Below are positions 1 through 64,000 of a stretch of 64,000 bases of DNA, piece after piece. The translations under genes were made by a program, and so were the position numbers. The stretch comes from Streptomyces sp. NBC_00461 (lineage in GTDB: Bacteria > Actinomycetota > Actinomycetes > Streptomycetales > Streptomycetaceae), in the NCBI RefSeq assembly GCF_036013935.1, contig NZ_CP107902.1, forward strand, positions 9,705,001 to 9,769,000. The letters run 5' to 3'. Positions within the stretch are counted from its first letter, which is position 1, and every line of letters starts with the position of its first letter. The notes under the pieces were generated by a model. That model saw only the letters and a list, made by a program, of their open reading frames with translations. It made no database searches and was not told the origin of the DNA.

Positions 1-304
1 CGATGCACTGCTCGGTGCCCAGCGCGAGCGTGCCGCGCAGCACGCCCTGTACGGCCGCGACCGCCTCGTGGGCGGACCGCACCTGGGCCAGGATCCGCTC
101 CGCCTCACCCAGCAGCGCGCGCCCGGCCTCCGTGAGGGTCACGCGGCGCGTCGTGCGCACGAACAGGGGGGTTTGCAGCTCCCGCTCCAGCGCCCGGATC
201 GAGGCCGACAGGCCCGACTGGGACACCATCAGCCGTTCCGCCGCCCGGGTGAAGTGCTGGTCCTCGGCGACGGCGACGAAGTGCTGGAGGTGGCGCAGTT
301 CCAT
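1..304 (-). CDS. LysR-family transcriptional regulator (N-terminal part)
   Basis: The reverse strand opens with an ATG at 304 and reads [20 protein letters not shown], the classic start of a LysR winged helix-turn-helix. It continues through [20 protein letters not shown] (recognition helix) and [15 protein letters not shown] (wing). About 101 residues are present and the reading runs off the left edge, so the effector-binding domain is missing. It is divergent from the aldo/keto reductase at 441, with about 136 bp between. LysR proteins usually control the divergent neighbour and themselves, so regulation of that reductase is a reasonable inference. The effector cannot be told. The family call is secure; the regulatory target is inferred from position only. 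Confidence 0.9.
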
Positions 305-440
305 GATTGAGAAGACTATCCGCTGAGTTCCATCGGATTCTCCTGTTGGACCACTGCCCGCAGGTCGCGAAAGAGTGGGTGCTGGTTTCCCATACGTTCC
401 AGGAACCGGACATTCGTGTGCCAACCCCTCTGGAGTCGCG

Positions 441-1433
441 TTGTACACCGCACACCCCGACCGCTACGCGGACCTGCCCTACCGGCGCACCGGACGCAGC
501 GGCCTGAAGCTTCCCGCGATCTCGCTCGGCCTGTGGCACAACTTCGGCCCCGACCGCCCCGCCGAGACCCAGCGGGCCATCCTGCGCCGCGCCTTCGACC
601 TCGGCGTGACCCACTTCGACCTGGCCAACAACTACGGCCCGCCGCCCGGCGCCGCCGAGTCCGCGCTCGGCGAGGCGCTGAAGGCGGACTTCGCGGATTA
701 CCGCGACGAACTGGTGATCTCCACGAAGGCCGGCTACCTGATGTGGCCCGGACCGTACGGCGAGTGGGGCTCCCGCAAGTACCTGCTGTCCTCGCTGGAC
801 CAGAGCCTGAAGCGGATGGGCCTGGACTACGTCGACATCTTCTACTCGCACCGGCCGGACCCGGAGACTCCCCTTGAGGAGACGATGGGTGCCCTGCACT
901 CGGCGGTCCAGCAGGGCAAGGCGCTCTACGTCGGCATCTCCAACTACTCGGCGGAGCAGACCCGAGAGGCCGCCCGCATCCTCGGCGAGCTGGGCACCCC
1001 GCTGCTCATCCACCAGCCGCGCTACTCGATGCTGGACCGCCGCCCCGAGGACGGGGGCCTACTGGACGCCCTCGACGAGCTGCAGGTCGGCTCGATCGTC
1101 TTCTCGCCGCTGGAGCAGGGTCTGCTCTCCTCCCGCTACCTCGACGGCATCCCGGAGGACTCGCGAGCGGCGAGCGACAGCCCCTTCCTGAACTCGGACG
1201 CGGTCACCGAGGACCTGGTGGGCAAGCTGCGCGCACTCGACGAGATCGCCAAGGGTCGTGGCCAGACCCTGGCCCAGCTGGCCCTGGCCTGGGTGCTGCG
1301 CGGCGGCCGGGTGACCTCCGCACTGGTCGGTGCGAGCAGCCCGCAGCAGATCGAGGACAGCGTCGCGGCCACGCGCAACCTGGATTTCGACGCCGACGAA
1401 CTGGCCCGCATCGACGCGATCGTCACGCGGTAG
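441..1433 (+). CDS. Aldo/keto reductase, L-glyceraldehyde 3-phosphate reductase (YghZ) type
   Basis: A 330-residue NADPH-dependent oxidoreductase of the AKR superfamily. The catalytic tetrad is visible: Asp in HFDLANNYG followed by Tyr, Lys in STKAGYL, and His in FYSHRPD. The GPPPGAAE loop and the [14 protein letters not shown] segment are typical of the YghZ/Kv-beta-like branch, whose E. coli member reduces L-glyceraldehyde 3-phosphate and methylglyoxal. The frame is open further upstream, but similarity starts at [16 protein letters not shown] and a GGAG lies 6 nt before the TTG at 441, so TTG is the likely start. A strong hairpin follows the stop. The divergent LysR gene may regulate it. 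The physiological substrate here is not shown. Confidence 0.88.
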
Positions 1434-1445
1434 GGCGCCCGCTGA

Positions 1446-1477
1446 CGCCCCGGAGGCGGGCTGCCGCCTCCGGGGCG
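1446..1477 (+). terminator. Strong hairpin terminator after the aldo/keto reductase
   Basis: A perfect 14-bp stem (1446-1459 pairing with 1464-1477, GC-rich) closes a four-base GCTG loop, 13 nt past the stop codon. There is no T-tract, as is common for Streptomyces hairpin terminators. Confidence 0.75.
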
Positions 1478-1581
1478 GCGGGGAGGGCAGTGCGCAGGGC
1501 GTCCGCACGCCCTCGTACCACGGCGGGACGCCGCCGGGACCGGCCGCCGGCTGTCGGCGCCGCACCCCGGCGCTATCCGGA

Positions 1582-1617
1582 GGCCGCTAGGAGCTGGTCG
1601 GCCGCTAGGAGCTGAGC
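1582..1617. repeat. 18-bp tandem duplication spanning a stop codon
   Basis: The 15-mer GGCCGCTAGGAGCTG occurs at 1582-1596 and again at 1600-1614, an exact 18-bp period. On the minus strand the copy at 1600 contains the end of the DUF1905 gene with its TAG stop, and the second copy repeats the same TAG in the same frame downstream. This looks like a recent local duplication of the gene end. Confidence 0.7.
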
Positions 1618-1892
1618 CGCTCCTCCAGATGCACGGTGACCGTGTCGCCCTCGCCCTTCCCGATGGTCTTGCGGAGGTCGGCCTTCACCGGCAGCTTGTG
1701 CGTGCCGTCCCCCAGGGCCATGAACGAGCTGCGGAACGGGTGTCCGTCGATCGTGCCGCGGACCTTGACGAGTCCCCGGGTGCCGAAGAACTCGACGCTC
1801 CTCGGCCAGACGAGGTAGGTCCAACCGCCCTCGTTCGAGCTCTTCCGCAGGACGGCGGTGAACTCCTCGTCCAGCTTGGCGGTCGTGGTCAT
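1605..1892 (-). CDS. DUF1905 domain protein
   Basis: A 95-residue protein that is essentially one DUF1905 domain (a small beta-barrel family often found alone or fused to YdeI/OmpD-associated sequences). Recognisable stretches are [39 protein letters not shown] and [19 protein letters not shown]. The ATG at 1892 has an AAGGAG ribosome-binding site 6 nt upstream. No signal peptide or membrane segment is present, so it is probably cytoplasmic. Function is unknown in the family. The stop codon lies inside an 18-bp tandem duplication. It is transcribed away from the SnoaL-like gene upstream on the same strand, with a 71-bp gap, and could share a transcript with it. Confidence 0.85.
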
Positions 1893-1963
1893 GATGGCTC
1901 CTTCGCTCGCGGTGGCCGGTCACTTCTGGAGACCACCGCGAGCGCGGAAACTCATCGCGGAAC

Positions 1964-2350
1964 TCAGGCCCCTGCGGGCACCCGGTCCAGAAAGCCGAGC
2001 ACGGACCGGATCCGGCCGTCCGCCTCCAGCGTGATCACATCGAAGCCGGCGACGGGCGCGGCGCCTGTGCCGGCCTCGCTGACCAGTTCCCAGGAGAAGC
2101 GCGCCGTGTCGTGGTGGCCGTCCACGGCGCCGGTCTGCCGGAAGGCGAACCCCGGGAACTGCTCATGCGCCGCCACGATCAGGGCGGCGATCTGCTCGTG
2201 CCCGCCGACGTCGGCGAGCGGGTCGGTGTAACTGCCGTCCGGAGTCCAGGCGGCGGCCACCGCCTTGGCCAGCTCCTCGGGCTCGCTCGCGTTCCAAGCC
2301 TCGAAGTAACGGGCGACGGCGCTTTCGTAACGGTCGGTGTTCGCGGACAT
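1964..2350 (-). CDS. SnoaL-like / NTF2-fold protein
   Basis: A 128-residue protein with the layout of the SnoaL-like NTF2 superfamily: an N-terminal helix pair (YESAVARYFEAWNASEPEEL), a WTPDGSYTDPLA turn, then alternating strands ending FDVITLEADGRIRSVLGFLD. NTF2-fold proteins form a cone-shaped pocket used by small cyclases, isomerases and binding proteins, and sequence alone does not choose among these. The ATG at 2350 has GGAGG about 11 nt upstream. It is followed on the same strand by DUF1905. No secretion signal is seen. Confidence 0.8.
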   Translation of the reverse strand: MSANTDRYESAVARYFEAWNASEPEELAKAVAAAWTPDGSYTDPLADVGGHEQIAALIVAAHEQFPGFAFRQTGAVDGHHDTARFSWELVSEAGTGAAPVAGFDVITLEADGRIRSVLGFLDRVPAGA

Positions 2351-2671
2351 GGCGATCAGCCTCCATCGAGGTCGTCATTGCTGGTCAGGTCCCGGATTCG
2401 CGCTCCGGCGACCCGGTACGCCAACCATGCCCGCAGCGCCGCGCACCGTCGATTACCCCTCGGGTAATGGCGGCACTCGCCGGAATTCGGCCAACTGCCC
2501 TGCTGAATATGCCAGGAGACTGGCCGGAAAGTTGTGGTGACAGTGTTTCAGTAGTGAACATACTCAACACTGTGGAACTTCACGGCGAGCAAAGGCGCCG
2601 TCACGCACAGCACATGAGCCGCATCGAAAGTGAGGACAGCCGACAGGCGAACGAGCAGCGGGGGAGAGAAC
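2351..2671. other. 321-bp intergenic region with two dyads
   Basis: This gap separates the SnoaL-like gene (minus) from the small gene at 2672 (plus) and is less GC-rich than its surroundings near 2520-2640. It holds two inverted repeats: ATTACCC (2452-2458) with GGGTAAT (2462-2468), spacer 3; and ACAGTGTT (2540-2547) with AACACTGT (2566-2573), spacer 18. Both could be operators of the divergent promoters. No convincing ORF is present. Confidence 0.5.
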
Positions 2672-3082
2672 GTGCACGACGAGTTCTTATGCCACGTCAC
2701 AGCGTACGGCGCCTGCGGAGGCGAGCGTATAGGGGTGCCTTTAGGCACGTACCGGGCCCCGACCCTCGCCCTCGCCCTGTGGTGGCTGCGCGATCGCGCG
2801 AACTGGATCGCCGATCGCCTCGATCCGCAGCCGGAGGCGGAGCACTTCCCGGCGAGTTCGCTCGTGCCGGTCGCCCACACCGTGCCCGACGTGCCGGCCG
2901 TACTGCGCGCGTGGTGCACCAGTGATGACCAGCAGGAGTCAGTCGCCTACGAGTTGGCGGCCGGACGCCTGATGCGCGTGGTGACCAACGATGACACCAC
3001 CGAGTACGAACTCCTCGCCGAGTCCGTCGACGCCCTGCGTATGCAGCGGACCGCACCGGGGCTCTTCCTGCCCGTCGGCTGA
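2672..3082 (+). CDS. Conserved hypothetical protein, 136 aa
   Basis: I do not recognise a named domain. The protein starts at GTG 2672, chosen because GGGGAGAG lies just upstream; an earlier in-frame GTG at 2630 has no ribosome-binding site. It begins MHDEFLCHVTAYGACGGERI, has a Trp/Arg-rich helix (LALALWWLRDRANWIADRLD) and an acidic C-terminal half (TTEYELLAESVDALRMQRTA). It has no signal peptide and no membrane helix. It lies 59 bp upstream of the FHA-ABC transporter on the same strand and may be co-transcribed with it. GC-rich codon use matches its neighbours, so it is very likely a real gene. Confidence 0.72.
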   Translation: MHDEFLCHVTAYGACGGERIGVPLGTYRAPTLALALWWLRDRANWIADRLDPQPEAEHFPASSLVPVAHTVPDVPAVLRAWCTSDDQQESVAYELAAGRLMRVVTNDDTTEYELLAESVDALRMQRTAPGLFLPVG

Positions 3083-3141
3083 CCGATGGCTGCGCCAGCC
3101 GCATCAGGCGCACATGTGGACGAATCGGTAGAATCCCGGTC

Positions 3142-5490
3142 ATGACAGAGCGGCCGGTCGCACCGTCCGCGCCCGAACTCGTCGTGGAGACCGAGGCGGG
3201 CTCCACGGTGATGAGTCCGGGCCGCGACTACCGCGTCGGACGCGACCCGTTGTGCGACATCGTCATCGACGATGCGAGGGTCTCGTGGCACCACGCGGTA
3301 CTGCGCCCCGACGCCGATCACTGGACCCTGGAGGACGAGAACAGTACCAACGGCACCTTCACCGACGGCCGCCGCGTCCGGGCGTGGGGCGTGGGTCCCG
3401 GCAGCGTGATCCACTTCGGCAACCCGTCCGACGGCCCGCGCGCCGTCCTGACCCGCGCTGCAACGCCGGCCCCCGAGCGCCCCTCGGCGGCTTCCGCGGT
3501 GTCGATGCCGGGCCTGACCGGCACCTTCCGGCGGCCGACCAGCGTACGGCCGCTGCCCGCCCGCACCGTCCGCATCGGCCGCGCCGCCGAGAACGACCTG
3601 GTCATCGACGACCTGGTCGTCTCACGCCGGCACGCCGAACTGCGCGCCCTGCCCGAGGGGGCGTACGAGATCGCCGACCTGGGCAGCCACAACGGCACGT
3701 TCCTCAACGGCTCGCCCGTCACCGTCGCCCCGATCGGCCCCGGCGACATCGTCGGCATCGGCCACTCGGCGTTCTGCCTGGTCGGCGACCAGCTGCAGGA
3801 GTACGTCGACACCGGCGAGGTCTCCCTGGACGTCCAGGACCTCACGGTGGCCGTCGACCGCGGCCGCAGGACCCTCCTCGACCACGTGTCCTTCCCGGTG
3901 GGGCAGAAGTGCCTGCTGGCGGTCGTGGGCCCGAGCGGCGCCGGCAAGTCCACACTCCTGAACGCCCTGACCGGCCAGCGGCCCGCCGACCACGGCACCG
4001 TCCTCTACGACGGCCGCGACCTCTACCGCGACTACGCCGAGCTGCGCCAGCGCATCGGCCTGGTCCCGCAGGACGACATCCTGCACGCCCAGCTGACCGT
4101 CCGCAGCGCCCTGTCCTACGCCGCCGAGCTGCGCTTCCCGCAGGACACAGCGAAGGCCGAGCGCCGAGCCCGGGTCGACGAGGTCATCCGCGAACTGGGC
4201 CTGGAACAGCGCGCCGGCCAACCCGTGCACAGCCTGTCCGGCGGGCAGCGCAAGCGGGTCAGCGTGGCCCTGGAACTGCTGACCAAGCCGTCGCTGCTCT
4301 TCCTCGACGAGCCGACCTCGGGTCTGGACCCGGGCATGGACCGCTCGGTGATGCACATGCTGCGCGGCCTCGCCGACGACGGCCGGACCGTCATCGTCGT
4401 CACCCACAGCGTGCTCAGCCTCGACGTCTGCGACCGGCTCCTCGTACTCGCCCCCGGCGGCAGGATCGCCTACTACGGCCCGCCCGAGGACGCCCTCGCG
4501 TTCTTCGGCTTCGAGCAGTGGCCGGAGGCCTTCGAGTCCTTCGAACGGGACCACGACCGGGACTGGGCGGGCGACTTCCGCGTCTCGCCCTTCCATCGCC
4601 ACTACGTCAGCGAGGCGACGGCACAGCCCCGCGTGTCCCGCTCGGGCCCGGTCGTCATCACCGCACCGCCCCGCCCGCGCAGCCGGGGCGCCCAACTCGG
4701 CACCCTGGTGCGCCGCTACGCCAGCGCGCTCGGCGCCGACCGCACCTTCCTCGCCATCATGATCGCCCTGCCCTTCGTGATGGGCGCCATGGCCCGCGCC
4801 CTGGCCGGCAGCAAACTGACGCAGTCGACGGCCATGAACGCGTTGCTCATCCTCTGCGTCGGCGGAGTCCTCACCGGCGCCGCGAACGCCGTGCGCGAAC
4901 TCGTCAAGGAACGCACCATCTACCAGCGCGAGCGGGCCGTCGGCCTGTCCAGATCGGCGTACCTGATGTCGAAGGTCGTCGTGCTGGGCACGATCACCGT
5001 GCTGCAGGCCGTGGTGCTGAGCCTGGTGGCCCTCCTCGGCGTCGACCTCAACGCGCCCGGCGGCGAAGGCGTGTTGATGCCGCCCCTTGTCGAAATCACC
5101 GTCGCGGTCGCCCTGCTGGCGTTCACCGCGATGATGCTCGGCCTGCTGGTGTCCGCGCTGGTGCGCAAGGAGGAGGTGACGATGCCGCTGCTGGTGCTGC
5201 TGGCCATCGTCCAAGTCGTCTTCTGCGGCGCCCTGTTGAAGCTCAACGGCGTGCCCGGTCTGGAGCAGCTGTCCTGGCTGGTGCCCTCGCGGTGGGCGCT
5301 CGGCGCGATGGCAGGCACGGTCGGGCTGGCGCGGATCGTGCCGGGCGACCTGACCGGCGATCCGCTGTTCAGGCACTCGGCCGGGGTGTGGCTGCTGAAC
5401 ATCGCCATGCTGGTGGTGCTCTCCGCGGTCTTCGGCTTCGGGGTGTCCCGGCTGCTGCGCCGGCACGAGCCCGTCGTGATGCGGAAGTAG
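3142..5490 (+). CDS. FHA-FHA-ABC transporter (ATPase fused to permease)
   Basis: A 782-residue fusion. Two forkhead-associated domains come first, at about residues 25-105 and 140-215. Both keep the phosphothreonine-binding signature (GR at 33-34 with S48/H50 and NGT 70-72; then IGR, SRRH and NGTF). The ABC ATPase follows, with Walker A GPSGAGKST (263-271), LSGGQ (365-369) and Walker B LLFLDE (385-390). An ABC-2 type six-helix membrane domain occupies about 535-780. The architecture matches mycobacterial Rv1747, an exporter whose FHA domains bind sites phosphorylated by the neighbouring kinase PknF. A kinase gene lies two genes downstream here, supporting phospho-regulated export. The substrate is unknown. 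The start ATG at 3142 is the first in frame. Confidence 0.93.
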   Translation: MTERPVAPSAPELVVETEAGSTVMSPGRDYRVGRDPLCDIVIDDARVSWHHAVLRPDADHWTLEDENSTNGTFTDGRRVRAWGVGPGSVIHFGNPSDGPRAVLTRAATPAPERPSAASAVSMPGLTGTFRRPTSVRPLPARTVRIGRAAENDLVIDDLVVSRRHAELRALPEGAYEIADLGSHNGTFLNGSPVTVAPIGPGDIVGIGHSAFCLVGDQLQEYVDTGEVSLDVQDLTVAVDRGRRTLLDHVSFPVGQKCLLAVVGPSGAGKSTLLNALTGQRPADHGTVLYDGRDLYRDYAELRQRIGLVPQDDILHAQLTVRSALSYAAELRFPQDTAKAERRARVDEVIRELGLEQRAGQPVHSLSGGQRKRVSVALELLTKPSLLFLDEPTSGLDPGMDRSVMHMLRGLADDGRTVIVVTHSVLSLDVCDRLLVLAPGGRIAYYGPPEDALAFFGFEQWPEAFESFERDHDRDWAGDFRVSPFHRHYVSEATAQPRVSRSGPVVITAPPRPRSRGAQLGTLVRRYASALGADRTFLAIMIALPFVMGAMARALAGSKLTQSTAMNALLILCVGGVLTGAANAVRELVKERTIYQRERAVGLSRSAYLMSKVVVLGTITVLQAVVLSLVALLGVDLNAPGGEGVLMPPLVEITVAVALLAFTAMMLGLLVSALVRKEEVTMPLLVLLAIVQVVFCGALLKLNGVPGLEQLSWLVPSRWALGAMAGTVGLARIVPGDLTGDPLFRHSAGVWLLNIAMLVVLSAVFGFGVSRLLRRHEPVVMRK

Positions 5491-5498
5491 GAGCCGCG

Positions 5499-6044
5499 AT
5501 GACCAACCCCGGCTTCCGGCCCACCCACGTCGTCCCCCAGCACGGCATGCCCGCCTGGGAGACCCCCGATCCGGCACGGCCCGCCGTGCCCCTCGACCCG
5601 CTCCTGCCGGTCCAGCTCGTCGAGCGGCGCGGCGACTGGGGTCACGTCCTGTGCGCCAACGGCTGGTCCGCGTGGGTCGACGGCCGCTTCCTGGTCGCCG
5701 TACCGCAGGACCCGCCCGCCACCGGCGGCCCCCAGGCCCGCACCGCCGACCCCCGGCCCCTGCTCGCGGGCACGGAACAGACCCTGGCCCGCTACCGGGC
5801 CGCCGTCGAGGAACTGGCACGCGGCAGTCTCGACGGCGAGTCCTTCCGCGCCCGCACGCAGGGACTGCGCGTCGGCCTCGTCGTCGACGGCGAGTCCGTC
5901 TGGCTCTACGACACCGACCGCAGCCAGTGGGTGTACGGCGACGGGACCCGCCTGAGCACCTACGCCACCGACGACGAACCCCGCGCCGCGGCCGCGGACC
6001 CCGGCCACGCCCCCACCCAGGTCGTGACACCCGATGGCCCGTGA
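5499..6044 (+). CDS. Hypothetical protein between FHA-ABC transporter and kinase
   Basis: A 181-residue protein without a named family that I recognise. The N-terminal part (LLPVQLVERRGDWGHVLCANGW, then SAWVDGRFLV) has the look of a small SH3-like beta-barrel. The middle (ARYRAAVEELARGSLDGESF) is helical, and GLVVDGESVWLYDTDRSQWV reads as a compact beta unit. No signal peptide or membrane helix. The ATG at 5499 sits 8 bp after the transporter stop with AGGAG upstream, and the end overlaps the kinase start by 11 bp. It is therefore translated as the middle member of a tight three-gene operon and is probably an accessory or substrate of the kinase-transporter pair. Confidence 0.82.
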   Translation: MTNPGFRPTHVVPQHGMPAWETPDPARPAVPLDPLLPVQLVERRGDWGHVLCANGWSAWVDGRFLVAVPQDPPATGGPQARTADPRPLLAGTEQTLARYRAAVEELARGSLDGESFRARTQGLRVGLVVDGESVWLYDTDRSQWVYGDGTRLSTYATDDEPRAAAADPGHAPTQVVTPDGP

Positions 6045-7023
6045 CACGAGCCTCTTCTCGGGCCGCCCCTCCGAACTGCTCGGCAGACAGGTCGCCGGCT
6101 ACCGCATCGAGCGCGAGATCGGCCGCGGCGGCATGGCCGTCGTCTACCGCGCCCGCGACCTGCGCCTGGACCGGACGGTCGCGCTCAAGCTGCTCGCGCC
6201 GGACCTCGCCCGCAACGACACCTTCCGTCTCCGCTTCACCCACGAGTCCCGGGCAGCCGCGGCGATCGACCACCCGCACATCGTGCCGGTCTTCGAGGCG
6301 GGCGAGACGGACGGCCTGCTGTACATCGCCATGCGCTACGTCGAGGGCAGCGACCTGCGTCATCTCCTCGACCGGCGGGGCCCGCTCGCGCCCGCGACCG
6401 CGCTGCGCATCGCCGCGCAGATCGCCTCCGCGCTCGACGCGGCCCACGAGCACGGGCTGGTCCACAGGGACGTGAAGCCCGGCAACATCCTGGTCGCCCG
6501 CGGCACCGACAGCGACCACCCCGAGCACGCCTACCTCACCGACTTCGGCCTGACGAAGAAGTCGCTGTCCCTGACCGGCTTCACCAGCGTCGGCCAGTTC
6601 GTCGGCACCCTCGACTACGTGGCTCCCGAGCAGATCTCCGGGCGGCCCGTCGACGGACGCTGTGACGTCTACGGTTTCGCCTGTGTCGTGTACGAGTGCC
6701 TGGCGGGCCGTCCGCCCTTCCTGCGCGACGACGACATGGCCCTGCTGTGGGCCCACCAGTACGACGAGCCGCCCCGGCTGACGGAGTCCCGCCCCGACCT
6801 CGCTCCTGAGGCCGACGCCGTGTTCACCCGGGCCCTGGCCAAGACCCCGGACGACCGCCACGACTCCTGCCTGGCGTTCGTCGCCGCCCTGCGCACCGCC
6901 GTGACCGGCACGCCGGGCACCGGCCATCCGCCGACGGAGGTCGACCTGCGGGTGGCCCGCGCGGGCGAGGGCCGCCCCGAACCGCCACCGCACTGGGCGG
7001 AACCGGTCTTCCCGAGCCGCTAG
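6034..7023 (+). CDS. Serine/threonine protein kinase (Hanks type, soluble)
   Basis: A 329-residue kinase with all catalytic motifs: glycine loop GRGGMAVV (30-37), Lys52 in VALKLL, HRDVKPGN (144-151), DFG (170-172), and an APE-like VAPEQ. The C-terminal 40 residues are low-complexity and there is no transmembrane helix or PASTA domain, so it is cytoplasmic. It overlaps the upstream gene by 11 bp and completes an operon with the FHA-ABC transporter. By analogy with PknF/Rv1747, the likely job is phosphorylating threonines read by the transporter's FHA domains. Several Thr and Ser lie in the activation segment (KSLSLTGFTSVGQFVGTLDY), suitable for autophosphorylation. Confidence 0.94.
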   Translation: MARDTSLFSGRPSELLGRQVAGYRIEREIGRGGMAVVYRARDLRLDRTVALKLLAPDLARNDTFRLRFTHESRAAAAIDHPHIVPVFEAGETDGLLYIAMRYVEGSDLRHLLDRRGPLAPATALRIAAQIASALDAAHEHGLVHRDVKPGNILVARGTDSDHPEHAYLTDFGLTKKSLSLTGFTSVGQFVGTLDYVAPEQISGRPVDGRCDVYGFACVVYECLAGRPPFLRDDDMALLWAHQYDEPPRLTESRPDLAPEADAVFTRALAKTPDDRHDSCLAFVAALRTAVTGTPGTGHPPTEVDLRVARAGEGRPEPPPHWAEPVFPSR

Positions 7024-7169
7024 CTCTCCCGGCCGAGCCCGCCGAGCAGCAGGCGGCGTGGCACGGCCTTGCGCCGGCCGACGCGCCGGCCCACGGCGAC
7101 TCGTGCGACGACGTCCTCGTACGTGACGGATCCGCACGAGCCTTCCGCCCTGACTCCCATGTACGGCAT
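7020..7169 (-). CDS. Small basic ORF (49 aa) coupled to the streptophobe gene
   Basis: A short ORF reads MPYMGVRAEGSCGSVTYED, then VVARVAVGRRVGRRKAVPRR and LLLGGLGRES. Its ATG (7169-7167) overlaps the TGA of the upstream streptophobe gene in an ATGA arrangement typical of translational coupling. Third codon positions are almost all G or C, as in real genes here. It fills the otherwise empty gap up to the convergent kinase gene, with which it shares the last 4 bp. Function is unknown. The high Arg content and small size suggest a regulatory or membrane-associated peptide, but chance cannot be excluded. Confidence 0.5.
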   Translation of the reverse strand: MPYMGVRAEGSCGSVTYEDVVARVAVGRRVGRRKAVPRRLLLGGLGRES

Positions 7170-8446
7170 CACGCTTCCCCCTTCTCTTCAGTCGCCCCCC
7201 GCCGCCGCACCGGCCTCGCCAGCAGCGCACCGAGGAAGCCGGTCACCAGCCCCCACAGCACGGCGAAACCCAGCGCGGTCCACACCTTCGGCTGCAGAGA
7301 CAGGTCCCCGCCCAGATCTCCGCCCAGGTCCCCGATGCCGAGGACGGACAGCCCGTAGTGGGCGGAGATGCGGCCCACCAGGCAGATCATGAGCACCGTC
7401 AGCACGAGGGCGACGGCCATGTGCAGGGCGTGCTGCCAGGCCTTCGTCCGGGCCGGGGAGCGGGCCGCCATCACGAACGCGGCGGCCAGCAGCAGCACCG
7501 CGTCCACGGCCAGGAGCCACCACACCCGGCCGTCGTGCTCGGCGAGCGTGCGGAGGTTGAGCGTGGAGACGTCCTTGGTGCGCAGCACCTCGTCGAGCAC
7601 ATGCGGCATGGGCAGCCCGAACGGCCCCTGCACCCGCCCGGTCCAGGTGGCGCCGAGCCCGAGCGTGAGCGCCAGCCATGTCAGGTTCGGCATGCCCAGC
7701 AGGATGACCGCGAAGGTCTCCGCGGCGTGGCCGCGGGTCACCATGACGACCAGCGCGATGACGACGCCCAGGGCGACGAACGCGAGCAGCAGGACGACCA
7801 TGGCGTACGCGGCCGGCCGCACCGACTCCTGGAAGCGCAGCAGACGGCCCGGCAGCGGTGCCCCGCGCGAGACCAGCAGCGCCAGCACCAGCACACCCGC
7901 CAGCCACAGCAGGCCGAAGACGAGGGTCAGCGGCACGTCCGTCCGGAAGCCGACTTTCGGGGACACCCCGAACAGGTCGCCGAGATCGCTGATGGTCCCC
8001 TCACCGAGGGAGAGCGAGAAGGTCTGCCGGGCTCCGAAGGCCAGGCCGAGCAACGCGAGCAGCCAGAGGGCCGCGACCCTGGCGGCCCAGCCCGCCAGCT
8101 CCGGGGCGCCGGCGACCGCCCGGTGGCGCAGCGGACGCAGGAACGCCGCCGCGAGGACGAGGGCCCCGGTCAGCGTGACCGACAGCGGGATCACGGTCAG
8201 TCCGGCCGCGGACTCGGCGAGCGCGCCGGCGTTCCCGGAGAGCTCGATCGTGCCGCCGACGGCCGTGACGACGGTCGCCGCGACGACCCTGGGGAACGCG
8301 CCGTCCGGGAGGTCGCCCGCGCCCGCCGCCCACAGCCCGAGGGCGGCCACCACCCCCATGGCGATGAGCGCGGCCAGTACGGCTGCGAGGGCCTGCACCC
8401 AGCCGTGGCGGGCGGCGACGGAGGCGGAGGGGGGTCGCGGGCTCAC
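7169..8446 (-). CDS. Streptophobe family membrane protein
   Basis: About 425 residues of very hydrophobic protein with roughly ten predicted membrane helices. The early part reads WVQALAAVLAALIAMGVVAA and LWAAGAGDLP, followed by GGTIELSGNAG, and it ends in GFLGALLARPVRRRG. This pattern matches the actinobacterial streptophobe family, whose function is unknown. The loop segment LFGVSPKVGFRTDVPLTLVF and the GMPNLTWLAL motif look family-specific. The start is uncertain: in-frame GTG codons at 8446, 8455 and 8473 are all possible and none has a convincing ribosome-binding site. A 49-codon ORF is coupled to its end. It is divergent from the DUF6777 gene. Confidence 0.8.
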   Translation of the reverse strand: MSPRPPSASVAARHGWVQALAAVLAALIAMGVVAALGLWAAGAGDLPDGAFPRVVAATVVTAVGGTIELSGNAGALAESAAGLTVIPLSVTLTGALVLAAAFLRPLRHRAVAGAPELAGWAARVAALWLLALLGLAFGARQTFSLSLGEGTISDLGDLFGVSPKVGFRTDVPLTLVFGLLWLAGVLVLALLVSRGAPLPGRLLRFQESVRPAAYAMVVLLLAFVALGVVIALVVMVTRGHAAETFAVILLGMPNLTWLALTLGLGATWTGRVQGPFGLPMPHVLDEVLRTKDVSTLNLRTLAEHDGRVWWLLAVDAVLLLAAAFVMAARSPARTKAWQHALHMAVALVLTVLMICLVGRISAHYGLSVLGIGDLGGDLGGDLSLQPKVWTALGFAVLWGLVTGFLGALLARPVRRRGATEEKGEA

Positions 8447-8608
8447 CCTCGCCACGCTAAGCAGCGCCCGCACGCCCCGCCCGCCGGGAGGGCCGTCCGC
8501 GTCGGCTTGCGGGCGGCACGGAACCGGAGCACACAATGGTTCTTCAGGTAGGGAAGCGGTGTAAAGCGGAACAAACCGCCAGGAAATCCGCGTCGGGAAG
8601 AAGAGCTC

Positions 8609-9790
8609 GTGAGCGTCGAACCGCCGTCCTCCGGCCGCCCCACAGGCCCGCCCTCCGGCCCGCTCTCGGGTCCCTCCCAGCCGCCCACGGGCCCGCCCTC
8701 GCAGCCACCGGGCAGCAGCGGCGGCACGCCGTCGCCGCCACCCCGCCGCCCCTGGTGGAAGTCGGCGCCGCGCGTCGCCGTCCTCACCACGCTGGTGGTC
8801 GCCGCCGTGGTCCTTGCGGTCGTGTTCACCCGGCCCGGCGGCGGCAGCTCGGCCAAGGGCGGCGAGGTCTTCCTGCAGGCGGCGGGCAAGACCGGCCCCG
8901 AGCCGTTCACGGAGTCGACGGCCGAGGACAGCTCCACCCCGTCCGTCTCCGCCTCGCCGGCCACCGAATCGGCACCGGCGAACGCGGTACGAGGCGTCGA
9001 CGGCGACGCGCCCGGGCTGTACGGCGGCACCCGCAACGTCTCCAGCTGCGATGTGGAAAAGCAGATCAAGGCGCTCCAGGCGACCCCGGCGAAGAACAAG
9101 GCGTTCGCCTCGGTCGCAGGCAGGCCCCCCGCCCAGGTCCCGTCCTACCTGCGCTCGCTCACCCCCGTACAGCTGCGCATGGACACCCGCGTCACCAACC
9201 ACGGCTACCGCAACGGCGCCGCCACCAGCTACCAGGCCGTCCTGCAGGCGGGCACGGCCGTCCTCGTCGACGGCCACGGAGTGCCCCGGGTGCGCTGCGC
9301 CTGCGGCAACCCGCTGACACCACCCGTCGCCCTCCAGACCACACCGAGGCGCACCGGCGACACATGGTCCTCGTACCGGCCCTCGAACGTCGTAGTGGTG
9401 ACTCCCGCACCGCAGATCATCAACATCTTCGTGATCTACGACCCCGACACCGGGGAATGGATCGCACGGCACAGGGGCGACACCGGCCGGCACGACCACC
9501 GGACCGAGCCGCCGGCGAAGCCCTCCCCGTCGGTGAGCACGACCACGCCGAAGACACCGTCATCGCCGTCGTCCCCGTGCGCCTCCTCGCCCGGCACGGA
9601 CAAGGGCACCCCGACCACCTGCCCGCCGACGTCCACCGCCCCGTCCTCCTCCACGCCGAGCGCCGAGCCGCCCTCCGGCGAGCCCGGGACGAGCGAGCCC
9701 GAGTCGCCTCCGTCCTCGTCGTCCGAGGCACCCCTCGGCTCCGGTACGACGACCGCTCGGACGCCGCCGAACCAGGCCGTCGGCGCGTAA
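8609..9790 (+). CDS. DUF6777 domain membrane-anchored protein
   Basis: A 393-residue protein. A Pro/Ser/Gly-rich N-terminal tail (about 1-45) precedes a single membrane helix (VAVLTTLVVAAVVLAVVFTR, about 55-75), so it is probably a type II membrane protein or is secreted. The conserved extracellular domain contains CDVEKQIKALQATPAKNKAF, YLRSLTPVQLRMDTRVTNHG and VRCACGNPLTPP, which I associate with the Streptomyces DUF6777 family. A Ser/Thr/Pro-rich tail of more than 100 residues ends the protein and could reach into the wall. The GTG start at 8609 is weakly supported by GGGAAG. Function is unknown. Confidence 0.75.
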   Translation: MSVEPPSSGRPTGPPSGPLSGPSQPPTGPPSQPPGSSGGTPSPPPRRPWWKSAPRVAVLTTLVVAAVVLAVVFTRPGGGSSAKGGEVFLQAAGKTGPEPFTESTAEDSSTPSVSASPATESAPANAVRGVDGDAPGLYGGTRNVSSCDVEKQIKALQATPAKNKAFASVAGRPPAQVPSYLRSLTPVQLRMDTRVTNHGYRNGAATSYQAVLQAGTAVLVDGHGVPRVRCACGNPLTPPVALQTTPRRTGDTWSSYRPSNVVVVTPAPQIINIFVIYDPDTGEWIARHRGDTGRHDHRTEPPAKPSPSVSTTTPKTPSSPSSPCASSPGTDKGTPTTCPPTSTAPSSSTPSAEPPSGEPGTSEPESPPSSSSEAPLGSGTTTARTPPNQAVGA

Positions 9791-9935
9791 AATGCTGCGA
9801 GGCCGACCTGTACATCACCGGCGCTGTACGCCGAAGCGGACAGATCGGCCCGCAAGGGGGACTGCCGGGCGTGGCTCGGGGTACGAGCACTGATGCAGCA
9901 GCGTCCGGCCAGGCCGGCTTCCGAGAGAGACATGC

Positions 9936-10391
9936 ATGATCGAGCACGTGGGCGGGGCAGTGATACCGACTGGTTTCGACGTGCCCGTCGAACCGCTACG
10001 GCGGGCGGCGCACTACACAGGCGAACCGGGATCCATCGCCGAGGCACGGTCCTTGGCCGCGCACTTCGTGGACCAGCTCAGGACCGAGTGGTGCGCCAAG
10101 ATCGCGGACCGGGCCGAGGAGGAGGTGCTGCTCGTGGTCAGCGAGCTGGTCACCAACGCCGACCGTCACAGCAACGGCCCGTACATCCTGGAACTCGAAG
10201 GCACGGACGTCTCGGTGACGGTGTGCGTCTACGACAGCAGCGCGGCCCTGCCGCGCCGCTTCCCGCGGGACCCCGAGCGCGTCGGCCGGCACGGTCTGGA
10301 GATCGTCCACGTGCTGGCGACGAGGGTCACCGTGGAGCGGGTGCCGGTCGGCAAGCGGGTGTGCGCCGTGGTGGCCCTGAACGGCGAATGA
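9936..10391 (+). CDS. HATPase-fold anti-sigma-like regulator (RsbW type)
   Basis: A 151-residue stand-alone GHKL ATPase domain. The N-box EEEVLLVVSELVTNADRHS, the YDSSAALPRR segment (G1-like) and GRHGLEIVHVLATRV (G2-like) fit the many small Streptomyces RsbW-like proteins. RsbW binds and inactivates SigB/F-type sigma factors and phosphorylates anti-anti-sigma proteins. Such a sigma factor lies next door in convergent orientation, which makes partnership attractive but unproven, since genomes of this genus hold dozens of these ATPases. No membrane segment. The ATG at 9936 is the natural start. Confidence 0.82.
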   Translation: MIEHVGGAVIPTGFDVPVEPLRRAAHYTGEPGSIAEARSLAAHFVDQLRTEWCAKIADRAEEEVLLVVSELVTNADRHSNGPYILELEGTDVSVTVCVYDSSAALPRRFPRDPERVGRHGLEIVHVLATRVTVERVPVGKRVCAVVALNGE

Positions 10392-10392
10392 T

Positions 10393-10421
10393 CGCCGAAG
10401 TCGCCTACGACGACTTCGGCG
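10393..10421. terminator. Bidirectional hairpin between convergent genes
   Basis: CGCCGAAGTCG (10393-10403) pairs perfectly with CGACTTCGGCG (10411-10421), an 11-bp stem with a 7-nt loop. It lies between the stop codons of the HATPase gene and the sigma factor gene and can serve both. Confidence 0.78.
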
Positions 10422-10445
10422 GCCATGAGCCGATGTCCCGGTCAC

Positions 10446-11333
10446 TCACGCGTAGTCGAGTTCGCCCAGCATTCCCTCGCGCAGTCGCGCGATGATCCGC
10501 TTGATCAGGCGGGACACATGCATCTGCGAGCAGCCGAGCCGTTCGCCGATCTCCGCCTGGGTGGCCTCCTCCACGAACCGCATGTGGATGATCTGCCGGT
10601 CGCGTTCGCCGAGTTCCGCCATGAGCGGGGCGAGCGACTGGAAGTCCTCGACGAGCCGCAACCCGTCCTCCTCCACACCGATGAAGTCGGCGAGCACCGC
10701 CTCGCCGCCCTCCGGACCGTCGCCGGTGAGCGCGGCGTCCAGCGACGAGGAGTTGTATCCGTTGGAGGCTATCTGCGCCTCGATCACCTCCTGCTCGGAG
10801 ATGTTCATCAAGGTGGCGAGCTCGGGGACCGTGGGGTCACGGTCCAGCCGGCTGGCCAGCTCCTCGCGCGCCTTGGCCAGCTCCACCCGCAGCTCCTGCA
10901 GCCGGCGCGGCACGTGCACCGCCCAGGTGGTGTCACGGAAGAAGCGCTTGATCTCGCCGACGATGTACGGCAGGGCGAACGAGGTGAACTCGACCTCGCG
11001 GGACAGCTCGAACCGGTCGATCGCCTTGATCAGGCCGATCATCCCGGTCTGGACGAGGTCCTCCATGTCGTCGCCGCGCCCGCGGAAACGTCCGGCGGCG
11101 AACCGCACCAGCGAGATGTTCATCTCGATGAGCGTGTTGCGCGCGTACTGGTACTCGTGCGTGCCCTCCTCGAGTTCCGAGAGGCGCTGGAAGAACTGGC
11201 GGGACAGTTCCCGTGCGTCACGCGGAGCCACCGAGCGTGGCTGCGTGATCCCCGGCAGTGGTCCATCACTCGTGCAGGTTTCGGCGGCCTTCTCGACGAC
11301 CCTTGCCTCCGACCGTTCCACGGCGGTGTCCAT
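10446..11333 (-). CDS. RNA polymerase sigma factor, SigB/SigF/SigG family
   Basis: A 295-residue group 3 sigma-70 factor. Region 2 is clear (NTLIEMNISLVRFAAGRFRG, EDLVQTGMIGLIKAIDRFEL, FTSFALPYIVGEIKRFFRDT), followed by region 3 and region 4 with the helix-turn-helix ATQAEIGERLGCSQMHVSRL. In Streptomyces such factors direct osmotic-stress and sporulation genes and are held by RsbW-like ATPases. The ATG at 11333 has a GGGAGAGGG ribosome-binding site. A promoter matching the SigB-type consensus lies about 80 bp upstream, suggesting self-activation. I cannot say which paralogue (B, F, G, H, I, K, L, M or N) it matches. Confidence 0.93.
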   Translation of the reverse strand: MDTAVERSEARVVEKAAETCTSDGPLPGITQPRSVAPRDARELSRQFFQRLSELEEGTHEYQYARNTLIEMNISLVRFAAGRFRGRGDDMEDLVQTGMIGLIKAIDRFELSREVEFTSFALPYIVGEIKRFFRDTTWAVHVPRRLQELRVELAKAREELASRLDRDPTVPELATLMNISEQEVIEAQIASNGYNSSSLDAALTGDGPEGGEAVLADFIGVEEDGLRLVEDFQSLAPLMAELGERDRQIIHMRFVEEATQAEIGERLGCSQMHVSRLIKRIIARLREGMLGELDYA

Positions 11334-11412
11334 TTTCCCTCTCCCACGAAAGTCACGGTTCGACGTCTGTCTGTCTGCGGCGTCTGACTGCGGCGAGTCC
11401 TTCGTGGTGCGG

Positions 11413-11437
11413 GTACCCTGCCTCCGCCCGAGCATGC
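11413..11437 (-). promoter_or_regulatory. Candidate SigB-type promoter for the sigma factor gene
   Basis: Read on the minus strand, GCAT (11437-11434), a 15-nt spacer and GGGTAC (11418-11413) fit the Streptomyces SigB consensus GNNT-N14-16-GGGTAY. The implied transcript starts near 11405, about 70 nt before the ATG at 11333. Confidence 0.5.
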
Positions 11438-11449
11438 ACGCCGTTTGTG

Positions 11450-12235
11450 TCACTCCCCGACGCGGGTGGCCACGATCAGGTCGTGGAGGTAGCGCTTGGT
11501 GACGGTCCCGCCGTGCCGCGTCTCGATCAGCCGGCGCAGACACGTGAGCAGACCCTGCCGTGCCGTCTCCTCCAGCGCACGGTGGCCCGAGTAGGTGAGC
11601 AGTACGTCGATGTACTGGTCGGTCGTGTAGGTGATGTCCTGGATGTGGCGGGTCGCCACGACCCGCTCGAAGTGCGGGGAGCGCTCCAGCTCCCCGGAGT
11701 CCGTGGGGATTTCGGACGCCGGCAGCAGGCGCAGCCCGGGAGGTGTGGCCGGATCCCAGCGCTCGTAACAGCTCTGTGCCTGCGTGAAGAACTCCGTGGT
11801 GCCGCCGGCCACGTGGTCCGTGACGACGAGGGCGAGACGCCCGCCGGGACGCAGCGCCCGGGCCGCCTTGACCACCCGTACCGCCGGGTCGATCCAGTGG
11901 AAGGCCGTTGCGCACACCACGAGGTCGAAGGGCTCTTCGGGCAGCTCCCAGGCCTCGAACTCCGCCACCCGCACCTCCACGCGCGGGAACGCGCTCAGCC
12001 GCTGCCGGGCCACTTCCGCCATCGCGTCACCCAGCTCCACCGCGATGACACGGCAGCCGAACTCCGCCAGCGAGACGGTGAGCTGGCCGGTACCCGGGCC
12101 GATCTCCAGGACCCGGCTGCCCGGGCCGAGCCCGGTCGCACGGGTCAGTTCGTCGACCAGGGCGCGGGGATACCGCGGCCGAGCCCGGTCGTACAGCTCG
12201 GCATCCTCGTTGAACGTTTTCCGCAACGCCGTCAC
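11450..12235 (-). CDS. SAM-dependent methyltransferase
   Basis: A 261-residue class I methyltransferase. Motif I is VLEIGPGTGQLTVSLAEFG, followed by VIAVELGDAMAEVARQRL (acidic SAM contact), FDLVVCATAFHWIDP (motif II with the HWID signature of the UbiE/methyltransf_11 group) and LRPGGRLALVVTDH. The GTG start at 12235 is supported by GGAGG 6 nt upstream; the open frame continues further but without a site. The substrate is not predictable. It is divergent from popR, with 81 bp between the starts. It has no membrane segment. Confidence 0.87.
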   Translation of the reverse strand: MTALRKTFNEDAELYDRARPRYPRALVDELTRATGLGPGSRVLEIGPGTGQLTVSLAEFGCRVIAVELGDAMAEVARQRLSAFPRVEVRVAEFEAWELPEEPFDLVVCATAFHWIDPAVRVVKAARALRPGGRLALVVTDHVAGGTTEFFTQAQSCYERWDPATPPGLRLLPASEIPTDSGELERSPHFERVVATRHIQDITYTTDQYIDVLLTYSGHRALEETARQGLLTCLRRLIETRHGGTVTKRYLHDLIVATRVGE

Positions 12236-12316
12236 CGCGTCCTCCGCCTCAGCGATTCCACCCAGGGCAGAATGCCGATCTCTTCCCTTCGGGGCGAGGG
12301 AATTTAGGCTGAGGAG

Positions 12317-12742
12317 GTGAGCAGCCAAGCGCCGAACGAAGCCCGAGTCATTGAGCTGCGCCGCCCGCAGGGCGCGCGCCCGGTCGCCCCTCTCCCCGCG
12401 CGCCCGGCCCCCACGGCCCCCGTGCCCCCAGCGCCCAGGGAACCCCTGTGGCGTGACCTGGTCGGCGATGTCCTGCGGCGCGAACGCCTCGCCCAGGAGC
12501 GCACCCTGAAGGACGTGGCCGACGAGGCCCGGATCTCCATGCCGTACCTCTCCGAGGTGGAGCGCGGCCGCAAGGAGGCCTCCTCGGAGGTCCTCGCGGC
12601 CGCCGCCCACGCCCTGGGACTCGGCCTGGCCGACCTGTTGTCGCTCGCCCAGGGAGAGCTCACCCGGATCACTGACCGGTCGGCCAACAGGAGCCACCGG
12701 ACGTCCACTTCGCCGTACAACGGACTGTGCCTGGTCGCCTGA
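12317..12742 (+). CDS. popR: PopR, transcriptional activator of clpP3-clpP4
   Basis: A 141-residue XRE/Cro-type regulator of the ClgR/PopR family. A proline-rich N-terminal arm precedes the helix-turn-helix RTLKDVADEARISMPYLSEV (62-81). In S. lividans, PopR is encoded just downstream of clpP4, activates the clpP3 operon and is itself destroyed by ClpP1P2 through C-terminal alanines. Here the gene also lies beside clpP4, pointing towards it, and the matching operator is present upstream of clpP3. The C-terminus is LCLVA, so the penultimate residue is Val rather than Ala. GAGGAG abuts the GTG start, too close to act as a normal ribosome-binding site. TAGGCT 7 nt upstream could be a -10 element of a leaderless transcript. 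Confidence 0.87.
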   Translation: MSSQAPNEARVIELRRPQGARPVAPLPARPAPTAPVPPAPREPLWRDLVGDVLRRERLAQERTLKDVADEARISMPYLSEVERGRKEASSEVLAAAAHALGLGLADLLSLAQGELTRITDRSANRSHRTSTSPYNGLCLVA

Positions 12743-12763
12743 CGACCGGTCCCGGCCGGCGCC

Positions 12764-13366
12764 TCAGACCGCCACGAGGCGCCGGCTCAGCACCTCGTCG
12801 GCCAGCCCGTACGCCACCGCCTCCTCGGCGGTGAACACCTTGTCGCGGTCCATGTCCGCGCGCAGCGTCGGGATGTCCTGGCGGGTGTGCCGCGACAGCA
12901 CCTCCTCCACCTGGGCGCGGATCCGGACCATCTCCTTTGCCTGCAGGGCGAGGTCGGAGATCATGCCCCGGCTGCCACCGCTGGCCGGCTGCCCGAGGAG
13001 TACGCGCGCGTGCTCCAGCACGAACCGTCGCCCCGGATCCCCGCCGGCCAGCAGTACGGCAGCCGTGGAGGCCGCCTGCCCGACGCAGAACGTCGAGATC
13101 GGCGCCTGCACGAACGTCATCGTGTCGTAGATCGCCATCAGCGAAGTGAACGAGCCGCCGGGGGAGTTGAGGTAGATCGCGATCTCGTTCTCGGGGGCCG
13201 ACGACTCCAGATGGAGGAGTTGCGCGATGACGACGTTGGCGACGCCGTCGTCGATCTCGGTGCCGAGGAAGATGATCCGCTCGGACAGCAGCCGGCTGAA
13301 CACGTCGGAGGACCGCTCGCCGTTCGCGGTCCTCTCGACGACGTACGGAATCGTGTAGTTCCCCAT
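12764..13366 (-). CDS. clpP4: ClpP4-like protease subunit lacking the catalytic histidine
   Basis: A 200-residue ClpP-fold protein, second gene of the operon, starting 1 bp after the clpP3 stop. The fold is intact ([19 protein letters not shown], and the catalytic-serine loop GQAASTAAV with Ser100). The segment that normally reads MIHQP reads VLLGQP, so the catalytic His is Gly125 (codon GGG). The Asp region [13 protein letters not shown] is kept. A subunit without His should not hydrolyse peptides by itself, so it probably forms mixed rings with ClpP3 as a structural or regulatory partner, as other paired ClpP systems do. It is controlled by PopR through the clpP3 promoter. Confidence 0.9.
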
Positions 13367-13367
13367 G

Positions 13368-14006
13368 TCACAGCCCCATCCGTCGCTTCGAGGCGGCCGG
13401 GCGGACGTCGGCGAGCGACTCCAGCACCCGGTCCACCATGCCGTACTGCCTGGCTTCCTCGGCCGTGAACCAGCGGTCGCGGTCGCCGTCCCGGGCGATG
13501 GTCTCCGGGGTCTGGCCCGTGTTCTCGGCGATGAGCCGCTCCATCGTCTGCTTGGTGTGCTCCAGGTTCTCCGCCTGGATCTCGATGTCGGCGGTGGTGC
13601 CGCCGATGCCCGCCGAACCCTGGTGCATCATGATCCGCGCGTTCGGCAGGGCGTACCGCTTGCCCGGCGTGCCGCCGCAGAGCAGGAACTGGCCCATGCT
13701 GGCCGCGAAGCCCATGGCGAGCGTGGAGACGTCGTTCGGGATCAGCCGCATCGTGTCGTAGATGGCGAGGCCCGCGTGCACGGATCCGCCCGGGCTGTTG
13801 ATGTACAGGCTGATGTCGGTGCGCGGGTCCTCGGCGGACAGCAGGAGCAGCTGCGCGCAGACCCGGGTCGCGGACACCTCGTCGACCTGGGTGGCGAGGA
13901 ACACGATGCGCTGGCCGAGGAGTTGGGCCGCGAGATGCTCGTCGAACCGGCCGGGTGGAGTGTCGCCCTCCTCGGCGCGGGGCGAAAGCGTGGTCAGTGG
14001 AGTCAT
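13368..14006 (-). CDS. clpP3: ClpP3 ATP-dependent protease proteolytic subunit
   Basis: A 212-residue ClpP serine peptidase with the full triad: Ser103 in GFAASMGQF, His128 in [10 protein letters not shown] and Asp177 in [12 protein letters not shown]. The [18 protein letters not shown] segment lines the oxyanion hole. ClpP assembles as a tetradecamer capped by ClpX or ClpC unfoldases. In Streptomyces the clpP3-clpP4 operon is silent unless ClpP1P2 fails, whereupon PopR accumulates and switches it on. The ATG at 14006 is preceded by AGGAGAGACC. A longer in-frame start would run through the PopR boxes and is rejected. It forms a two-gene operon with clpP4. Confidence 0.93.
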
Positions 14007-14076
14007 GGTCTCTCCTGTCGAGTGGTGATGCCGTCGACTCCACTCTTGGCCCGGGGCCGCGCCCCGATGCGGTTTC

Positions 14077-14106
14077 TCTGCCCGCGGCAGATTCGCCACG
14101 GGCAGA
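14077..14106 (-). promoter_or_regulatory. Tandem PopR boxes upstream of clpP3
   Basis: TCTGCC-CGC-GGCAGA (14077-14091) is an exact copy of the 6-bp palindrome with 3-bp spacer recognised by S. lividans PopR. It is followed directly by TTCGCC-ACG-GGCAGA (14092-14106), which keeps one half perfectly. The pair is in tandem on a 15-bp register, 71-100 bp upstream of the clpP3 ATG and only 9 bp from the end of the epoxide hydrolase gene. Confidence 0.88.
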
Positions 14107-14114
14107 GCCCGCGC

Positions 14115-15395
14115 TCAGCCCTTCTCGCGCAGCTGCCGGAAGAAGGCCCGCACATCGCCCACCAGCAGGTCCGGCTCCTCCATCGCCGGGAAGTGTCCGC
14201 CCCGGTCGAACTCCGTCCAGCGGACCAGATTCTCCGTGCGCTGCGCCTTGTGCCGCAGGGGGAGCTGCGGCTCCGCCGGGAAGAGGGCGAGCGCGGTCGG
14301 CGCGGCCGAGGGCTCGGTGGGCTGGGCGGCGCGGCCCGTGGTGTGCGCCCGCTCGTAGTAGATGCGGGCGGCGGAACCCGCGGTCCCGGTCAGCCAGTAC
14401 AGCATCACGTTCGTGAGCATCCGGTCCCGGTCCACGGCTTCCTCGGGCAGCAGCTCCGAGTCCGTCCACTCCTGGAACTTCTCGACGATCCAGGCGAGTT
14501 GGCCGACGGGGGAGTCGGTGAGCGCGTACGCCGGAGTCTGCGGCCGGGTGGCCTGAAGGACGGCGTACCCCGTGCCCTCGCGCGACCACTCGCTCCACCG
14601 GCGCCACGACAGCAGCGCCCGCTCCTGCTCCTCCGTGCCGAGCGCGTCCAGTTCCTCCGGCGTCGGTTCGGTGGCCTGCTGCCCGCCCGGCAGCAGGTTG
14701 AGATGGACGCCGGTCACCCGGTCGGGGTGGGCGCGTCCCAGCTCGCGGGAGATGGCGGCACCCCAGTCGCCGCCCTGAGCACCGAACCGCTCGTAGCCGA
14801 GCCGGCGCATCAGCTCGGCCCACGCGTCGGCGACCCGGCCCGCCTCCCAGCCCGTGTCCGCGGCGGGACCGGACAGGCCGAACCCGGGGATGCTCGGCAC
14901 GACGACGTGGAACGCGTCAGCCGGGTCCCCGCCGTGCGCAGCGGGGTCGGTGAGCGGCCCGACCACGTCCAGGAACTCCACGATCGACCCCGGCCAGCCG
15001 TGGGTGATGATCAGTGGGGTGGCGTCCGGCTCGGGGGAGCGGACATGGGCGAAGTGCACGGTCGAGCCGTCGATCGTGGTCGTGAACTGCGGCCACTGGT
15101 TGAGCTGCGCCTCGGCGGCCCGCCAGTCGTACGAGTGGCGCCAGTACCGGGCCAGCTCGCGCAGGTAGCCGCCGGGTACGCCGTACGCCCATCCGGTGCC
15201 GGCCAGCTCGTCCGGCCAGCGGGTGCGGTCGAGACGGTCGTGCAGGTCGTCGAGCTCGCTCTGCGGGATGTCGAGGCGGAAGGGGCGAATGCCGTCGGCG
15301 TTCTCGGCGTTCCCTGCGTTTCCTGCGTGATCTGTGCTCTCTGTGCTCCCTGTGCTCTCTGGGTTCTCAGCGTTCCCTGCGGGCGAAGACGTCAT
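14115..15395 (-). CDS. Epoxide hydrolase family protein
   Basis: A 426-residue alpha/beta hydrolase of the microsomal epoxide hydrolase-like family. The EHN domain (IRPFRLDIPQSELDDLHDRL, RTRWP, about 35-140) is followed by the hydrolase core: HGWPGSIVEF (oxyanion region), GGDWGAAISREL (nucleophile Asp) and a C-terminal DRGGHFPAMEEPDLL carrying the catalytic His. The reaction expected is hydration of an epoxide to a diol, in the cytoplasm. The first 30 residues are low-complexity (Asn/Ala/Glu/Ser/Thr) and come from a degenerate short-repeat DNA tract. No clear ribosome-binding site precedes ATG 15395. The 3' end sits against the PopR boxes. Confidence 0.9.
   Translation of the reverse strand: MTSSPAGNAENPESTGSTESTDHAGNAGNAENADGIRPFRLDIPQSELDDLHDRLDRTRWPDELAGTGWAYGVPGGYLRELARYWRHSYDWRAAEAQLNQWPQFTTTIDGSTVHFAHVRSPEPDATPLIITHGWPGSIVEFLDVVGPLTDPAAHGGDPADAFHVVVPSIPGFGLSGPAADTGWEAGRVADAWAELMRRLGYERFGAQGGDWGAAISRELGRAHPDRVTGVHLNLLPGGQQATEPTPEELDALGTEEQERALLSWRRWSEWSREGTGYAVLQATRPQTPAYALTDSPVGQLAWIVEKFQEWTDSELLPEEAVDRDRMLTNVMLYWLTGTAGSAARIYYERAHTTGRAAQPTEPSAAPTALALFPAEPQLPLRHKAQRTENLVRWTEFDRGGHFPAMEEPDLLVGDVRAFFRQLREKG
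15298..15381. repeat. Degenerate short tandem repeats in the epoxide hydrolase 5' end
   Basis: Variants of CTGTGCTCT and GTTCCCTGCG recur about every 9-10 bp and encode the low-complexity N-terminal residues of the epoxide hydrolase. Slippage could change the length of this tail. Confidence 0.5.
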
Positions 15396-15519
15396 GACCG
15401 CGAGCCTATTGCGGTCGGTGGCGGGGCCGTCCGGATTAATCCGCGGCGCGACCGATGAGTTCCGCGGCGAGGATCGGTCGACAGAAGTGACCGCGTACCA
15501 AGCCCCAGGAGGAGAACAC

Positions 15520-16002
15520 ATGAGCACCGACGGATTCACCACGTGTCTCTGGTTCGACGGCCAGGCCGAGGAGGCCGCGCACTACTACGTCTCGGTCTTC
15601 AAGAACTCCAGCATCGGCAGGGTGACCCACTACACCGAGGGTGCCATGCAGCCTGCCGGCACCGTGCTGACCGTCGAGTTCACGGTCAACGGCCACAAAT
15701 TCGTCGCCCTGAACGGCGGCCCCCAGTTCAAGTTCACCGAGGCGATCTCCTTCCAGATGTTCTGCCGGAACCAGGAGGAGATCGACCACTACTGGACCAA
15801 GCTCACCGAGGGCGGCGGCGAGCCCGGCCCCTGCGGTTGGCTGAAGGACCGCTTCGGAGTGTCCTGGCAGGTCATCCCTGAGGGCCTCGACGAGATGATC
15901 AGCGACCCGGACACGTCGAAGTCGAGCCGTGCGATGCAGGCGATGCTGAAGATGCACAAGCTCGACATCGCCGCCCTGGAGAAGGCATACGAGGGAGAGT
16001 GA
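15520..16002 (+). CDS. VOC / PhnB-like (3-demethylubiquinone methyltransferase-like fold) protein
   Basis: A 160-residue single-chain vicinal-oxygen-chelate fold protein of the PhnB/3-dmu-9_3-mt group. Typical pieces are TTCLWFDGQAEEAAHYYVSV, GTVLTVEFTVNGHKFVALNG and SWQVIPEGLDEMISDPD. Despite the family's historical name, members usually lack methyltransferase motifs, and none is visible here. The ATG at 15520 has an excellent AGGAGGAGAA ribosome-binding site; the frame is open upstream but unsupported. It is divergent from the epoxide hydrolase. It could be a small metal-dependent lyase, isomerase or binding protein. Confidence 0.85.
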   Translation: MSTDGFTTCLWFDGQAEEAAHYYVSVFKNSSIGRVTHYTEGAMQPAGTVLTVEFTVNGHKFVALNGGPQFKFTEAISFQMFCRNQEEIDHYWTKLTEGGGEPGPCGWLKDRFGVSWQVIPEGLDEMISDPDTSKSSRAMQAMLKMHKLDIAALEKAYEGE

Positions 16003-16040
16003 CGGCCGGCCCATCTCCCGCCCGGCGGGCGGACCGGCCG
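16003..16040. terminator. Nested hairpin between convergent genes
   Basis: CGGCCGG (16003-16009) pairs with CCGGCCG (16034-16040), and a GC-rich inner inverted repeat lies between them. It sits between the VOC gene and the end of the convergent GH127 gene. Confidence 0.55.
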
Positions 16041-16054
16041 CGACCGCTCGTCGC

Positions 16055-18583
16055 CTACGAGGTGGAGGCCTGCGCCAGCGTCGCCACCTCGGCGGCGCTC
16101 AGCGTCCTGCCGTACACCCGGAAGTCGTCGACCGCTCCCTTGAGGTAGGGATCGGCATACTGCGACCTGCCGACGTACCCGGTGCGGATGTGGTTGCCGA
16201 AGTGGCGCGGCTCCACGGAGACGCTCGCGTTCCGGCCGGCCTCGGCGCCGTCGACGTAGAGGACGGCGGTCCCGGCGCCGTAGCTCACCGCCACGTGCAC
16301 CCATCGGTCGGCGGGCAGCGGGTCGGCGTCGATGCGCTGCTCGCCGCCCGCCCCGCCGGCGGTGATCGCGTACCTCAGGGTGCCGTCGCCGCTGAGCGGG
16401 GTCAGGAACAGGTTGGCGGTGACGCCCGTGCCGACGTCGAAGATCCGGCTCCAGGCGCCCGGCCGACCGTCCAGCCGTACCCATGCGGCCAGGGAGTAGG
16501 CGGAGGCACCCGCCAACAGGTCCTCGGCGAGGGCGACATGGCCGTCCGTGCCGTCCAGTGCCACCGCTCCGCCGATGCGTCCGGATGCCGACCACGAAGC
16601 CCCACCGACCAGTTGGGCCGCCCTGCCGTTGCCGGTCGCGTCGGTCGCGGTGGTGCCCGACGTCTCGTCGAAGCGGTGCCAGGCGACGAACTCAGGGGGA
16701 GGGGGCGGGGGTTCGCCGGTGAGCCAGTACACCGAGTAGTGCTGGTGATGGACGCGGGCGATCGGCAGCAGGGTCACGTCCTCGTCGTCGGCGCGGGCGG
16801 TGAACCGCAGCGACTTCGACGATTCCTGCCGGACGGACGTGACGTCGAGGCGCGGCAGCGAGGCGTTCGCCCGGTCGCCGTAGGCTCCCGCCAGGACCAC
16901 CGGGCCGTGCAGCACGGCCTGGACGTCGGGGTCGTCGGGCGTGGCCTCGACGACCGTGCGCATCGGCAGGGACACCTCCACCCGGTCGCCGGTGCGCCAT
17001 GCGCGCTCCAGGGTGAGCCAACTGCCGGGCTTCGGACGGTCGGGCAGCGCACGGCCGTTGAGGGTGGCACGGGCGCCAAGGGCCCAGGACGGGATGCGCA
17101 CGCGCAGTCCGTGCGTGGCGCGCCCGGCGGTCACCGTCAGCGTGGTGGTGGGGCTGTCGGGGAAGCCGGTGGTCTGCCGCCAGGTGACGCCCTGTTCCCG
17201 CCAGACGACCTGCGAGGGGATGAACAGGTTGACCAGCAGGTCGCGGTCGTCGTGCGTGTAGACGGTGTCGGCGAACTTGGCGTGCGTCTCCATGCCGGTG
17301 CCGTGGTCGCAGGAGAAGTTGTCGTAGTCGGTGGAGTACGCGTTCGGGTCGGTGCCCATGAAGGACGGCTGACGTTTGAAGGAACCGGGCGCCAGACCGG
17401 TGTAGTAGATGTTGAAGCCGTGGGCGGAGACCGGGTCCTGTTCGCCCAGCATCTGGTTGAAGAGCGTGCGCTCGTAGTGGTCCAGCAGGTCGGTGCGGTC
17501 CGGAGCGTGGAAGTGCAGCAGCCGGGTCAGCTTCAGCATGTTGTAGCTGTTGCAGTTCTCGCAGGTGCTGTCGGACAACTGGCCCGCGACGACGTCCGGT
17601 TCGTGGAAGGCCTCGCCGTTGCTGTTGCCGCCGATGACGTACGAGTGGTGGCCTGTGACGATCTGCCAGAAGTTCGCGGCGACGGTGCGGTAGCGCTCGG
17701 GCCGCCCCTCCTCCCACAGCCGCAGGGCGCCGACCATCTTCGGGATCTGCGTGTTCGCGTGCAATCCCGCCAGCCGGTCCTCGCCCCGGGCCAGCGGGTC
17801 GAAGACACGGGCGTGGGTGAAACGCTCGGCGACGTCGAGCCACTTGCCGTCACCGGTGAGGGCGTGCAGATCGGCGAGCACGTCGTTCATCCCGCCGAAC
17901 TCGGTCTCCAGCACGCGCTGCATCTGCTCGTACGTCAGTCCGGCGGTGCGCGTGTCGACCCATCCCGCCTGCCGGAGCACGACGTCGAGGGCCTGGTCGT
18001 TCCCGGACAGCCGGTACTGCTCGACCAGTCCGGCCATGATCTTGTGGATCGTGTAGTACGGCGCCCACACTCCCGTGCCGGCCTCCAGCCGGTCGAAGAA
18101 ACTCTCCGGGAAGGCGGACAGATAGCCCTTGCCGAACCCGGCGGCGGGGGAGGCGGCCTGGCATGCGGCGAGCTCGGCGACGAGGGCGCGGCCCTTGTCG
18201 CGCAGGGCCGTGTCGCCTGTGCCCGCGTGGGCGAGGGCGAGCCCGGAGAGCAGATGGCCGGTGGAGTGGCCGCGCAGCTCGACGTTCGGCCCCTCCCAGC
18301 CGCCGCAGGGCTGGGCGGTGCTGGGCAGGCCGACGTTGGTCCGGAAGGTGTGCAGCAACCGGTCGATGTCGACGAAGTGCAGATAGGCCGAGTTACGGCG
18401 CTGGTTGTCCCGGAAGGGACTGTCCAGCAGGGTCACCGCAGTGAGCGGGAAGGGCCGCGCCCGGGCGGTGGCGGCCGAGGGGGCGGTGGCGGCGTCCGCC
18501 GTCCCCCCGCCCGCGATGGCGAGGGCCGCGGAAGCGGTACCGGTGGCCGCGAGGAACTGACGTCTGCCGAGAGGTGGGGTCAT
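16055..18583 (-). CDS. Tat-exported GH127-type beta-L-arabinofuranosidase with C-terminal LamG domain
   Basis: An 842-residue secreted enzyme. The twin-arginine signal is GRRQFLAATGTASAALAIAG. The main body is a DUF1680/GH127 catalytic module with the motifs TCENCNSYNMLKLTRLLHFH and CDHGTGMETHAKFADT; in characterised GH127 enzymes cysteines bind zinc and one Cys acts as nucleophile. After a PPPPP linker, residues of about 640-840 form a concanavalin/LamG-like domain (WHRFDETSGTTATDATGNGR, then VALDGTDGHVAL) that probably binds carbohydrate. The expected substrate is arabinose-containing plant glycan. ATG 18583 follows GGAGG at a suitable distance. A promoter and operator lie upstream, consistent with a sugar-responsive repressor. 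Confidence 0.88.
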   Translation of the reverse strand: MTPPLGRRQFLAATGTASAALAIAGGGTADAATAPSAATARARPFPLTAVTLLDSPFRDNQRRNSAYLHFVDIDRLLHTFRTNVGLPSTAQPCGGWEGPNVELRGHSTGHLLSGLALAHAGTGDTALRDKGRALVAELAACQAASPAAGFGKGYLSAFPESFFDRLEAGTGVWAPYYTIHKIMAGLVEQYRLSGNDQALDVVLRQAGWVDTRTAGLTYEQMQRVLETEFGGMNDVLADLHALTGDGKWLDVAERFTHARVFDPLARGEDRLAGLHANTQIPKMVGALRLWEEGRPERYRTVAANFWQIVTGHHSYVIGGNSNGEAFHEPDVVAGQLSDSTCENCNSYNMLKLTRLLHFHAPDRTDLLDHYERTLFNQMLGEQDPVSAHGFNIYYTGLAPGSFKRQPSFMGTDPNAYSTDYDNFSCDHGTGMETHAKFADTVYTHDDRDLLVNLFIPSQVVWREQGVTWRQTTGFPDSPTTTLTVTAGRATHGLRVRIPSWALGARATLNGRALPDRPKPGSWLTLERAWRTGDRVEVSLPMRTVVEATPDDPDVQAVLHGPVVLAGAYGDRANASLPRLDVTSVRQESSKSLRFTARADDEDVTLLPIARVHHQHYSVYWLTGEPPPPPPEFVAWHRFDETSGTTATDATGNGRAAQLVGGASWSASGRIGGAVALDGTDGHVALAEDLLAGASAYSLAAWVRLDGRPGAWSRIFDVGTGVTANLFLTPLSGDGTLRYAITAGGAGGEQRIDADPLPADRWVHVAVSYGAGTAVLYVDGAEAGRNASVSVEPRHFGNHIRTGYVGRSQYADPYLKGAVDDFRVYGRTLSAAEVATLAQASTS

Positions 18584-18645
18584 CACCAAGTCCTCCGCAT
18601 GTCGGGGAGACGGGACGACGGTGTCCCTCCGCCGCTCCGCTCATG

Positions 18646-18659
18646 TTCGATATGTCGAA
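18646..18659. promoter_or_regulatory. Palindromic operator candidate upstream of GH127
   Basis: TTCGA-TATG-TCGAA is an inverted repeat in the untranslated leader of the GH127 gene, about 20-35 bp past the predicted transcription start. That is a normal place for a repressor site. Confidence 0.5.
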
Positions 18660-18686
18660 TGACGTGCGACATGCTGTGCGCGGGAC

Positions 18687-18714
18687 ACGCTATGCGTCCC
18701 CCGTGTGATGTCAA
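18687..18714 (-). promoter_or_regulatory. Candidate vegetative promoter of GH127
   Basis: On the minus strand TTGACA (18714-18709), a 16-nt spacer and TAGCGT (18692-18687) form a good -35/-10 pair, placing the transcript start near 18680. Confidence 0.5.
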
Positions 18715-18805
18715 CAGTGCCGGAAGGGACGGAAGTTGCCCGCGATGGTGTCAGTCCTCGCCGGCCGGCGGAGCACGGCGGAGGCCCGACGCCACCCCAA
18801 CCGGC

Positions 18806-19720
18806 TCATCGAGCGCGAACCCGGCCCGCGATCACCCGCGTGATCTCCCGGGCGATCCGCAGGATGCCGGGGGAGCGTGCCGGGCACGGCTTCGGTGTGG
18901 AGGTGGTGGGCGCCAGGCAGAAGTGCAGGTAGTCCGCGTCGAGGTGGAGGGCGGTGCGGTCGCGGCCCGGCTGGGTGCAGTAGTCGGCGTGTTCCCGCTC
19001 GTAGCCGGTGCACGGCAGGTACTGGGCCCAGGTGTAGCGGGCCCCGGCGGGGCTCACCGCGGCGCCCGCGTCGGCGACGAGATCGCGCGAGGCGGCGGCC
19101 TGCCGCTCGTACATCTCGTTCACACGCCGGACCCGGTCGGGCGTGATCGGGTCCGGCCCCTGCAGCACCCACACGATCTTCGGCCGTCGGTCCCCGCCGG
19201 CCGCGGCGATCTGCTCGGTGAGCCGGCGCAGATCGGCCCGGTAGCGCGTGAAGTACCTCTGCTGCGAGGCGTTGTAGGTGATCCCGTCCATGCACCAGGT
19301 GTAGCCCCACGCGTTGCCCCAGAACTGCAGCACCACATAGTCCGGATGCCGCGAGCGGACCAGCGCGGCCGCCTTGTCCGCGTCCGGCACGAGCGAACGC
19401 TTCCCCGTCCCCTCCAGGTAGTCGCACAGCGTGGTTCCCGAGTACGGGGCGCTCGTGTACGTCGCTTCGAGGCTCCCGCGGAGTTGCTGCCCGAGGACGT
19501 TCTGCGCCTCCATCGCGAGCGAGTCGCCGAGGTACAGCACCCGCGGTGCCACCGCGGGCACGCCGGGGGAGGCCGGTGCCCGCTGGTGGGTCATCGTGGC
19601 GGACGCCCCCGGCACGACGGGGGAGGGCGGCGACGTCTCCGGCCCGGACGACGGGTCGCCGCACGCGCCGAGCAGCAGCACCCCGGTCAGCAGCACCCCC
19701 ACGAACCACGGCTTCCGCAT
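18806..19720 (-). CDS. SGNH-hydrolase-like lipoprotein
   Basis: A 304-residue exported protein. The signal peptide ends in a lipobox (LLLGACGD, cysteine at about residue 20), so it should be a lipoprotein anchored to the outer face of the membrane. The SGNH start block is RVLYLGDSLAMEAQNVLG (nucleophile Ser in GDSL), and YVVLQFWGNAWGYTWCMDGI matches block III with Asn. A late LHLDADYLHFC would carry the catalytic Asp/His pair. These lipoproteins are thought to deacylate glycans or lipids; the substrate is unknown. ATG 19720 follows only a weak ribosome-binding site. It lies between GH127 and the methylisoborneol operon but is not clearly part of either. Confidence 0.82.
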   Translation of the reverse strand: MRKPWFVGVLLTGVLLLGACGDPSSGPETSPPSPVVPGASATMTHQRAPASPGVPAVAPRVLYLGDSLAMEAQNVLGQQLRGSLEATYTSAPYSGTTLCDYLEGTGKRSLVPDADKAAALVRSRHPDYVVLQFWGNAWGYTWCMDGITYNASQQRYFTRYRADLRRLTEQIAAAGGDRRPKIVWVLQGPDPITPDRVRRVNEMYERQAAASRDLVADAGAAVSPAGARYTWAQYLPCTGYEREHADYCTQPGRDRTALHLDADYLHFCLAPTTSTPKPCPARSPGILRIAREITRVIAGRVRAR

Positions 19721-19894
19721 ACGGCAACTCCAGCCCCGGCAAGCGAGAACGGCTCCCCAGGCAAGCACAGCCCGGCCCAAGGCGGAAGACACAGAGGTGA
19801 GTTCACTCGCCGTCCGGCCGCGCGCGTACGGCATGGGCGCCCGGGGGAGTTCCGGCACGGGCCCGTGCGATGCGGGATGACGAAGACACCGCGA

Positions 19895-19926
19895 GCCCGC
19901 GCCGGAACGTGCGCCCCGGCGCGGGC
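19895..19926 (-). terminator. Terminator of the methylisoborneol operon
   Basis: GCCCGCGCCGG (19895-19905) pairs perfectly with CCGGCGCGGGC (19916-19926) over an 11-bp stem, 27 nt past the stop of the GPP methyltransferase gene. Confidence 0.72.
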
Positions 19927-19952
19927 GGGTACCTACGACGTGACCGTGTGCG

Positions 19953-20834
19953 TCAGACCCGGTCCGCGGCGATCAGCAGGTACTGGAAGCTGCCGTTCTT
20001 GTACGCGGTCAGGAACGTGTCCTCGATGCCCGTGACCAGGTGCTCGGCCTGCCGGCGCAACTCCCAGTAAGGGATGGTGGCCGCGGTGAGGTCCTCCACA
20101 TGGACGGGTACGAGACGGTGGCGGGCCATCGCCCGGAAGTACTCCGAGCGCGGGTGGATGTCGCAGATGTAGTGGGCGTTGATGAGGGACACCTCGCGGG
20201 ACGCCTGTCCGTAGGTGTCGTTGTAGCAGCCGGTGACCACCACATAGCGTCCGCCGCGGCGCAGCAGCCGGGAGTGCTCGGCGAACAGCTGGTCCAGCTC
20301 GACGTACATGGTCGACTCGTTGTTCCACGACGCCGCGTAGGAGCCGGTCGTGAAGCCGGTGTCGAGCATGTTGCGGTGGTGGTAACGCACCTGGCCGTCG
20401 ATGTCCCGCCTGCGCGCCTGCTCGTTGGCGAACGCGGCCTGCTTGGCCGAGATCGTCACGCCGTCGGCCTGGCAGCCGTAGCGCAGATGCGCGACGACAC
20501 TGCCGCCGCCGCGCCCGCAGCCGGCGTCGAAGACCCGGTCGGTCGGGGCGAGCGGGCCGAGGCGGGTCGTGAGGAGTTCCGCCTGGGCGTGCTCCAGGCG
20601 GTGCAGTTCGGTGGTGATCCGTTCCCGCCGCAGCGCGGGCTCGGGCTCCTCCAGCACGGTCCAGTCGACGTCGCCGATGCCGTAGTGATGGTGGTAGAGG
20701 TCGTCGATTCGGCCGAGTTCGAGGTTGACCGGATTCTCCTCGGCGTTCCAGTAGTCCGCGACGCGGGTCTGGTACGTGGACTGGGTCGGCACCGGTGCCG
20801 CCGTCGTGATGTCGGCGTCGGGGGCGATGGTCAA
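19953..20834 (-). CDS. Geranyl diphosphate 2-C-methyltransferase
   Basis: A 293-residue SAM-dependent C-methyltransferase that makes 2-methyl-GPP from GPP, the committed step to 2-methylisoborneol. The SAM motif is VFDAGCGRGGGSVVAHLR. The blocks QADGVTISAKQAAFANEQAR, MLDTGFTTGSYAASWNNEST and IPYWELRRQAEHLVTGIEDT match the family and distinguish it from cyclopropane synthases. The start is TTG at 20834, supported by GAGGAG 6 nt upstream. It is the third gene of the operon, 57 bp after the synthase gene, the same order as SCO7699-7700-7701 of S. coelicolor. A hairpin terminator follows. Confidence 0.93.
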   Translation of the reverse strand: MTIAPDADITTAAPVPTQSTYQTRVADYWNAEENPVNLELGRIDDLYHHHYGIGDVDWTVLEEPEPALRRERITTELHRLEHAQAELLTTRLGPLAPTDRVFDAGCGRGGGSVVAHLRYGCQADGVTISAKQAAFANEQARRRDIDGQVRYHHRNMLDTGFTTGSYAASWNNESTMYVELDQLFAEHSRLLRRGGRYVVVTGCYNDTYGQASREVSLINAHYICDIHPRSEYFRAMARHRLVPVHVEDLTAATIPYWELRRQAEHLVTGIEDTFLTAYKNGSFQYLLIAADRV

Positions 20835-20891
20835 CGAAGACTCCTCGTGATGCGTGTGACGGTACGTCAGCAGAGCGGGCTGGAGCGGGTG

Positions 20892-21941
20892 TTACCAGTA
20901 GTTGGGCAGGTGGTAGCGGTGGGTGTTGGTGGAGTGCCACTCGTGGTTGCCGGCCACCCAGTCGGACAGGCCCCGGGCGTAGCGCTCCACGAGGGGTGAG
21001 GTGGCGGACAGGAGGGCGGACTCGTCCTCGAACGCGGCCATGATCTCGTTGTGGATCTCGACGGCCTTGAGATAGGCGGCCTTCAGCCCGCACCGCTCGT
21101 TGGCGGCGACGACCTGCGGCAGATTGAGGTGGGTGGGGTCGCTCGCCAGCTCCTTGGTGAAGGAGTACAGGTCGTTGACGATGGTGGTGGCGTTGCAGGC
21201 GAGCGCGGTGATGCGCTGGATCTCCGGACGGGCGTAGACAGCCTCGGGCAGCTCGTAGCCGTCGACGGCGTCGACGATCGACAGACAGGGGCGGAAGTTG
21301 TTGAACTGCCGCATCACCAGGTACTCCCACACCTGCGGTACGTGCCGGATCTCCGCCCAGGCGGCCTCGGCGAGATAGCCGAGGTGCAGCCGTGCGATGT
21401 CGTGCACGAACCGGTCGGTCTGGCTGGGGGTGGCGAGGACGGCGTAGTCCTTGAGCGCCCAGTGGTACGAGCGCAGCGGCCCGTCGGCCTGCACTCCGTG
21501 CAGCCACTGCTCCTGGAGGGCGGGTGGGCCGTGGAAGGGATCCAGCGCCGACTGGGCCAGGATCAGCCGGCCGCCGAGGCCACGACGGGCCCCGCCCCGG
21601 CCCTCGTCCTCCTCGCAGTAGCAGTTGTCGACGAGGTTCTCGGCCAGCAGCAGCTTGCCCGCGACGGTGAGGCGCTCCAGGTCGGCCGCCGCCGGATGCT
21701 GGAGTACGACGGCCCGGCCGAACTGGAAACCCGAGAAGTCCCCCGACCAGGCCTTCGGGAACAGGTCGAGGCCGTGGGCCCAGGCCTCCAGCCTGCGGTC
21801 GACCTCCTCGGCCTTCGCCGGGTCGGCGGGGGCCACGGACCGGTGTCTGAGCCCGGGAACCGCCCCGCCGCGCCGGGTGCGCACGGTGCGGGCCAGGTCG
21901 GGCGGCCCCGGCAGCGGATGTGAGGAAGCGGGCGCGCTCAT
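20892..21941 (-). CDS. 2-Methylisoborneol synthase (terpene cyclase), short N-terminus
   Basis: A 349-residue class I terpene synthase that cyclises 2-methyl-GPP to 2-methylisoborneol, the earthy odorant. The metal-binding motif reads DNCYCEED (105-112) and the NSE motif NDLYSFTKE (256-264). Only about 50 residues precede the catalytic domain, including HPLPGPPDLARTVRTRRGG, whereas the S. coelicolor enzyme carries roughly 90 more. The N-terminal segment is thought to direct synthases of this type into encapsulin shells. The upstream gene ends 14 bp before ATG 21941 (GGAG 6 nt upstream), so no longer start is available except GTG 21953. Second gene of the operon. Confidence 0.93.
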   Translation of the reverse strand: MSAPASSHPLPGPPDLARTVRTRRGGAVPGLRHRSVAPADPAKAEEVDRRLEAWAHGLDLFPKAWSGDFSGFQFGRAVVLQHPAAADLERLTVAGKLLLAENLVDNCYCEEDEGRGGARRGLGGRLILAQSALDPFHGPPALQEQWLHGVQADGPLRSYHWALKDYAVLATPSQTDRFVHDIARLHLGYLAEAAWAEIRHVPQVWEYLVMRQFNNFRPCLSIVDAVDGYELPEAVYARPEIQRITALACNATTIVNDLYSFTKELASDPTHLNLPQVVAANERCGLKAAYLKAVEIHNEIMAAFEDESALLSATSPLVERYARGLSDWVAGNHEWHSTNTHRYHLPNYW

Positions 21942-21955
21942 TGCGTACTCCACCC

Positions 21956-23398
21956 TCAGTCGGCCGTCCGGCCGAGCTGGACGTTCTCCAGGATCCCGGC
22001 CGCGTCCGGCACGAGGATGGCCAACGAGTAGTAGGCGGTGACCAGGTAGCGGATGATCGCGGCCGTGTCGATGCCCATGAACCGTACGTTCAGGCCCGGC
22101 TGGTACTCGTCCGGGATGCCCGTCTGGTACAGGCCGACCACACCCTGGTCGCCCTCCCCGGTGCGCAGCGCGATGATGCTGCTGGTGTGCTCACGGCTGA
22201 CCGGGATCTTGTTGCAGGGAAAGATCGGCACCCCGCGCCAGGCGGGAATCTCGTGCCCCTCGACATTCGCCGTGCCCGGCACCAGACCACGCCGGTTGCA
22301 CTGCCGGAAGAAAGCGGCGATCGCCTTCGGATGGGCGAGGAACACCTTGGTCTTACGGCGCATCGCCAGCAGCTCGTCCATGTCGTCCGGGGTGGGCGGG
22401 CCGGTGAAGGTGCTGACGCGCTGGCTGTAGTCGACGTTGTGCAGCAGCCCGAACTCCCGGTTGTTGACCAGCTCCCACTCCTGACGCTCGCGGATCTCCT
22501 CGATGGTCAGCCGCAGTTGCTGCTCGGTCTGGTTCATCGGGTTGTTGTAGAGGTCGGCGACCCGGGTGTGGACCCGCAGCACCGTCTGGGTGAGCGACAA
22601 CTCGTACTCGCGCGGGGCGAGTTCGTAGTTCACGAAGCCGCCGTTCAGCGTCGGTTCACCGACGTGGCCGGCCTGTACGGGGACGTCGGCCTCGCCCTTG
22701 CGGTTCATGGGCAGCTTCTGCCGCGCGGCGAACTCCTCCAGATGCGCGGCGAGGGACGGCACCCGGTCGGTGAACTCCCTGACGACGTCCCAGGGCAGCA
22801 CCAGCAGCACGCCGGCCGTCTCCGCACGTACCGAGCTCAGCCACAGCGGGTCGGACTGCCCGATGGCCTCGTCGCCCATCTGGTCGCCGCCGGAGACGAC
22901 CCCGATGATCTCCTCTTCGCCGTACTTGCCCGCCGCGTAACGGGTGAACCTGCCGTGCACGACGAGGTAGGCCTCCGTGACCGGCTGCCCCGCCTCGAAC
23001 AGCACCTGCCCCGCCCGCACCTCCCGTACCCGGAACCGGGTGGCGACCTCCTTGAGGACGTCGGGGTCGGAGTAGCCGCGCAGGACCGGCAGTTCGGTGA
23101 GGGTCTGGGGGATGACCTTGATGTCGTCGGCGCCGTTCTGCTCGAACTGCACACGCCCGCGCCCGATCGACAACTGCAGACGCCGGTTGACCCGGTAGGC
23201 GCCGCCCTTGACGTCCACCCACGGCAGGGTCCGCAGCAGCCAGCGCGAGCTGATGGCCTGCATCTGCGGTTCGGACTTGGTCGTCGTGGCGAGCTGGCGC
23301 GCCGCCTGGGTGCTGAGACTGCTCAGCTGCCCCTCGGAGTCGGGTTCGGGGGCGGGGTCGTCGGTGGCGGGTCCGGGGGCGCTTTCGGGGGCGGACAC
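21956..23398 (-). CDS. Family 2B encapsulin nanocompartment shell protein (cNMP-binding-like insert)
   Basis: A 480-residue HK97-fold shell protein of encapsulin family 2B, formerly annotated as a Crp-like nucleotide-binding protein. A disordered N-terminal arm leads to [21 protein letters not shown] cyclic-nucleotide-binding-type insert spans about 125-250 ([36 protein letters not shown]). The capsid core follows ([40 protein letters not shown], then the C-terminal [20 protein letters not shown]). The product should self-assemble into a protein shell that packages the terpene synthase encoded next. GTG 23398 follows AGGGAGGGA. It heads the operon shell, cyclase, methyltransferase. Confidence 0.92.
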
Positions 23399-23693
23399 AT
23401 TCCCTCCCTGGGGATGTACATGGCGATGTACAGGGGTGATCAGGGGTGAGCGCGGTGGTCGGAGACGTGGTCGACGTCGCGATGGGCTGACAGTCAGGCA
23501 CCGCATGTACAAGGCAAACAGCCACGTGGGGGCCCCGGTACGGCGCGAAGGGGGCGGCTTCACGTCCACGGTGTGCAAACGCGCCGATCGAGGCGGAGCA
23601 CCGACGGTCTCTTGATCGCACGCCGGTCGCCACGCCTCTGGCTCCGGCGCACAGGCGGCACGGGCGGCACACATGAGGGCCCGCCGCCCCGGC
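23399..23693 (-). promoter_or_regulatory. Promoter region of the encapsulin/methylisoborneol operon with three TGTACA sites
   Basis: This 295-bp gap upstream of the shell gene carries the palindrome TGTACA at 23415-23420, 23427-23432 and 23506-23511. The first two lie in a 12-bp direct repeat (GATGTACATGGC then GATGTACAGG). They lie 17-113 bp before the GTG and could bind a regulator. I could not fix a -35/-10 pair and see no gene in it. Confidence 0.5.
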
Positions 23694-24722
23694 TCACGAC
23701 ACGTCGTTCACCAGCACCGCCGCTCCGTCGAAGCGCCCCGCCTTGAGGTCGCGCAGTGCCCTGTCGGCCTGTGTCAGGGGGTAGGCGTGGGCCGTCGCGT
23801 GGATGTCGTGCCGGGCGGCGAGGGCGAGGAACTCCCGGCCGTCCTGACGGGTGTTGGAGGTGACGCTGCGCAGCTGCTTCTCGTAGAACAGCTCGGTCTC
23901 GTAGTGCAGTGCCGGTGTGTCACTGAGGTGGATGCCGGCGATCGAGAGGGTGCCGCCGCGGTCGAGGGCCCGCAGGGCGACCGGTACCAGGTCCCCGACC
24001 GGCGCGAACAGGATCGCGCTGTCCAGCGGTTCCGGCGGCATGGCGTACGCGTCCTGCGCGGAGGCGGCACCCAGACCGAGCGCCAGCCGCCGCGCGGCCG
24101 CCCCGCGCGTCAGGACGTGCACCGTGGCGCCCTCGGCCAGCGCCAGCTGCGCACACAGGTGGGCACTGCCCCCGAACCCGTACAGACCGAGCCGTCCGCC
24201 CGGTGGCAGAGCCGCCCGCCGCAGCGCGCGGTAGCCGATGATCCCGGCGCACAGCAGCGGCGCGAGAGCCACTTCGTCGACGGGGCCGGCCTCCGGCAGC
24301 CGGTACGCGAACCCTGCGGGCACGGTGGTGTACTCCGCGTAACCGCCGTCCGCGTCCCAGCCGGTGTACCGCGAGGACGGGCACAGGTTCTCGGCCCCGC
24401 GCGCGCAGTAGCCGCAGGTGCCGTCCGTGCCGCGCAGCCATGCCACGCCCACCCGGTCACCCACGGCGAAGCCGCCGACCCCCGCCCCGAACCCGGCCAC
24501 CAGGCCCACGACCTCGTGCCCGGGCGTGACCCGCGCCCGGTGCACCGGCAGATCGCCCTCCGCGACGTGCAGATCCGTCCGGCACACCCCGCACGCGCGT
24601 ACGTGCACGAGGAGTTCGTCCTCGGCGGGCACCGGCACCGGTTTCCCGACGCACCGCAGGCCCTCCTCCTCGACCGGCCCCGGCGTCACCACCGACCACG
24701 CGAGCATCGTCCCGTCCGCCAT
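23694..24722 (-). CDS. Zinc-dependent alcohol dehydrogenase (MDR family)
   Basis: A 342-residue medium-chain dehydrogenase. Catalytic zinc ligands are seen in CGVCRTDLH (Cys47) and TPGHE (His69/Glu70). The structural zinc lobe reads [17 protein letters not shown], with three cysteines and an Asp where the first Cys is usual. The NAD(P)-binding turn is [20 protein letters not shown]. It should oxidise alcohols or reduce aldehydes with NAD(P)H. ATG 24722 is taken as start; ATG 24707 ([12 protein letters not shown]) is an equally reasonable alternative. It is divergent from a VOC gene and ends 295 bp before the encapsulin start, on the same strand, so a link with terpene metabolism is possible but unsupported. 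Confidence 0.9.
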
Positions 24723-24859
24723 CCCGCACCCCGTCCGCAGCGTCGAAACCCCCTCCCTTCCAGTCTGAAACGGACCGAGGCGTTCGGCGCGCGCTTCGGC
24801 GGGCGGATGACTAGCGTGAGGAAACGGACCATCCACCGATTCGGGAGAGGGCCGCTGTC

Positions 24860-25654
24860 ATGGCCGTACAACCTGAGGGAACCCCCTGTTGGGCCGACGC
24901 GATGTTCGGCGACGTCGAGGGAGCGAAGAACTTCTACGGTGACGTACTCGGCTGGACCTTCGGCGAGGCGTCGTCGGAGTACGGCAACTACACCCAGGCC
25001 TACGTGGACGGCAAGGCGGTCGCCGCCGTGGTGCCGCCGATGCCCGGCCAGGAGGGCCACTCACAGTGGTGCCTGTACTTCGCGTCGCCGGACGCCGCCG
25101 CCACCGCCGCGAGAATCCGGGAGAACGGCGGCCAGGTGCTGATGGAGCCGATGCAGGTCGGCGAGTTCGGCACCATGTGCATCGCCAGCGAGCCCAGCGG
25201 CGCCGTCTTCGGCGTGTGGCAGGGCGGCACCCACGAGGGCTTCGAGGTGACCGCAGTGCCGGGCGCCTACGGCTGGGCCGAGGTCTTCACCCGCGAACCG
25301 GAGAAAGCGGACGCCTTCTTCACTGCCGTCTTCGGGTACTCGGCGCAGCAGGTCGTCGACGACGCGGTCGACTTCCGTATGTTCAACCTCGGTGACACCA
25401 CGGTCCTGGGCCGGATGAAGATGGGCGACGAGTTCCCGCCCCAGGTGCCCTCCTACATCAATCTGTACTTCGTCGTCCCGGACTGCGACGACGCCGTGGC
25501 CAAGGCGACCAAGCTCGGCGGCGTCCTGCGCTTCGGACCGATGGACAGCCCGTACGGCAGGTTCGCGGCACTCAGCGACCCGCAGGGCGCGAACTTCTCG
25601 GTGATCGACCTCACGCGGTCCGAGGGAGAGCTGCCGAAGACCGAGGACGTCTGA
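24860..25654 (+). CDS. Two-domain VOC (glyoxalase/bleomycin-resistance fold) protein
   Basis: A 264-residue protein of two vicinal-oxygen-chelate domains. Domain one starts GTPCWADAMFGDVEGAKNFY and ends with FGVWQGGTHEGF. Domain two starts YGWAEVFTREPEKADAFFTA and ends with FAALSDPQGANFSVIDL. Both halves carry the paired beta-alpha-beta-beta-beta pattern. Streptomyces proteins of this type are annotated as glyoxalase-like or hydroxylase accessory proteins, and no metal triad is complete enough to name a reaction. ATG 24860 has GGGAGAGGG upstream. Confidence 0.85.
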   Translation: MAVQPEGTPCWADAMFGDVEGAKNFYGDVLGWTFGEASSEYGNYTQAYVDGKAVAAVVPPMPGQEGHSQWCLYFASPDAAATAARIRENGGQVLMEPMQVGEFGTMCIASEPSGAVFGVWQGGTHEGFEVTAVPGAYGWAEVFTREPEKADAFFTAVFGYSAQQVVDDAVDFRMFNLGDTTVLGRMKMGDEFPPQVPSYINLYFVVPDCDDAVAKATKLGGVLRFGPMDSPYGRFAALSDPQGANFSVIDLTRSEGELPKTEDV

Positions 25655-25743
25655 CCACGTCTGACCGCGGACGTCTGCCTACGTCCTCGGACGTCTCCAG
25701 GAGGGTGCTGGAGGCCCCGTCCGCCCGTGGGATGATCGAGCCC

Positions 25744-26427
25744 ATGGGTGAACGTGTGGTGGCCGCGTGCGACGGGGCCTCGAAGGGAAATCCGGGACCG
25801 GCGGGCTGGGCGTGGGTGGTCTCCGACGACTCCGAGACACCGGCCCGCTGGGAGGCGGGGCCGCTCGGCAAGGCCACCAACAACGTCGCCGAACTCACCG
25901 CGCTGGAACGCCTGTTGGCGGCGACCGACCCCGGCGTCCCGCTGGAGGTCCGCATGGACTCCCAGTACGCCATGAAGGCGGTCACCACCTGGCTGCCCGG
26001 CTGGAAGCGCAACGGCTGGAAGACGTCCGCCGGCAAGCCGGTCGCCAACCAGGAACTGGTCGTGCGCATCGACGAACTGCTCGACGGCCGCTCGGTCGAC
26101 TTCCGTTACGTACCCGCCCACCAGGTCGACGGCGACCCGCTCAACGACTTCGCCGACCGCGCCGCCAGCCAGGCCGCGAAGGTGCAGGAGCCCGCGGGCA
26201 GCGCACTGGGTTCGGCCGAGCCGCCGCCCTCCGCGGACACTCCGAAGGCGAGCGCCCCGCGCCGCAAGCCCGCCGCGTCCCGGCAGCGCGGCGACTCGTC
26301 CCGCACCCTGAAGGCGAAGTTCCCCGGCCGCTGTCTGTGCGGCCGTTCCTACGCGGCAGGCGAGACCATCGCCAAGAACGCGCAGGGCTGGGGGCACCCG
26401 GAGTGCCGTACGGCGGAGGCCGGTTAG
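25744..26427 (+). CDS. rnhA: Ribonuclease HI with C-terminal Cys/His motif
   Basis: A 227-residue protein. The N-terminal 140 residues are RNase HI: Asp in VVAACDGASKGNPGPAG, Glu in NNVAELTALERLL, Asp in VRMDSQYAM and the last Asp in DPLNDFADRAA, preceded by the handle-like LPGWKRNGWKTSAGKPVANQ. It cuts RNA in RNA-DNA hybrids. After a linker rich in Ala, Pro and Ser comes CLCGRSYAAGETIAKNAQGW and GHPEC, a possible zinc-binding motif not needed for catalysis. ATG 25744 is chosen by similarity; ATG 25732 is also in frame. Its last codons form one arm of a 17-bp hairpin. Confidence 0.9.
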   Translation: MGERVVAACDGASKGNPGPAGWAWVVSDDSETPARWEAGPLGKATNNVAELTALERLLAATDPGVPLEVRMDSQYAMKAVTTWLPGWKRNGWKTSAGKPVANQELVVRIDELLDGRSVDFRYVPAHQVDGDPLNDFADRAASQAAKVQEPAGSALGSAEPPPSADTPKASAPRRKPAASRQRGDSSRTLKAKFPGRCLCGRSYAAGETIAKNAQGWGHPECRTAEAG

Positions 26428-26444
26428 GGCCTCCGCCGTACGGC
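26405..26444. terminator. 17-bp perfect hairpin overlapping the RNase HI stop codon
   Basis: Positions 26405-26421 pair perfectly with 26428-26444, leaving the loop GGTTAG that contains the TAG stop. It lies between convergent genes (RNase HI and the SRPBCC gene ending at 26472) and probably terminates both. Confidence 0.8.
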
Positions 26445-26471
26445 AAGGTGCCGGTCGGGATGCGGCGTCGG

Positions 26472-26924
26472 TCAGACGATCACGCCGCGCCACTCCCCGG
26501 ACTCCTGGCCGCGCTCCTCGATGAACTTCTTGAAGCGCTCGAGGTCGCCCTTGGTCTGCCGCTTCACGAACCCGAGCCTGTCGCCGACCTGCTCGGTGAG
26601 GCTGTCCGGATGGAAGTCCAGCTGCAACATGACCTTGGTGTGGCTGTCGTCGAGACGGTGGAACGTCACCGCTCCGGCCTGCCGGGCCTGGCCCGCGACG
26701 GTCGTCCAGGCGACCCGCTCGTCCGGGATCTGCTCGGTGATCTCCGCGTCGAACTCACGGTGCACACCGTTCACGCTGGTCACCCAGTGGGTGAGCGTGT
26801 CGGTGCGCTGTTCGATGCGATCGACGCCGTTCATGAACTCGGGGAACGTCTCGAACTGAGTCCACTGGTTGTAGGCGGTGTGCACCGGGACGCCGACCTC
26901 GATGGATTCCTCGACCTGCGACAC
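26472..26924 (-). CDS. SRPBCC family (polyketide cyclase/START-like) protein
   Basis: A 150-residue helix-grip protein. It starts SQVEESIEVGVPVHTAYNQW and continues TQFETFPEFMNGVDRIEQRT, typical of the SRPBCC/COQ10-like group, and ends with a long C-terminal helix (TKGDLERFKKFIEERGQESG). Members bind hydrophobic ligands or aid cyclisations; no function is fixed here. GTG 26924 has AGGAGG upstream at a good distance. The open frame extends further but without a site. It is divergent from the MFS gene, and the double operator between them could affect both. Confidence 0.85.
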   Translation of the reverse strand: MSQVEESIEVGVPVHTAYNQWTQFETFPEFMNGVDRIEQRTDTLTHWVTSVNGVHREFDAEITEQIPDERVAWTTVAGQARQAGAVTFHRLDDSHTKVMLQLDFHPDSLTEQVGDRLGFVKRQTKGDLERFKKFIEERGQESGEWRGVIV

Positions 26925-27044
26925 GGGTGAACCCCTCCTTCTCATCGGTTGCGTCCGGCGCGGGTACCCGTGACCTGCGGAGCAAACCACCCTCGCACCC
27001 GTCCCGTGCCCGCACGGGACGGGTGCTCCGCGTTCGGTCGCCAC

Positions 27045-27090
27045 TTGGGTGAATGGCTATTCACCGGCTATGGTGAATAGCCATTCACCC
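27045..27090. promoter_or_regulatory. Perfect 19-bp inverted repeat: double TetR-type operator with embedded promoter
   Basis: Positions 27047-27065 are the exact reverse complement of 27072-27090, with a 6-bp spacer. Each arm is itself a dyad, GGTGAAT-N4-ATTCACC, so two identical operators lie 25 bp apart. A plausible -35 (TTGGGT, 27045-27050) and -10 (TATGGT, 27069-27074) with 18-bp spacing are inside, so binding would block transcription of the MFS-TetR operon. Confidence 0.78.
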
Positions 27091-27119
27091 GTTCCTTTCC
27101 GTGCCGTGATGGAGTGCCG

Positions 27120-28601
27120 ATGGACCAGCCGGGCCCGATACCCCGCACCCCGGAAACGGGAGCCCTGCGCGACCGGCTCACCATTCCGGTGCTGGCGTTC
27201 GGTGGCATCCTCATGGCCGTCATGCAGACCGTCGTCGTACCGCTCCTGCCCGACCTGCCCCGGCTGACGAACTCCTCGCCGGGCGCGGTGTCCTGGATGG
27301 TCACGGCGACCCTGCTGTCGGGTGCCGTGCTCACGCCCGTGCTCGGCCGGGCCGGCGACATGTACGGCAAGCGCAGGGTGCTGACGGCGGCCCTCGTCCT
27401 GATGACCGTCGGCTCGGTGATGTGCGCCCTGTCGTCCGACATCGTCGTACTCATCACGGCCCGCGCGCTGCAGGGCGCCGCCGCCGCCGTGGTGCCGTTG
27501 TCGATCAGCATCCTGCGCGACGAACTGCCCCCGGAACGCCGGGGCTCCGCGGTCGCCCTGATGAGCTCCACCGTCGGCATCGGCGCCGCCCTGGGCCTGC
27601 CGCTGGCCGCCCTGGTCGTGCAGTACGCCGACTGGCACACCATGTTCTGGCTGACCAGCGGCCTCGGCGTGCTCGGCGTGACGGCCGTGTGGTGGGCGGT
27701 CAAGGAGTCGCCGGTGCGCGAGCCGGGCCGGTTCGACGTGGCGGGCACGCTGGGGCTGGCCGTCGGACTGGTGTGCCTCCTGCTCGGGGTGTCGCAGGGT
27801 GGCCAGTGGGGCTGGGGGAGCCCGCGGGTCCTGGGACTGTTCGCCGCCGCCGTCGTCGTCATGGCCCTGTGGTGGTGGCAGCAACTGCGCACCGAACGGC
27901 CGCTGGTCGACCTGCGGCTGGTCGCACGGCCCCGCGTCGGCCTGTCCCACGTGGCGGCGCTGCTCACCGGGTTCGCCTTCTACGCCAACTCCCTGGTGAC
28001 GGCCCAGCTGGTGCAGGCACCGAAGGCCACCGGGTACGGGCTCGGCCTTTCGATCGTGGAAACCGGCCTGTGCCTGCTGCCCGGCGGTGTCACCATGCTG
28101 GTGTTCTCGCCCCTTTCGGCCCGGATCTCCGCGGCCCGCGGCCCGCGGATCACGCTCGCCCTCGGGGCAGCGGTCATCGCCTGCGGCTACGCGGTGCGCA
28201 TCGCCGACAGCCGCGACCTGTGGATGATCATCCTGGGTGCGACGGTGGTGGCGACCGGAACCACCCTCGCCTACTCGGCCCTGCCCACCCTGATCCTGCG
28301 CGCCGTCCCGGCCGAGCAGACCGCCTCCGCCAACGGCGTCAACGTCCTGATGCGCACGATCGGCCAGGCAGTCTCCAGCGCCGCCGTGGCCGCTGTCCTG
28401 GTACACCACACCAGCCTGGTCGGCGGGGCCCCCGTGCCCACCCTGCACGGCTATCTGCTCGCCTTCGGGATCGCCGGCGTGATCGCCCTGGCGGCCGGCG
28501 TCGCGGCCCTGACGATTCCCGGCGACCCGCCGACGGGCGGGACACGCCGGGCCCGCGGCCGCACCCGGGACAGCCGCGACGAGGCCCTGGAGGGAGCATG
28601 A
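27120..28601 (+). CDS. MFS multidrug-type exporter (DHA2-like, 14 helices)
   Basis: A 493-residue integral membrane transporter. Motif A-like GRAGDMYGKRRVLTAALVLM follows helix 2, and helix 5 carries GIGAALGLPLAALV, the antiporter motif C region. The pattern of about 14 helices and the N-terminal MVTATLLSGAVLTPVLG fit proton-driven drug exporters of the DHA2 family. ATG 27120 has GGAG 5 nt upstream. Its stop overlaps the TetR start (ATGA), giving a coupled exporter-regulator operon. The double operator upstream suggests repression by that TetR and induction by a transported compound, probably an antibiotic or toxic metabolite. Confidence 0.92.
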   Translation: MDQPGPIPRTPETGALRDRLTIPVLAFGGILMAVMQTVVVPLLPDLPRLTNSSPGAVSWMVTATLLSGAVLTPVLGRAGDMYGKRRVLTAALVLMTVGSVMCALSSDIVVLITARALQGAAAAVVPLSISILRDELPPERRGSAVALMSSTVGIGAALGLPLAALVVQYADWHTMFWLTSGLGVLGVTAVWWAVKESPVREPGRFDVAGTLGLAVGLVCLLLGVSQGGQWGWGSPRVLGLFAAAVVVMALWWWQQLRTERPLVDLRLVARPRVGLSHVAALLTGFAFYANSLVTAQLVQAPKATGYGLGLSIVETGLCLLPGGVTMLVFSPLSARISAARGPRITLALGAAVIACGYAVRIADSRDLWMIILGATVVATGTTLAYSALPTLILRAVPAEQTASANGVNVLMRTIGQAVSSAAVAAVLVHHTSLVGGAPVPTLHGYLLAFGIAGVIALAAGVAALTIPGDPPTGGTRRARGRTRDSRDEALEGA

Positions 28602-29251
28602 GTGCCGTGAGCACTCCTCCCACCGAGTCCGGGTCCGAGTCCGGGTCCGAGTCCGGGTCCGAGTCCGAGTCCGGGTCCGCGCCCGTCCGCCGGGACGCCG
28701 AGGCGACCAAGGCGGCCATCCTCAAGGCGGCCCGGCATCTGCTGGCCCGGCACGCCCACGCCGACATCACGCTCAAGGCGGTCGCCGAACGCGCCGGTGT
28801 GAGCCCGCCGTTGGTCCTGAAGTACTTCGGCAACAAGGACGCCCTCTTCGCCCGCGTCATGTCCTTCGAGACCGATGCCGACGCCCTGTTGGACGCCCCG
28901 CTGGACCGGCTCGGCCGGCACATGGTGCGGCACGTGCTGGTCAGCCAGTCGCAGCAGGGTGCCGATCCCGTCCTGCGGATCGTGTTCGCCCCCCTGCAGG
29001 GCGCCCAGGGCGACATCCTGCGCGCCAACTTCCGCACCCAGGTGACCGACCGCCTCACCGAGCGCCTCGACGGCCCCGACGCGGGCCTGCGCGCTGAGCT
29101 GGCCGTGGCCAACCTGCTCGGCCTGGGCGTGATGTACGGCATCGCGCGCGGCACGCGTGTGCGCGCTGCCGCGCTGGAGGACGTCGTGGACCGGTACGCG
29201 CCCGCGGTTCAGGCGCACCTCACTCCAGGCGGAGGAATCCAGCCGTCGTAG
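28598..29251 (+). CDS. TetR/AcrR family transcriptional regulator
   Basis: A 217-residue repressor. Residues 1-30 are Ser/Glu/Gly-rich because of a tandem DNA repeat. The TetR DNA-binding domain follows (ATKAAILKAARHLLARHAHA, ITLKAVAERAGVSPPLVLKY and FGNKDALF), then an all-helical ligand domain. The start ATG overlaps the MFS stop and has GGAGGGAGC upstream. It most likely binds the double operator at 27047-27090 and controls its own operon. The 3' end overlaps the convergent hydrolase gene by 32 bp. Confidence 0.9.
   Translation: MSAVSTPPTESGSESGSESGSESESGSAPVRRDAEATKAAILKAARHLLARHAHADITLKAVAERAGVSPPLVLKYFGNKDALFARVMSFETDADALLDAPLDRLGRHMVRHVLVSQSQQGADPVLRIVFAPLQGAQGDILRANFRTQVTDRLTERLDGPDAGLRAELAVANLLGLGVMYGIARGTRVRAAALEDVVDRYAPAVQAHLTPGGGIQPS
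28625..28678 (+). repeat. Tandem repeat coding for a Ser-Glu/Gly tail of the TetR regulator
   Basis: GAGTCCGGGTCC is repeated at 28625, 28637, 28649 and 28667, with a half unit at 28661. The array encodes alternating Glu-Ser and Gly-Ser pairs. Units are multiples of 6 bp, so copy-number change would keep the frame. Confidence 0.85.
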
Positions 29252-30068
29252 CCACGAACCGCTCGGGGTCGTCGAGCCACGGGAAATGCCCGGCGCCCGG
29301 CTGCACCACGAGCTCGGCGCTCGGGAAGAGCCCGGCGAACTCGGTCACCGCAGGCACGGGCGAATTGAGATCGAACTGCCCCGCCAGCACGCACACCGGC
29401 GCCTCGAACCGCGCCAGCGCCGCACGCGTGGCACCCGGTTCGAAGGCTCCCTCGGCGCCGAAGACCGCCGCGGCCTCCTCGTTCCGCTGCTCGCCACCCG
29501 CGACATGGTGTGCCTGGGCCGCCGCGTCCCAACGGCCGTACAGGAAAGGCGCGATGGCCTCCCAGCTGCCGGCCGTCGCCCGGCCGGCGGTGATGTCCTC
29601 CAGCGCGGCGAACGCCTCCGCGAACCACGGTTCGTCGTGGCGAAGCAGCGCCGTCTCACGCCGCACCTCCCCGGGGACGGCGATCCCGACGGCCGTCACG
29701 CTCGGCGTGATCAGCGCGAGCCGGCGCACCCGCTTCGGGTGACGGACCGTGTACAGCACCGCCGGATTGGTGCCGGCCGAGTGTCCGAGCAGATCCACGG
29801 TGTCGAGGCCGAGGTGCTCGCGCAGGGCCTCCACGTCGTCGACCAGGCGGTCACAGCGGTACGTGGCGGGGTCCTTCGGCGCTTCGGACGAACCGGTGCC
29901 CCGAAGGTCCGGCAGGATCAGCCGCCGGTGCGCGGACAGACCGCCGAGCTCGCCCAGGTAGGCGGACGCCTGCATCGGACCGCCCGGCAGGCAGATCACC
30001 GGGGGCCCGTCCTCCCCGAACACGTGGTAGGCGAGCTTGGTCCCGTCGTATGCGGAGAAGGCAGGCAT
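29220..30068 (-). CDS. Alpha/beta hydrolase
   Basis: A 282-residue alpha/beta-fold hydrolase. It shows LPGGPMQASAYLGELG (oxyanion region), the nucleophile elbow LLGHSAGTNPAVLY with Ser in GHSAG, an Asp after AGQFDLNSP and the catalytic His in GAGHFPWLDDPERF. The arrangement resembles proline iminopeptidase and haloalkane-type hydrolases, but no cap signature decides the substrate. ATG 30068 follows a modest AGGG site. It converges on the TetR gene, overlapping by 32 bp, and is followed upstream on the same strand by the cholesterol-oxidase-like gene 40 bp away, so the two may be one transcript. Confidence 0.88.
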   Translation of the reverse strand: MPAFSAYDGTKLAYHVFGEDGPPVICLPGGPMQASAYLGELGGLSAHRRLILPDLRGTGSSEAPKDPATYRCDRLVDDVEALREHLGLDTVDLLGHSAGTNPAVLYTVRHPKRVRRLALITPSVTAVGIAVPGEVRRETALLRHDEPWFAEAFAALEDITAGRATAGSWEAIAPFLYGRWDAAAQAHHVAGGEQRNEEAAAVFGAEGAFEPGATRAALARFEAPVCVLAGQFDLNSPVPAVTEFAGLFPSAELVVQPGAGHFPWLDDPERFVATTAGFLRLE

Positions 30069-30108
30069 GGTGCAGACCCTGTCAGCGGCACCCCGCGGCG
30101 GCAACCGC

Positions 30109-31842
30109 TTATCGGAGCAGCCGGTCGAGGAACCCGTTCCCGAAGACACGATGCGGGTCGAGCCGGTCCAGGACCCCGGCCGCCCGCCCCCACACCGCCT
30201 CGCCGAACGAGGCGGGAATCGCGGTGCCCAGCACCTCCTCGTCGCTCCAGACGGCCTCGTCCGTGTAGGCCCAGCCCTTGGACCACTCGACGCGGGTGAG
30301 CGCGTGCTCCCCGTCGTAGGTGCGCAGCAGGAACTGCTCCAGCTCCCGCAGGAAGGCCTCCGCGTGCGGGGTGCCGGGCAGGGTCAGGACGTCCAGCCAC
30401 ACCGCCGTGTCCCACTCCGGGTGCGTCTCGCTCTGCCGCAGCGCGGACAGCAACGGGGCGCGGGCGCCGTCGAGTTCGGCGTCCGCCGGGTCGTCGAGGC
30501 CGGTCACCCTGATCTCGACCGAGCCGTTGACCGGGAAGCGGCCCAGTGCCGCGTACGCGTTCAGCCGCTCCCGGTAGAAGGACGTGAACTCGGCGACGAC
30601 GCGCTGCACCTGGGCCCGGGTGGTGAGGACGGCGTAGCCGTTGGCGTTGATCCGCAATGTGGTGGGCCGGAGGTAGAGCAGCGTGTTCTTGGAGGGGCCC
30701 CAGATGTCGGCGGACAGCGTCGCCACGAGTCCGAGAGCCGCCGCGTCGAACTGCGCGTTGCCCAGCACCGGAGCCAGATACCAGGCCGCCTCCGATGCCA
30801 TCCGCCCGACCAGGTCCGCCACGACGGTCGGAACACTGTCCGAGAACGGGTAGTTGTACGGCGTCGACACCCGCCGCGAGGTGAGCGGCCGGGTCGGCGA
30901 CACGCTCCACACCTTGAGCCAGGGGAACTCGGTGAAGGCGAACCAGATCGCCTCGACGCGTCCCGACCGGTCCAGGTGGCTCGCGACGGTGCGTCCGTCG
31001 GTGCCGGGCGCCGCGAAGAGTTCGGCGGCCGGAATGTCCGTACGGCTCACGCACCGCAGATTGACGTTCGCGCCCACCCGCAGCACGACCTCGGTCACCA
31101 GGGCGCGGCCGAGGTGGGTGAGCAGAGCCGCACAGTCCGCCTCGTCGCGGCCGTATGTCCGCAGCACGTACGCGGCTGCGTCCTCGTCCCACACGACAGC
31201 GGTGAGGGAGAGCACCAGATTGCTGAGCGATCCGTATGTGTGTCCGGGCAGCGGCTGCTCGCCCTGTGCGGGTACGGCGGTGCCGTGCGCGTCGACGGCG
31301 AGCGCGCCGCCCAGGGTCAGATCGCCGGGAGCGGGTGCGGCGGTGACGCCCAGGCCGTGCTCCTCCAGGTAGGTGAGCAGGGCTTCCAGGGTGACGCCGG
31401 TTCCGGCGCGCACCGCGGACGCCGAGTCCAGTGACAGGCCGGTGAGATGACGGGCGGTGTCGACGAGGAGGACGGGGGCGTCCGACTCGGTTCCCGCGGT
31501 GATCGTCAGTGGCGACCAGCCGTGCGCCGAACCCCGGGCGCGGACTCTCCAGCCGTGCCGCCAGGCCCAGTTGACGACGGCGATCACCTGGTCCGGGCCC
31601 GCCGGGGCGCAGGCCCACAGTCCGTCGGCGGTGATCTCGCCGACCCAGTTGCGGTAGGCAGAGCGGTAGAGGTCGACGCCCTCGGGGAAGTCCGGCAACT
31701 CCCGTGCCGCCACCGCCGGATCGGCGGCGATCAGGACGGGCGCGGCGGCCAGTGCGGCGGCCGAGAACAGGAAACCGCGACGGGTCCAGGACGGGTCTTG
31801 CGCCGCGCCGGACGCTAAGTTGCTCATTGAACTGTCGGTCAC
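30109..31842 (-). CDS. Cholesterol-oxidase-like FAD enzyme (type II, VAO family), Tat-exported
   Basis: A 577-residue flavoprotein. The Tat signal is TRRGFLFSAAALAAAPVLIA. The FAD-binding PCMH fold has RARGSAHGWSP (101-111), where His107 occupies the position of the histidine that binds FAD covalently in the Brevibacterium BCO2 cholesterol oxidase. A PGDLTLGGALAVDAHGTAVP segment follows, then a long substrate-binding domain and a C-terminal VFGNGFLDRLL. It should oxidise an alcohol, sterol or sugar-lactone-like, outside the cell with release of peroxide. Starts GTG 31842 and ATG 31827 are both possible. It is divergent from the second aldo/keto reductase across a palindrome-containing region. 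Confidence 0.87.
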   Translation of the reverse strand: MTDSSMSNLASGAAQDPSWTRRGFLFSAAALAAAPVLIAADPAVAARELPDFPEGVDLYRSAYRNWVGEITADGLWACAPAGPDQVIAVVNWAWRHGWRVRARGSAHGWSPLTITAGTESDAPVLLVDTARHLTGLSLDSASAVRAGTGVTLEALLTYLEEHGLGVTAAPAPGDLTLGGALAVDAHGTAVPAQGEQPLPGHTYGSLSNLVLSLTAVVWDEDAAAYVLRTYGRDEADCAALLTHLGRALVTEVVLRVGANVNLRCVSRTDIPAAELFAAPGTDGRTVASHLDRSGRVEAIWFAFTEFPWLKVWSVSPTRPLTSRRVSTPYNYPFSDSVPTVVADLVGRMASEAAWYLAPVLGNAQFDAAALGLVATLSADIWGPSKNTLLYLRPTTLRINANGYAVLTTRAQVQRVVAEFTSFYRERLNAYAALGRFPVNGSVEIRVTGLDDPADAELDGARAPLLSALRQSETHPEWDTAVWLDVLTLPGTPHAEAFLRELEQFLLRTYDGEHALTRVEWSKGWAYTDEAVWSDEEVLGTAIPASFGEAVWGRAAGVLDRLDPHRVFGNGFLDRLLR

Positions 31843-31893
31843 GCGCTCACGCTAGAGGCCTGTTGACACGCGCCGCCTTGCTGTCGAGTCACG

Positions 31894-31909
31894 TCACTCA
31901 TGTGAGTGA
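31894..31909. promoter_or_regulatory. Palindrome in the divergent promoter region
   Basis: TCACTCA-TG-TGAGTGA is a perfect 7-bp inverted repeat with a 2-bp spacer, halfway between the starts of the cholesterol-oxidase-like gene (minus) and the aldo/keto reductase (plus). It could control both. Confidence 0.55.
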
Positions 31910-31978
31910 ATGATGTGCAGGTAGCGCCCCGGATCGATCGGTTCCGCGTAAGGGCGTGACGGATGGGAGACTGACGCC

Positions 31979-32962
31979 ATGGACGAGCGCACATTCGGTA
32001 GGTCGGGTCAGCACGCATCCGTCGTCGGTCTCGGGACGTGGCAGCTGGGCGCCGACTGGGGAGACGTCGACGACAAGGAAGCCCTCGCGGTGCTGGAGGC
32101 GGCGGCCGAGTCGGGGGTGACCTTCTTCGACACCGCCGACGTGTACGGCGACGGGCGCAGCGAGCAGACCGTCGCGGCGTTCCTCGCCGGCCGGCCGGAC
32201 CTGCATGTGCTGGTCGCCACGAAGATGGGCCGCCGCGTCGACCAGATCCCCGAGAACTACGTCCTCGACAACTTCCGTGCCTGGAACGACCGTTCGCGGC
32301 GCAACCTCGGCGTCGACCGCATCGACCTCGTACAGCTGCACTGCCCGCCCACGTCCGTCTACTCCACGGACGAGGTGTTCGACGCCCTCGACACCCTGGT
32401 CGAGGAGGAGCGCATCGCGGCGTACGGAGTCAGCGTGGAGACCTGCGCGGAGGCGCTGACCGCGATCGCCCGCCCGAACGTGGCGAGCGTGCAGATCATC
32501 CTCAACGCCTTCCGCATGAAGCCGCTGCGCGAGGTCCTGCCGGCCGCCCAGCAGGCCGGCGTCGGCGTCATCGCCCGGGTCCCGCTCGCCTCCGGCCTGC
32601 TGTCGGGCAAGTACACCAAGGACACCGTCTTCCCCGAGAACGACCACCGCACCTACAACCGGCACGGCGAGGCCTTCGACGTGGGCGAGACCTTCTCCGG
32701 CGTCGACTACACGACGGGTGTAGAGGCCGCCGCCGAGTTCTCCGCGCTCGCCCCCGAGGGATACACCCCGGCCCAGCTCGCCCTGCGCTGGATCGTCGAG
32801 CAGCCGGGAGTCACCACCGTGATCCCCGGCGCCCGCTCGCCCGAGCAGGCCCGTGCCAACGCGGCCGCGGCCAGGCTCCCGCAGCCCGGCGACGCGACAC
32901 TCACCGCGATCCGGGACCTCTACGACCGCCGGATCAAGGACCAGGTGGAAGGCCGCTGGTAG
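31979..32962 (+). CDS. Aldo/keto reductase
   Basis: A 327-residue AKR with the catalytic Asp and Tyr in FFDTADVYGDGRSE, Lys in VATKMGRR and His in DLVQLHCPP. The NADPH-binding end is IPGARSPEQARANAAAA. The region TKDTVFPENDHRTYNRHGEA is typical of the AKR11/AKR13-like group of Gram-positive bacteria, whose members reduce varied aldehydes. GGGAGA lies upstream of ATG 31979. It may be co-regulated with the divergent flavoprotein. Confidence 0.9.
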   Translation: MDERTFGRSGQHASVVGLGTWQLGADWGDVDDKEALAVLEAAAESGVTFFDTADVYGDGRSEQTVAAFLAGRPDLHVLVATKMGRRVDQIPENYVLDNFRAWNDRSRRNLGVDRIDLVQLHCPPTSVYSTDEVFDALDTLVEEERIAAYGVSVETCAEALTAIARPNVASVQIILNAFRMKPLREVLPAAQQAGVGVIARVPLASGLLSGKYTKDTVFPENDHRTYNRHGEAFDVGETFSGVDYTTGVEAAAEFSALAPEGYTPAQLALRWIVEQPGVTTVIPGARSPEQARANAAAARLPQPGDATLTAIRDLYDRRIKDQVEGRW

Positions 32963-32977
32963 GGGCGAAGGACCCGC

Positions 32978-33340
32978 TCACGGTTCCAGGAGCAGTTGCC
33001 ACTCCTGCTCCTGGTCGCCGGAGACCGAGCCCTGGTCCTGCGCCGTGAAGGTGTGGAGGAGCGTTTCGCGTGCCGTCGACACGGCCTGCGGCGTGCCCTG
33101 GACGGTCAGGGTCACCGCACCGGACAGATGGCAGGTGGCGGCGGGACCGGACTCGGGCGCCGGGGCCGGGGCCGGGGCCGCCGGACCGTGCTCGAACCTC
33201 GCCGTGTGGACCGTGACACCCTCGTCGGCGGGCGGTCCCTCCCGCGCCGTCCCGAAAGCGGGCTCCAGGGCCCGTACCACCGCGCGCGCGTCAGCGGTGG
33301 TGCCGCCGCTGACGGTGATCGTCAGTTCAGTGCCGGACAT
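32978..33340 (-). CDS. Small conserved hypothetical protein
   Basis: A 120-residue protein with no domain I recognise. It reads as a two-part beta structure: MSGTELTITVSGGTTADARA at the start and LSGAVTLTVQGTPQAVSTAR later, separated by an Ala/Pro linker (PAAPAPAPAPESGP). Both halves have the pattern strand, helix, strand. ATG 33340 has GAGGAG about 12 nt upstream, rather far. It converges on the aldo/keto reductase, 15 bp away, and is divergent from the DUF6328 gene. Likely cytoplasmic. Confidence 0.65.
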   Translation of the reverse strand: MSGTELTITVSGGTTADARAVVRALEPAFGTAREGPPADEGVTVHTARFEHGPAAPAPAPAPESGPAATCHLSGAVTLTVQGTPQAVSTARETLLHTFTAQDQGSVSGDQEQEWQLLLEP

Positions 33341-33501
33341 GGTCGTCGGACTCCTCAGGTGATCGTCGTACGCCATGCGCTCCGTGTAACCGCCTGGTCA
33401 TCACCCAAACAGCTCCCGATTCCCGCACGGCGCGGTCAAGGGTGCGCGAATCGGGAACCCGGGTGGGGAAGACATCCGGGGCGATGGAGCCGGGAGGAAG
33501 C

Positions 33502-33999
33502 GTGCCGGCCACGAAAAGCGGTGGAGAGCTGAACGAGTGGGGGCGCAACGAGACCAAGGATGAGAGAGCCGACCGGAAGTGGAGCGACCTGATCCAGGAG
33601 GTCAGGGTCGCCCAGACCGGTGTGCAGATCCTGTTCGGTTTCCTGCTCACCGTCGTGTTCCAGCAGAAGTACGCCACGCTGGAGGACACCGACAAGACCA
33701 TCTACATCGTCACGGTCGTCCTGGGCGCCGCCACGACCGGCGCACTCATCGGGCCGGTCTCGCTGCACCGCGTGGTGGCCGGGCGGCGGATCAAGACGGA
33801 GGCCGTCGAATGGGCCTCCCGGATGACCTTCGTCGGCCTGGTGCTCCTGCTCGCCACCATGTCCTCCTCCCTCCTGCTCGTCCTTCGGGTCGCGACCCAC
33901 AACGCGGCCGTGCCCTGGATCGTCACGGGCGTCGTCGCGTGGTACCTGCTGTGCTGGGTCGTCGTGCCGCTGTGGACACTGCACCGCCATACGGAGTGA
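33502..33999 (+). CDS. DUF6328 family membrane protein
   Basis: A 165-residue protein. An acidic and polar N-terminal part (GGELNEWGRNETKDERADRK) precedes four predicted membrane helices (TGVQILFGFLLTVVFQ, IVTVVLGAATTGALIG, TFVGLVLLLATMSSSLLLVL, WIVTGVVAWYLLCWVVVPLW). The RADRKWSDLIQEVRVAQTGV motif and the RKxxAxEW-like segment are features I link with DUF6328. GTG 33502 is preferred because GGGAGGAA precedes it; ATG 33484 is in frame but has no site. The 3' end overlaps the convergent gene by 77 bp. Function is unknown. Confidence 0.78.
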   Translation: MPATKSGGELNEWGRNETKDERADRKWSDLIQEVRVAQTGVQILFGFLLTVVFQQKYATLEDTDKTIYIVTVVLGAATTGALIGPVSLHRVVAGRRIKTEAVEWASRMTFVGLVLLLATMSSSLLLVLRVATHNAAVPWIVTGVVAWYLLCWVVVPLWTLHRHTE

Positions 34000-34630
34000 G
34001 GCCCGGGGCGTCGAGCTGCCGGTCGTGCAGCCGGGAGAGCACCAGTACCGAGACCGTGGCACCGATCAGCGCGCAGAACATGTCCCACTGCGTGTCCCAC
34101 ACATCGCCCTGAGTGGCCAGGAACGCGTCCGCGGAATGCCCTCCGACCACCGCGGCCAGCCACTCCAGCATCTCGAAGACGGCCGAGAAGGCGAGGCACG
34201 CGCACACCGTCAGCGGACCCAGCCAGCGACTGCCCCGCAGCGGCGAGGTACGGCTGAGCAGCTCCCGCACCAGCACCGCCGGAACGAAGCCCTGCATGAG
34301 ATGCCCGAAGCGGTCGTACGGATTGCGGTCCAGACCGAACGTGTCCCGCACCCAGTCGCCCAGGGGCACCTGCGCGTAGGTGTAGTGGCCGCCCACCGCC
34401 AGCACGAGCGCGTGCACGGCCAGCAGACAGCACAGCAGGTTCGTCAGCGGGAAACGCCGCCAGGTGAGCACCCCCAGCGGTAGCCCCACCAGCACCCACA
34501 CCGTCTCCAGGAACCAGGTCGTGCGATCGTGCGGGGCCCAGGCTGACAGCGCCAGCCCCGCGACCACGACGGCGGCCAGCGCGGCGGGCAGCTGCCGTCG
34601 CCGGACGGCGGAGTGCACAACAGCAGTCAT
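33923..34630 (-). CDS. DUF2238 (YjdF-type) membrane protein
   Basis: A 235-residue protein with about six membrane helices. The family signature is present: VGGHYTYAQVPLGDWVRDTF, LDRNPYDRFGHLMQGFVPAV and FEMLEWLAAVVGGHSADAFL, then GDVWDTQWDMFCALIGA. Conserved His, Asp and Glu inside helices suggest a membrane-embedded metal or proton site, but no function is known. ATG 34630 is the natural start. The last 77 bp overlap the convergent DUF6328 gene. Confidence 0.86.
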   Translation of the reverse strand: MTAVVHSAVRRRQLPAALAAVVVAGLALSAWAPHDRTTWFLETVWVLVGLPLGVLTWRRFPLTNLLCCLLAVHALVLAVGGHYTYAQVPLGDWVRDTFGLDRNPYDRFGHLMQGFVPAVLVRELLSRTSPLRGSRWLGPLTVCACLAFSAVFEMLEWLAAVVGGHSADAFLATQGDVWDTQWDMFCALIGATVSVLVLSRLHDRQLDAPGLTPYGGAVSTAARRPSTAGTTRRRP

Positions 34631-34721
34631 GGGGACTCCTTCTCGTGGGAGCCCCCATGCTGGCCGAGCGGGTGGGCGGCGGCATGAGTACGGCTACTCA
34701 GCCCCGCCCGGGTCGAGATCC

Positions 34722-35747
34722 TCAGCCCTTGTCGCCCTTGTCGCCGCGCAGCGCGCTCAGACACGTGACGATGGCCTGCTGAAGGTCCTCCAGCCGCTGG
34801 ACCATGTCGTCCTCGACGAACTCCTGCACATCGTCGAAGGTCAACTCCTCGAACGCCTTCGTCGCCTTCTGCAGGCTGCTGTAGAACTTCGTCCGCCGTT
34901 CCTGGACACGCAGTTCGGGATCGGCCTCCACCGTCTCGGCGACGAGGGACTTCAGGGTGTCGTAGGCCTCGGTGGCCCACTCGCCGGTGTCCTCGTCGTC
35001 CTCGAGCTCGTCAATCAGCGACAGGTGCCGCTCGGCCTCCTGGCGCAGGTCGACCGGCGCGTCGATGGTCTGCCCCGCCGGAGTTCTGACCTGGCCCGAC
35101 TCGGCGATCTGGCGCACGTAACCGATCCGGTCGGCCGACCTGCTCTCGGTGGCGACGGCCTTCTTGAGATCATCGGTGCGTACGACGTCACGCGCCAACT
35201 CGGCCTGCAGATCCGGGTCTTCACGGACCCTGTCGAGAAGTGCCTGGCGCGCCGCCCGGGCGGTGGAGGGGTCGGCGAGGATCGCGGCCCGCAGTGCGGT
35301 CGGGTTCTCGGCGACCTCCAGTGCCTTGGTGGGCCGGATGCCCTCGGCGTCGGCCGCCTCGGCGATGGCGGTGCCGCGCTCGGAGGTGGCGCTGTTGCGG
35401 GAGACGTAGTAGCCCAGCCACACGTCGGCGTCCGGCAGTTCCACCTCCTGGCCCGGCGCGAGTGCCTCGAAGTGCGGCACGAGACCGTCGTCGGCGGCCC
35501 GGTCCCAGGCCTTGTAGTAGCGCATGACGCGCTCCGGAGAGCAGCCGGCCAGGTCCGCGAACTCCTTCGCGGACACCTTCGGCGTCTCCTCCGCGCCCTG
35601 ACCGCCGGGCCGTACGCTGCGGGCCACCATCAGGCCGAAGGCCCAGCCTCCGGTGCGCGCGTAGACGCCGAACTCACGCGCGTCGCGCGCCACGAGGTCG
35701 GACAGGGGCGCGGGGGACGTCTCGGACGGGTCGATCGCCAGTGTCAC
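34722..35747 (-). CDS. Conserved hypothetical protein with HTH-like N-terminal half
   Basis: A 341-residue, mostly helical acidic protein that I cannot assign. VSAKEFADLAGCSPERVMRY looks like a helix-turn-helix, followed by YKAWDRAADDGLVPHFEALA and GYYVSRNSATSERGTAIAEA. Later repeats of charged helices (RAAILADPSTARAARQALLD, then RREDPDLQAELARDVVRT-like) and LLMLG-free C-terminal helices suggest an adaptor or DNA-associated protein. The fragment FEELTFDDVQEFVEDDMVQR near the end is strongly acidic. GTG 35747 has AGGAGA 8 nt upstream. Its leader holds the direct repeat TGCAGAA-N1-TGCAGAA. Function unknown. Confidence 0.72.
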   Translation of the reverse strand: MTLAIDPSETSPAPLSDLVARDAREFGVYARTGGWAFGLMVARSVRPGGQGAEETPKVSAKEFADLAGCSPERVMRYYKAWDRAADDGLVPHFEALAPGQEVELPDADVWLGYYVSRNSATSERGTAIAEAADAEGIRPTKALEVAENPTALRAAILADPSTARAARQALLDRVREDPDLQAELARDVVRTDDLKKAVATESRSADRIGYVRQIAESGQVRTPAGQTIDAPVDLRQEAERHLSLIDELEDDEDTGEWATEAYDTLKSLVAETVEADPELRVQERRTKFYSSLQKATKAFEELTFDDVQEFVEDDMVQRLEDLQQAIVTCLSALRGDKGDKG

Positions 35748-35855
35748 CGATGACTCTCCTGTGCAAAGCTGGTCGGACTGCAGAAGTGCAGAACGGCAGC
35801 CTATTGCACCCATTGACGGTGCTTTGACGGGCCTCGGTGGCCGGCCAGGACGGCC

Positions 35856-36827
35856 TCAGCCGAACGCGTCCCGCAGTGCCGGCAGCAGCGTCTTCTCCGC
35901 CCAGTCCAGATAGGCGGGCTGTGACTCGCCGCCGATCTGCACGAGGGCGACCTCGCCGAATCCCGCATCCGCGTAGGGGCGTACGGCCTCGACGAAGTCG
36001 TCGGGGTCGTCGCCGCAGGGGATCGACGCCGCCACGTCGTCGGGAGTGACGAACTGGGTCGCCGACTCGAACGAATCGGGGTGCGGCAACTCGGCGTTGA
36101 CCTTCCAGCCGTTGCCGAACCAGCGGAACTGGGCGTGCGCGCGCTTCACGGCCGTGTCCCGGTCCGGGTCGTAACAGACCGGCAGCTGGCCCACGCGCGG
36201 CTTGCCCTCGCCGCCGTGCCGGTCGAACGCCCTCAGCAGCCCGGCCTCGGGCTCCGTGGCGATGACCAGATCGGCCAGCCTGCCCGCCAGCGCGCAGGAC
36301 TGCTCGCCGGAGACGGCGATGCCGATGGGCGGCGGCCGGTCCGGGAGGTCCCACAGCCGGGCCGACTCCACGTCGAAGTGGGTGCCGCGACGGTTGACAT
36401 GGCCGCCCTCGAAGAGCGCCCGGATGATCTCCACCGCCTCCTCAAGCATCTCGTGACGTACGTCGACAGACGGCCAACCGCCGCCCACCACATGCTCGTT
36501 GAGGTTCTCCCCGGAGCCGAGCCCGAGCCGGAACCGCCCCTCGGACAGCAGTTGCATCGTCGCCGCCTTCTGTGCGACGACCGCCGGGTGGTAGCGGACG
36601 GTCGGACAGGTCACATAGGTCATCAGCGGAATGCGCGAGGTCGCCTGCGCCGCCGCGCCCAGCACGCTCCACGCGTACGGCGAGTGGCCCTGTGAGCGCA
36701 GCCACGGAAAGTAGTGGTCCGAGGACACCGAGAAGTCGAAGCCCGCCTCCTCGGCCCGCACCACATGGTCGATCAACTCACGGGGGCCGGCCTGCTCGGT
36801 CATCATCGTGTATCCGATTTGCACCAT
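35856..36827 (-). CDS. F420-dependent LLM-class oxidoreductase
   Basis: A 323-residue luciferase-like monooxygenase fold enzyme of the F420-dependent glucose-6-phosphate dehydrogenase-like group. Typical motifs are EEAGFDFSVSSDHYFPWL, MTYVTCPTVRYHPAVVAQKA, FRLGLGSGENLNEHVVGGGW and ALFEGGHVNRRGTHFDVESA. It should transfer hydride between coenzyme F420 and an organic substrate that I cannot name. ATG 36827 is used. It is divergent from the serine hydrolase, 75 bp apart. Confidence 0.92.
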   Translation of the reverse strand: MVQIGYTMMTEQAGPRELIDHVVRAEEAGFDFSVSSDHYFPWLRSQGHSPYAWSVLGAAAQATSRIPLMTYVTCPTVRYHPAVVAQKAATMQLLSEGRFRLGLGSGENLNEHVVGGGWPSVDVRHEMLEEAVEIIRALFEGGHVNRRGTHFDVESARLWDLPDRPPPIGIAVSGEQSCALAGRLADLVIATEPEAGLLRAFDRHGGEGKPRVGQLPVCYDPDRDTAVKRAHAQFRWFGNGWKVNAELPHPDSFESATQFVTPDDVAASIPCGDDPDDFVEAVRPYADAGFGEVALVQIGGESQPAYLDWAEKTLLPALRDAFG

Positions 36828-36902
36828 AACCGCCGGGTCCCCCGCGCCGGCGACGGAAAACGGCCTCTCGATTCACGGCGGATCACCGGGGAGGATGCCC
36901 TC

Positions 36903-38342
36903 ATGAGTGCCCGCCCGCTGCCCTCCAGCACCCCCGCCGCCCAGGGCGTCGACGCCGCCGGTGTCCACGCCTTCCTCGACGCCCTCGAAGCCGCCCCCGA
37001 CATCGAACCGCACAGCCTGATGATCATGAGGCACGGACATCTCGTCGCCTCCGGCTGGTGGGCCCCGTACACCCCCGAGCGCCCGCACCTGCTGTACTCC
37101 CTCAGCAAGAGCTTCACTGCGACGGCCGCCGGGATCGCCTTGGGTGAGGGGCTGCTCCGGCTCGACGACCCGGTGATCTCCCATTTCCCGGAGTTCGAGG
37201 CCGACATCACCGACCCGCGCAGCCGCGCGATGCTGGTGCGGCACGTGGCGTCCATGGCCAGTGGCCACGAGGCCGAGACCTTCGACCGGGCGCTCGCCGC
37301 CGACCGCGCGGACCTGGTGCGCGGCTTCCTGCTGCTGCCTCCGGAGCGGGACCCCGGGACCGTCTTCGCCTACAACCAGCCCACGACGTACACCCTTGCC
37401 GCGATCGTGCAGCGCGTCACGGGGCAGCCGCTGACCGCCTACCTCGGCCCGCGCCTGCTGGAGCCGCTGGGCATCGGCAGGACGGCCTGGCAGCGCGACC
37501 GGGCCGGCCGCGAACTGGGCTTCAGCGGGCTGCACGCCACCACCGACGCCATCGCCCGGCTCGGGCAGCTGTATCTGCAGGACGGGGTGTGGGAGGGCGA
37601 GCGGCTGCTGCCGGAGGGGTGGGTGGCCGAGGCCACGCGCCCGCACATCGCCAACGGCGACGGTACGGCCGAGGAGGCATGGCCGGACTGGCAGCAGGGC
37701 TACGGCTTCCAGTTCTGGAAGTCCCGGCACGGCTATCGCGGCGACGGCGCGTACGGCCAGTTCTGCCTGGTGCTGCCCGAGCACGACGCCGTGATCGCGA
37801 CGACGGCGGCGACCGAACAGCTGCAGGAGGTGCTCGATCTGGTCTGGCGGCACCTGCTGCCCGCCTTCGGGCCCGAGCCGCTCCCGGACCGGCAGGACGA
37901 GGACGCCGCCCTGCGGGAGCGGCTGGCGCGACTCGCGCTGCCTCCGGCACCGGGCAAGTCCGCACCGCCGGAGCAGCCGCAGAACTGGTCCGGCGTCGAG
38001 TTCACCCCGTACGGCGGTGTGTGCGCGGACCAGCCGAAGCTGACCGGCCTCGCCGTGACCGCGGACGGCTGGGCACTGCGGCTCACCGAGGACGGACACG
38101 ACCTGGACCTGCGGGTCGGGGAGGACGGGTGGGCCGTCACCGACGAGCCGTTGCCCACCGCGGTGAGCGGCGGATGGGCCGACCCGGACACCCTCGCCGT
38201 CGACATCGTGTTCCTGGAGACACCGCACCGCCTGACCCTGGCCTGCTCACTGCCCGACCGGACGTTCACTGTTCGGTGGCACACGACTCCATTGGGCAGC
38301 ACACCGCTGCGCGCGATGCGGGCGCCCCGCAGCTCAGCCTGA
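36903..38342 (+). CDS. Serine hydrolase (class C beta-lactamase / esterase type)
   Basis: A 479-residue penicillin-binding-protein-like hydrolase. The SxxK motif is S66-L-S-K69 in LLYSLSKSF and the YxN equivalent reads FAYNQPT with Tyr and Gln at the second and fourth positions. No signal peptide is seen, so it is probably cytoplasmic and an esterase rather than a cell-wall enzyme. A C-terminal beta-rich domain of about 100 residues (NWSGVEFTPYGGVCADQPKL) is extra. ATG 36903 has GGGGAGG upstream. Its last 9 bp overlap the convergent pseudokinase gene. Confidence 0.88.
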   Translation: MSARPLPSSTPAAQGVDAAGVHAFLDALEAAPDIEPHSLMIMRHGHLVASGWWAPYTPERPHLLYSLSKSFTATAAGIALGEGLLRLDDPVISHFPEFEADITDPRSRAMLVRHVASMASGHEAETFDRALAADRADLVRGFLLLPPERDPGTVFAYNQPTTYTLAAIVQRVTGQPLTAYLGPRLLEPLGIGRTAWQRDRAGRELGFSGLHATTDAIARLGQLYLQDGVWEGERLLPEGWVAEATRPHIANGDGTAEEAWPDWQQGYGFQFWKSRHGYRGDGAYGQFCLVLPEHDAVIATTAATEQLQEVLDLVWRHLLPAFGPEPLPDRQDEDAALRERLARLALPPAPGKSAPPEQPQNWSGVEFTPYGGVCADQPKLTGLAVTADGWALRLTEDGHDLDLRVGEDGWAVTDEPLPTAVSGGWADPDTLAVDIVFLETPHRLTLACSLPDRTFTVRWHTTPLGSTPLRAMRAPRSSA

Positions 38343-39989
38343 CGACGACCGGAAGGTCCGCAGGAAGGTGTCCAGGGCCTGCCGGTTCGCGGAGTCGTTC
38401 CAGTCGGCGGCCGGAGTCGTCCAGCGCAGCGAGAAGCTGCGGCCACCGCCGAGCAGGAACCCGCGTCCGAAGGTGCGCACCTGAGTGCCGTCGACGTTGG
38501 AGAGCCACTCCATGTCGGCGGCCTTGTGGCCCTGGTACGTCGTCGCCTTGATCTCGCCGATCCGCTGGAAGCCGTCGTCCTTCTCGAGCTCGGGCTCGAC
38601 GTCGTCGCGCCAGACGGCGACGGGGTCGGGGCCCGCGACCGTGCTGTAGGTGACCGCGAGGGTGCGGGGATCGTCGTCCGCGCCGAAGGTGACGCGGTAC
38701 GACAGGTCACGGACGCGCGAGGTCTGCACGCGTGTCCAGTCCTTGGGGAGGGCCACGGAGAAGCCCTCGGGGGAGGTGTAGCGGTGGAACCCCGCCGGCA
38801 GTGCGGTGGTCGGCGGTGAGGACGAGGGCGGCGGTGAGGACGTCGGTGATGCCGTGGCTGTGGCCGTGGCTGTGGCAGCCGTGGCCGGGGGCGGTGCGGG
38901 CGCTTTTGACTGCCGGCCGTCGGGGCGGCTGTCCGGCGCGGTCGCGGACGCGGTGGCGGACACCGGCGGCTGGGGCGCGGCGCCGGTCGAGGACGTACCG
39001 GTGCCGGGCAGCCGGCCGGTGACGGCGAGTGCCGCGCCTGCCACGGTGACGACGGCCAGGGCGGTGCCGAAGGCCATGGTGCGTCTGCTCCACCCGGGGC
39101 CGACATGAAGGGCGGCGGCGTAGACACCGCGCAACCGGGGCCGGGGCACGGATGCGTTCGTCGTGTCGGGGTCCTCGGTGAGGACGCGGGTGAGGGACTC
39201 GCGGACCACCTGCCGGGTCAGCCGCTCCCTGGAGTTCTTCCGCAGCAGGCCCTGCACCGTCTGGGTGAGCGGCCCCGCGTGCACCGGTGTGCGCAGCGGC
39301 AGCCGGTCCACGCCCTTCAGCGTCGCCTCGGGCCGGTCCCGGTCCCTGAAGGGCGGCCGGCCCTCGACCATCGTGTAGAGGATCGCGCCGAGCGCCCACA
39401 GGTCTGCCGCGGGCCCGATGCGCTCGTCACGGGCCTGCTCGGGGGAGGCGTACGACGGTGCGGTGAGCCGCGGCGCCAGGGTCGCGCCGGCCAGTCCGAA
39501 GCCGGTGACCACGACCGAACCCCGGTCCTGCACGAAGATCTGGCCCGGGCTGAGCTCGCCGTGCGTGATGCCCTCGCGGTGCGCCGCCTCCAGCACGTCG
39601 AGCAGCTCCAGACCGATACGCGCCGCCCGCACGTAGTTGAACGTGCCCTGCTGGGCAATGAGTTCGCCCAGTGAGGTGCCGTCGATCCAGTCGGTGACGA
39701 TCCACAGGTCACCGGCCTGCTCCGCGGTGTCGACGACCGTCGCGACCGCGCCCGGGCACATCAGCCCCATGGTCTCGGACATGCGGATGATGCGGGCGGT
39801 CGCACGGGGCGCGGCCTCACCGTCGGGGTCGTCGGGGAGCGCGATCTGGGTGAGGAGATGGGCGCGCCCGACGCTGACGTCCTTGCCGTACCAGCAGACC
39901 CGGTTCGTCTCGCGTTGGACGACATCGACGAGCCGGTACCTCCCAGCGACCAACTCATGCGTGAAGACATGCGCCTTGACCATGGTCAT
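38334..39989 (-). CDS. Membrane pseudokinase (Hanks-type fold without catalytic residues)
   Basis: A 551-residue protein. The kinase fold (10-270) is clear from GITHGELSPGQIFVQDRGSV, SYASPEQARDERIGPAADLW and ALGAILYTMVEGRPPFRDRD. The key residues are absent: no glycine loop, no VAIK lysine (region HLLTQIAL), HRDLKPEN is HGELSPGQ (143-150) and DFG is GFG (163-165). Catalysis is therefore unlikely. One membrane helix (about 303-325) and a Pro/Thr/Ala linker lead to an outside domain (LPAGFHRYTSPEGFSVALPK to the end). It may sense something outside and act as a scaffold. Loss of catalytic residues is seen directly; the role is inferred. Confidence 0.9.
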   Translation of the reverse strand: MTMVKAHVFTHELVAGRYRLVDVVQRETNRVCWYGKDVSVGRAHLLTQIALPDDPDGEAAPRATARIIRMSETMGLMCPGAVATVVDTAEQAGDLWIVTDWIDGTSLGELIAQQGTFNYVRAARIGLELLDVLEAAHREGITHGELSPGQIFVQDRGSVVVTGFGLAGATLAPRLTAPSYASPEQARDERIGPAADLWALGAILYTMVEGRPPFRDRDRPEATLKGVDRLPLRTPVHAGPLTQTVQGLLRKNSRERLTRQVVRESLTRVLTEDPDTTNASVPRPRLRGVYAAALHVGPGWSRRTMAFGTALAVVTVAGAALAVTGRLPGTGTSSTGAAPQPPVSATASATAPDSRPDGRQSKAPAPPPATAATATATATASPTSSPPPSSSPPTTALPAGFHRYTSPEGFSVALPKDWTRVQTSRVRDLSYRVTFGADDDPRTLAVTYSTVAGPDPVAVWRDDVEPELEKDDGFQRIGEIKATTYQGHKAADMEWLSNVDGTQVRTFGRGFLLGGGRSFSLRWTTPAADWNDSANRQALDTFLRTFRSSSG

Positions 39990-40102
39990 CCCTCGTCGAA
40001 CCCCTGGGTCTCACCTTTCACAGAGGTACGGGGAGCGCGACGGTGTGTGTTCAAAGGATCCACAAATCATTGGCGGCCGCCGCCATTTGTTCACGTGCCG
40101 TC

Positions 40103-40124
40103 GGGGAATCTCGCGGAATTCCCC
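40103..40124 (-). terminator. Hairpin downstream of the threonine dehydratase-like gene
   Basis: GGGGAAT (40103-40109) pairs with ATTCCCC (40118-40124) around an 8-nt loop, 50-70 bp past the stop at 40174 on the minus strand. The rest of 39990-40173 is relatively AT-rich and should contain the pseudokinase promoter. Confidence 0.5.
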
Positions 40125-40173
40125 TTTACCTGACCGGATTTCAACGGAGTGCTCTCCGGACGCTGCCACGGAC

Positions 40174-41142
40174 TCAGCGCAGCCCGAAGCGTTCCGCCCA
40201 GTCCATGACGTCGCCGGTCGTCACGTTGCCCCCGCACACGACCAGACCGAGCCGAGCGCCCTCGCCGACCCGCTCCAGGACCCGCCGGGCCGCGGGCAGC
40301 AGACAGCCGGCCGCGGGTTCGGCCCACACCTTGGCGTGCGCGGCGAGGTCGAGCGTGCCCCGCACCGCCTCCCGGTCCGGCACCACGAGCACCTCCTGGA
40401 CCAGCGCGGAGACATGGTCGTAGGTCAGTTGCGAGACGGAGGGCGCGCTGAGCGTGGACACGATGGAGGACAGGGCGACCGGCACCGGGCCGCCCGCCGC
40501 GAGCGCCTCCGACATGGCCTCGGCGCCCTCGGTCTCCACACCCCAGATCCGCACGCCCGGCCGCCGGTCCCGCAGCGCCGCCGCGACACCGGAGATCAGT
40601 CCGCCGCCGCCGACGCTGACGAGGACGTCGGTGAGGTCGCCCGCGTCCGCGGCCAGCTCCAGGCCGACGGTGCCCTGGCCGGCGACGACCACCGGATCGT
40701 CGAAGGGGTGCACCAGCGTCAGCCCCTCCTCCCGCAACCGCGTCGCGAGCGCGAACGCCCCGGCCATGTCGTCGGTCAGCCGCACCGACGCACCGGCTGC
40801 CTCCGCCATCTCGACCGACCGCGCGGGCGCCGAGCGCGGCATGACCACCGTGGCCTTCACATGGAGGGCCGCGGCCATGACCGCGAGGGCGATCCCGTGA
40901 TTGCCGCCGCTGACCGCCACGACTCCGGCGGCCCGCTCGCCTTCGCTCAGCGAGAGCAGCTTGGCCGTCGCCCCGCGGGCCTTGAACGAGCCGGTGCGCT
41001 GGAGCAGTTCGAGCTTGACCGTGACCGGCGCGCCGAGCAGCGCGGTCAGTCCCGGGCTCGGCAGCGTCGGGGTACGCACCACGTGCGTGGCGATGTGCTC
41101 GGCCGCGGCTTCGACCTCGGAGATCCCGATCAAGACAGCCAC
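40174..41142 (-). CDS. Threonine/serine dehydratase-like PLP enzyme
   Basis: A 322-residue fold-type II PLP enzyme. Lys54 in TGSFKARGATAK should bind PLP, GGNHGIALA is the substrate loop, and GGGGLISGVAAAL the phosphate-binding turn. It has no regulatory ACT domain, so it resembles catabolic threonine ammonia-lyase, serine racemase or related eliminases, acting in the cytoplasm. ATG 41142 is used. It lies 100 bp downstream of the polyprenyl synthase gene on the same strand, perhaps on the same transcript. Confidence 0.88.
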   Translation of the reverse strand: MAVLIGISEVEAAAEHIATHVVRTPTLPSPGLTALLGAPVTVKLELLQRTGSFKARGATAKLLSLSEGERAAGVVAVSGGNHGIALAVMAAALHVKATVVMPRSAPARSVEMAEAAGASVRLTDDMAGAFALATRLREEGLTLVHPFDDPVVVAGQGTVGLELAADAGDLTDVLVSVGGGGLISGVAAALRDRRPGVRIWGVETEGAEAMSEALAAGGPVPVALSSIVSTLSAPSVSQLTYDHVSALVQEVLVVPDREAVRGTLDLAAHAKVWAEPAAGCLLPAARRVLERVGEGARLGLVVCGGNVTTGDVMDWAERFGLR

Positions 41143-41242
41143 CTTTCCCGCACGGGAGCGACGACCCGCGCCGCTCGACCCTTGCGTGCGAGACGGCCTG
41201 GGTCAAACGGATTCGGAACCGGCGGGGGAGGGCGGCGGTCTC

Positions 41243-42280
41243 TCAGACGTCCCGCCGCACCAGATACCCCAGCAGCGACCGCAGCTCGTCCACCGCCTCC
41301 GTCTCCAGGGCCGCCTCGGCGAGAGCCGTCTCCGCCGCGGTGATGTGATGCCGTGCCTCGGCCATTGCAGCCGACCGGCCTCCCAGGGCATCGATCAGCG
41401 CGGCCGCCTCCTCGGGGTCCCCGCCCGCGGCCAGCACCGCGGCGAGTCGCCGGGCCCCGGGGCCGTCGGAGTCGAGCGCGGCCAGTACCGGAAACGTCTT
41501 CTTCCGTTCCCGCAGATCGCCGTGCACGGGCTTGCCGGTGACCGCTGGGTCGCCCCAGATGCCCAGGACGTCGTCGACGGTCTGGAAGGCGATCCCGAGG
41601 TGGCGCCCCGCACGGTCGAGGGCGTCGACCACCGAGGGCGCGGCGCCGCCGAGCAGGGCGCCGAGCGCCGCCGCGCAGCCCAGCAGCGAACCCGTCTTGT
41701 GCTCGGCCATCGCCCGGTACTCCTCCGGCGGCACCCGGTCCGGTCCCGTCCACGGACGGGAGGCGAACAGCAGGTCGTCCGCCTGACCGCGCACCAGGTC
41801 ACCCAGCGCCACCGACAGCACCCGCACGGCCTGCGGGCCGGCCGGCGCCGCAGCGAGGGTCTCGACGGCCAGTGCGAACAGGGCGTCGCCCGCGAGGACC
41901 GCGGGCCCGGTGCCGTAGGCCTTCCACACGGTGGGCCGGCGTCGCCGGGCCGCGTCGCCGTCCATGATGTCGTCGTGGAGCAGGGAGAAGGTGTGCACCA
42001 GCTCCACCGCGACCGCCGCGGGTACGCCCGCCCGCCCGGGTGCCCCCGCCGCCTCGGCCCCGAGCACGGCCAGTGCCTGCCGAACGCCCTTCCCACCGGA
42101 CGCGACGGCCGGCGCACCGCCCACCTCGCACCAGCCGAACGAGTACGCCGCCATCTCACCCACCCAGGGATGCATCCGCGCGACGGCCTCCACCAGCGCG
42201 GGCCGCACCAACTCGCGGCAGCGGTCGAGGACGTGAGGAGCGTCGACGGGCGCCCGCAGCGCCGAAGGAAGGGCCGTCAT
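41243..42280 (-). CDS. Polyprenyl (isoprenyl) diphosphate synthase
   Basis: A 345-residue trans-prenyltransferase. The first Asp-rich motif is LLHDDIMDGDAARRRRP (DDxxD at 103-107) and the second is FQTVDDVLGIWGD (232-244). It should condense IPP with an allylic diphosphate in the cytoplasm to give a C10 to C25 product; the side chains before the first motif (HTFSL) do not settle the length. Its ATG overlaps the stop of the TPR gene upstream (ATGA), so the two are translationally coupled. No terpene cyclase or squalene/phytoene synthase adjoins it. It could feed GPP to the methylisoborneol operon 20 kb away, but that is speculation. Confidence 0.92.
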   Translation of the reverse strand: MTALPSALRAPVDAPHVLDRCRELVRPALVEAVARMHPWVGEMAAYSFGWCEVGGAPAVASGGKGVRQALAVLGAEAAGAPGRAGVPAAVAVELVHTFSLLHDDIMDGDAARRRRPTVWKAYGTGPAVLAGDALFALAVETLAAAPAGPQAVRVLSVALGDLVRGQADDLLFASRPWTGPDRVPPEEYRAMAEHKTGSLLGCAAALGALLGGAAPSVVDALDRAGRHLGIAFQTVDDVLGIWGDPAVTGKPVHGDLRERKKTFPVLAALDSDGPGARRLAAVLAAGGDPEEAAALIDALGGRSAAMAEARHHITAAETALAEAALETEAVDELRSLLGYLVRRDV

Positions 42281-43317
42281 CGTGCGACCTCCGCCACGAT
42301 CCCGAACTCCTCCTGCGCCCGCGCCACCATCTCCCGTGCGTGCCGCAGCCCGATCCGTTCCAACTCACGTGCCAGTTCGGTCAGTTCCGCCGCCGTCTCG
42401 GTTCGGTCGCGGCCCAGCCGGGCCAAGGACTTGGCCAGCCCCAGCCGCGCCAGCGCCTCCCCGCGCGGCTCGCTCATCGCGCGGAACTCATCGAGCGCCT
42501 GCTCGTACAGGTCACGGGACTCGGCGTAACGTCCCGCCCGGTACAGGACGTTGCCGCGCATCTTGTGGTTGTAGGCCAGCGCGCTGGACAGCTTCATCGC
42601 ACGGCACGTCGTCTCCGCCTCGGACAGCAGCGCGAGCGCCCGCTCGACGTCCTTGTCCCGCACGGAGACGATGTCGGCCAGCCCGCGCAGCGCCCAGGCG
42701 TGACCGCGCCGGTCGTCGGCGCCCGCGGCTATCCCGGCCGCCTCCTCGAACAGGGCGTACGCCGTGTCGTACTCACCCGTGTTGCGGTGGATCTGCGCGA
42801 TGCCCTCCAGCGCCCACACCGTGTGCCGCGCCTCGCCGCGCCGCCGGGCCTCGGCCAGCAGCTGCTCGTGCAGCCTGCGTACGGCCTCGTAGTCGCCCTG
42901 GATGCGGCCGGTCTCGGCAAGTCCCGCGAGCGAATAGCCGCGTACGACCACGTCGCCGCCCTGTTCGCCGAGTTCGGCCGCGAGCCCCAGCAGCCGCCAG
43001 GCCAGCGGGAAGGCGCCCCGCTGTCGGGCCAGGGTGCCGCCGCTCCACAGCGCCCACGCCATCGCAGCGGTGTCCCCGGCCTCCCGCGCCGCGCGGTAAC
43101 TCGCCTTCCATGCCCGCTCGGCGTCCCTGACCTGCCCCAGCCTGCGGTGTGCCTCGGCGACCGCGAGTCCGGAGCGGGCCGCCTCTCCCTGCTTCCCGGC
43201 CTGCTCGGCAGCTCTCAACTCCCGTGTGCCGGCGGCCAGTACGTCGGTCAGCGAGGAGTTCACGGAGAGGGTGGTGAGGGCGCCCTGGTACTCCGGGGCG
43301 AATGCCTTGCCGTACAT
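42277..43317 (-). CDS. Tetratricopeptide repeat protein
   Basis: A 346-residue all-helical protein made of TPR-like units. Examples are LAVAEAHRRLGQVRDAERAW, VWALEGIAQIHRNTGEYDTA and MRGNVLYRAGRYAESRDLYE. No DNA-binding or enzymatic domain is visible, so it is a protein-protein interaction scaffold. ATG 43317 has AAAGGGA upstream. It heads the operon with the coupled polyprenyl synthase. Its promoter region contains a remarkable 13-bp array of GTATAC palindromes. Such coupling suggests that the TPR protein binds or regulates the synthase. Confidence 0.85.
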   Translation of the reverse strand: MYGKAFAPEYQGALTTLSVNSSLTDVLAAGTRELRAAEQAGKQGEAARSGLAVAEAHRRLGQVRDAERAWKASYRAAREAGDTAAMAWALWSGGTLARQRGAFPLAWRLLGLAAELGEQGGDVVVRGYSLAGLAETGRIQGDYEAVRRLHEQLLAEARRRGEARHTVWALEGIAQIHRNTGEYDTAYALFEEAAGIAAGADDRRGHAWALRGLADIVSVRDKDVERALALLSEAETTCRAMKLSSALAYNHKMRGNVLYRAGRYAESRDLYEQALDEFRAMSEPRGEALARLGLAKSLARLGRDRTETAAELTELARELERIGLRHAREMVARAQEEFGIVAEVAR

Positions 43318-43333
43318 GGATCCCTTTCGTTCC

Positions 43334-43404
43334 GTATACACAGCATCTCTGTGCGTTGTGTATACATGTCGGGTATACGTGCCGTGTATACATGCTGCGT
43401 ATAC
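43334..43404 (-). promoter_or_regulatory. 13-bp-register array of GTATAC palindromes
   Basis: GTATAC occurs at 43334, 43360, 43373, 43386 and 43399. The last four are spaced exactly 13 bp apart and the first exactly 26 bp before the second, so the slot at 43347 is empty. Most copies extend to GTATACATG. The array ends 17 bp before the TPR start codon and has no ORF. It reads as a multi-site operator for cooperative binding of a regulator. Confidence 0.82.
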
Positions 43405-43431
43405 ATGACGTGCATAGCGTTTCGAAAATGG

Positions 43432-43455
43432 GCCCTGGCCCCTGCGGGCCAGGGC
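43432..43455 (-). terminator. Terminator of the AIM24 gene
   Basis: GCCCTGGCCC (43432-43441) and GGGCCAGGGC (43446-43455) form a perfect 10-bp stem with a CTGC loop, 100 bp past the AIM24 stop and upstream of the GTATAC array, insulating the next operon. Confidence 0.7.
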
Positions 43456-43554
43456 ATCACCTGTTGCGGATCAAGACGTCGTTGCCGCCGTGAAGGTTGC
43501 GCGTGATACGCAGATCACATCAGCGGACCGGTCCAGAGGCTCGTTTCCCGGGCC

Positions 43555-44232
43555 TCAGTGCTGCTGCGCCTTCTGCGGCGTCGCCTCACTCGGCCGCACG
43601 ACCACGTACCCCTCGCCCTGCAACATCAACTGCACGGCCTCCCCGGAACCGCCGCGCAGCATCGAACCTATGGACTGCGAACGGTGCAGTGAGGTCTGCA
43701 GGCCCGCCGTCCAGCCGACGACCGCGTCCGTGTCGACGTACACCGGGAACTGTGCCGAGACCGGGATGACCAGCGGATTGCCCTCGCACACCAGGCCCAG
43801 CCTGCCCTGCCCCGTGAAGACGCTGTTGAAGAGGCCGCCGCCGGCGATGCCCGCGCCCTTGACCGTCGAGATCCGGTACGACAACGAGGCGTCGAAACAC
43901 AGGACGTTGCGGCCGTTGACGGTGAACTCGTCGCCGGGGTCGACGTCGACGATGAAACAGTTCTGGGCCTCGTGCGCGAACCAGGCCTCGCCCTGTCCGC
44001 GCACCGCCATCAGTGGCAGCCCCTCTCCGGTGACCGCGCGCTTGAGCATGCCGCCCACGCCCTGGCCCTTGCGCTCGAACTGGAGGTTGCCGCGGTAGGC
44101 GACCATCGCGCCCTGGCGGGCGAGCATCTCGCCGTTCACCGCGTACTTGACGCATTTGGCGTTCTCGACGGTCATGCCCGCTTCGGTGGCCGGCTGGACC
44201 ATGTACTCACTGGAAAAGAGGGAACCCTTCAT
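43555..44232 (-). CDS. AIM24 family protein
   Basis: A 225-residue beta-rich AIM24 domain protein (TRAP-like fold). It contains VKYAVNGEMLARQGAMVAYR, GQGEAWFAHEAQNCFIVDVD and LLQGEGYVVVRPS-type strands. Bacterial AIM24 proteins are of unknown function; yeast AIM24 is mitochondrial. In Streptomyces they often sit with TerD genes, as here, where a TerD-CAP protein is encoded 65 bp upstream on the same strand. ATG 44232 has AGGA upstream. Confidence 0.87.
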   Translation of the reverse strand: MKGSLFSSEYMVQPATEAGMTVENAKCVKYAVNGEMLARQGAMVAYRGNLQFERKGQGVGGMLKRAVTGEGLPLMAVRGQGEAWFAHEAQNCFIVDVDPGDEFTVNGRNVLCFDASLSYRISTVKGAGIAGGGLFNSVFTGQGRLGLVCEGNPLVIPVSAQFPVYVDTDAVVGWTAGLQTSLHRSQSIGSMLRGGSGEAVQLMLQGEGYVVVRPSEATPQKAQQH

Positions 44233-44297
44233 GCGCGCATCCTGTCCCGGAGCGTTCCGTTCCGCCAAGATCGCGGATGCGGCGAGCTCTTCGGTGC

Positions 44298-45689
44298 TCA
44301 GGCGCCGAACAACTGGGTCCAGTACGTGCCTGCCGGGCCGCCGCCCGCAAAACCGATCCCTATGTGAGTGAAGTCGGGTTTGAGGATGTTGGCGCGGTGG
44401 CCGGGGCTGTTCATCCAGCCGTCCACCACCTCGGCGGGGGAGCGTTGGCCGCAGGCGATGTTCTCGCCGATCGAGCGTCGGCGCGCGCCCGCGGCGGCGG
44501 CCCGGTCCCAGGGCTGGGTGCCCTCCGGCGAGGTGTGCGAGTAGAAGGAGCGGGCCACCATGTCCGCGCTGTGCGCCTGCGCCGCGGTGGCGAGCAGGGG
44601 GTCGCCGGCCAGGGGAGGCAGACCGGCCCGGGCGCGCTGCCGGTTGGTGAGGTCGACGACCTCGGCCGCCGTCCGCGTCAGGTCGCCCGGCGTGAGGGGC
44701 CTCGCCCACAGCGCGGTCCAGTACATGTCGCCCGAGCGCCCGTCGCCGACGTACGCCACGCCCGCCTGCGTGCAGGCCGGGTCGCACAGGGTGCGCCGGG
44801 ACCGCTCGTCGCCCAGGCAGTACCGGACGGACTCGGAGGGTGTGCGCGGGCCGGAGACCAGGTGCTCGCCGATGGTGAGGTACGCGTACCCGGCGGCCGT
44901 GACGCGCTGGTGGACGGAGACGCCGTCCCGGCCCTCGGCGCCGAGGCGCCCTGCCGCCGCCATGGCACCGGCGTGGGCGTGCGCCGCGGACGTGAGACGG
45001 GCGTCGAGGACGACGGGCGGTGAACCGGCCGCGGCGCGGGCGGAGTTGACCAGCCCGAGGAAGCCGCCCGGATCGGGGGAGGGCGGTGGCGCGGTGGGTA
45101 CGGCGGGTGCGGGCGGAAGGGAGAGGGAGGAGGAACCGGAGCGGGTTGCCGGGATCGGTGCTGTCGGGATCGGCGGTGTCGGGGACGGCGGTGTCGGGGA
45201 TGGGGCCGGTTCGTCGATGACGTCCACGCCGAAGTCCCGCGCGAGACCGGCGAGTCCGTCGGCGTACCCCTGGCCCAGGGCTCGAAGTTTCCAGCCGCCC
45301 GCCCGCTGATAGATCTCCGCGAGCAGCAGCACTGTCTCCTGCCGCGGGGGCGGCGGGGCGAACCGGGCGAGTCGGCGGCCGCCCGGAGCCGTGACGAGGA
45401 GCGTGGGCGCCGGGAGGCGGCCCAGGGGAGTGCCGGGCTCGGCGGAGCTGACGACGACGGTGATCCTGGTGGCGCCGGCGCGCAGTCTCGGCGGTTCCAC
45501 GGTGAGGGTGTCGCCGTCCAGTCGGGCGCCCGGAGCGGACGGCTGGTTGTAGAACACGAAGTCGGCGTCGCCCCGGACCTTTCCCCCGTCGTCCGTGATG
45601 AGCGCGGACACGTCGAACGGGCCGGGTACCCGGACGGTCACGACGCCGCCCGGAAGGGGCATGTTGCCGCCGGGGACCAACTCGCTCAT
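44298..45689 (-). CDS. TerD-CAP-CAP fusion protein
   Basis: A 463-residue protein without a signal peptide. The N-terminal 150 residues are a TerD-like tellurium-resistance domain (DADFVFYNQPSAPGARLDGD, LLLAEIYQRAGGWKLRALGQ). A Pro/Thr/Ile linker follows from short DNA repeats. Two CAP/SCP1 domains complete it: an eroded one (GFLGLVNSARAAAGSPPVVL, with CLGDERSRRTLCDPAC cysteines) and a typical one (VVDLTNRQRARAGLPPLAGD, SIGENIACGQRSPAEVVDGW and MNSPGHRANIL). TerD proteins bind calcium and act inside the cell; CAP domains are usually secreted. ATG 45689 is used. Confidence 0.88.
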   Translation of the reverse strand: MSELVPGGNMPLPGGVVTVRVPGPFDVSALITDDGGKVRGDADFVFYNQPSAPGARLDGDTLTVEPPRLRAGATRITVVVSSAEPGTPLGRLPAPTLLVTAPGGRRLARFAPPPPRQETVLLLAEIYQRAGGWKLRALGQGYADGLAGLARDFGVDVIDEPAPSPTPPSPTPPIPTAPIPATRSGSSSLSLPPAPAVPTAPPPSPDPGGFLGLVNSARAAAGSPPVVLDARLTSAAHAHAGAMAAAGRLGAEGRDGVSVHQRVTAAGYAYLTIGEHLVSGPRTPSESVRYCLGDERSRRTLCDPACTQAGVAYVGDGRSGDMYWTALWARPLTPGDLTRTAAEVVDLTNRQRARAGLPPLAGDPLLATAAQAHSADMVARSFYSHTSPEGTQPWDRAAAAGARRRSIGENIACGQRSPAEVVDGWMNSPGHRANILKPDFTHIGIGFAGGGPAGTYWTQLFGA

Positions 45690-45775
45690 CGCGCCGCCCT
45701 GGTGTCGTCGTACTCGCCTCGGTGGGCTCGTCCGGACAACGTCCACCGGGGCGGCGCGGTTCCCACCGGATCAGC

Positions 45776-47002
<1,227 letters not shown>

Positions 47003-47234
47003 TCACATCTTCACAGTCGCCGCACAGTTGGTCATCCACTGATCACTGAGCGGTGTGGATTTGCAAAGTATTGCCATGTATCGCACGGAAACAGGTTTTT
47101 TAGTCTTTACATGGACATGACTCATCCGAAAGGGTTTCTTCCAGGGGCCCGACCAGCCCCTGTGGCGCTCAACGGCGCCATGCCTCAAGGCGGTTGGTGA
47201 TCCCGGCCGCCTGGCAAGGAAGGAACCCTCATCA

Positions 47235-49040
47235 GTGCGTAGACCGCACATACGTAACGTGGCGGTCGCTGTCGCCGTGACGACGGCCGCCACCGGCCTC
47301 GCGGGCACGGCCTTCGCGGGCCCCGCCACGGGGACGGGACACACCACCTCTGCCACCGCCGGCGCCTCGGCCACGTCCGTGGTGTCCGCCGCCCGCGCCG
47401 CCGCCTTCGCCCACGCCTCGGCGACCGGCGTCTCCCACGGGGACGAACTGCAGGCCGGGGACGTCATGATCGACCCGGAGGGCGCCCGGCACGTCCGGTT
47501 CACCCGGGTCCATGAGGGCATGCCGGTCCTCGGCGGCGACCTCGTCGTCCATCTCAACGAGCAGTTGGCGTACTCGGGTGTCACCCGGGCCGCCGGACAC
47601 ACAGTCAAGCCCGCTGCCGCCACCGCCGCCAAGCTGTCGGCCGGCCAGGCCGAACAGAAGGCGGCCACGGTCGCCAAGGGTGAGGCCGGCACCGCCGAAC
47701 TCGTCGTGGACGCCCGCGAGGGCGCGTCCGCTCTCGCCTACCAGGTGCCGGTCAGCGGCAGCGACACCGCCGAGGCCGGCGGCTCCCGGACGGTCGTCAT
47801 CGACGCCGTCACCGGCAAGGTGCGCAGCAACACGCCCGACAACGACGAGTTCCTCTCGCCCCACCTGCTCGACACCCTGCGCGAACGCGGCGAGAAGCTC
47901 GACCCCCCCACGGGCACCGGCTCACAGGCCGCCGGCCTCACGGCGATGTCCTCCGCGGCCGCCGCCACCCGCTACCCGTCCACGGCGAACGGCACCGGCA
48001 AGTCCATCTTCGTCGGCAAGGTCCCGCTGACCACCACCCGCACGGCCCGCACCACCTACCTCCTCAAGGACCCCACCCGCTGGGGGACCGAGACCCGGGA
48101 CGCCAAGGGCCAGGAGCTGGAGAGCTTCTCCCGCGGCAAGAAGATCACCACCACCAACGACGTCTTCGGCAACGGCGCGGTCTCCAACCGGAACAGCGCG
48201 GCCGCCGACGCCCAGTACGGCGTCACCAAGACCCTGGACTTCTACAAGAAGACCTTCGGTCGCAAGGGCATCAAGAACAACAGCAAGGGCGCCCAGGCCA
48301 TGGTCCACTTCGGCAAGAAGGTGGCCAACGCGTTCTGGGACTCGGACTGCAACTGCATGCTCTACGGCGACGGCGACGGCGACATGTTCAAGAAGCCGCT
48401 GGTGGCCCTGGACGTCACCGGTCACGAGCTGACCCACGGCGTGGTCGACGCCACCGCCAAGCTGGAGCCCACCCGCGTCGACCGGCAGGGCAACCAGTAC
48501 GGCGAGCCGGGCGCGCTGAACGAGTCCCTCGCCGACGTCTTCGGCTCCAACGTCGAGTTCTTCACCAACAACGCGACGGACAAGCCGGACTACCTCATCG
48601 GCGAGAAGATGGGCCTGGAGCAGAAGTTTCTGCGCCGGCTCGACCACCCGTCCCTCGACAAGCTCGAAGGCACGATCGACTACTGGTCGCCCCAGGCGTA
48701 CGACGCGGAGGTGCACGCCGGCTCCGGCGTCTCCTCGCACGCGTACTACCTGCTCGCCGAGGGCAGCGGCCGGAAGACGATCGGCGGCGTCAACTACGAC
48801 TCGCCGACCTTCGACGGCTCGACGGTGAAGGGCATCGGCCGCACCAAGGCCACGGCCATCTTCTACCGGGCGCTGACCCGCTACATGGTGTCCACGACCG
48901 ACTTCCACGACGCGCGCGTCGCGACGCTGAAGGCGGCCACGGACCTCTACGGGGCGAACAGCACCGAGTACCTGACGGTGGACAAGGCCTGGGCCGCGGT
49001 CAACGTCACCCCGGCCAACACCCCGGCCGCGCACCGCTGA
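47235..49040 (+). CDS. Secreted M4 (thermolysin-like) metalloprotease
   Basis: A 601-residue preproprotease. The signal peptide covers about 1-28 (VAVAVTTAATGLAGTAFA). The propeptide has an FTP-like region (RVHEGMPVLGGDLVVHLNEQ) and the mature enzyme starts near residue 240. HELTH (397-401) gives two zinc histidines and the catalytic Glu; the third ligand is Glu in GALNESLADVFG. A SSHAYYLLAEG motif holds the later catalytic His. GTG 47235 has AGGAAGGAA upstream. A 12-bp hairpin ends the gene. Expected role: extracellular proteolysis. Confidence 0.95.
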   Translation: MRRPHIRNVAVAVAVTTAATGLAGTAFAGPATGTGHTTSATAGASATSVVSAARAAAFAHASATGVSHGDELQAGDVMIDPEGARHVRFTRVHEGMPVLGGDLVVHLNEQLAYSGVTRAAGHTVKPAAATAAKLSAGQAEQKAATVAKGEAGTAELVVDAREGASALAYQVPVSGSDTAEAGGSRTVVIDAVTGKVRSNTPDNDEFLSPHLLDTLRERGEKLDPPTGTGSQAAGLTAMSSAAAATRYPSTANGTGKSIFVGKVPLTTTRTARTTYLLKDPTRWGTETRDAKGQELESFSRGKKITTTNDVFGNGAVSNRNSAAADAQYGVTKTLDFYKKTFGRKGIKNNSKGAQAMVHFGKKVANAFWDSDCNCMLYGDGDGDMFKKPLVALDVTGHELTHGVVDATAKLEPTRVDRQGNQYGEPGALNESLADVFGSNVEFFTNNATDKPDYLIGEKMGLEQKFLRRLDHPSLDKLEGTIDYWSPQAYDAEVHAGSGVSSHAYYLLAEGSGRKTIGGVNYDSPTFDGSTVKGIGRTKATAIFYRALTRYMVSTTDFHDARVATLKAATDLYGANSTEYLTVDKAWAAVNVTPANTPAAHR

Positions 49041-49077
49041 GCGCTGCCCTCCGACCGAGGGCACCGGTCCGGTCACC

Positions 49078-49106
49078 CCGGGCACCCCGTACAGCGGGGT
49101 GCCCGG
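49078..49106. terminator. Hairpin between the M4 protease and the 49122 gene
   Basis: CCGGGCACCCCG (49078-49089) pairs perfectly with CGGGGTGCCCGG (49095-49106) around TACAG. It lies 38 nt past the protease stop and can serve both convergent genes. Confidence 0.8.
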
Positions 49107-49121
49107 CTCAGGCCTTCTGCT

Positions 49122-49862
49122 TCAGACCCACTGCTTCTCCACTTCCTGCGCCACCGAGAACACGGTGTCGCAGGAAGGGCAGCGCCCCTCGCCGAAGACA
49201 TACGTCAGGGCCCGGGCCACCTCCGTCTGTCCCGCCGAGGCCGCCTCGCCGTGCAGCCTCGCGCCCAGCGCCGACAGCCGCTCGACCGGCATCGGCGTCA
49301 ACTCCCCGCGGTCCCCGGCGGCCTGGCCGTCCGTCCCGCTCACGTAGTCCTCGGCCGACACGAACGTTCCGTAGCCACCGAACGCCACGTACAGCCCCTC
49401 CTCGCACGACGGGCACTCCAGCTCGAACTCCTCGCTGTTCACCCCCGCCAGCGCCTCCGGCCATACGCCGACGCCCTCGAAGGCGAGGAGGGACTGGAGG
49501 AGATTCACGAAGACCGGCGCCGGACGACCCGGCACTGCCAGCATCTCGCGGGCCACGTCGCGCAGTTCGCCGATCGCGCGGCCGTGCAGCTCACGACGCG
49601 GATCGGCCTCGTAGGAGGTGATCGCCCCCGCCAGAATCACGGCCTGGAAGGGCTCGCCCGGAGCGCGGCCCCGCGCGACGTCCGCCGGCGTCGAAAGCGA
49701 CGCCCAGCTCGCGTCGTACACGGACCCCTGATGGCACAGCGCGGGCCACAGGTCGCACCACACCACGTCGTCCTCGCTGCCCCCGAGAAGGGCGAAGAGC
49801 CCGGGTATGTCCGCGGCCGAGCCGAAGGCGTGGGTCAGCTCGCGCCAGTCGATCGTCGTCAT
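49122..49862 (-). CDS. Conserved hypothetical protein with two CPSC motifs
   Basis: A 246-residue protein I cannot assign. It starts TTIDWRELTHAFGSAADIPG and resembles HEAT-like helical Streptomyces proteins in its first 130 residues (VNLLQSLLAFEGVGVWPEAL). The second half has ELECPSCEEGLYVAFGGYGT and GRCPSCDTVFSVAQEVEKQW, two CxxC pairs that could form one zinc ribbon. No signal peptide. ATG 49862 has no clear ribosome-binding site. It is divergent from the ROK regulator. Confidence 0.75.
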   Translation of the reverse strand: MTTIDWRELTHAFGSAADIPGLFALLGGSEDDVVWCDLWPALCHQGSVYDASWASLSTPADVARGRAPGEPFQAVILAGAITSYEADPRRELHGRAIGELRDVAREMLAVPGRPAPVFVNLLQSLLAFEGVGVWPEALAGVNSEEFELECPSCEEGLYVAFGGYGTFVSAEDYVSGTDGQAAGDRGELTPMPVERLSALGARLHGEAASAGQTEVARALTYVFGEGRCPSCDTVFSVAQEVEKQWV

Positions 49863-49985
49863 ACGTGCGATTGTGCACGCCGGCGCTGGCGCGGCTGGAT
49901 CAGATGTCAACCGCCTCACCTCACCCGTCATTTGAAGGCCACGGAAACCTCACAGTCAACCTTCAGGCGATTCCTGTCTCTTTCA

Positions 49986-50014
49986 TTGACAGCGGAAAAT
50001 AAGGCACCTAGGTT
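49986..50014 (+). promoter_or_regulatory. Consensus promoter implying leaderless transcript for the ROK operon
   Basis: TTGACA (49986-49991), a 17-bp spacer and TAGGTT (50009-50014) form a near-consensus SigHrdB promoter. The expected start, about 7 nt later, coincides with the ATG at 50022, which has no ribosome-binding site. Confidence 0.6.
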
Positions 50015-50021
50015 CCCGGCC

Positions 50022-51209
50022 ATGCGATCCACTTCGCCTGTCGAGACGTTCCCGGCCCACACGCCGGCCGCCTCGCAGATCTTCACCACGGTTCTGTCCC
50101 AGGGGCCCCTCACCCGGCTGGAGGTTGCCCGGCGCGCCGGGCTGTCCCCGGCCGCCGTCACCAAGGCGGTCCGTCCCCTGCTGGCGGCCGGCTATCTGGT
50201 GGAGGCCGCCGACGAGGAGGCGCCCCCCGCCCTCGGGCGGCCCGCGAGCCTGGTGCGCGTCGACGGCGGGCGAGCGCTGTTCATCGGCGTCAAGGTCACC
50301 GGCGGCGAGCTCATCGGAGTGCTGACCGACCTGTGCTGCCGTATCCGCCTCGACCGGCGCGTCCCGCTGACGGACCGGTCGACCGAGGCCGTGCTGGCCC
50401 CGCTGGCGGAGCTGGTGCACGAACTGCTCGCCGAGGCCGAGGACTTCGGCGCCCCCGTCCTCGGCCTCGGCGTCGCCGTCTCCGGCGACGTCGACCGCAC
50501 CGAGGGCGCCGTTCGCTATTCGCCGTTCCTGGACTGGCGGGACGTACCGCTCGCCGAACTCGCCGCCAAGACCACGGGGTTGCCGGTCACCGTCGACAAC
50601 GACGTACGCGCCCTGACCGTCGCCGAGCAGTGGTTCGGGGCCGGCGTGGGATTGTCCGACTTCGCCGTGGTGACGGTCGGCGCCGGCATCGGCTGCGGCC
50701 TCGTGGTGCACGGCCGGGTGATCGCCGGTGCGCACGGCGTGGCAGGTGAGATCGGCCATGTGACCGTCGACCCGGCGGGGCCTGCCTGCCACTGCGGCAA
50801 CCGCGGCTGTGTGGAGGCGATCGCGGGGGACGCCGCGATCGTCCGCCGGATCCGCGAGACCACCGGCATCGAGGTCGCCGACACCGCCGAGGCCGTGGCA
50901 CTGGCCCACCGAGGAGTCGCCGGAGCCCGCGAGGCCTACGCGAGGGCGGGCGAGGCGATCGGCCGGGGCATCGCCACCGTGGCCAACCTGCTCGGCCCGG
51001 AACGCGTGATCATCTCCGGCGAGGGGCTCGCCGCCTACGACCTGTTCGCCGAGCAGATCCGCGACACCTTCGCCGCGGCCGCCTTCGGCTCCGCCGCCGA
51101 CTGCGACGTACAGACCCGCCCGCTCCCCTTCGAGGAATGGGCCCGCGGGGCCGCGGCCACCGCGATCCAGTCCTTCATCGCCCCCGACGACCCACCATCG
51201 AGCCGCTGA
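50022..51209 (+). CDS. ROK family transcriptional regulator
   Basis: A 395-residue sugar-sensing repressor. The winged HTH is LTRLEVARRAGLSPAAVTKA and VRPLLAAGYLVEA. The ROK kinase-like domain contains VTVGAGIGCGLVVHG, VAGEIGHVTVDP and the zinc signature CHCGNRGCVEAIAG. It probably controls its own operon with the alpha-galactosidase, GH95 and SGNH genes that follow at 26 bp, 19 bp and overlap. The inducer should be a sugar released by these enzymes. The start at ATG 50022 fits a leaderless transcript. Confidence 0.92.
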   Translation: MRSTSPVETFPAHTPAASQIFTTVLSQGPLTRLEVARRAGLSPAAVTKAVRPLLAAGYLVEAADEEAPPALGRPASLVRVDGGRALFIGVKVTGGELIGVLTDLCCRIRLDRRVPLTDRSTEAVLAPLAELVHELLAEAEDFGAPVLGLGVAVSGDVDRTEGAVRYSPFLDWRDVPLAELAAKTTGLPVTVDNDVRALTVAEQWFGAGVGLSDFAVVTVGAGIGCGLVVHGRVIAGAHGVAGEIGHVTVDPAGPACHCGNRGCVEAIAGDAAIVRRIRETTGIEVADTAEAVALAHRGVAGAREAYARAGEAIGRGIATVANLLGPERVIISGEGLAAYDLFAEQIRDTFAAAAFGSAADCDVQTRPLPFEEWARGAAATAIQSFIAPDDPPSSR

Positions 51210-51235
51210 ACCAACTCCCCCTGGAGGTACGACCC

Positions 51236-53071
51236 ATGCGGTCATCCTCGTACTCCGTCATGCCCGCACGCACCCTGAGAGCCGCGGTGGTCCTGGCCCT
51301 CGCCGCCGGTGCCGTCACGGCCGCCCCCGCAGCCCACGCCGAGTCCACGGGGACCACCCGGTCCACCGAGTCCGCCGCGCCTGCCGCCGACCCTGCCGTC
51401 GCGGCCAAGCCCTACATGGGCTGGTCGAGTTGGAGCATGCAGTCGTCCAAATACCCCGGCCTGAACCCCGACGGCGACTACAGCTACCTCACCGAGGCGA
51501 ACGTCACCAAGCAGACCGGCGCCCTGGCCGCCAAACTGAAGAAGTACGGCTACGAGTACGTCAACATCGACGCCGGCTGGTGGCGCGACAACACGTGGAA
51601 GCCCGAGTACGACCGGTACGGCAGGCAGAAGGCCGACCCGAAGCGCTTCCCCAGCGGCATGAAAGCCGTCGCCGACCGCATCCACAGCAAGGGCCTCAAG
51701 GCCGGCATCTACCTGCCCGCCGGCCTGGAGAAGGAGGCGTACGGCGGCGGAAGGGCGCCCGTCTGGAACGCCGACGGCTGCACCACCGCCGACGTCGTCT
51801 ACGGCGACCTGCGCACCACCAACGGCTGGGACAGCTCCTACAAGCTCGACTTCTCCCGCCCCTGTACGCAGAAGTACATAGATTCACAGGCCCAGTTGAT
51901 CGCCGGCTGGGGCTATGACTTCCTCAAGCTCGACGGCGTCGGACCGGGCTCCGGAAAGAGCGGCGACCAGTACGACAACGTTGCCGACGTGGCCGCCTGG
52001 AACAAGGCGATCGCCGCCACCGGCCGCCCCGTCCACCTCGAACTGTCCTGGTCCCTCGACATCGGACACGCCACCGACTGGAAGAAGTACGCGCAGGGCT
52101 GGCGCATCGACACAGACGTCGAGTGCTACTGCAACACCCTCGTCAGCTGGGAGAACTCCGTCGACGACCGCTGGGACGACGCACCCGGCTGGACCCGCCA
52201 CGCCGGCCCCGGCGGCTGGAACGACCTCGACTCCCTCGACGTCGGCAACGGCGCCATGGACGGCCTCACCCGAGCTGAACGACAGAGCTACGCCACCCTG
52301 TGGGCCATCGCCAAGTCCCCGCTCTACACCGGCGACGACCTCACCCGCCTCGACTCCTACGGTCTGTCCCTGCTCACCAACAAGGAGGTCATCGCCGTCA
52401 ACCAGGGCAGCACCCCGCCCGCACGGCCCCTCACCCCCTCCGACCCGCAGCAGGTGTGGGCCGCGAAGAACCCCGACGGCAGCTACACCGTCGCCCTGTT
52501 CAATCTCGCCGACTCACCCGCCGCCGTCTCGGCCTCCTGGGCCTCCCTCGGCTTCACCGGCAAGGCCGCCGTCCGCGACCTGTGGAACCACGAGAACCTC
52601 GGCACCCACCAGGACAAGGTCACCCAGGCCCTGCCCGCTCACGGTTCCCGCCTGTTCACCGTGACCCCGCACGGCCAGGCGCTCGCCTTCACCGGCTACG
52701 AGGCCGAATCGCCGGCCAACACCCTCGCCGGCAACGCCTCCGTCGCCGACTGCTCCACCTGCTCCGGCGGCAAGAAGGTCGGCAACCTCTACCTCGGCGG
52801 CAAGCTCACCTTCAAGGACGTCGTCGTCCCCAGGGCCGGCACCTACCAGGTGAGGATCGCCTACGTCAGCGGTGACGCCCGCTCGGCCGGTGTCTCGGCC
52901 AACGGAGGTGGCGCCACCAGCCACAAGTTCCCCTCCACCGGCGACTGGGGAACGGCCGAAACGGTCAGCGTGCCGCTGACCCTCAAGGCCGGCTCCAACA
53001 CGATCACCTTCGACAGCGGCAACGGCTACGCGCCGGACATCGACCGGATCGACGTACCGAAGTCGTCCTGA
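51236..53071 (+). CDS. Secreted GH27 alpha-galactosidase with CBM35-like domain
   Basis: A 611-residue exported glycoside hydrolase. The signal peptide is about 1-35. The GH27 barrel has MGWSSWSMQ, YVNIDAGWW, the nucleophile Asp233 in YDFLKLDGVG, the probable acid/base Asp294 in WRIDTDVECYC and WNDLD (328-332). A C2-like beta domain follows, then a CBM35-type module (about 480-610: EAESPANTLAGNASVADC, GGKKVGNLYLGG, DIDRIDV). It removes terminal alpha-galactose or beta-L-arabinopyranose from polysaccharides. ATG 51236 has GGAGGTAC upstream. Second gene of the ROK operon. Confidence 0.93.
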   Translation: MRSSSYSVMPARTLRAAVVLALAAGAVTAAPAAHAESTGTTRSTESAAPAADPAVAAKPYMGWSSWSMQSSKYPGLNPDGDYSYLTEANVTKQTGALAAKLKKYGYEYVNIDAGWWRDNTWKPEYDRYGRQKADPKRFPSGMKAVADRIHSKGLKAGIYLPAGLEKEAYGGGRAPVWNADGCTTADVVYGDLRTTNGWDSSYKLDFSRPCTQKYIDSQAQLIAGWGYDFLKLDGVGPGSGKSGDQYDNVADVAAWNKAIAATGRPVHLELSWSLDIGHATDWKKYAQGWRIDTDVECYCNTLVSWENSVDDRWDDAPGWTRHAGPGGWNDLDSLDVGNGAMDGLTRAERQSYATLWAIAKSPLYTGDDLTRLDSYGLSLLTNKEVIAVNQGSTPPARPLTPSDPQQVWAAKNPDGSYTVALFNLADSPAAVSASWASLGFTGKAAVRDLWNHENLGTHQDKVTQALPAHGSRLFTVTPHGQALAFTGYEAESPANTLAGNASVADCSTCSGGKKVGNLYLGGKLTFKDVVVPRAGTYQVRIAYVSGDARSAGVSANGGGATSHKFPSTGDWGTAETVSVPLTLKAGSNTITFDSGNGYAPDIDRIDVPKSS

Positions 53072-53090
53072 ACGCCCTCCAGGAGCCGCC

Positions 53091-55457
53091 GTGAACACCG
53101 ATCCGTCCCACCTGCTGCCCAGACGCAACCTCATCGCCCTCGCCGCGACGACCGGAGCGGCCCTGGCCGCTCTCCCCGCCTTCACTGCCTCCGCCGCACC
53201 GCAGCGGCCCGACAACCCGGCCTCGCAGGACAGCAGTTCGTCCCACACGCTCTGGTGGCAGGCCCCCGCCGACGACAGCTCCATGATCGAACAGGGGCTT
53301 CCGGTCGGCAACGGCCGCCTCGGCGCCCTCGCGGGCAACGACCCCGGCCGTGAACTCCTCCTCCTCACCGACGCCACCCTGTGGACCGGCGGCCTCAACG
53401 ACGAGCTGGACGCAGACGGCCAGTTCCCCTACGAGCGCGACGACTTCGGTTCCCTCACCCTGCTCGGCCGGCTCACCGTCGACCTCCCCGACCACGACCT
53501 CCGCAGGGTCTCCGGCTACCGTCGCACCCTCGACCTCGGGCAGGGCCTGGTCACCACGTCGTACGTCCGCTCGGGCGTCACCTACCGGCGGCAGATCTTC
53601 GCCAGCCGCCCGGACGACGTGATCGTCCTGCACTTCACACAGAGCGGGGGCGGTCGCCACACCGGCACGATCACGCTGGAGGGCATGCACGACGAGGGCG
53701 CCTCGGTCGCCTTCGGCGCCGCCTTCCCCAACGGCCTGAAGTACGGAGCAGCCGTCACCGCGTACGGCACCGGAGGCCGCGTCACGGTCAGCGGCTCGCA
53801 CATCGCCTTCGCCGGCTGCAAGGACCTCACCGTGGTGGTGAGCGGCGGCACCAACTACGCGCCGGACGCGGCCAGGGGCTACCGCGACCCCACCCTCGAC
53901 CCGAAGAAGCTGGCGCGCACCAAGGTCCGCGACGCCGCCACCCACTCGGCGGACACCCTGCTGCGCACCCATGCCGCCGACCATCGCGCCCTGTTCCAGA
54001 CGTTCGACCTCTCACTGGGCACGTCGTCCGCCGGGCAACGCTCCCTGGACACCTGGGAGCGGATCAAGGCACGGACGGCGACCGGCGACCCCGACCCCGA
54101 ACTCGAAGCCGCCTACGTGCAGTTCGGCCGGTACCTGATGATCTCCGGGTCGCGCGGCAGCCTGCCGCTGGGACTCCAGGGGCTCTGGCTCGACGGCAAC
54201 GATCCGGCCTGGATGGGCGATTACCACACCGACATCAACATCCAGATGAACTACTGGATGGCCGACCGGGCCGGCGTCTCCACGTGCTTCGACGCGTTCA
54301 CCGACTACTGCGTCGCCCAGGTCCCCTCCTGGACCGACCTGACCCGCCGCCTGTTCAACGACTCCCGCAACCGCTACCGCAACTCCAGCGGCAAGAACGC
54401 CGGCTGGACGGTCGCCATCTCCACCAACCCCTATGGCGGGGGCGGCTGGTGGTGGCATCCCGCGGGCAACGCCTGGCTGTGCAACACCCTGTGGGAGCAC
54501 TACGAGTTCACGGGGTCACGCTCCCACCTGAAGAAGATCTACCCACTGCTCAAGGGCGCCTGCGAGTTCTGGGAGGCACGACTGCTCACCACCACCCTCC
54601 CGGGCACCACGCGCGAGGTGCTGATCGCCGACAGTGACTGGTCACCGGAGCAGGGTCCCCTCCACGCCAAGGGCATCACCTACGCCCAGGAACTGGTGTG
54701 GGCGCTGTTCGGCAACTACTGCACTGCGGCAGCCGAACTGCAGTGGGACAATGCCTACGCGGCTACCGTTTCCGGCCTCCGCAAACAGCTGTATCTCCCG
54801 CAGGTGAGCCCGAAGACCGGCTGGCTGGAGGAGTGGATGTCCCCCGACAACCTCGGTGAAACCACCCACCGGCACCTGTCCCCGCTCGTCGGTCTCTTCC
54901 CGGGCGACCGCATCCGCCCCGACGGCTCCACCCCGGCCGACATCGTGGCCGGCGCCACCGCCCTGCTCACCGCGCGCGGCATGGAGAGCTTCGGCTGGGC
55001 CAACGCCTGGCGCAGCCTGTGCTGGGCCCGCCTGAAGAACGCCGACAACGCGTACCAGCTGATCGTCAACAACCTCCGCCCCTCGACCGACGGCAGCAAC
55101 GGCACGGCCGCCAACCTCTTCGACATCTACGAACTGGGCAAGGGCAACGGCGTCTTCCAGATCGACGCCAACTTCGGCACCCCCGCGGCCGTGATCGAGA
55201 TGCTCCTGTACTCCCGCCCGGGTCACCTCGAACTGCTGCCGGCGCTCCCCGACGCCTGGGCGAAGTCGGGCTCGGCGAAGGGCATCGGGGCCCGCGGCGG
55301 CTTCGTCGTCGACCTGCACTGGAAGGACGGCAAACCGACCGAGGCACGTATCCGCAGCGTCGGCGGCCGTACCACGACAGTGGCGTACGGCGACGCCTCA
55401 CGGTCCGTGACCCTGGCCCCCGGCGGCTCCGTCACGCTGAAGGACCTCGCCCGGTGA
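53091..55457 (+). CDS. Tat-exported GH95 alpha-L-fucosidase/galactosidase
   Basis: A 788-residue GH95 enzyme. The Tat signal is RRNLIALAATTGAALAALPA. The N-terminal beta domain starts LWWQAPADDSSMIEQGLPVG and NGRLGALAGND, and the helical barrel holds GLQGLWLDGNDPAWMGDYHT, DINIQMNYW and LIADSDWSPEQGPLHAKGIT. GH95 enzymes remove alpha-1,2-fucose or alpha-1,2-L-galactose by inversion, for example from xyloglucan or pectin. ATG 53091 lies 19 bp after GH27. The stop overlaps the next start, so the genes are coupled. Confidence 0.92.
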   Translation: MNTDPSHLLPRRNLIALAATTGAALAALPAFTASAAPQRPDNPASQDSSSSHTLWWQAPADDSSMIEQGLPVGNGRLGALAGNDPGRELLLLTDATLWTGGLNDELDADGQFPYERDDFGSLTLLGRLTVDLPDHDLRRVSGYRRTLDLGQGLVTTSYVRSGVTYRRQIFASRPDDVIVLHFTQSGGGRHTGTITLEGMHDEGASVAFGAAFPNGLKYGAAVTAYGTGGRVTVSGSHIAFAGCKDLTVVVSGGTNYAPDAARGYRDPTLDPKKLARTKVRDAATHSADTLLRTHAADHRALFQTFDLSLGTSSAGQRSLDTWERIKARTATGDPDPELEAAYVQFGRYLMISGSRGSLPLGLQGLWLDGNDPAWMGDYHTDINIQMNYWMADRAGVSTCFDAFTDYCVAQVPSWTDLTRRLFNDSRNRYRNSSGKNAGWTVAISTNPYGGGGWWWHPAGNAWLCNTLWEHYEFTGSRSHLKKIYPLLKGACEFWEARLLTTTLPGTTREVLIADSDWSPEQGPLHAKGITYAQELVWALFGNYCTAAAELQWDNAYAATVSGLRKQLYLPQVSPKTGWLEEWMSPDNLGETTHRHLSPLVGLFPGDRIRPDGSTPADIVAGATALLTARGMESFGWANAWRSLCWARLKNADNAYQLIVNNLRPSTDGSNGTAANLFDIYELGKGNGVFQIDANFGTPAAVIEMLLYSRPGHLELLPALPDAWAKSGSAKGIGARGGFVVDLHWKDGKPTEARIRSVGGRTTTVAYGDASRSVTLAPGGSVTLKDLAR

Positions 55458-56755
55458 GGGCCCGCCTCGCCCGAGCCGGCCGCCTCGGCGCGCTTCTGCT
55501 GCTGGCCGGTGCCTTCCAGGCCACGCCGGTGCACGCGTCCGGCGAGCAGCCCGAGTTCACCGTCGTGGGAGCGCCCGAGGACCACCGCTCCGTCGTCACC
55601 TGGGGCGCGAGCGCCGACCGCATGGGCGACTCGGCCGCCGACCGCGGCTACCGGCTGATCGTCCGCACCAGCGCGGCGGGCAGCGGCCTGCGGATCCGGC
55701 TCTCCAACGCCTTCGGGGACCGGCCGGTGACCTTCGACAGTGCCTACGCCGGCATCCGGCAGCAGGGCGCCGCACTGGTCCCCGGCAGCAACCGCCGGCT
55801 GACCTTCGGCGGCGCCCGCTCCGTCACCGTCCCCGCGGGCGCCGTCGCCCTCAGCGACGCCCTGCCAGGTCGAACCCCCGCCGCCACCGACCTGGTGGTG
55901 AGCATCCACACTCCGGACGCGGCAGGCCCCGCGACCGGTCACTGGATGGCCATGCAGACGTCCTACACGACCCAGGGCGACCACACCGCCGAGGAGAGCG
56001 CCGCCCACTGGACGGAGGCGATCGGCTCCTGGTTCTACCTGGACGCCGTCTCCGTACGTCCGCCCGCGGGCACCGCGGCCGTCGTCGCTCTCGGCGACTC
56101 CATCACCGACGGCTGGCAGTCCACCACTGACCTGGACCGCCGCTGGCCCGACTACCTCGCCCGCCGGCTGCGGACCGCCGACGGCGACGTCAAGGGCGTG
56201 GCGAACGAGGGGATCTCCGGCAACAAGGTCCTGGCGGACGACGGCGGCGGCCAGAGCGCCCTGAACCGTCTTCAGCGCGACGTCCTCTCCCAGCCCGGCG
56301 TACGTACCGTCTTCCTCTTCGAGGGTGTCAACGACATCAAGGCCCATACGGGAGTCACCGCCCAGGACCTGATAACCGGCTACCGGGAGATCGCCGAGCG
56401 GGTCCACGCCGTCGGCAAGTGTGTCGTCGCCGCCACCGTCGCCCCGTTCAAGGGCTGGTCGGAATGGGATCCGGCCGGCGAGACGGTCCGCCGGGACGTC
56501 AACGAATTCATCCGCGGCAGCGACGAGTTCGACGCCGTCACCGACTTCGACCACATCCTCCGCAGCCCCTACGACCCCGAGCGCATCCTCCCCGTCTTCG
56601 ACGGCGGGGACCATCTGCACCCCAACGACAAGGGCATGCAGGCCATGGCCGACGCCGTCGACCTCAAGAGCCTCGACTGCACCGCCCGGCAACACGCCGG
56701 CGGCCGAGGTCAGCCCGATGCCGTCGGCTCCGGCGCGATCAGCCCCTCCCGGTAG
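55454..56755 (+). CDS. Secreted SGNH/GDSL hydrolase
   Basis: A 433-residue exported esterase. The signal peptide is short (LGALLLLAGAFQATPVHA). An N-terminal jelly-roll-like domain (about 30-190: LRIRLSNAFGDRPVTFDSAY) precedes the SGNH core: VVALGDSITDGWQSTTDLDR (Ser, block I), NEGISGNKVLADDGGGQSAL (Gly, block II), EGVNDIK (Asn, block III) and DGGDHLHPNDKGM (Asp/His, block V). It probably removes acetyl or other acyl groups from glycans attacked by GH27 and GH95. GTG 55454 overlaps the GH95 TGA. The 3' end overlaps the convergent LuxR gene by 46 bp. Confidence 0.92.
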   Translation: MRARLARAGRLGALLLLAGAFQATPVHASGEQPEFTVVGAPEDHRSVVTWGASADRMGDSAADRGYRLIVRTSAAGSGLRIRLSNAFGDRPVTFDSAYAGIRQQGAALVPGSNRRLTFGGARSVTVPAGAVALSDALPGRTPAATDLVVSIHTPDAAGPATGHWMAMQTSYTTQGDHTAEESAAHWTEAIGSWFYLDAVSVRPPAGTAAVVALGDSITDGWQSTTDLDRRWPDYLARRLRTADGDVKGVANEGISGNKVLADDGGGQSALNRLQRDVLSQPGVRTVFLFEGVNDIKAHTGVTAQDLITGYREIAERVHAVGKCVVAATVAPFKGWSEWDPAGETVRRDVNEFIRGSDEFDAVTDFDHILRSPYDPERILPVFDGGDHLHPNDKGMQAMADAVDLKSLDCTARQHAGGRGQPDAVGSGAISPSR

Positions 56756-59697
56756 GCGATGGCCACGGCCTCCGTACGGCTCGAAGCACCCAGCTTGGCC
56801 AGGATGTTGGAGACGTGGACGCTCGCCGTCTTGCCGGTGATGAACAACGCCTCGCCGATCTGCCGGTTGCTGCGGCCACGGGCGAGCAGCCGCAGCACCT
56901 CCTGCTCGCGGGCGGTGAGCGGCGAGGGGCGCTCCCCGCCCGACGACGGGGCGTCGGCGAGGCGGCCGCGGCGTATCAGGCCGTCCAGCCGCTCCAGCAG
57001 GGGCGCCGCGCCGAGCCGCTCGGCCACCGCATGCGCCTCGCGTGCCTGGGCGGCCGCCTCCGTGCGCCGCTCGCCCGCCAACAGGGCGTCCACGAAACGC
57101 ACTTGGCAGCGCACCCGCTCGTACACATCGCCGTAGCCGAACGCCGTGACCGCCTTCTCCCAGGCCGCCGCGTCCGGCCCGGACACCGCCCGCAGCCACT
57201 CCGCCTCGGCGCGGGCCAGCCAGGCCAGCCCCTCCGGGCCCTGGGGAGTGCCGTCCTCGCCGCGCACGGCCGTCTCCCGGGCCAGCTCGACCAGTTCGTC
57301 CGCGGTGTCCTTCCAGCGGTCGGACGTGCCGCCGGCCGAGCGAAGGTCCACGGCCGCGTCGGCGACCGCCGACAGTGCGAGGGCCGCCAGCCGAACCGAG
57401 AGGTCGGGGCGATGGCCCGTCTCGTCGGTCAGCGCCTCCACCGTGGCCCGAGTCCGCTCCACGGCCTCCTCCGGCTCACCCCGCAGCACGGCGGCCTCGG
57501 TCAGCGCGATACCCGCGACCATGGTGGCCATCCAGTCGAACGGGCCCTCCAGCAGAACCCGGGCCCGCTCCATCGCGCCCAGGTCACCGCGGGCCAGCGC
57601 CACATACAGCGCGGGACCCATGGCGTACGCGCCCGCCGAAGGCAGCACGGCCACATCGTCCGCCGCCGTCCGCAGGCACTCGTCCCAGCGGCCCAGCGTG
57701 TACAGCACCAGCAGCTGCAGATAGCGCATCTCCAGCGGATACGGCGACGACAGCAGCCCGGCCCGGCGGGCGCGGTCCAGGCCCTCGGCAACCCACGGCA
57801 GACAGCCGTCGAGGTCACCGGACTCGAAGCAGCCGACGGCGAGATTGAACAGGGCACGCATCTCCACCGGTGCGTTCCCCGCCTGCCGGGCCAGCTCGCG
57901 GGCCTCCTTCAGCCGCTCACGGCCCTCGGCGGTGCGCCGCCCGCCGCCCTCCAGGATGGCCAGCGAGACCAGGAGGTCGGCCTGCGCGTCCGCGACCCGC
58001 AGCTGCTCGGCGACGCGCAGGGCCTGGCGGGCGACCCGCAGCGCCGTCTCGTTCTCCCCGATGTGGCGGGCGGCGATCACGTGCGTGGCGGCCGCCCACA
58101 CCCAGGTCCGGGTCGGCGGCTCGGCAGGGATCAGGTCGAGCGCCTCGCTGCTGTAGCCGAACGCGGCCGTCAGACTGTCGACGCTCATCAGATTGCCGGC
58201 CAGGGTGTAGCGGACCCGGGCGGCGAGCTCGGAGTCGGCGTCCTGGCCGATGCTCGCGAGCGCGGCCCTGGTGAGGGACACCGCACGGTGCGAGTCACCG
58301 GCGTGCGCGGCCGCCGCCGAGGCGCGCAGGGTGAGCGTCACCCGGTCGACGCCTTCCCCCGAGGGCCGGGCCGCCGGGTCCACCGACTCCCACAGGTCGA
58401 GGGCGGTCTCCAGATGCCGCAGCTCCTCGGCGGGCGCGCCCACCCGGCCGGCGTACCCGGCCGCCTCCAGCGAGGCGGCGAGCGCCTCGGCCAGGTCGTG
58501 GCTCTCGCGGTAGTGGTGGGCGCGCTCGGCCGCGCTCTCGGCCGGGTGCCCGCGTCCCGCGAGCAGGCGGGCGAACGCGCCGTGCAGCCGCGCCCGTTCC
58601 CCCGGCAGCAGGTCCGCGTAGACCGCCTCCCGGGCCAGGGCGTGCCGGAAGGCATACGTGTCCGCGTGCCCGGGGATCAGCAGCTGCCGGCCGATCGCCT
58701 CGCGCAGCGCCGCCTCCAGCTCGTCCTCGGGGAGCCCGACCGCCTCGCGCAGCACGTCGTGCTCGACGCGCCGGCCGGCGACGGCGGCCGTGCGCAGTAC
58801 CTGCTGGGCGGTGTCGGACAGCTGCTCGATGCGAATGAGGAGGACGTCGGCAAGGCCGCTGGGCAGACCCCCCGCCTCCGTGTCCGTGGCCGCCAGCAGT
58901 TCCTCCGCGTAGAAGGCGTTGCCCTCGGCGCGCGCGACGATTCCGCGGACCGTGGCCTCCGGCAGCGGACGGTCCTGCAGCGCGCGCACCAGCCGGGTCA
59001 CCTCCGCGTCGGCCATGGGCCGCAGCTCCAGCCGCTCCACCGCGGGGAGCCGCACCAGCTCGGCCAGGAGGGGGCGCAGCGGATGGCGGCGGTGCAGATC
59101 GTCCGCGCGGTAGGAGGCGAACACCGCGAGCCGGTGGGTGGGCGCACCGCCCGCGGGCCGCTGCAGGATGCCGCGGCTGAGCAGGAACCGCAGCAGATCC
59201 CGTGAGGACTGGTCGGCCCAGTGCAGATCCTCCAGGACCAGGAGCAGCGGAGCGATCTCCGCCAGATCGGCCAGCAGCCCCGCCACGCCCTCGAACAGCC
59301 GCAGCCGCCCGCCCCCACTGTCCCGGTGCGGGGCGGGGCCCCCGTCGTCCCGCGTGGCGTCGGAACCCGCGCCCAGCAGCCGGTCCACCACCGGGTGCCG
59401 TGCCAGGACGTCCGCGAACCGCTCGTCTGCGGCCAGCACACCCAGCACCTCGGTGAAGGGCAGATACGGCAGCCCCACGTCACCGAGGTCCACGCAGTGA
59501 CCGGTGAGGACCGTCATCCCGGCCCGGGCGGCCCGTCCGGCGACCTCGTCCAGCACCCGGGTCTTGCCCACGCCGGCGTCCCCGGCGAGCAGCACGGCCC
59601 GGGCCTCGCCGCCGCGGGCGCGCTCCAGCAGCGTGGCGAGCCGGGCGATCTCGTCGTCCCGGCCGATGAGCGGCGTGGTGAACAGCGTCTGCGGCAC
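56710..59697 (-). CDS. Large ATP-binding LuxR family regulator (LAL type)
   Basis: A 995-residue regulator. An N-terminal AAA/STAND ATPase has Walker A LLAGDAGVGKTRVLDE (35-50) and LLLVLEDLHWADQSSRDLLR (Walker B). TPR-like helices fill the middle, and a C-terminal LuxR HTH is LTAREQEVLRLLARGRSNRQ and FITGKTASVHVSNILAKLGA. LAL regulators activate secondary metabolism or sugar use in response to ligand and ATP. Here it converges on the GH27-GH95-SGNH operon without being part of it. GTG 59697 has GGATGGA upstream; the frame is open further up. Overlap with the SGNH gene is 46 bp. Confidence 0.93.
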   Translation of the reverse strand: MPQTLFTTPLIGRDDEIARLATLLERARGGEARAVLLAGDAGVGKTRVLDEVAGRAARAGMTVLTGHCVDLGDVGLPYLPFTEVLGVLAADERFADVLARHPVVDRLLGAGSDATRDDGGPAPHRDSGGGRLRLFEGVAGLLADLAEIAPLLLVLEDLHWADQSSRDLLRFLLSRGILQRPAGGAPTHRLAVFASYRADDLHRRHPLRPLLAELVRLPAVERLELRPMADAEVTRLVRALQDRPLPEATVRGIVARAEGNAFYAEELLAATDTEAGGLPSGLADVLLIRIEQLSDTAQQVLRTAAVAGRRVEHDVLREAVGLPEDELEAALREAIGRQLLIPGHADTYAFRHALAREAVYADLLPGERARLHGAFARLLAGRGHPAESAAERAHHYRESHDLAEALAASLEAAGYAGRVGAPAEELRHLETALDLWESVDPAARPSGEGVDRVTLTLRASAAAAHAGDSHRAVSLTRAALASIGQDADSELAARVRYTLAGNLMSVDSLTAAFGYSSEALDLIPAEPPTRTWVWAAATHVIAARHIGENETALRVARQALRVAEQLRVADAQADLLVSLAILEGGGRRTAEGRERLKEARELARQAGNAPVEMRALFNLAVGCFESGDLDGCLPWVAEGLDRARRAGLLSSPYPLEMRYLQLLVLYTLGRWDECLRTAADDVAVLPSAGAYAMGPALYVALARGDLGAMERARVLLEGPFDWMATMVAGIALTEAAVLRGEPEEAVERTRATVEALTDETGHRPDLSVRLAALALSAVADAAVDLRSAGGTSDRWKDTADELVELARETAVRGEDGTPQGPEGLAWLARAEAEWLRAVSGPDAAAWEKAVTAFGYGDVYERVRCQVRFVDALLAGERRTEAAAQAREAHAVAERLGAAPLLERLDGLIRRGRLADAPSSGGERPSPLTAREQEVLRLLARGRSNRQIGEALFITGKTASVHVSNILAKLGASSRTEAVAIAYREGLIAPEPTASG

Positions 59698-59755
59698 GGA
59701 TCCATCCTGGCACGCGGCACTGACAGCGCGGCCGGGGCCAGCGGAGGTCAGGGCC

Positions 59756-60102
59756 TCAGCGCAGCGTCTCCGTCCAGTTCGCCGGCACTCGTCCCGCCGG
59801 CCCCGGTGCGGGCTGGTCCGCGGGATGGCTCTCCGGCGGAGCGAGGCCGGGCCCGGATTCGTAGAGCTCACTGGTGTCGAAGTTCCAGAACCAGCGCTCG
59901 CCCGGCTCGTAACTGCGGATCACCGGGTGGCCGGTGGCCCGGTAGTGCGCGGTGGCGTGCTTGGCGGGGGAGTCGTCGCAGCAGCCGATGTGACCGCACT
60001 GCGCACAGCGCCGCAGATGGAACCACCAGCCGCCGACCGCGTCGCACTCGACGCAACCGCTGCCGCTCGGCGGGACGCTGGTGTCGATTCCGTTGTCGCT
60101 GG

Positions 60103-60106
<4 letters not shown>
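59756..60106 (-). CDS. UBP-type zinc finger protein
   Basis: A 116-residue protein with a single UBP zinc-finger (zf-UBP): CVECDAVGGWWFHLRRCAQC, then GHIGCCDDSPAKHATAHYRA and TGHPVIRSYEPGERWFW. In eukaryotes this fold binds the C-terminus of ubiquitin; bacterial copies have no known partner. Its ATG overlaps the stop of the histidine kinase gene (ATGA), making it the last gene of a three-gene redox/signalling operon. It may bind a C-terminal Gly-Gly peptide or act as a redox-sensitive zinc module. Confidence 0.9.
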
Positions 60107-61559
<1,453 letters not shown>

Positions 61560-61563
<4 letters not shown>

Positions 61564-63236
61564 GACTGCTCCAGATACCGGTGGACGAGCATCACGGCCA
61601 TGGCTCCCTCTCCGACGGCGGACGCGACGCGTTTGGCGGACTCGGCGCGTGCGTCGCCCGCCACGAACACGCCGGGAATGTTGGTCTCCAGGTGGTACGG
61701 CGGCCGGTCCAGTTCCCACTCCGCCGGCGGCCGCCCGTCCGGCGTGAGGTCGGGTCCGGCCAGGATGAACCCGTGGTCGTCCCGCAGCACCGTCCCGTCC
61801 AGCCAGTGGGTCAGCGGGGCCGCGCCGATGAACACGAACATCCACTGCGCGTCGACGAGTTCGGTCCGCCCGCTGTCCACATCGCGCAGGGTGAGCTGCT
61901 CCAGGTGGTCGGAGCCGTGCGCGGACTCGACGACCGTGCGGGCACGCACGGAGATGTTGGGCGTCTCGTTGATCTGCTGGATCAGGTAGTGCGACATCGA
62001 CGCGGACAGGTCCGCCCCGCGCACCAGCAGCGTGACCGACTTGGCGCCCCGGGCCAGGTACATCGCCGCCTGCCCGGCCGAGTTGGCGCCGCCCACGATG
62101 TACACGTCCTGCCCCTGGCAGGAGGCCGCCTCCGTGAGGGCCGAGCCGTAGAACACCCCGCAGCCGGTCAGGTCGTTGCAGCCGGGCGCCTCCAACTGCC
62201 GGTACGACACCCCGGTCGCGAGGATCACACTGTGCGCGGCGACCGCCGAGCCGTCCGAGAACCGCACCGTCCGCGCGGCCCCGTTGGCCTCCAGTCCCGT
62301 CACCTCCCGTGCGGAGAGGATCTCGGCGCCGAACCTCGCCGCCTGCCGCCGCGCACGGTCGGTGAGCTGGGCGCCCGACACCCCGTCCGGGAAGCCCAGG
62401 TAGTTCTCGATCCGCGAGCTCTGGCCCGCCTGCCCGCCGGTCGCCGAGCGCTCCACGAGCACGGTCCGCAACCCCTCCGACGCCCCGTACACCGCGGCAC
62501 CGAGCCCGGCCGGCCCGCCGCCGATGACGACGAGGTCGTAGAAGTCCGCGGCCGGAGTCGTCGCCAGGCCCACCCGCGAGGCCAGCTCGGGCGCCTCCGG
62601 CTCGACCAGGGGCGTCCCGTCCGGGGTGATCACGAGCGGCAGCCGCTGCCCGTCCTGCCCGGCCGCCGCCAGCAGCCGCCTGCCCTCCGGCTCGTCCGCC
62701 GAGTACCAGCGGTACGGCACCTGGTTGCGCGCGAGGAACTCCCGTACGTCCGAGGAGCGCGCCGACCAGCGGTGTCCGACGACCTTGGTGCTGGGCACCG
62801 GCCGGAAGTCGCTGCAGCGCCAGGCTTCCAGCAGATCGTCCAGGACGGGGTAGAGCTTCTCCTCCGGCGGGTCCCAGGGCTTGAGCAGGTAGTGGTCCAG
62901 GTCGACGACGTTTATCGCGTCGATCGCCGCACTGGTGTCGGCGTACGCGGTCAGAAGCACGCGCCGGGCCCCCGGATACACGTCCAGGGCCTGTTCCAGG
63001 AACTCGATGCCGTTCATCTGCGGCATGCGGTAGTCGGCGAGGATCACGGCCACGAGATCACCGCGCAGCTTCAGCTCCCGCAGCGCGTCCAGCGCGGACT
63101 CGCCGGACTCCGCGCGCACGATCCGGTACGACTCGCCGTAGCGGCGTCGCAGGTCCCGGGCGACCGCACGGGACACTCCCGGGTCGTCGTCCACGGTCAT
63201 GATCACGGTCCGCGCTGCGTCGGACGCCTGTGCCAT
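61560..63236 (-). CDS. Receiver domain fused to FAD oxidoreductase (thioredoxin-reductase-like)
   Basis: A 558-residue fusion. Residues 10-130 are a response-regulator receiver: acidic patch DDD (16-18), phospho-acceptor Asp68 in VILADYRMPQMNG and Lys119 in YLLKPWD. Residues about 150-225 look like a glutaredoxin fold without cysteines (WSARSSDVREFLARNQVPYR). Residues 230-555 are a thioredoxin-reductase-like FAD/NAD(P)H domain (VVIGGGPAGLGAAVYG, YIVGGANSAGQAAMY, GVFVAGDARA), but the CxxC redox pair is missing (TGCGVFYGSA). Phosphorylation may therefore gate a flavin enzyme. ATG 63236 is used. First gene of the operon. Confidence 0.93.
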
Positions 63237-63460
63237 ACGTCTCCCACCCCGAGTGGTCGGGCCGACGGCACGGCGAGTCCTGTCGCAAGGGCAGCCACCG
63301 CGCCGGCTCCCGCCCATCGTATGTTCGATCGTCCCGCTTCGCTCCGGTATACGGCGGGCCGCCGGTCGGTGGCTCGTCCTTGCTCCCCTTGCGAGGTCGC
63401 GGGGACGGGGTGGTGAAGACTGGCTGCGATGGACGTGGCCACGACACTGGAGGCAGCCGC

Positions 63461-64000
63461 ATGACGCGCCCGATCACCGCAGGGGTCGACGGAACCGAGG
63501 AGAGCATCGCCGCACTGGACTGGGCAGCCAGGGAGGCGGTGCGCCTGGGGCTGGCGCTGAGGGTGGTGCAGGCCTGGAGCTTCCAGCCGTACGAGGGGAT
63601 CGACGCGGCCGACCCGGACACGCAGGCCGGGTGGGTGCGGGACGGGCTGGACGAGGTGGTCCGCGGCGTCACCGGGCGGCATCCGGACCTCGACGTCACC
63701 ACCGATGTCGTGACGGGTGAGCCGGTCGGGACACTGCTGGCCGCGGCCGCGGAGGCGGAGCTGCTGGTGCTCGGCTCGCGCGGGCACGGGCCCGTCGTCG
63801 GTTTCCTGCTCGGTTCCGTCGGCCAGCAGGTGATCGCCGAGGCGGCACGGCCGGTGGTGCTCGTGCGCGCCGGCGACCAGCCCGCGGCCGAGGCCGGCGG
63901 CCGTGAGGTCGTCGTCGGCCAGCAGGGCGAGCCGGATGACAGCGCCGAGACCTTGCGGTTCGCGTTCGAGACGGCGGCCGCCCGGGGCGCCACCGTGCGG
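63461..64000 (+). CDS. Universal stress protein, truncated by the window
   Basis: 180 codons are visible. The first UspA domain is complete: ITAGVDGTEESIAALDWAAR, VQAWSFQPYEG and LLVLGSRGHGPVVGFLLGSV, ending VVLVRAG, with the ATP-binding G-2x-G-9x-G(S/T)-like loop. A second Usp domain begins near residue 150 but is cut at the edge. Tandem UspA proteins in actinobacteria bind ATP and respond to hypoxia and stress. ATG 63461 has GGAGG upstream. It is divergent from the receiver-flavoprotein operon, with 224 bp between, so both may be controlled by a common redox or oxygen signal. Confidence 0.92.
   Translation, partial: MTRPITAGVDGTEESIAALDWAAREAVRLGLALRVVQAWSFQPYEGIDAADPDTQAGWVRDGLDEVVRGVTGRHPDLDVTTDVVTGEPVGTLLAAAAEAELLVLGSRGHGPVVGFLLGSVGQQVIAEAARPVVLVRAGDQPAAEAGGREVVVGQQGEPDDSAETLRFAFETAAARGATVR

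Follow-up and report, generated by a model that had tools for sequence, protein, structure and literature searches.

The 64-kb window, by which we mean the whole stretch of DNA analysed, belongs to a host genome of 10.37 Mb in a single contig and carries a TPR/polyprenyl-synthase gene pair (Table 1). The start of the TPR protein, MYGKAF, recurs among its orthologues; comparison of the protein with the PDB returned generic TPR proteins only, and comparison with NCBIfam gave no name above cut-off. The best NCBIfam model for the prenyl synthase was the family-2 encapsulin cargo polyprenyl transferase, which scored 379 bits and thus fell below its cut-off of 450. The dehydratase-like gene next to the pair also adjoins it at loci L097 and L104, and may be a third member of the operon. 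A separate gene at window positions 44298-45746 encodes a protein in which TerD and CAP domains are fused.

Exact copies of GTATAC were found at 43334, 43360, 43373, 43386 and 43399, as the original prediction had it, and the array ends 17 nt from the TPR start codon, with its last base at -17. The window contains six copies of the hexamer, five of which fall in a stretch of 71 bp; in 100 dinucleotide-preserving shuffles the mean was 1.22 and the maximum 5. The G+C content of bases 43330-43420 is 47%, versus 71% for the window. The five units had been taken for the whole array, which overlooked a sixth, decayed unit at 43412-43417, of the CTATGC type that is the first unit in several TPR orthologues as well. 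Read on the gene strand, the array is CTATGC-N7-GTATAC-N7-GTATAC-N7-GTATAC-N7-GTATAC-N7-(ACAGAG)-N7-GTATAC. A consensus promoter scan of 43280-43620 revealed no promoter-like site near the array, sigma-70-like -35/-10 elements included, and a single weak terminator-like match on the plus strand.

Table 1. Genes, array units and predicted operators in the window, and the related promoters elsewhere in the genome.
Feature	Position	Strand	Remark
PLP-dependent serine/threonine dehydratase-like gene	40174..41142	-	PF00291; possible third operon gene
Polyprenyl synthetase gene	41243..42280	-	PF00348; 4-base overlap with TPR gene end
TPR protein gene	42277..43317	-	ATG at 43317; PF13424 and other TPR families
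Whole operator array	43334..43417	-	on TPR-gene strand; five exact GTATAC plus decayed first unit
Outlying exact GTATAC	43334..43339	-	26 bp from nearest exact unit; in-register partner broken
Broken unit ACAGAG	43347..43352	-	in register; four mismatches; sits in the 26-bp step
Predicted PadR dimer site 4	43360..43378	-	exact GTATAC-N7-GTATAC; putative role
Predicted PadR dimer site 3	43373..43391	-	exact GTATAC-N7-GTATAC; putative role
Predicted PadR dimer site 2	43386..43404	-	exact GTATAC-N7-GTATAC; 6-bp overlap with site 1; putative role
Predicted PadR dimer site 1	43399..43417	-	19 bp, between units 43412 and 43399; putative geometry
Decayed first unit CTATGC	43412..43417	-	in register; two mismatches; inward C retained
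PadR_A promoters (three)	G000:C1:6360684, 7678719, 10183219		exact 13-bp pairs or triplets

The array proved not to be peculiar to the TPR operon, since the same 13-bp register is present in the promoters of three PadR-family genes, referred to here as PadR_A. Across the whole genome there are ten GTATAC pairs at separations of 0-29 bases, of which seven have an offset of precisely 13 bp and one an offset of 26; a reversed-pattern control gave four pairs at any spacing in this range. The exact form GTATAC-N7-GTATAC marks four loci, namely the TPR operon and the three PadR_A promoters. Each PadR_A gene (PF03551) is followed by an ABC ATPase gene and then by a gene for an FtsX-like permease, and the three PadR_A proteins match one another at 92-93%. 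In comparisons with Pfam and NCBIfam, made for a single one of these operons, PadR_A scored 54.8 bits against a PF03551 cut-off of 27, and the best model for the ABC ATPase was LolD, below its cut-off. The PDB relatives of PadR_A are annotated as PadR (best E 1.6e-10). No PadR gene was found within the 64-kb window, and the nearest PadR matches lie more than 200 kb from the array, so control of the TPR operon by such a protein would be exerted in trans. The PadR protein of the WhiA and sigmaE papers (sven3676/sco3900, possibly the same gene) was set aside, because in the available portions of those papers its gene adjoins one for a penicillin-binding protein. At about 8.53-8.55 Mb of the host genome (L009:1501, 8394 and 15859), AT-rich palindromes of a different family, such as GTATACATCGTAAATATAC, precede several genes over ~15 kb; these are probably operators of another, cluster-specific regulator.

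A search with the TPR protein found some match in 247 of 295 genomes of the genus, although in many of these the match is no more than a distant TPR protein. The full-length matches listed, at 65-90% identity, number about 160, and 90 upstream regions were read, comprising the 30 best and 60 hand-picked down this list. At least one exact GTATAC lies within 300 bp in 61 of the 90, where base shuffling would predict 2.2. Among offsets from 6 to 30, exact pairs are confined to 13 (38 pairs) and 26 (24 pairs), which bears out the strict 13-bp register proposed before the TPR/prenyl-synthase pair; with up to one mismatch per unit there are 149 pairs at 13, 97 at 26 and 0-3 at each other offset. The further expectation, that the array itself would be kept at the orthologues, held in part: a 13-bp pair with up to one mismatch per unit is present in 59 of the 90 upstream regions and absent from 31, mostly those of less similar orthologues. 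Decayed three-unit arrays are visible in three of these 31 (L127, L137 and L138), and L057 has a 26-bp pair only.

Base frequencies were tabulated by rank in the array for 59 TPR and 33 PadR arrays, with up to two mismatches allowed in the end units. Inner units read GTATAC between RT and AY, so that the shared extension described originally, an ATG after GTATAC, is real but incomplete. In the first units, position 6 is C in all 92 arrays (59 of 59 at TPR genes), and position 1 has become C in 93% of the TPR and 58% of the PadR arrays; in the last units, position 1 is G in all 92, and position 6 is G in 44% and 88%, respectively. The end units therefore retain the inward half and have an altered outward base. 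This retention, together with the isolated sites described below, suggests that the recognised element is a gap-centred 19-mer, CTATACAY-N3-RTGTATAG, and that dimers probably sit between the units on overlapping 19-bp operators of this sequence. Because GTATAC is self-complementary, the right half of one operator is at the same time the left half of the next, which gives a 6-bp overlap and a 13-bp period. The canonical PadR box, ATGT-N8-ACAT, was not encountered in this consensus. An oligomeric regulator, as first proposed, would fit in so far as adjacent dimers could occupy overlapping sites, but the likely unit of recognition is the gap and not the single GTATAC. A functionless tandem-repeat (minisatellite) product would also show a constant period with a variable copy number, and the arrays do range from two to six units at an unchanging period. 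However, the information content in the 59 TPR arrays is 0.18-0.48 bit for bases in the middle of the spacers versus 1.46-2.00 bits for the inner-unit bases, and promoters unrelated to TPR have this unit and period too, which makes such an origin exceedingly improbable.

The sites were also surveyed without regard to the TPR gene. In 26 genomes (the host and 25 relatives), TATACN7GTATA matched 58 times in the forward form and 8 times when reversed, or 49 against 2 within the genus. With the host genome and five TPR loci set aside, the remaining 32 loci were fetched, and a PadR gene was found at the site in 24 of them. The products of 23 of these genes are 48-94% identical to PadR_A, including six from another family at 54-57%, and one (L071) is about 37% identical. 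The other eight loci comprise four with a secreted polysaccharide deacetylase (L074, L077, L080 and L085), one with a small membrane protein (L091) and three that were unassigned. Exact triplets, GTATACN7GTATACN7GTATAC, were reported from 81 stretches of genome contigs, of which 80 were examined. Whether such triplets precede the TPR pair had been proposed as a check. They do so in 24 of the 35 stretches that are Streptomyces by their record titles; nine others lie at the PadR-ABC operon (L223 being counted there by its ABC gene only) and two lie elsewhere (L209 and L237). No PadR or TPR gene was recognised at the 45 triplet stretches from other taxa.

Among the latter, seven Leifsonia records (L180, L199, L211, L214, L222, L226 and L236) and one of Diaminobutyricibacter (L166) have triplets at 13-bp spacing in the form GGTATACC, and no PadR or TPR gene was recognised in these eight records. 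Clostridium and a Bacillota MAG (L169, L172, L191, L220, L228, L239, L240 and L242) have three to four GTATAC at the same spacing; in the four records that were read (L172, L220, L240 and L242) these stand a few hundred bases before what we take to be a long acyl-CoA-dehydrogenase-like gene. Several contigs of one Uhrbacteria bin (L192, L194, L196, L208 and L221) contain GTATACGTTGAGCGTATACGCTCAACGTATAC as a repeated palindromic element, and 24 stretches with TATACN7GTATACN7GTATA were found in viral contigs.

The isolated-dimer form, CTATACN7GTATAG, occurs 36 times in 35 of the 295 genus genomes versus four times for its control, and is absent from the host genome. Among the 30 loci listed with this form, 19 have the deacetylase gene, two TPR, two PadR, one an FtsX permease and six none of these; L292 and L293 are two of the six. 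Small membrane-type proteins are encoded beside isolated sites at L091:3041-3460 and L287:1042-1464 (no Pfam match) and at L292 and L293 (a DUF6518 protein), and are possible further members of the regulon.

Surveys that began from the proteins gave a similar distribution of sites. At PadR_A loci found by protein, units lie near -40 and -27, in some cases also near -53, in 30 of 30 promoters, and a changed unit, mostly GTANAGT, lies near -14. Overall, sites were present in 66 of 67 PadR_A loci, many of which had been chosen for the site; the single miss, L223, has no recognised PadR start. The PadR_A promoters L348 and L349 have the units and come from genomes whose TPR genes are without an array. 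This placement suggests that PadR_A is autoregulated. The deacetylase search yielded 27 loci in 26 of 42 genomes, and 20 of the 27 have a site that departs from the pattern at no more than one of ten positions, whereas shuffled sequence would yield 0.05. The site at this gene is often a single 19-bp element in the related genomes. Among the seven loci without a site, L353 has two mismatches, and L365 and L374 come from genomes without PadR_A (G229 and G018). The remaining four were read separately from the scoring script: L371 (G128) has a 59% identical deacetylase and no site though PadR_A is present, and L372, L373 and L375 encode 47-49% identical proteins that may represent another gene. 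One of these three is the host genome's own, so that membership of the deacetylase in the regulon is not established for the host. The right half-site of many deacetylase sites and the -14 unit of the PadR promoters both read TANAGT, plausibly the -10 box. Its position a few bases before the ATG suggests that the PadR and deacetylase genes are leaderless, and because this half-site would double as the -10 box, a bound dimer would be expected to cover it and repress transcription.

The 13-bp period recurs in relatives of PadR_A whose units have other letters. In a paralogue group at 46-51% identity to PadR_A, 16 promoters have TACATGTA-type units with the spacer CTCAG, and in a third group at 51-52% identity two promoters have TAGATACTGAG repeats; paralogue group B shows ATGT-N7-ACAT. 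The strongest self-similarity lag is 13 in both paralogue groups (16 + 2 promoters), although the 16 are close relatives and do not count as independent cases. In the six PadR promoters from the other family, lag 13 comes second, at 0.401 versus 0.409 for lag 28, and among 19 PadR upstream regions examined in the host genome several unrelated ones peak at other lags. Since the paralogues have different unit letters and again a 13-bp period, the pitch looks like a property of PadR geometry, and within the PadR_A branch the letters of the unit appear to vary with subtype while the pitch stays constant.

The distribution of PadR_A and its presumed sites over the genus is consistent with these assignments. 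PadR_A was detected at E <= 1e-65 in 271 of the 295 genomes, and at least one exact TATACN7GTATA in 274. Sites are present in 267 of the 271 genomes with PadR_A versus 7 of the 24 without it at this threshold, and 17 of the 21 siteless genomes fall among those 24. The four genomes with PadR_A and no exact site are G145, G176, G205 and G230. Four genomes (G271, G273, G278 and G294) were assigned to the 24 by elimination; G278 and G294, which have sites, do carry pieces of PadR_A. In G113 a site precedes the TPR gene and no PadR_A was found, and a single unexplained site is present in each of G071, G078 and G249, again with no PadR_A found. The comparison is circular in part, as the PadR_A promoter itself contains a site. 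A less circular test used genomes selected because they have either a TPR array or an isolated site, and PadR_A is present in 30 of 30; 25 of the chosen genomes have TPR arrays, all with PadR_A. Among 20 genomes chosen for lacking the TPR array, PadR_A is present in 16 and absent from four, and 15 still hold at least one exact site; the five without any site are the four that lack PadR_A and one that has it (G230). None of the five TPR upstream regions read from genomes without PadR_A has the array.

From this evidence it is very probable that the array is a multi-dimer operator through which PadR_A, a PadR-family winged-helix repressor encoded elsewhere in the genome, would control the TPR operon. 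The link between PadR_A and the sites is drawn from sequence, and it is conceivable, if very unlikely, that PadR_A, the TPR operon and the deacetylase are all under the external control of an unrelated regulator bound at the sites. Against such a regulator, the site follows PadR genes down to the 54-57% identity seen in another family, the unit sequence shifts with the PadR subtype at a constant period, and sites are missing from the majority of genomes that lack PadR_A. A second PadR protein, of the type found at L013, is about 35% identical to PadR_A, and an ABC ATPase gene lies beside its gene at L382. The sequence GTATACCTGTTAGGTATGC stands upstream of the L013 PadR gene, and GTATAC-N7-GTATRC occurs in L013-type promoters of both the host genome (L013:1422) and G271 (L382:1501), where the site at this 87% identical orthologue is the only one in a genome without PadR_A. 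Proteins of this type could therefore also read the array, either as its main reader or jointly with PadR_A. This is an improbable arrangement, however, as arrays of at least three units at 13-bp spacing were not seen at L013-type loci and all 25 chosen genomes with TPR arrays possess PadR_A.

In the mechanism that we favour, with PadR_A as the reader, one dimer would lie across each gap between two GTATAC units, so that four adjoining dimer sites would precede the TPR gene, and the bound dimers would hinder RNA polymerase. PadR_A would repress its own gene, the ABC transporter operon, the TPR operon and, in related genomes, the deacetylase, acting at the PadR and deacetylase promoters through the covered -10 half-site. 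An inducer, perhaps the substrate of the ABC transporter or envelope stress, would release the regulon. The predicted targets (a prenyl synthase, an ABC transporter, a secreted deacetylase and membrane proteins) suggest a role in the cell envelope. With textbook values for 13 bp of B-DNA, each dimer would be rotated by about 86 degrees relative to the next and shifted by 44 Å along the helix. Tentatively, the dimers might form a helical row on shared half-sites, with 13 bp per dimer and the number of units tuned for each promoter within one envelope response. If so, there would often be one dimer at the deacetylase, two to three at padR and up to five at TPR, the geometry of the assembly would stay constant while subtypes change the letters that are read, and prenyl-diphosphate synthesis, ABC transport and polysaccharide deacetylation would be coupled in Streptomyces. 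There is a considerable chance, though not an even one, that PadR_A reads the array but that overlapping sites exclude one another, in which case at most every second site would be filled and the array would serve to raise the chance of occupancy. The operators share the TATA core in their 6-bp overlap, and the sequence bears no sign of simultaneous occupancy, as exclusion would have it; against exclusion, two dimers are placed on one operator by both LmrR and QacR, according to the available text of PMC5428041. As half-site sharing produces the 13-bp register under either arrangement, the sequence cannot choose between them.

The locus thus most likely represents a conserved operator array of unusual overlapping design, with a predicted regulon, for a PadR repressor. 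The regulon is testable, and concerns a PadR regulator of 271 of 295 genus genomes that is tied here to a prenyl-synthase operon and a secreted deacetylase. As an operator design, a self-complementary half-site permits overlap at a fixed 13-bp pitch, and since the unit differs between subtypes at an unchanged pitch, they offer a clean system for studying the packing of repressor dimers on DNA and the evolutionary tuning of operator number. The original remark that no such operator has been described in Streptomyces agrees with our search of an incomplete open-access collection with few subscription journals, in which no description of a GTATAC operator at 13-bp spacing was found.

To our knowledge, the operator of QacR is a single one and does not form an extendable array. 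QacR places two dimers on one long inverted repeat, in the text available from PMC5428041, and is a TetR-family protein, unlike PadR_A. The PadR-like repressors SrcmRII and CmmRII of the Streptomyces chromomycin clusters are listed near ABC transporter genes (PMC5992853), but they sit inside an antibiotic cluster, and the main text of that paper contains none of the terms binding site, palindrom or EMSA. In Clostridioides difficile, cdPadR1 recognises multiple inverted repeats in the promoter of its own gene, and several shifted complexes suggest higher-order binding; its repeats are separate and tolerant in spacing as described in the available text (PMC5050560), in contrast to the strict 13-bp pitch found here. 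The Streptomyces regulator BldC assembles with DNA into an extended filament along repeats that vary in number. It is MerR-like, however, and, in the portion of PMC5859096 available, binds asymmetrically, head to tail, to direct repeats of AATT-N4-C spaced by roughly a turn of the helix, whereas the units described here are palindromic GTATAC at 13 bp and BldC-type AATT-N4-C repeats were not encountered. The nearest working analogue is LmrR of Lactococcus lactis with its transporter LmrCD: according to the available text of PMC5428041, this PadR-like dimeric repressor is encoded beside ABC transporter genes, is autoregulated, binds its own promoter and that of lmrCD, and can occupy one operator as two dimers. 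The PadR box given in the same text is ATGT-N8-ACAT, with N10 at lmrCD, and a row of overlapping operators is not described there for LmrR; the sites reported here have the form TATAC-N7-GTATA and follow one another at overlapping 13-bp steps.
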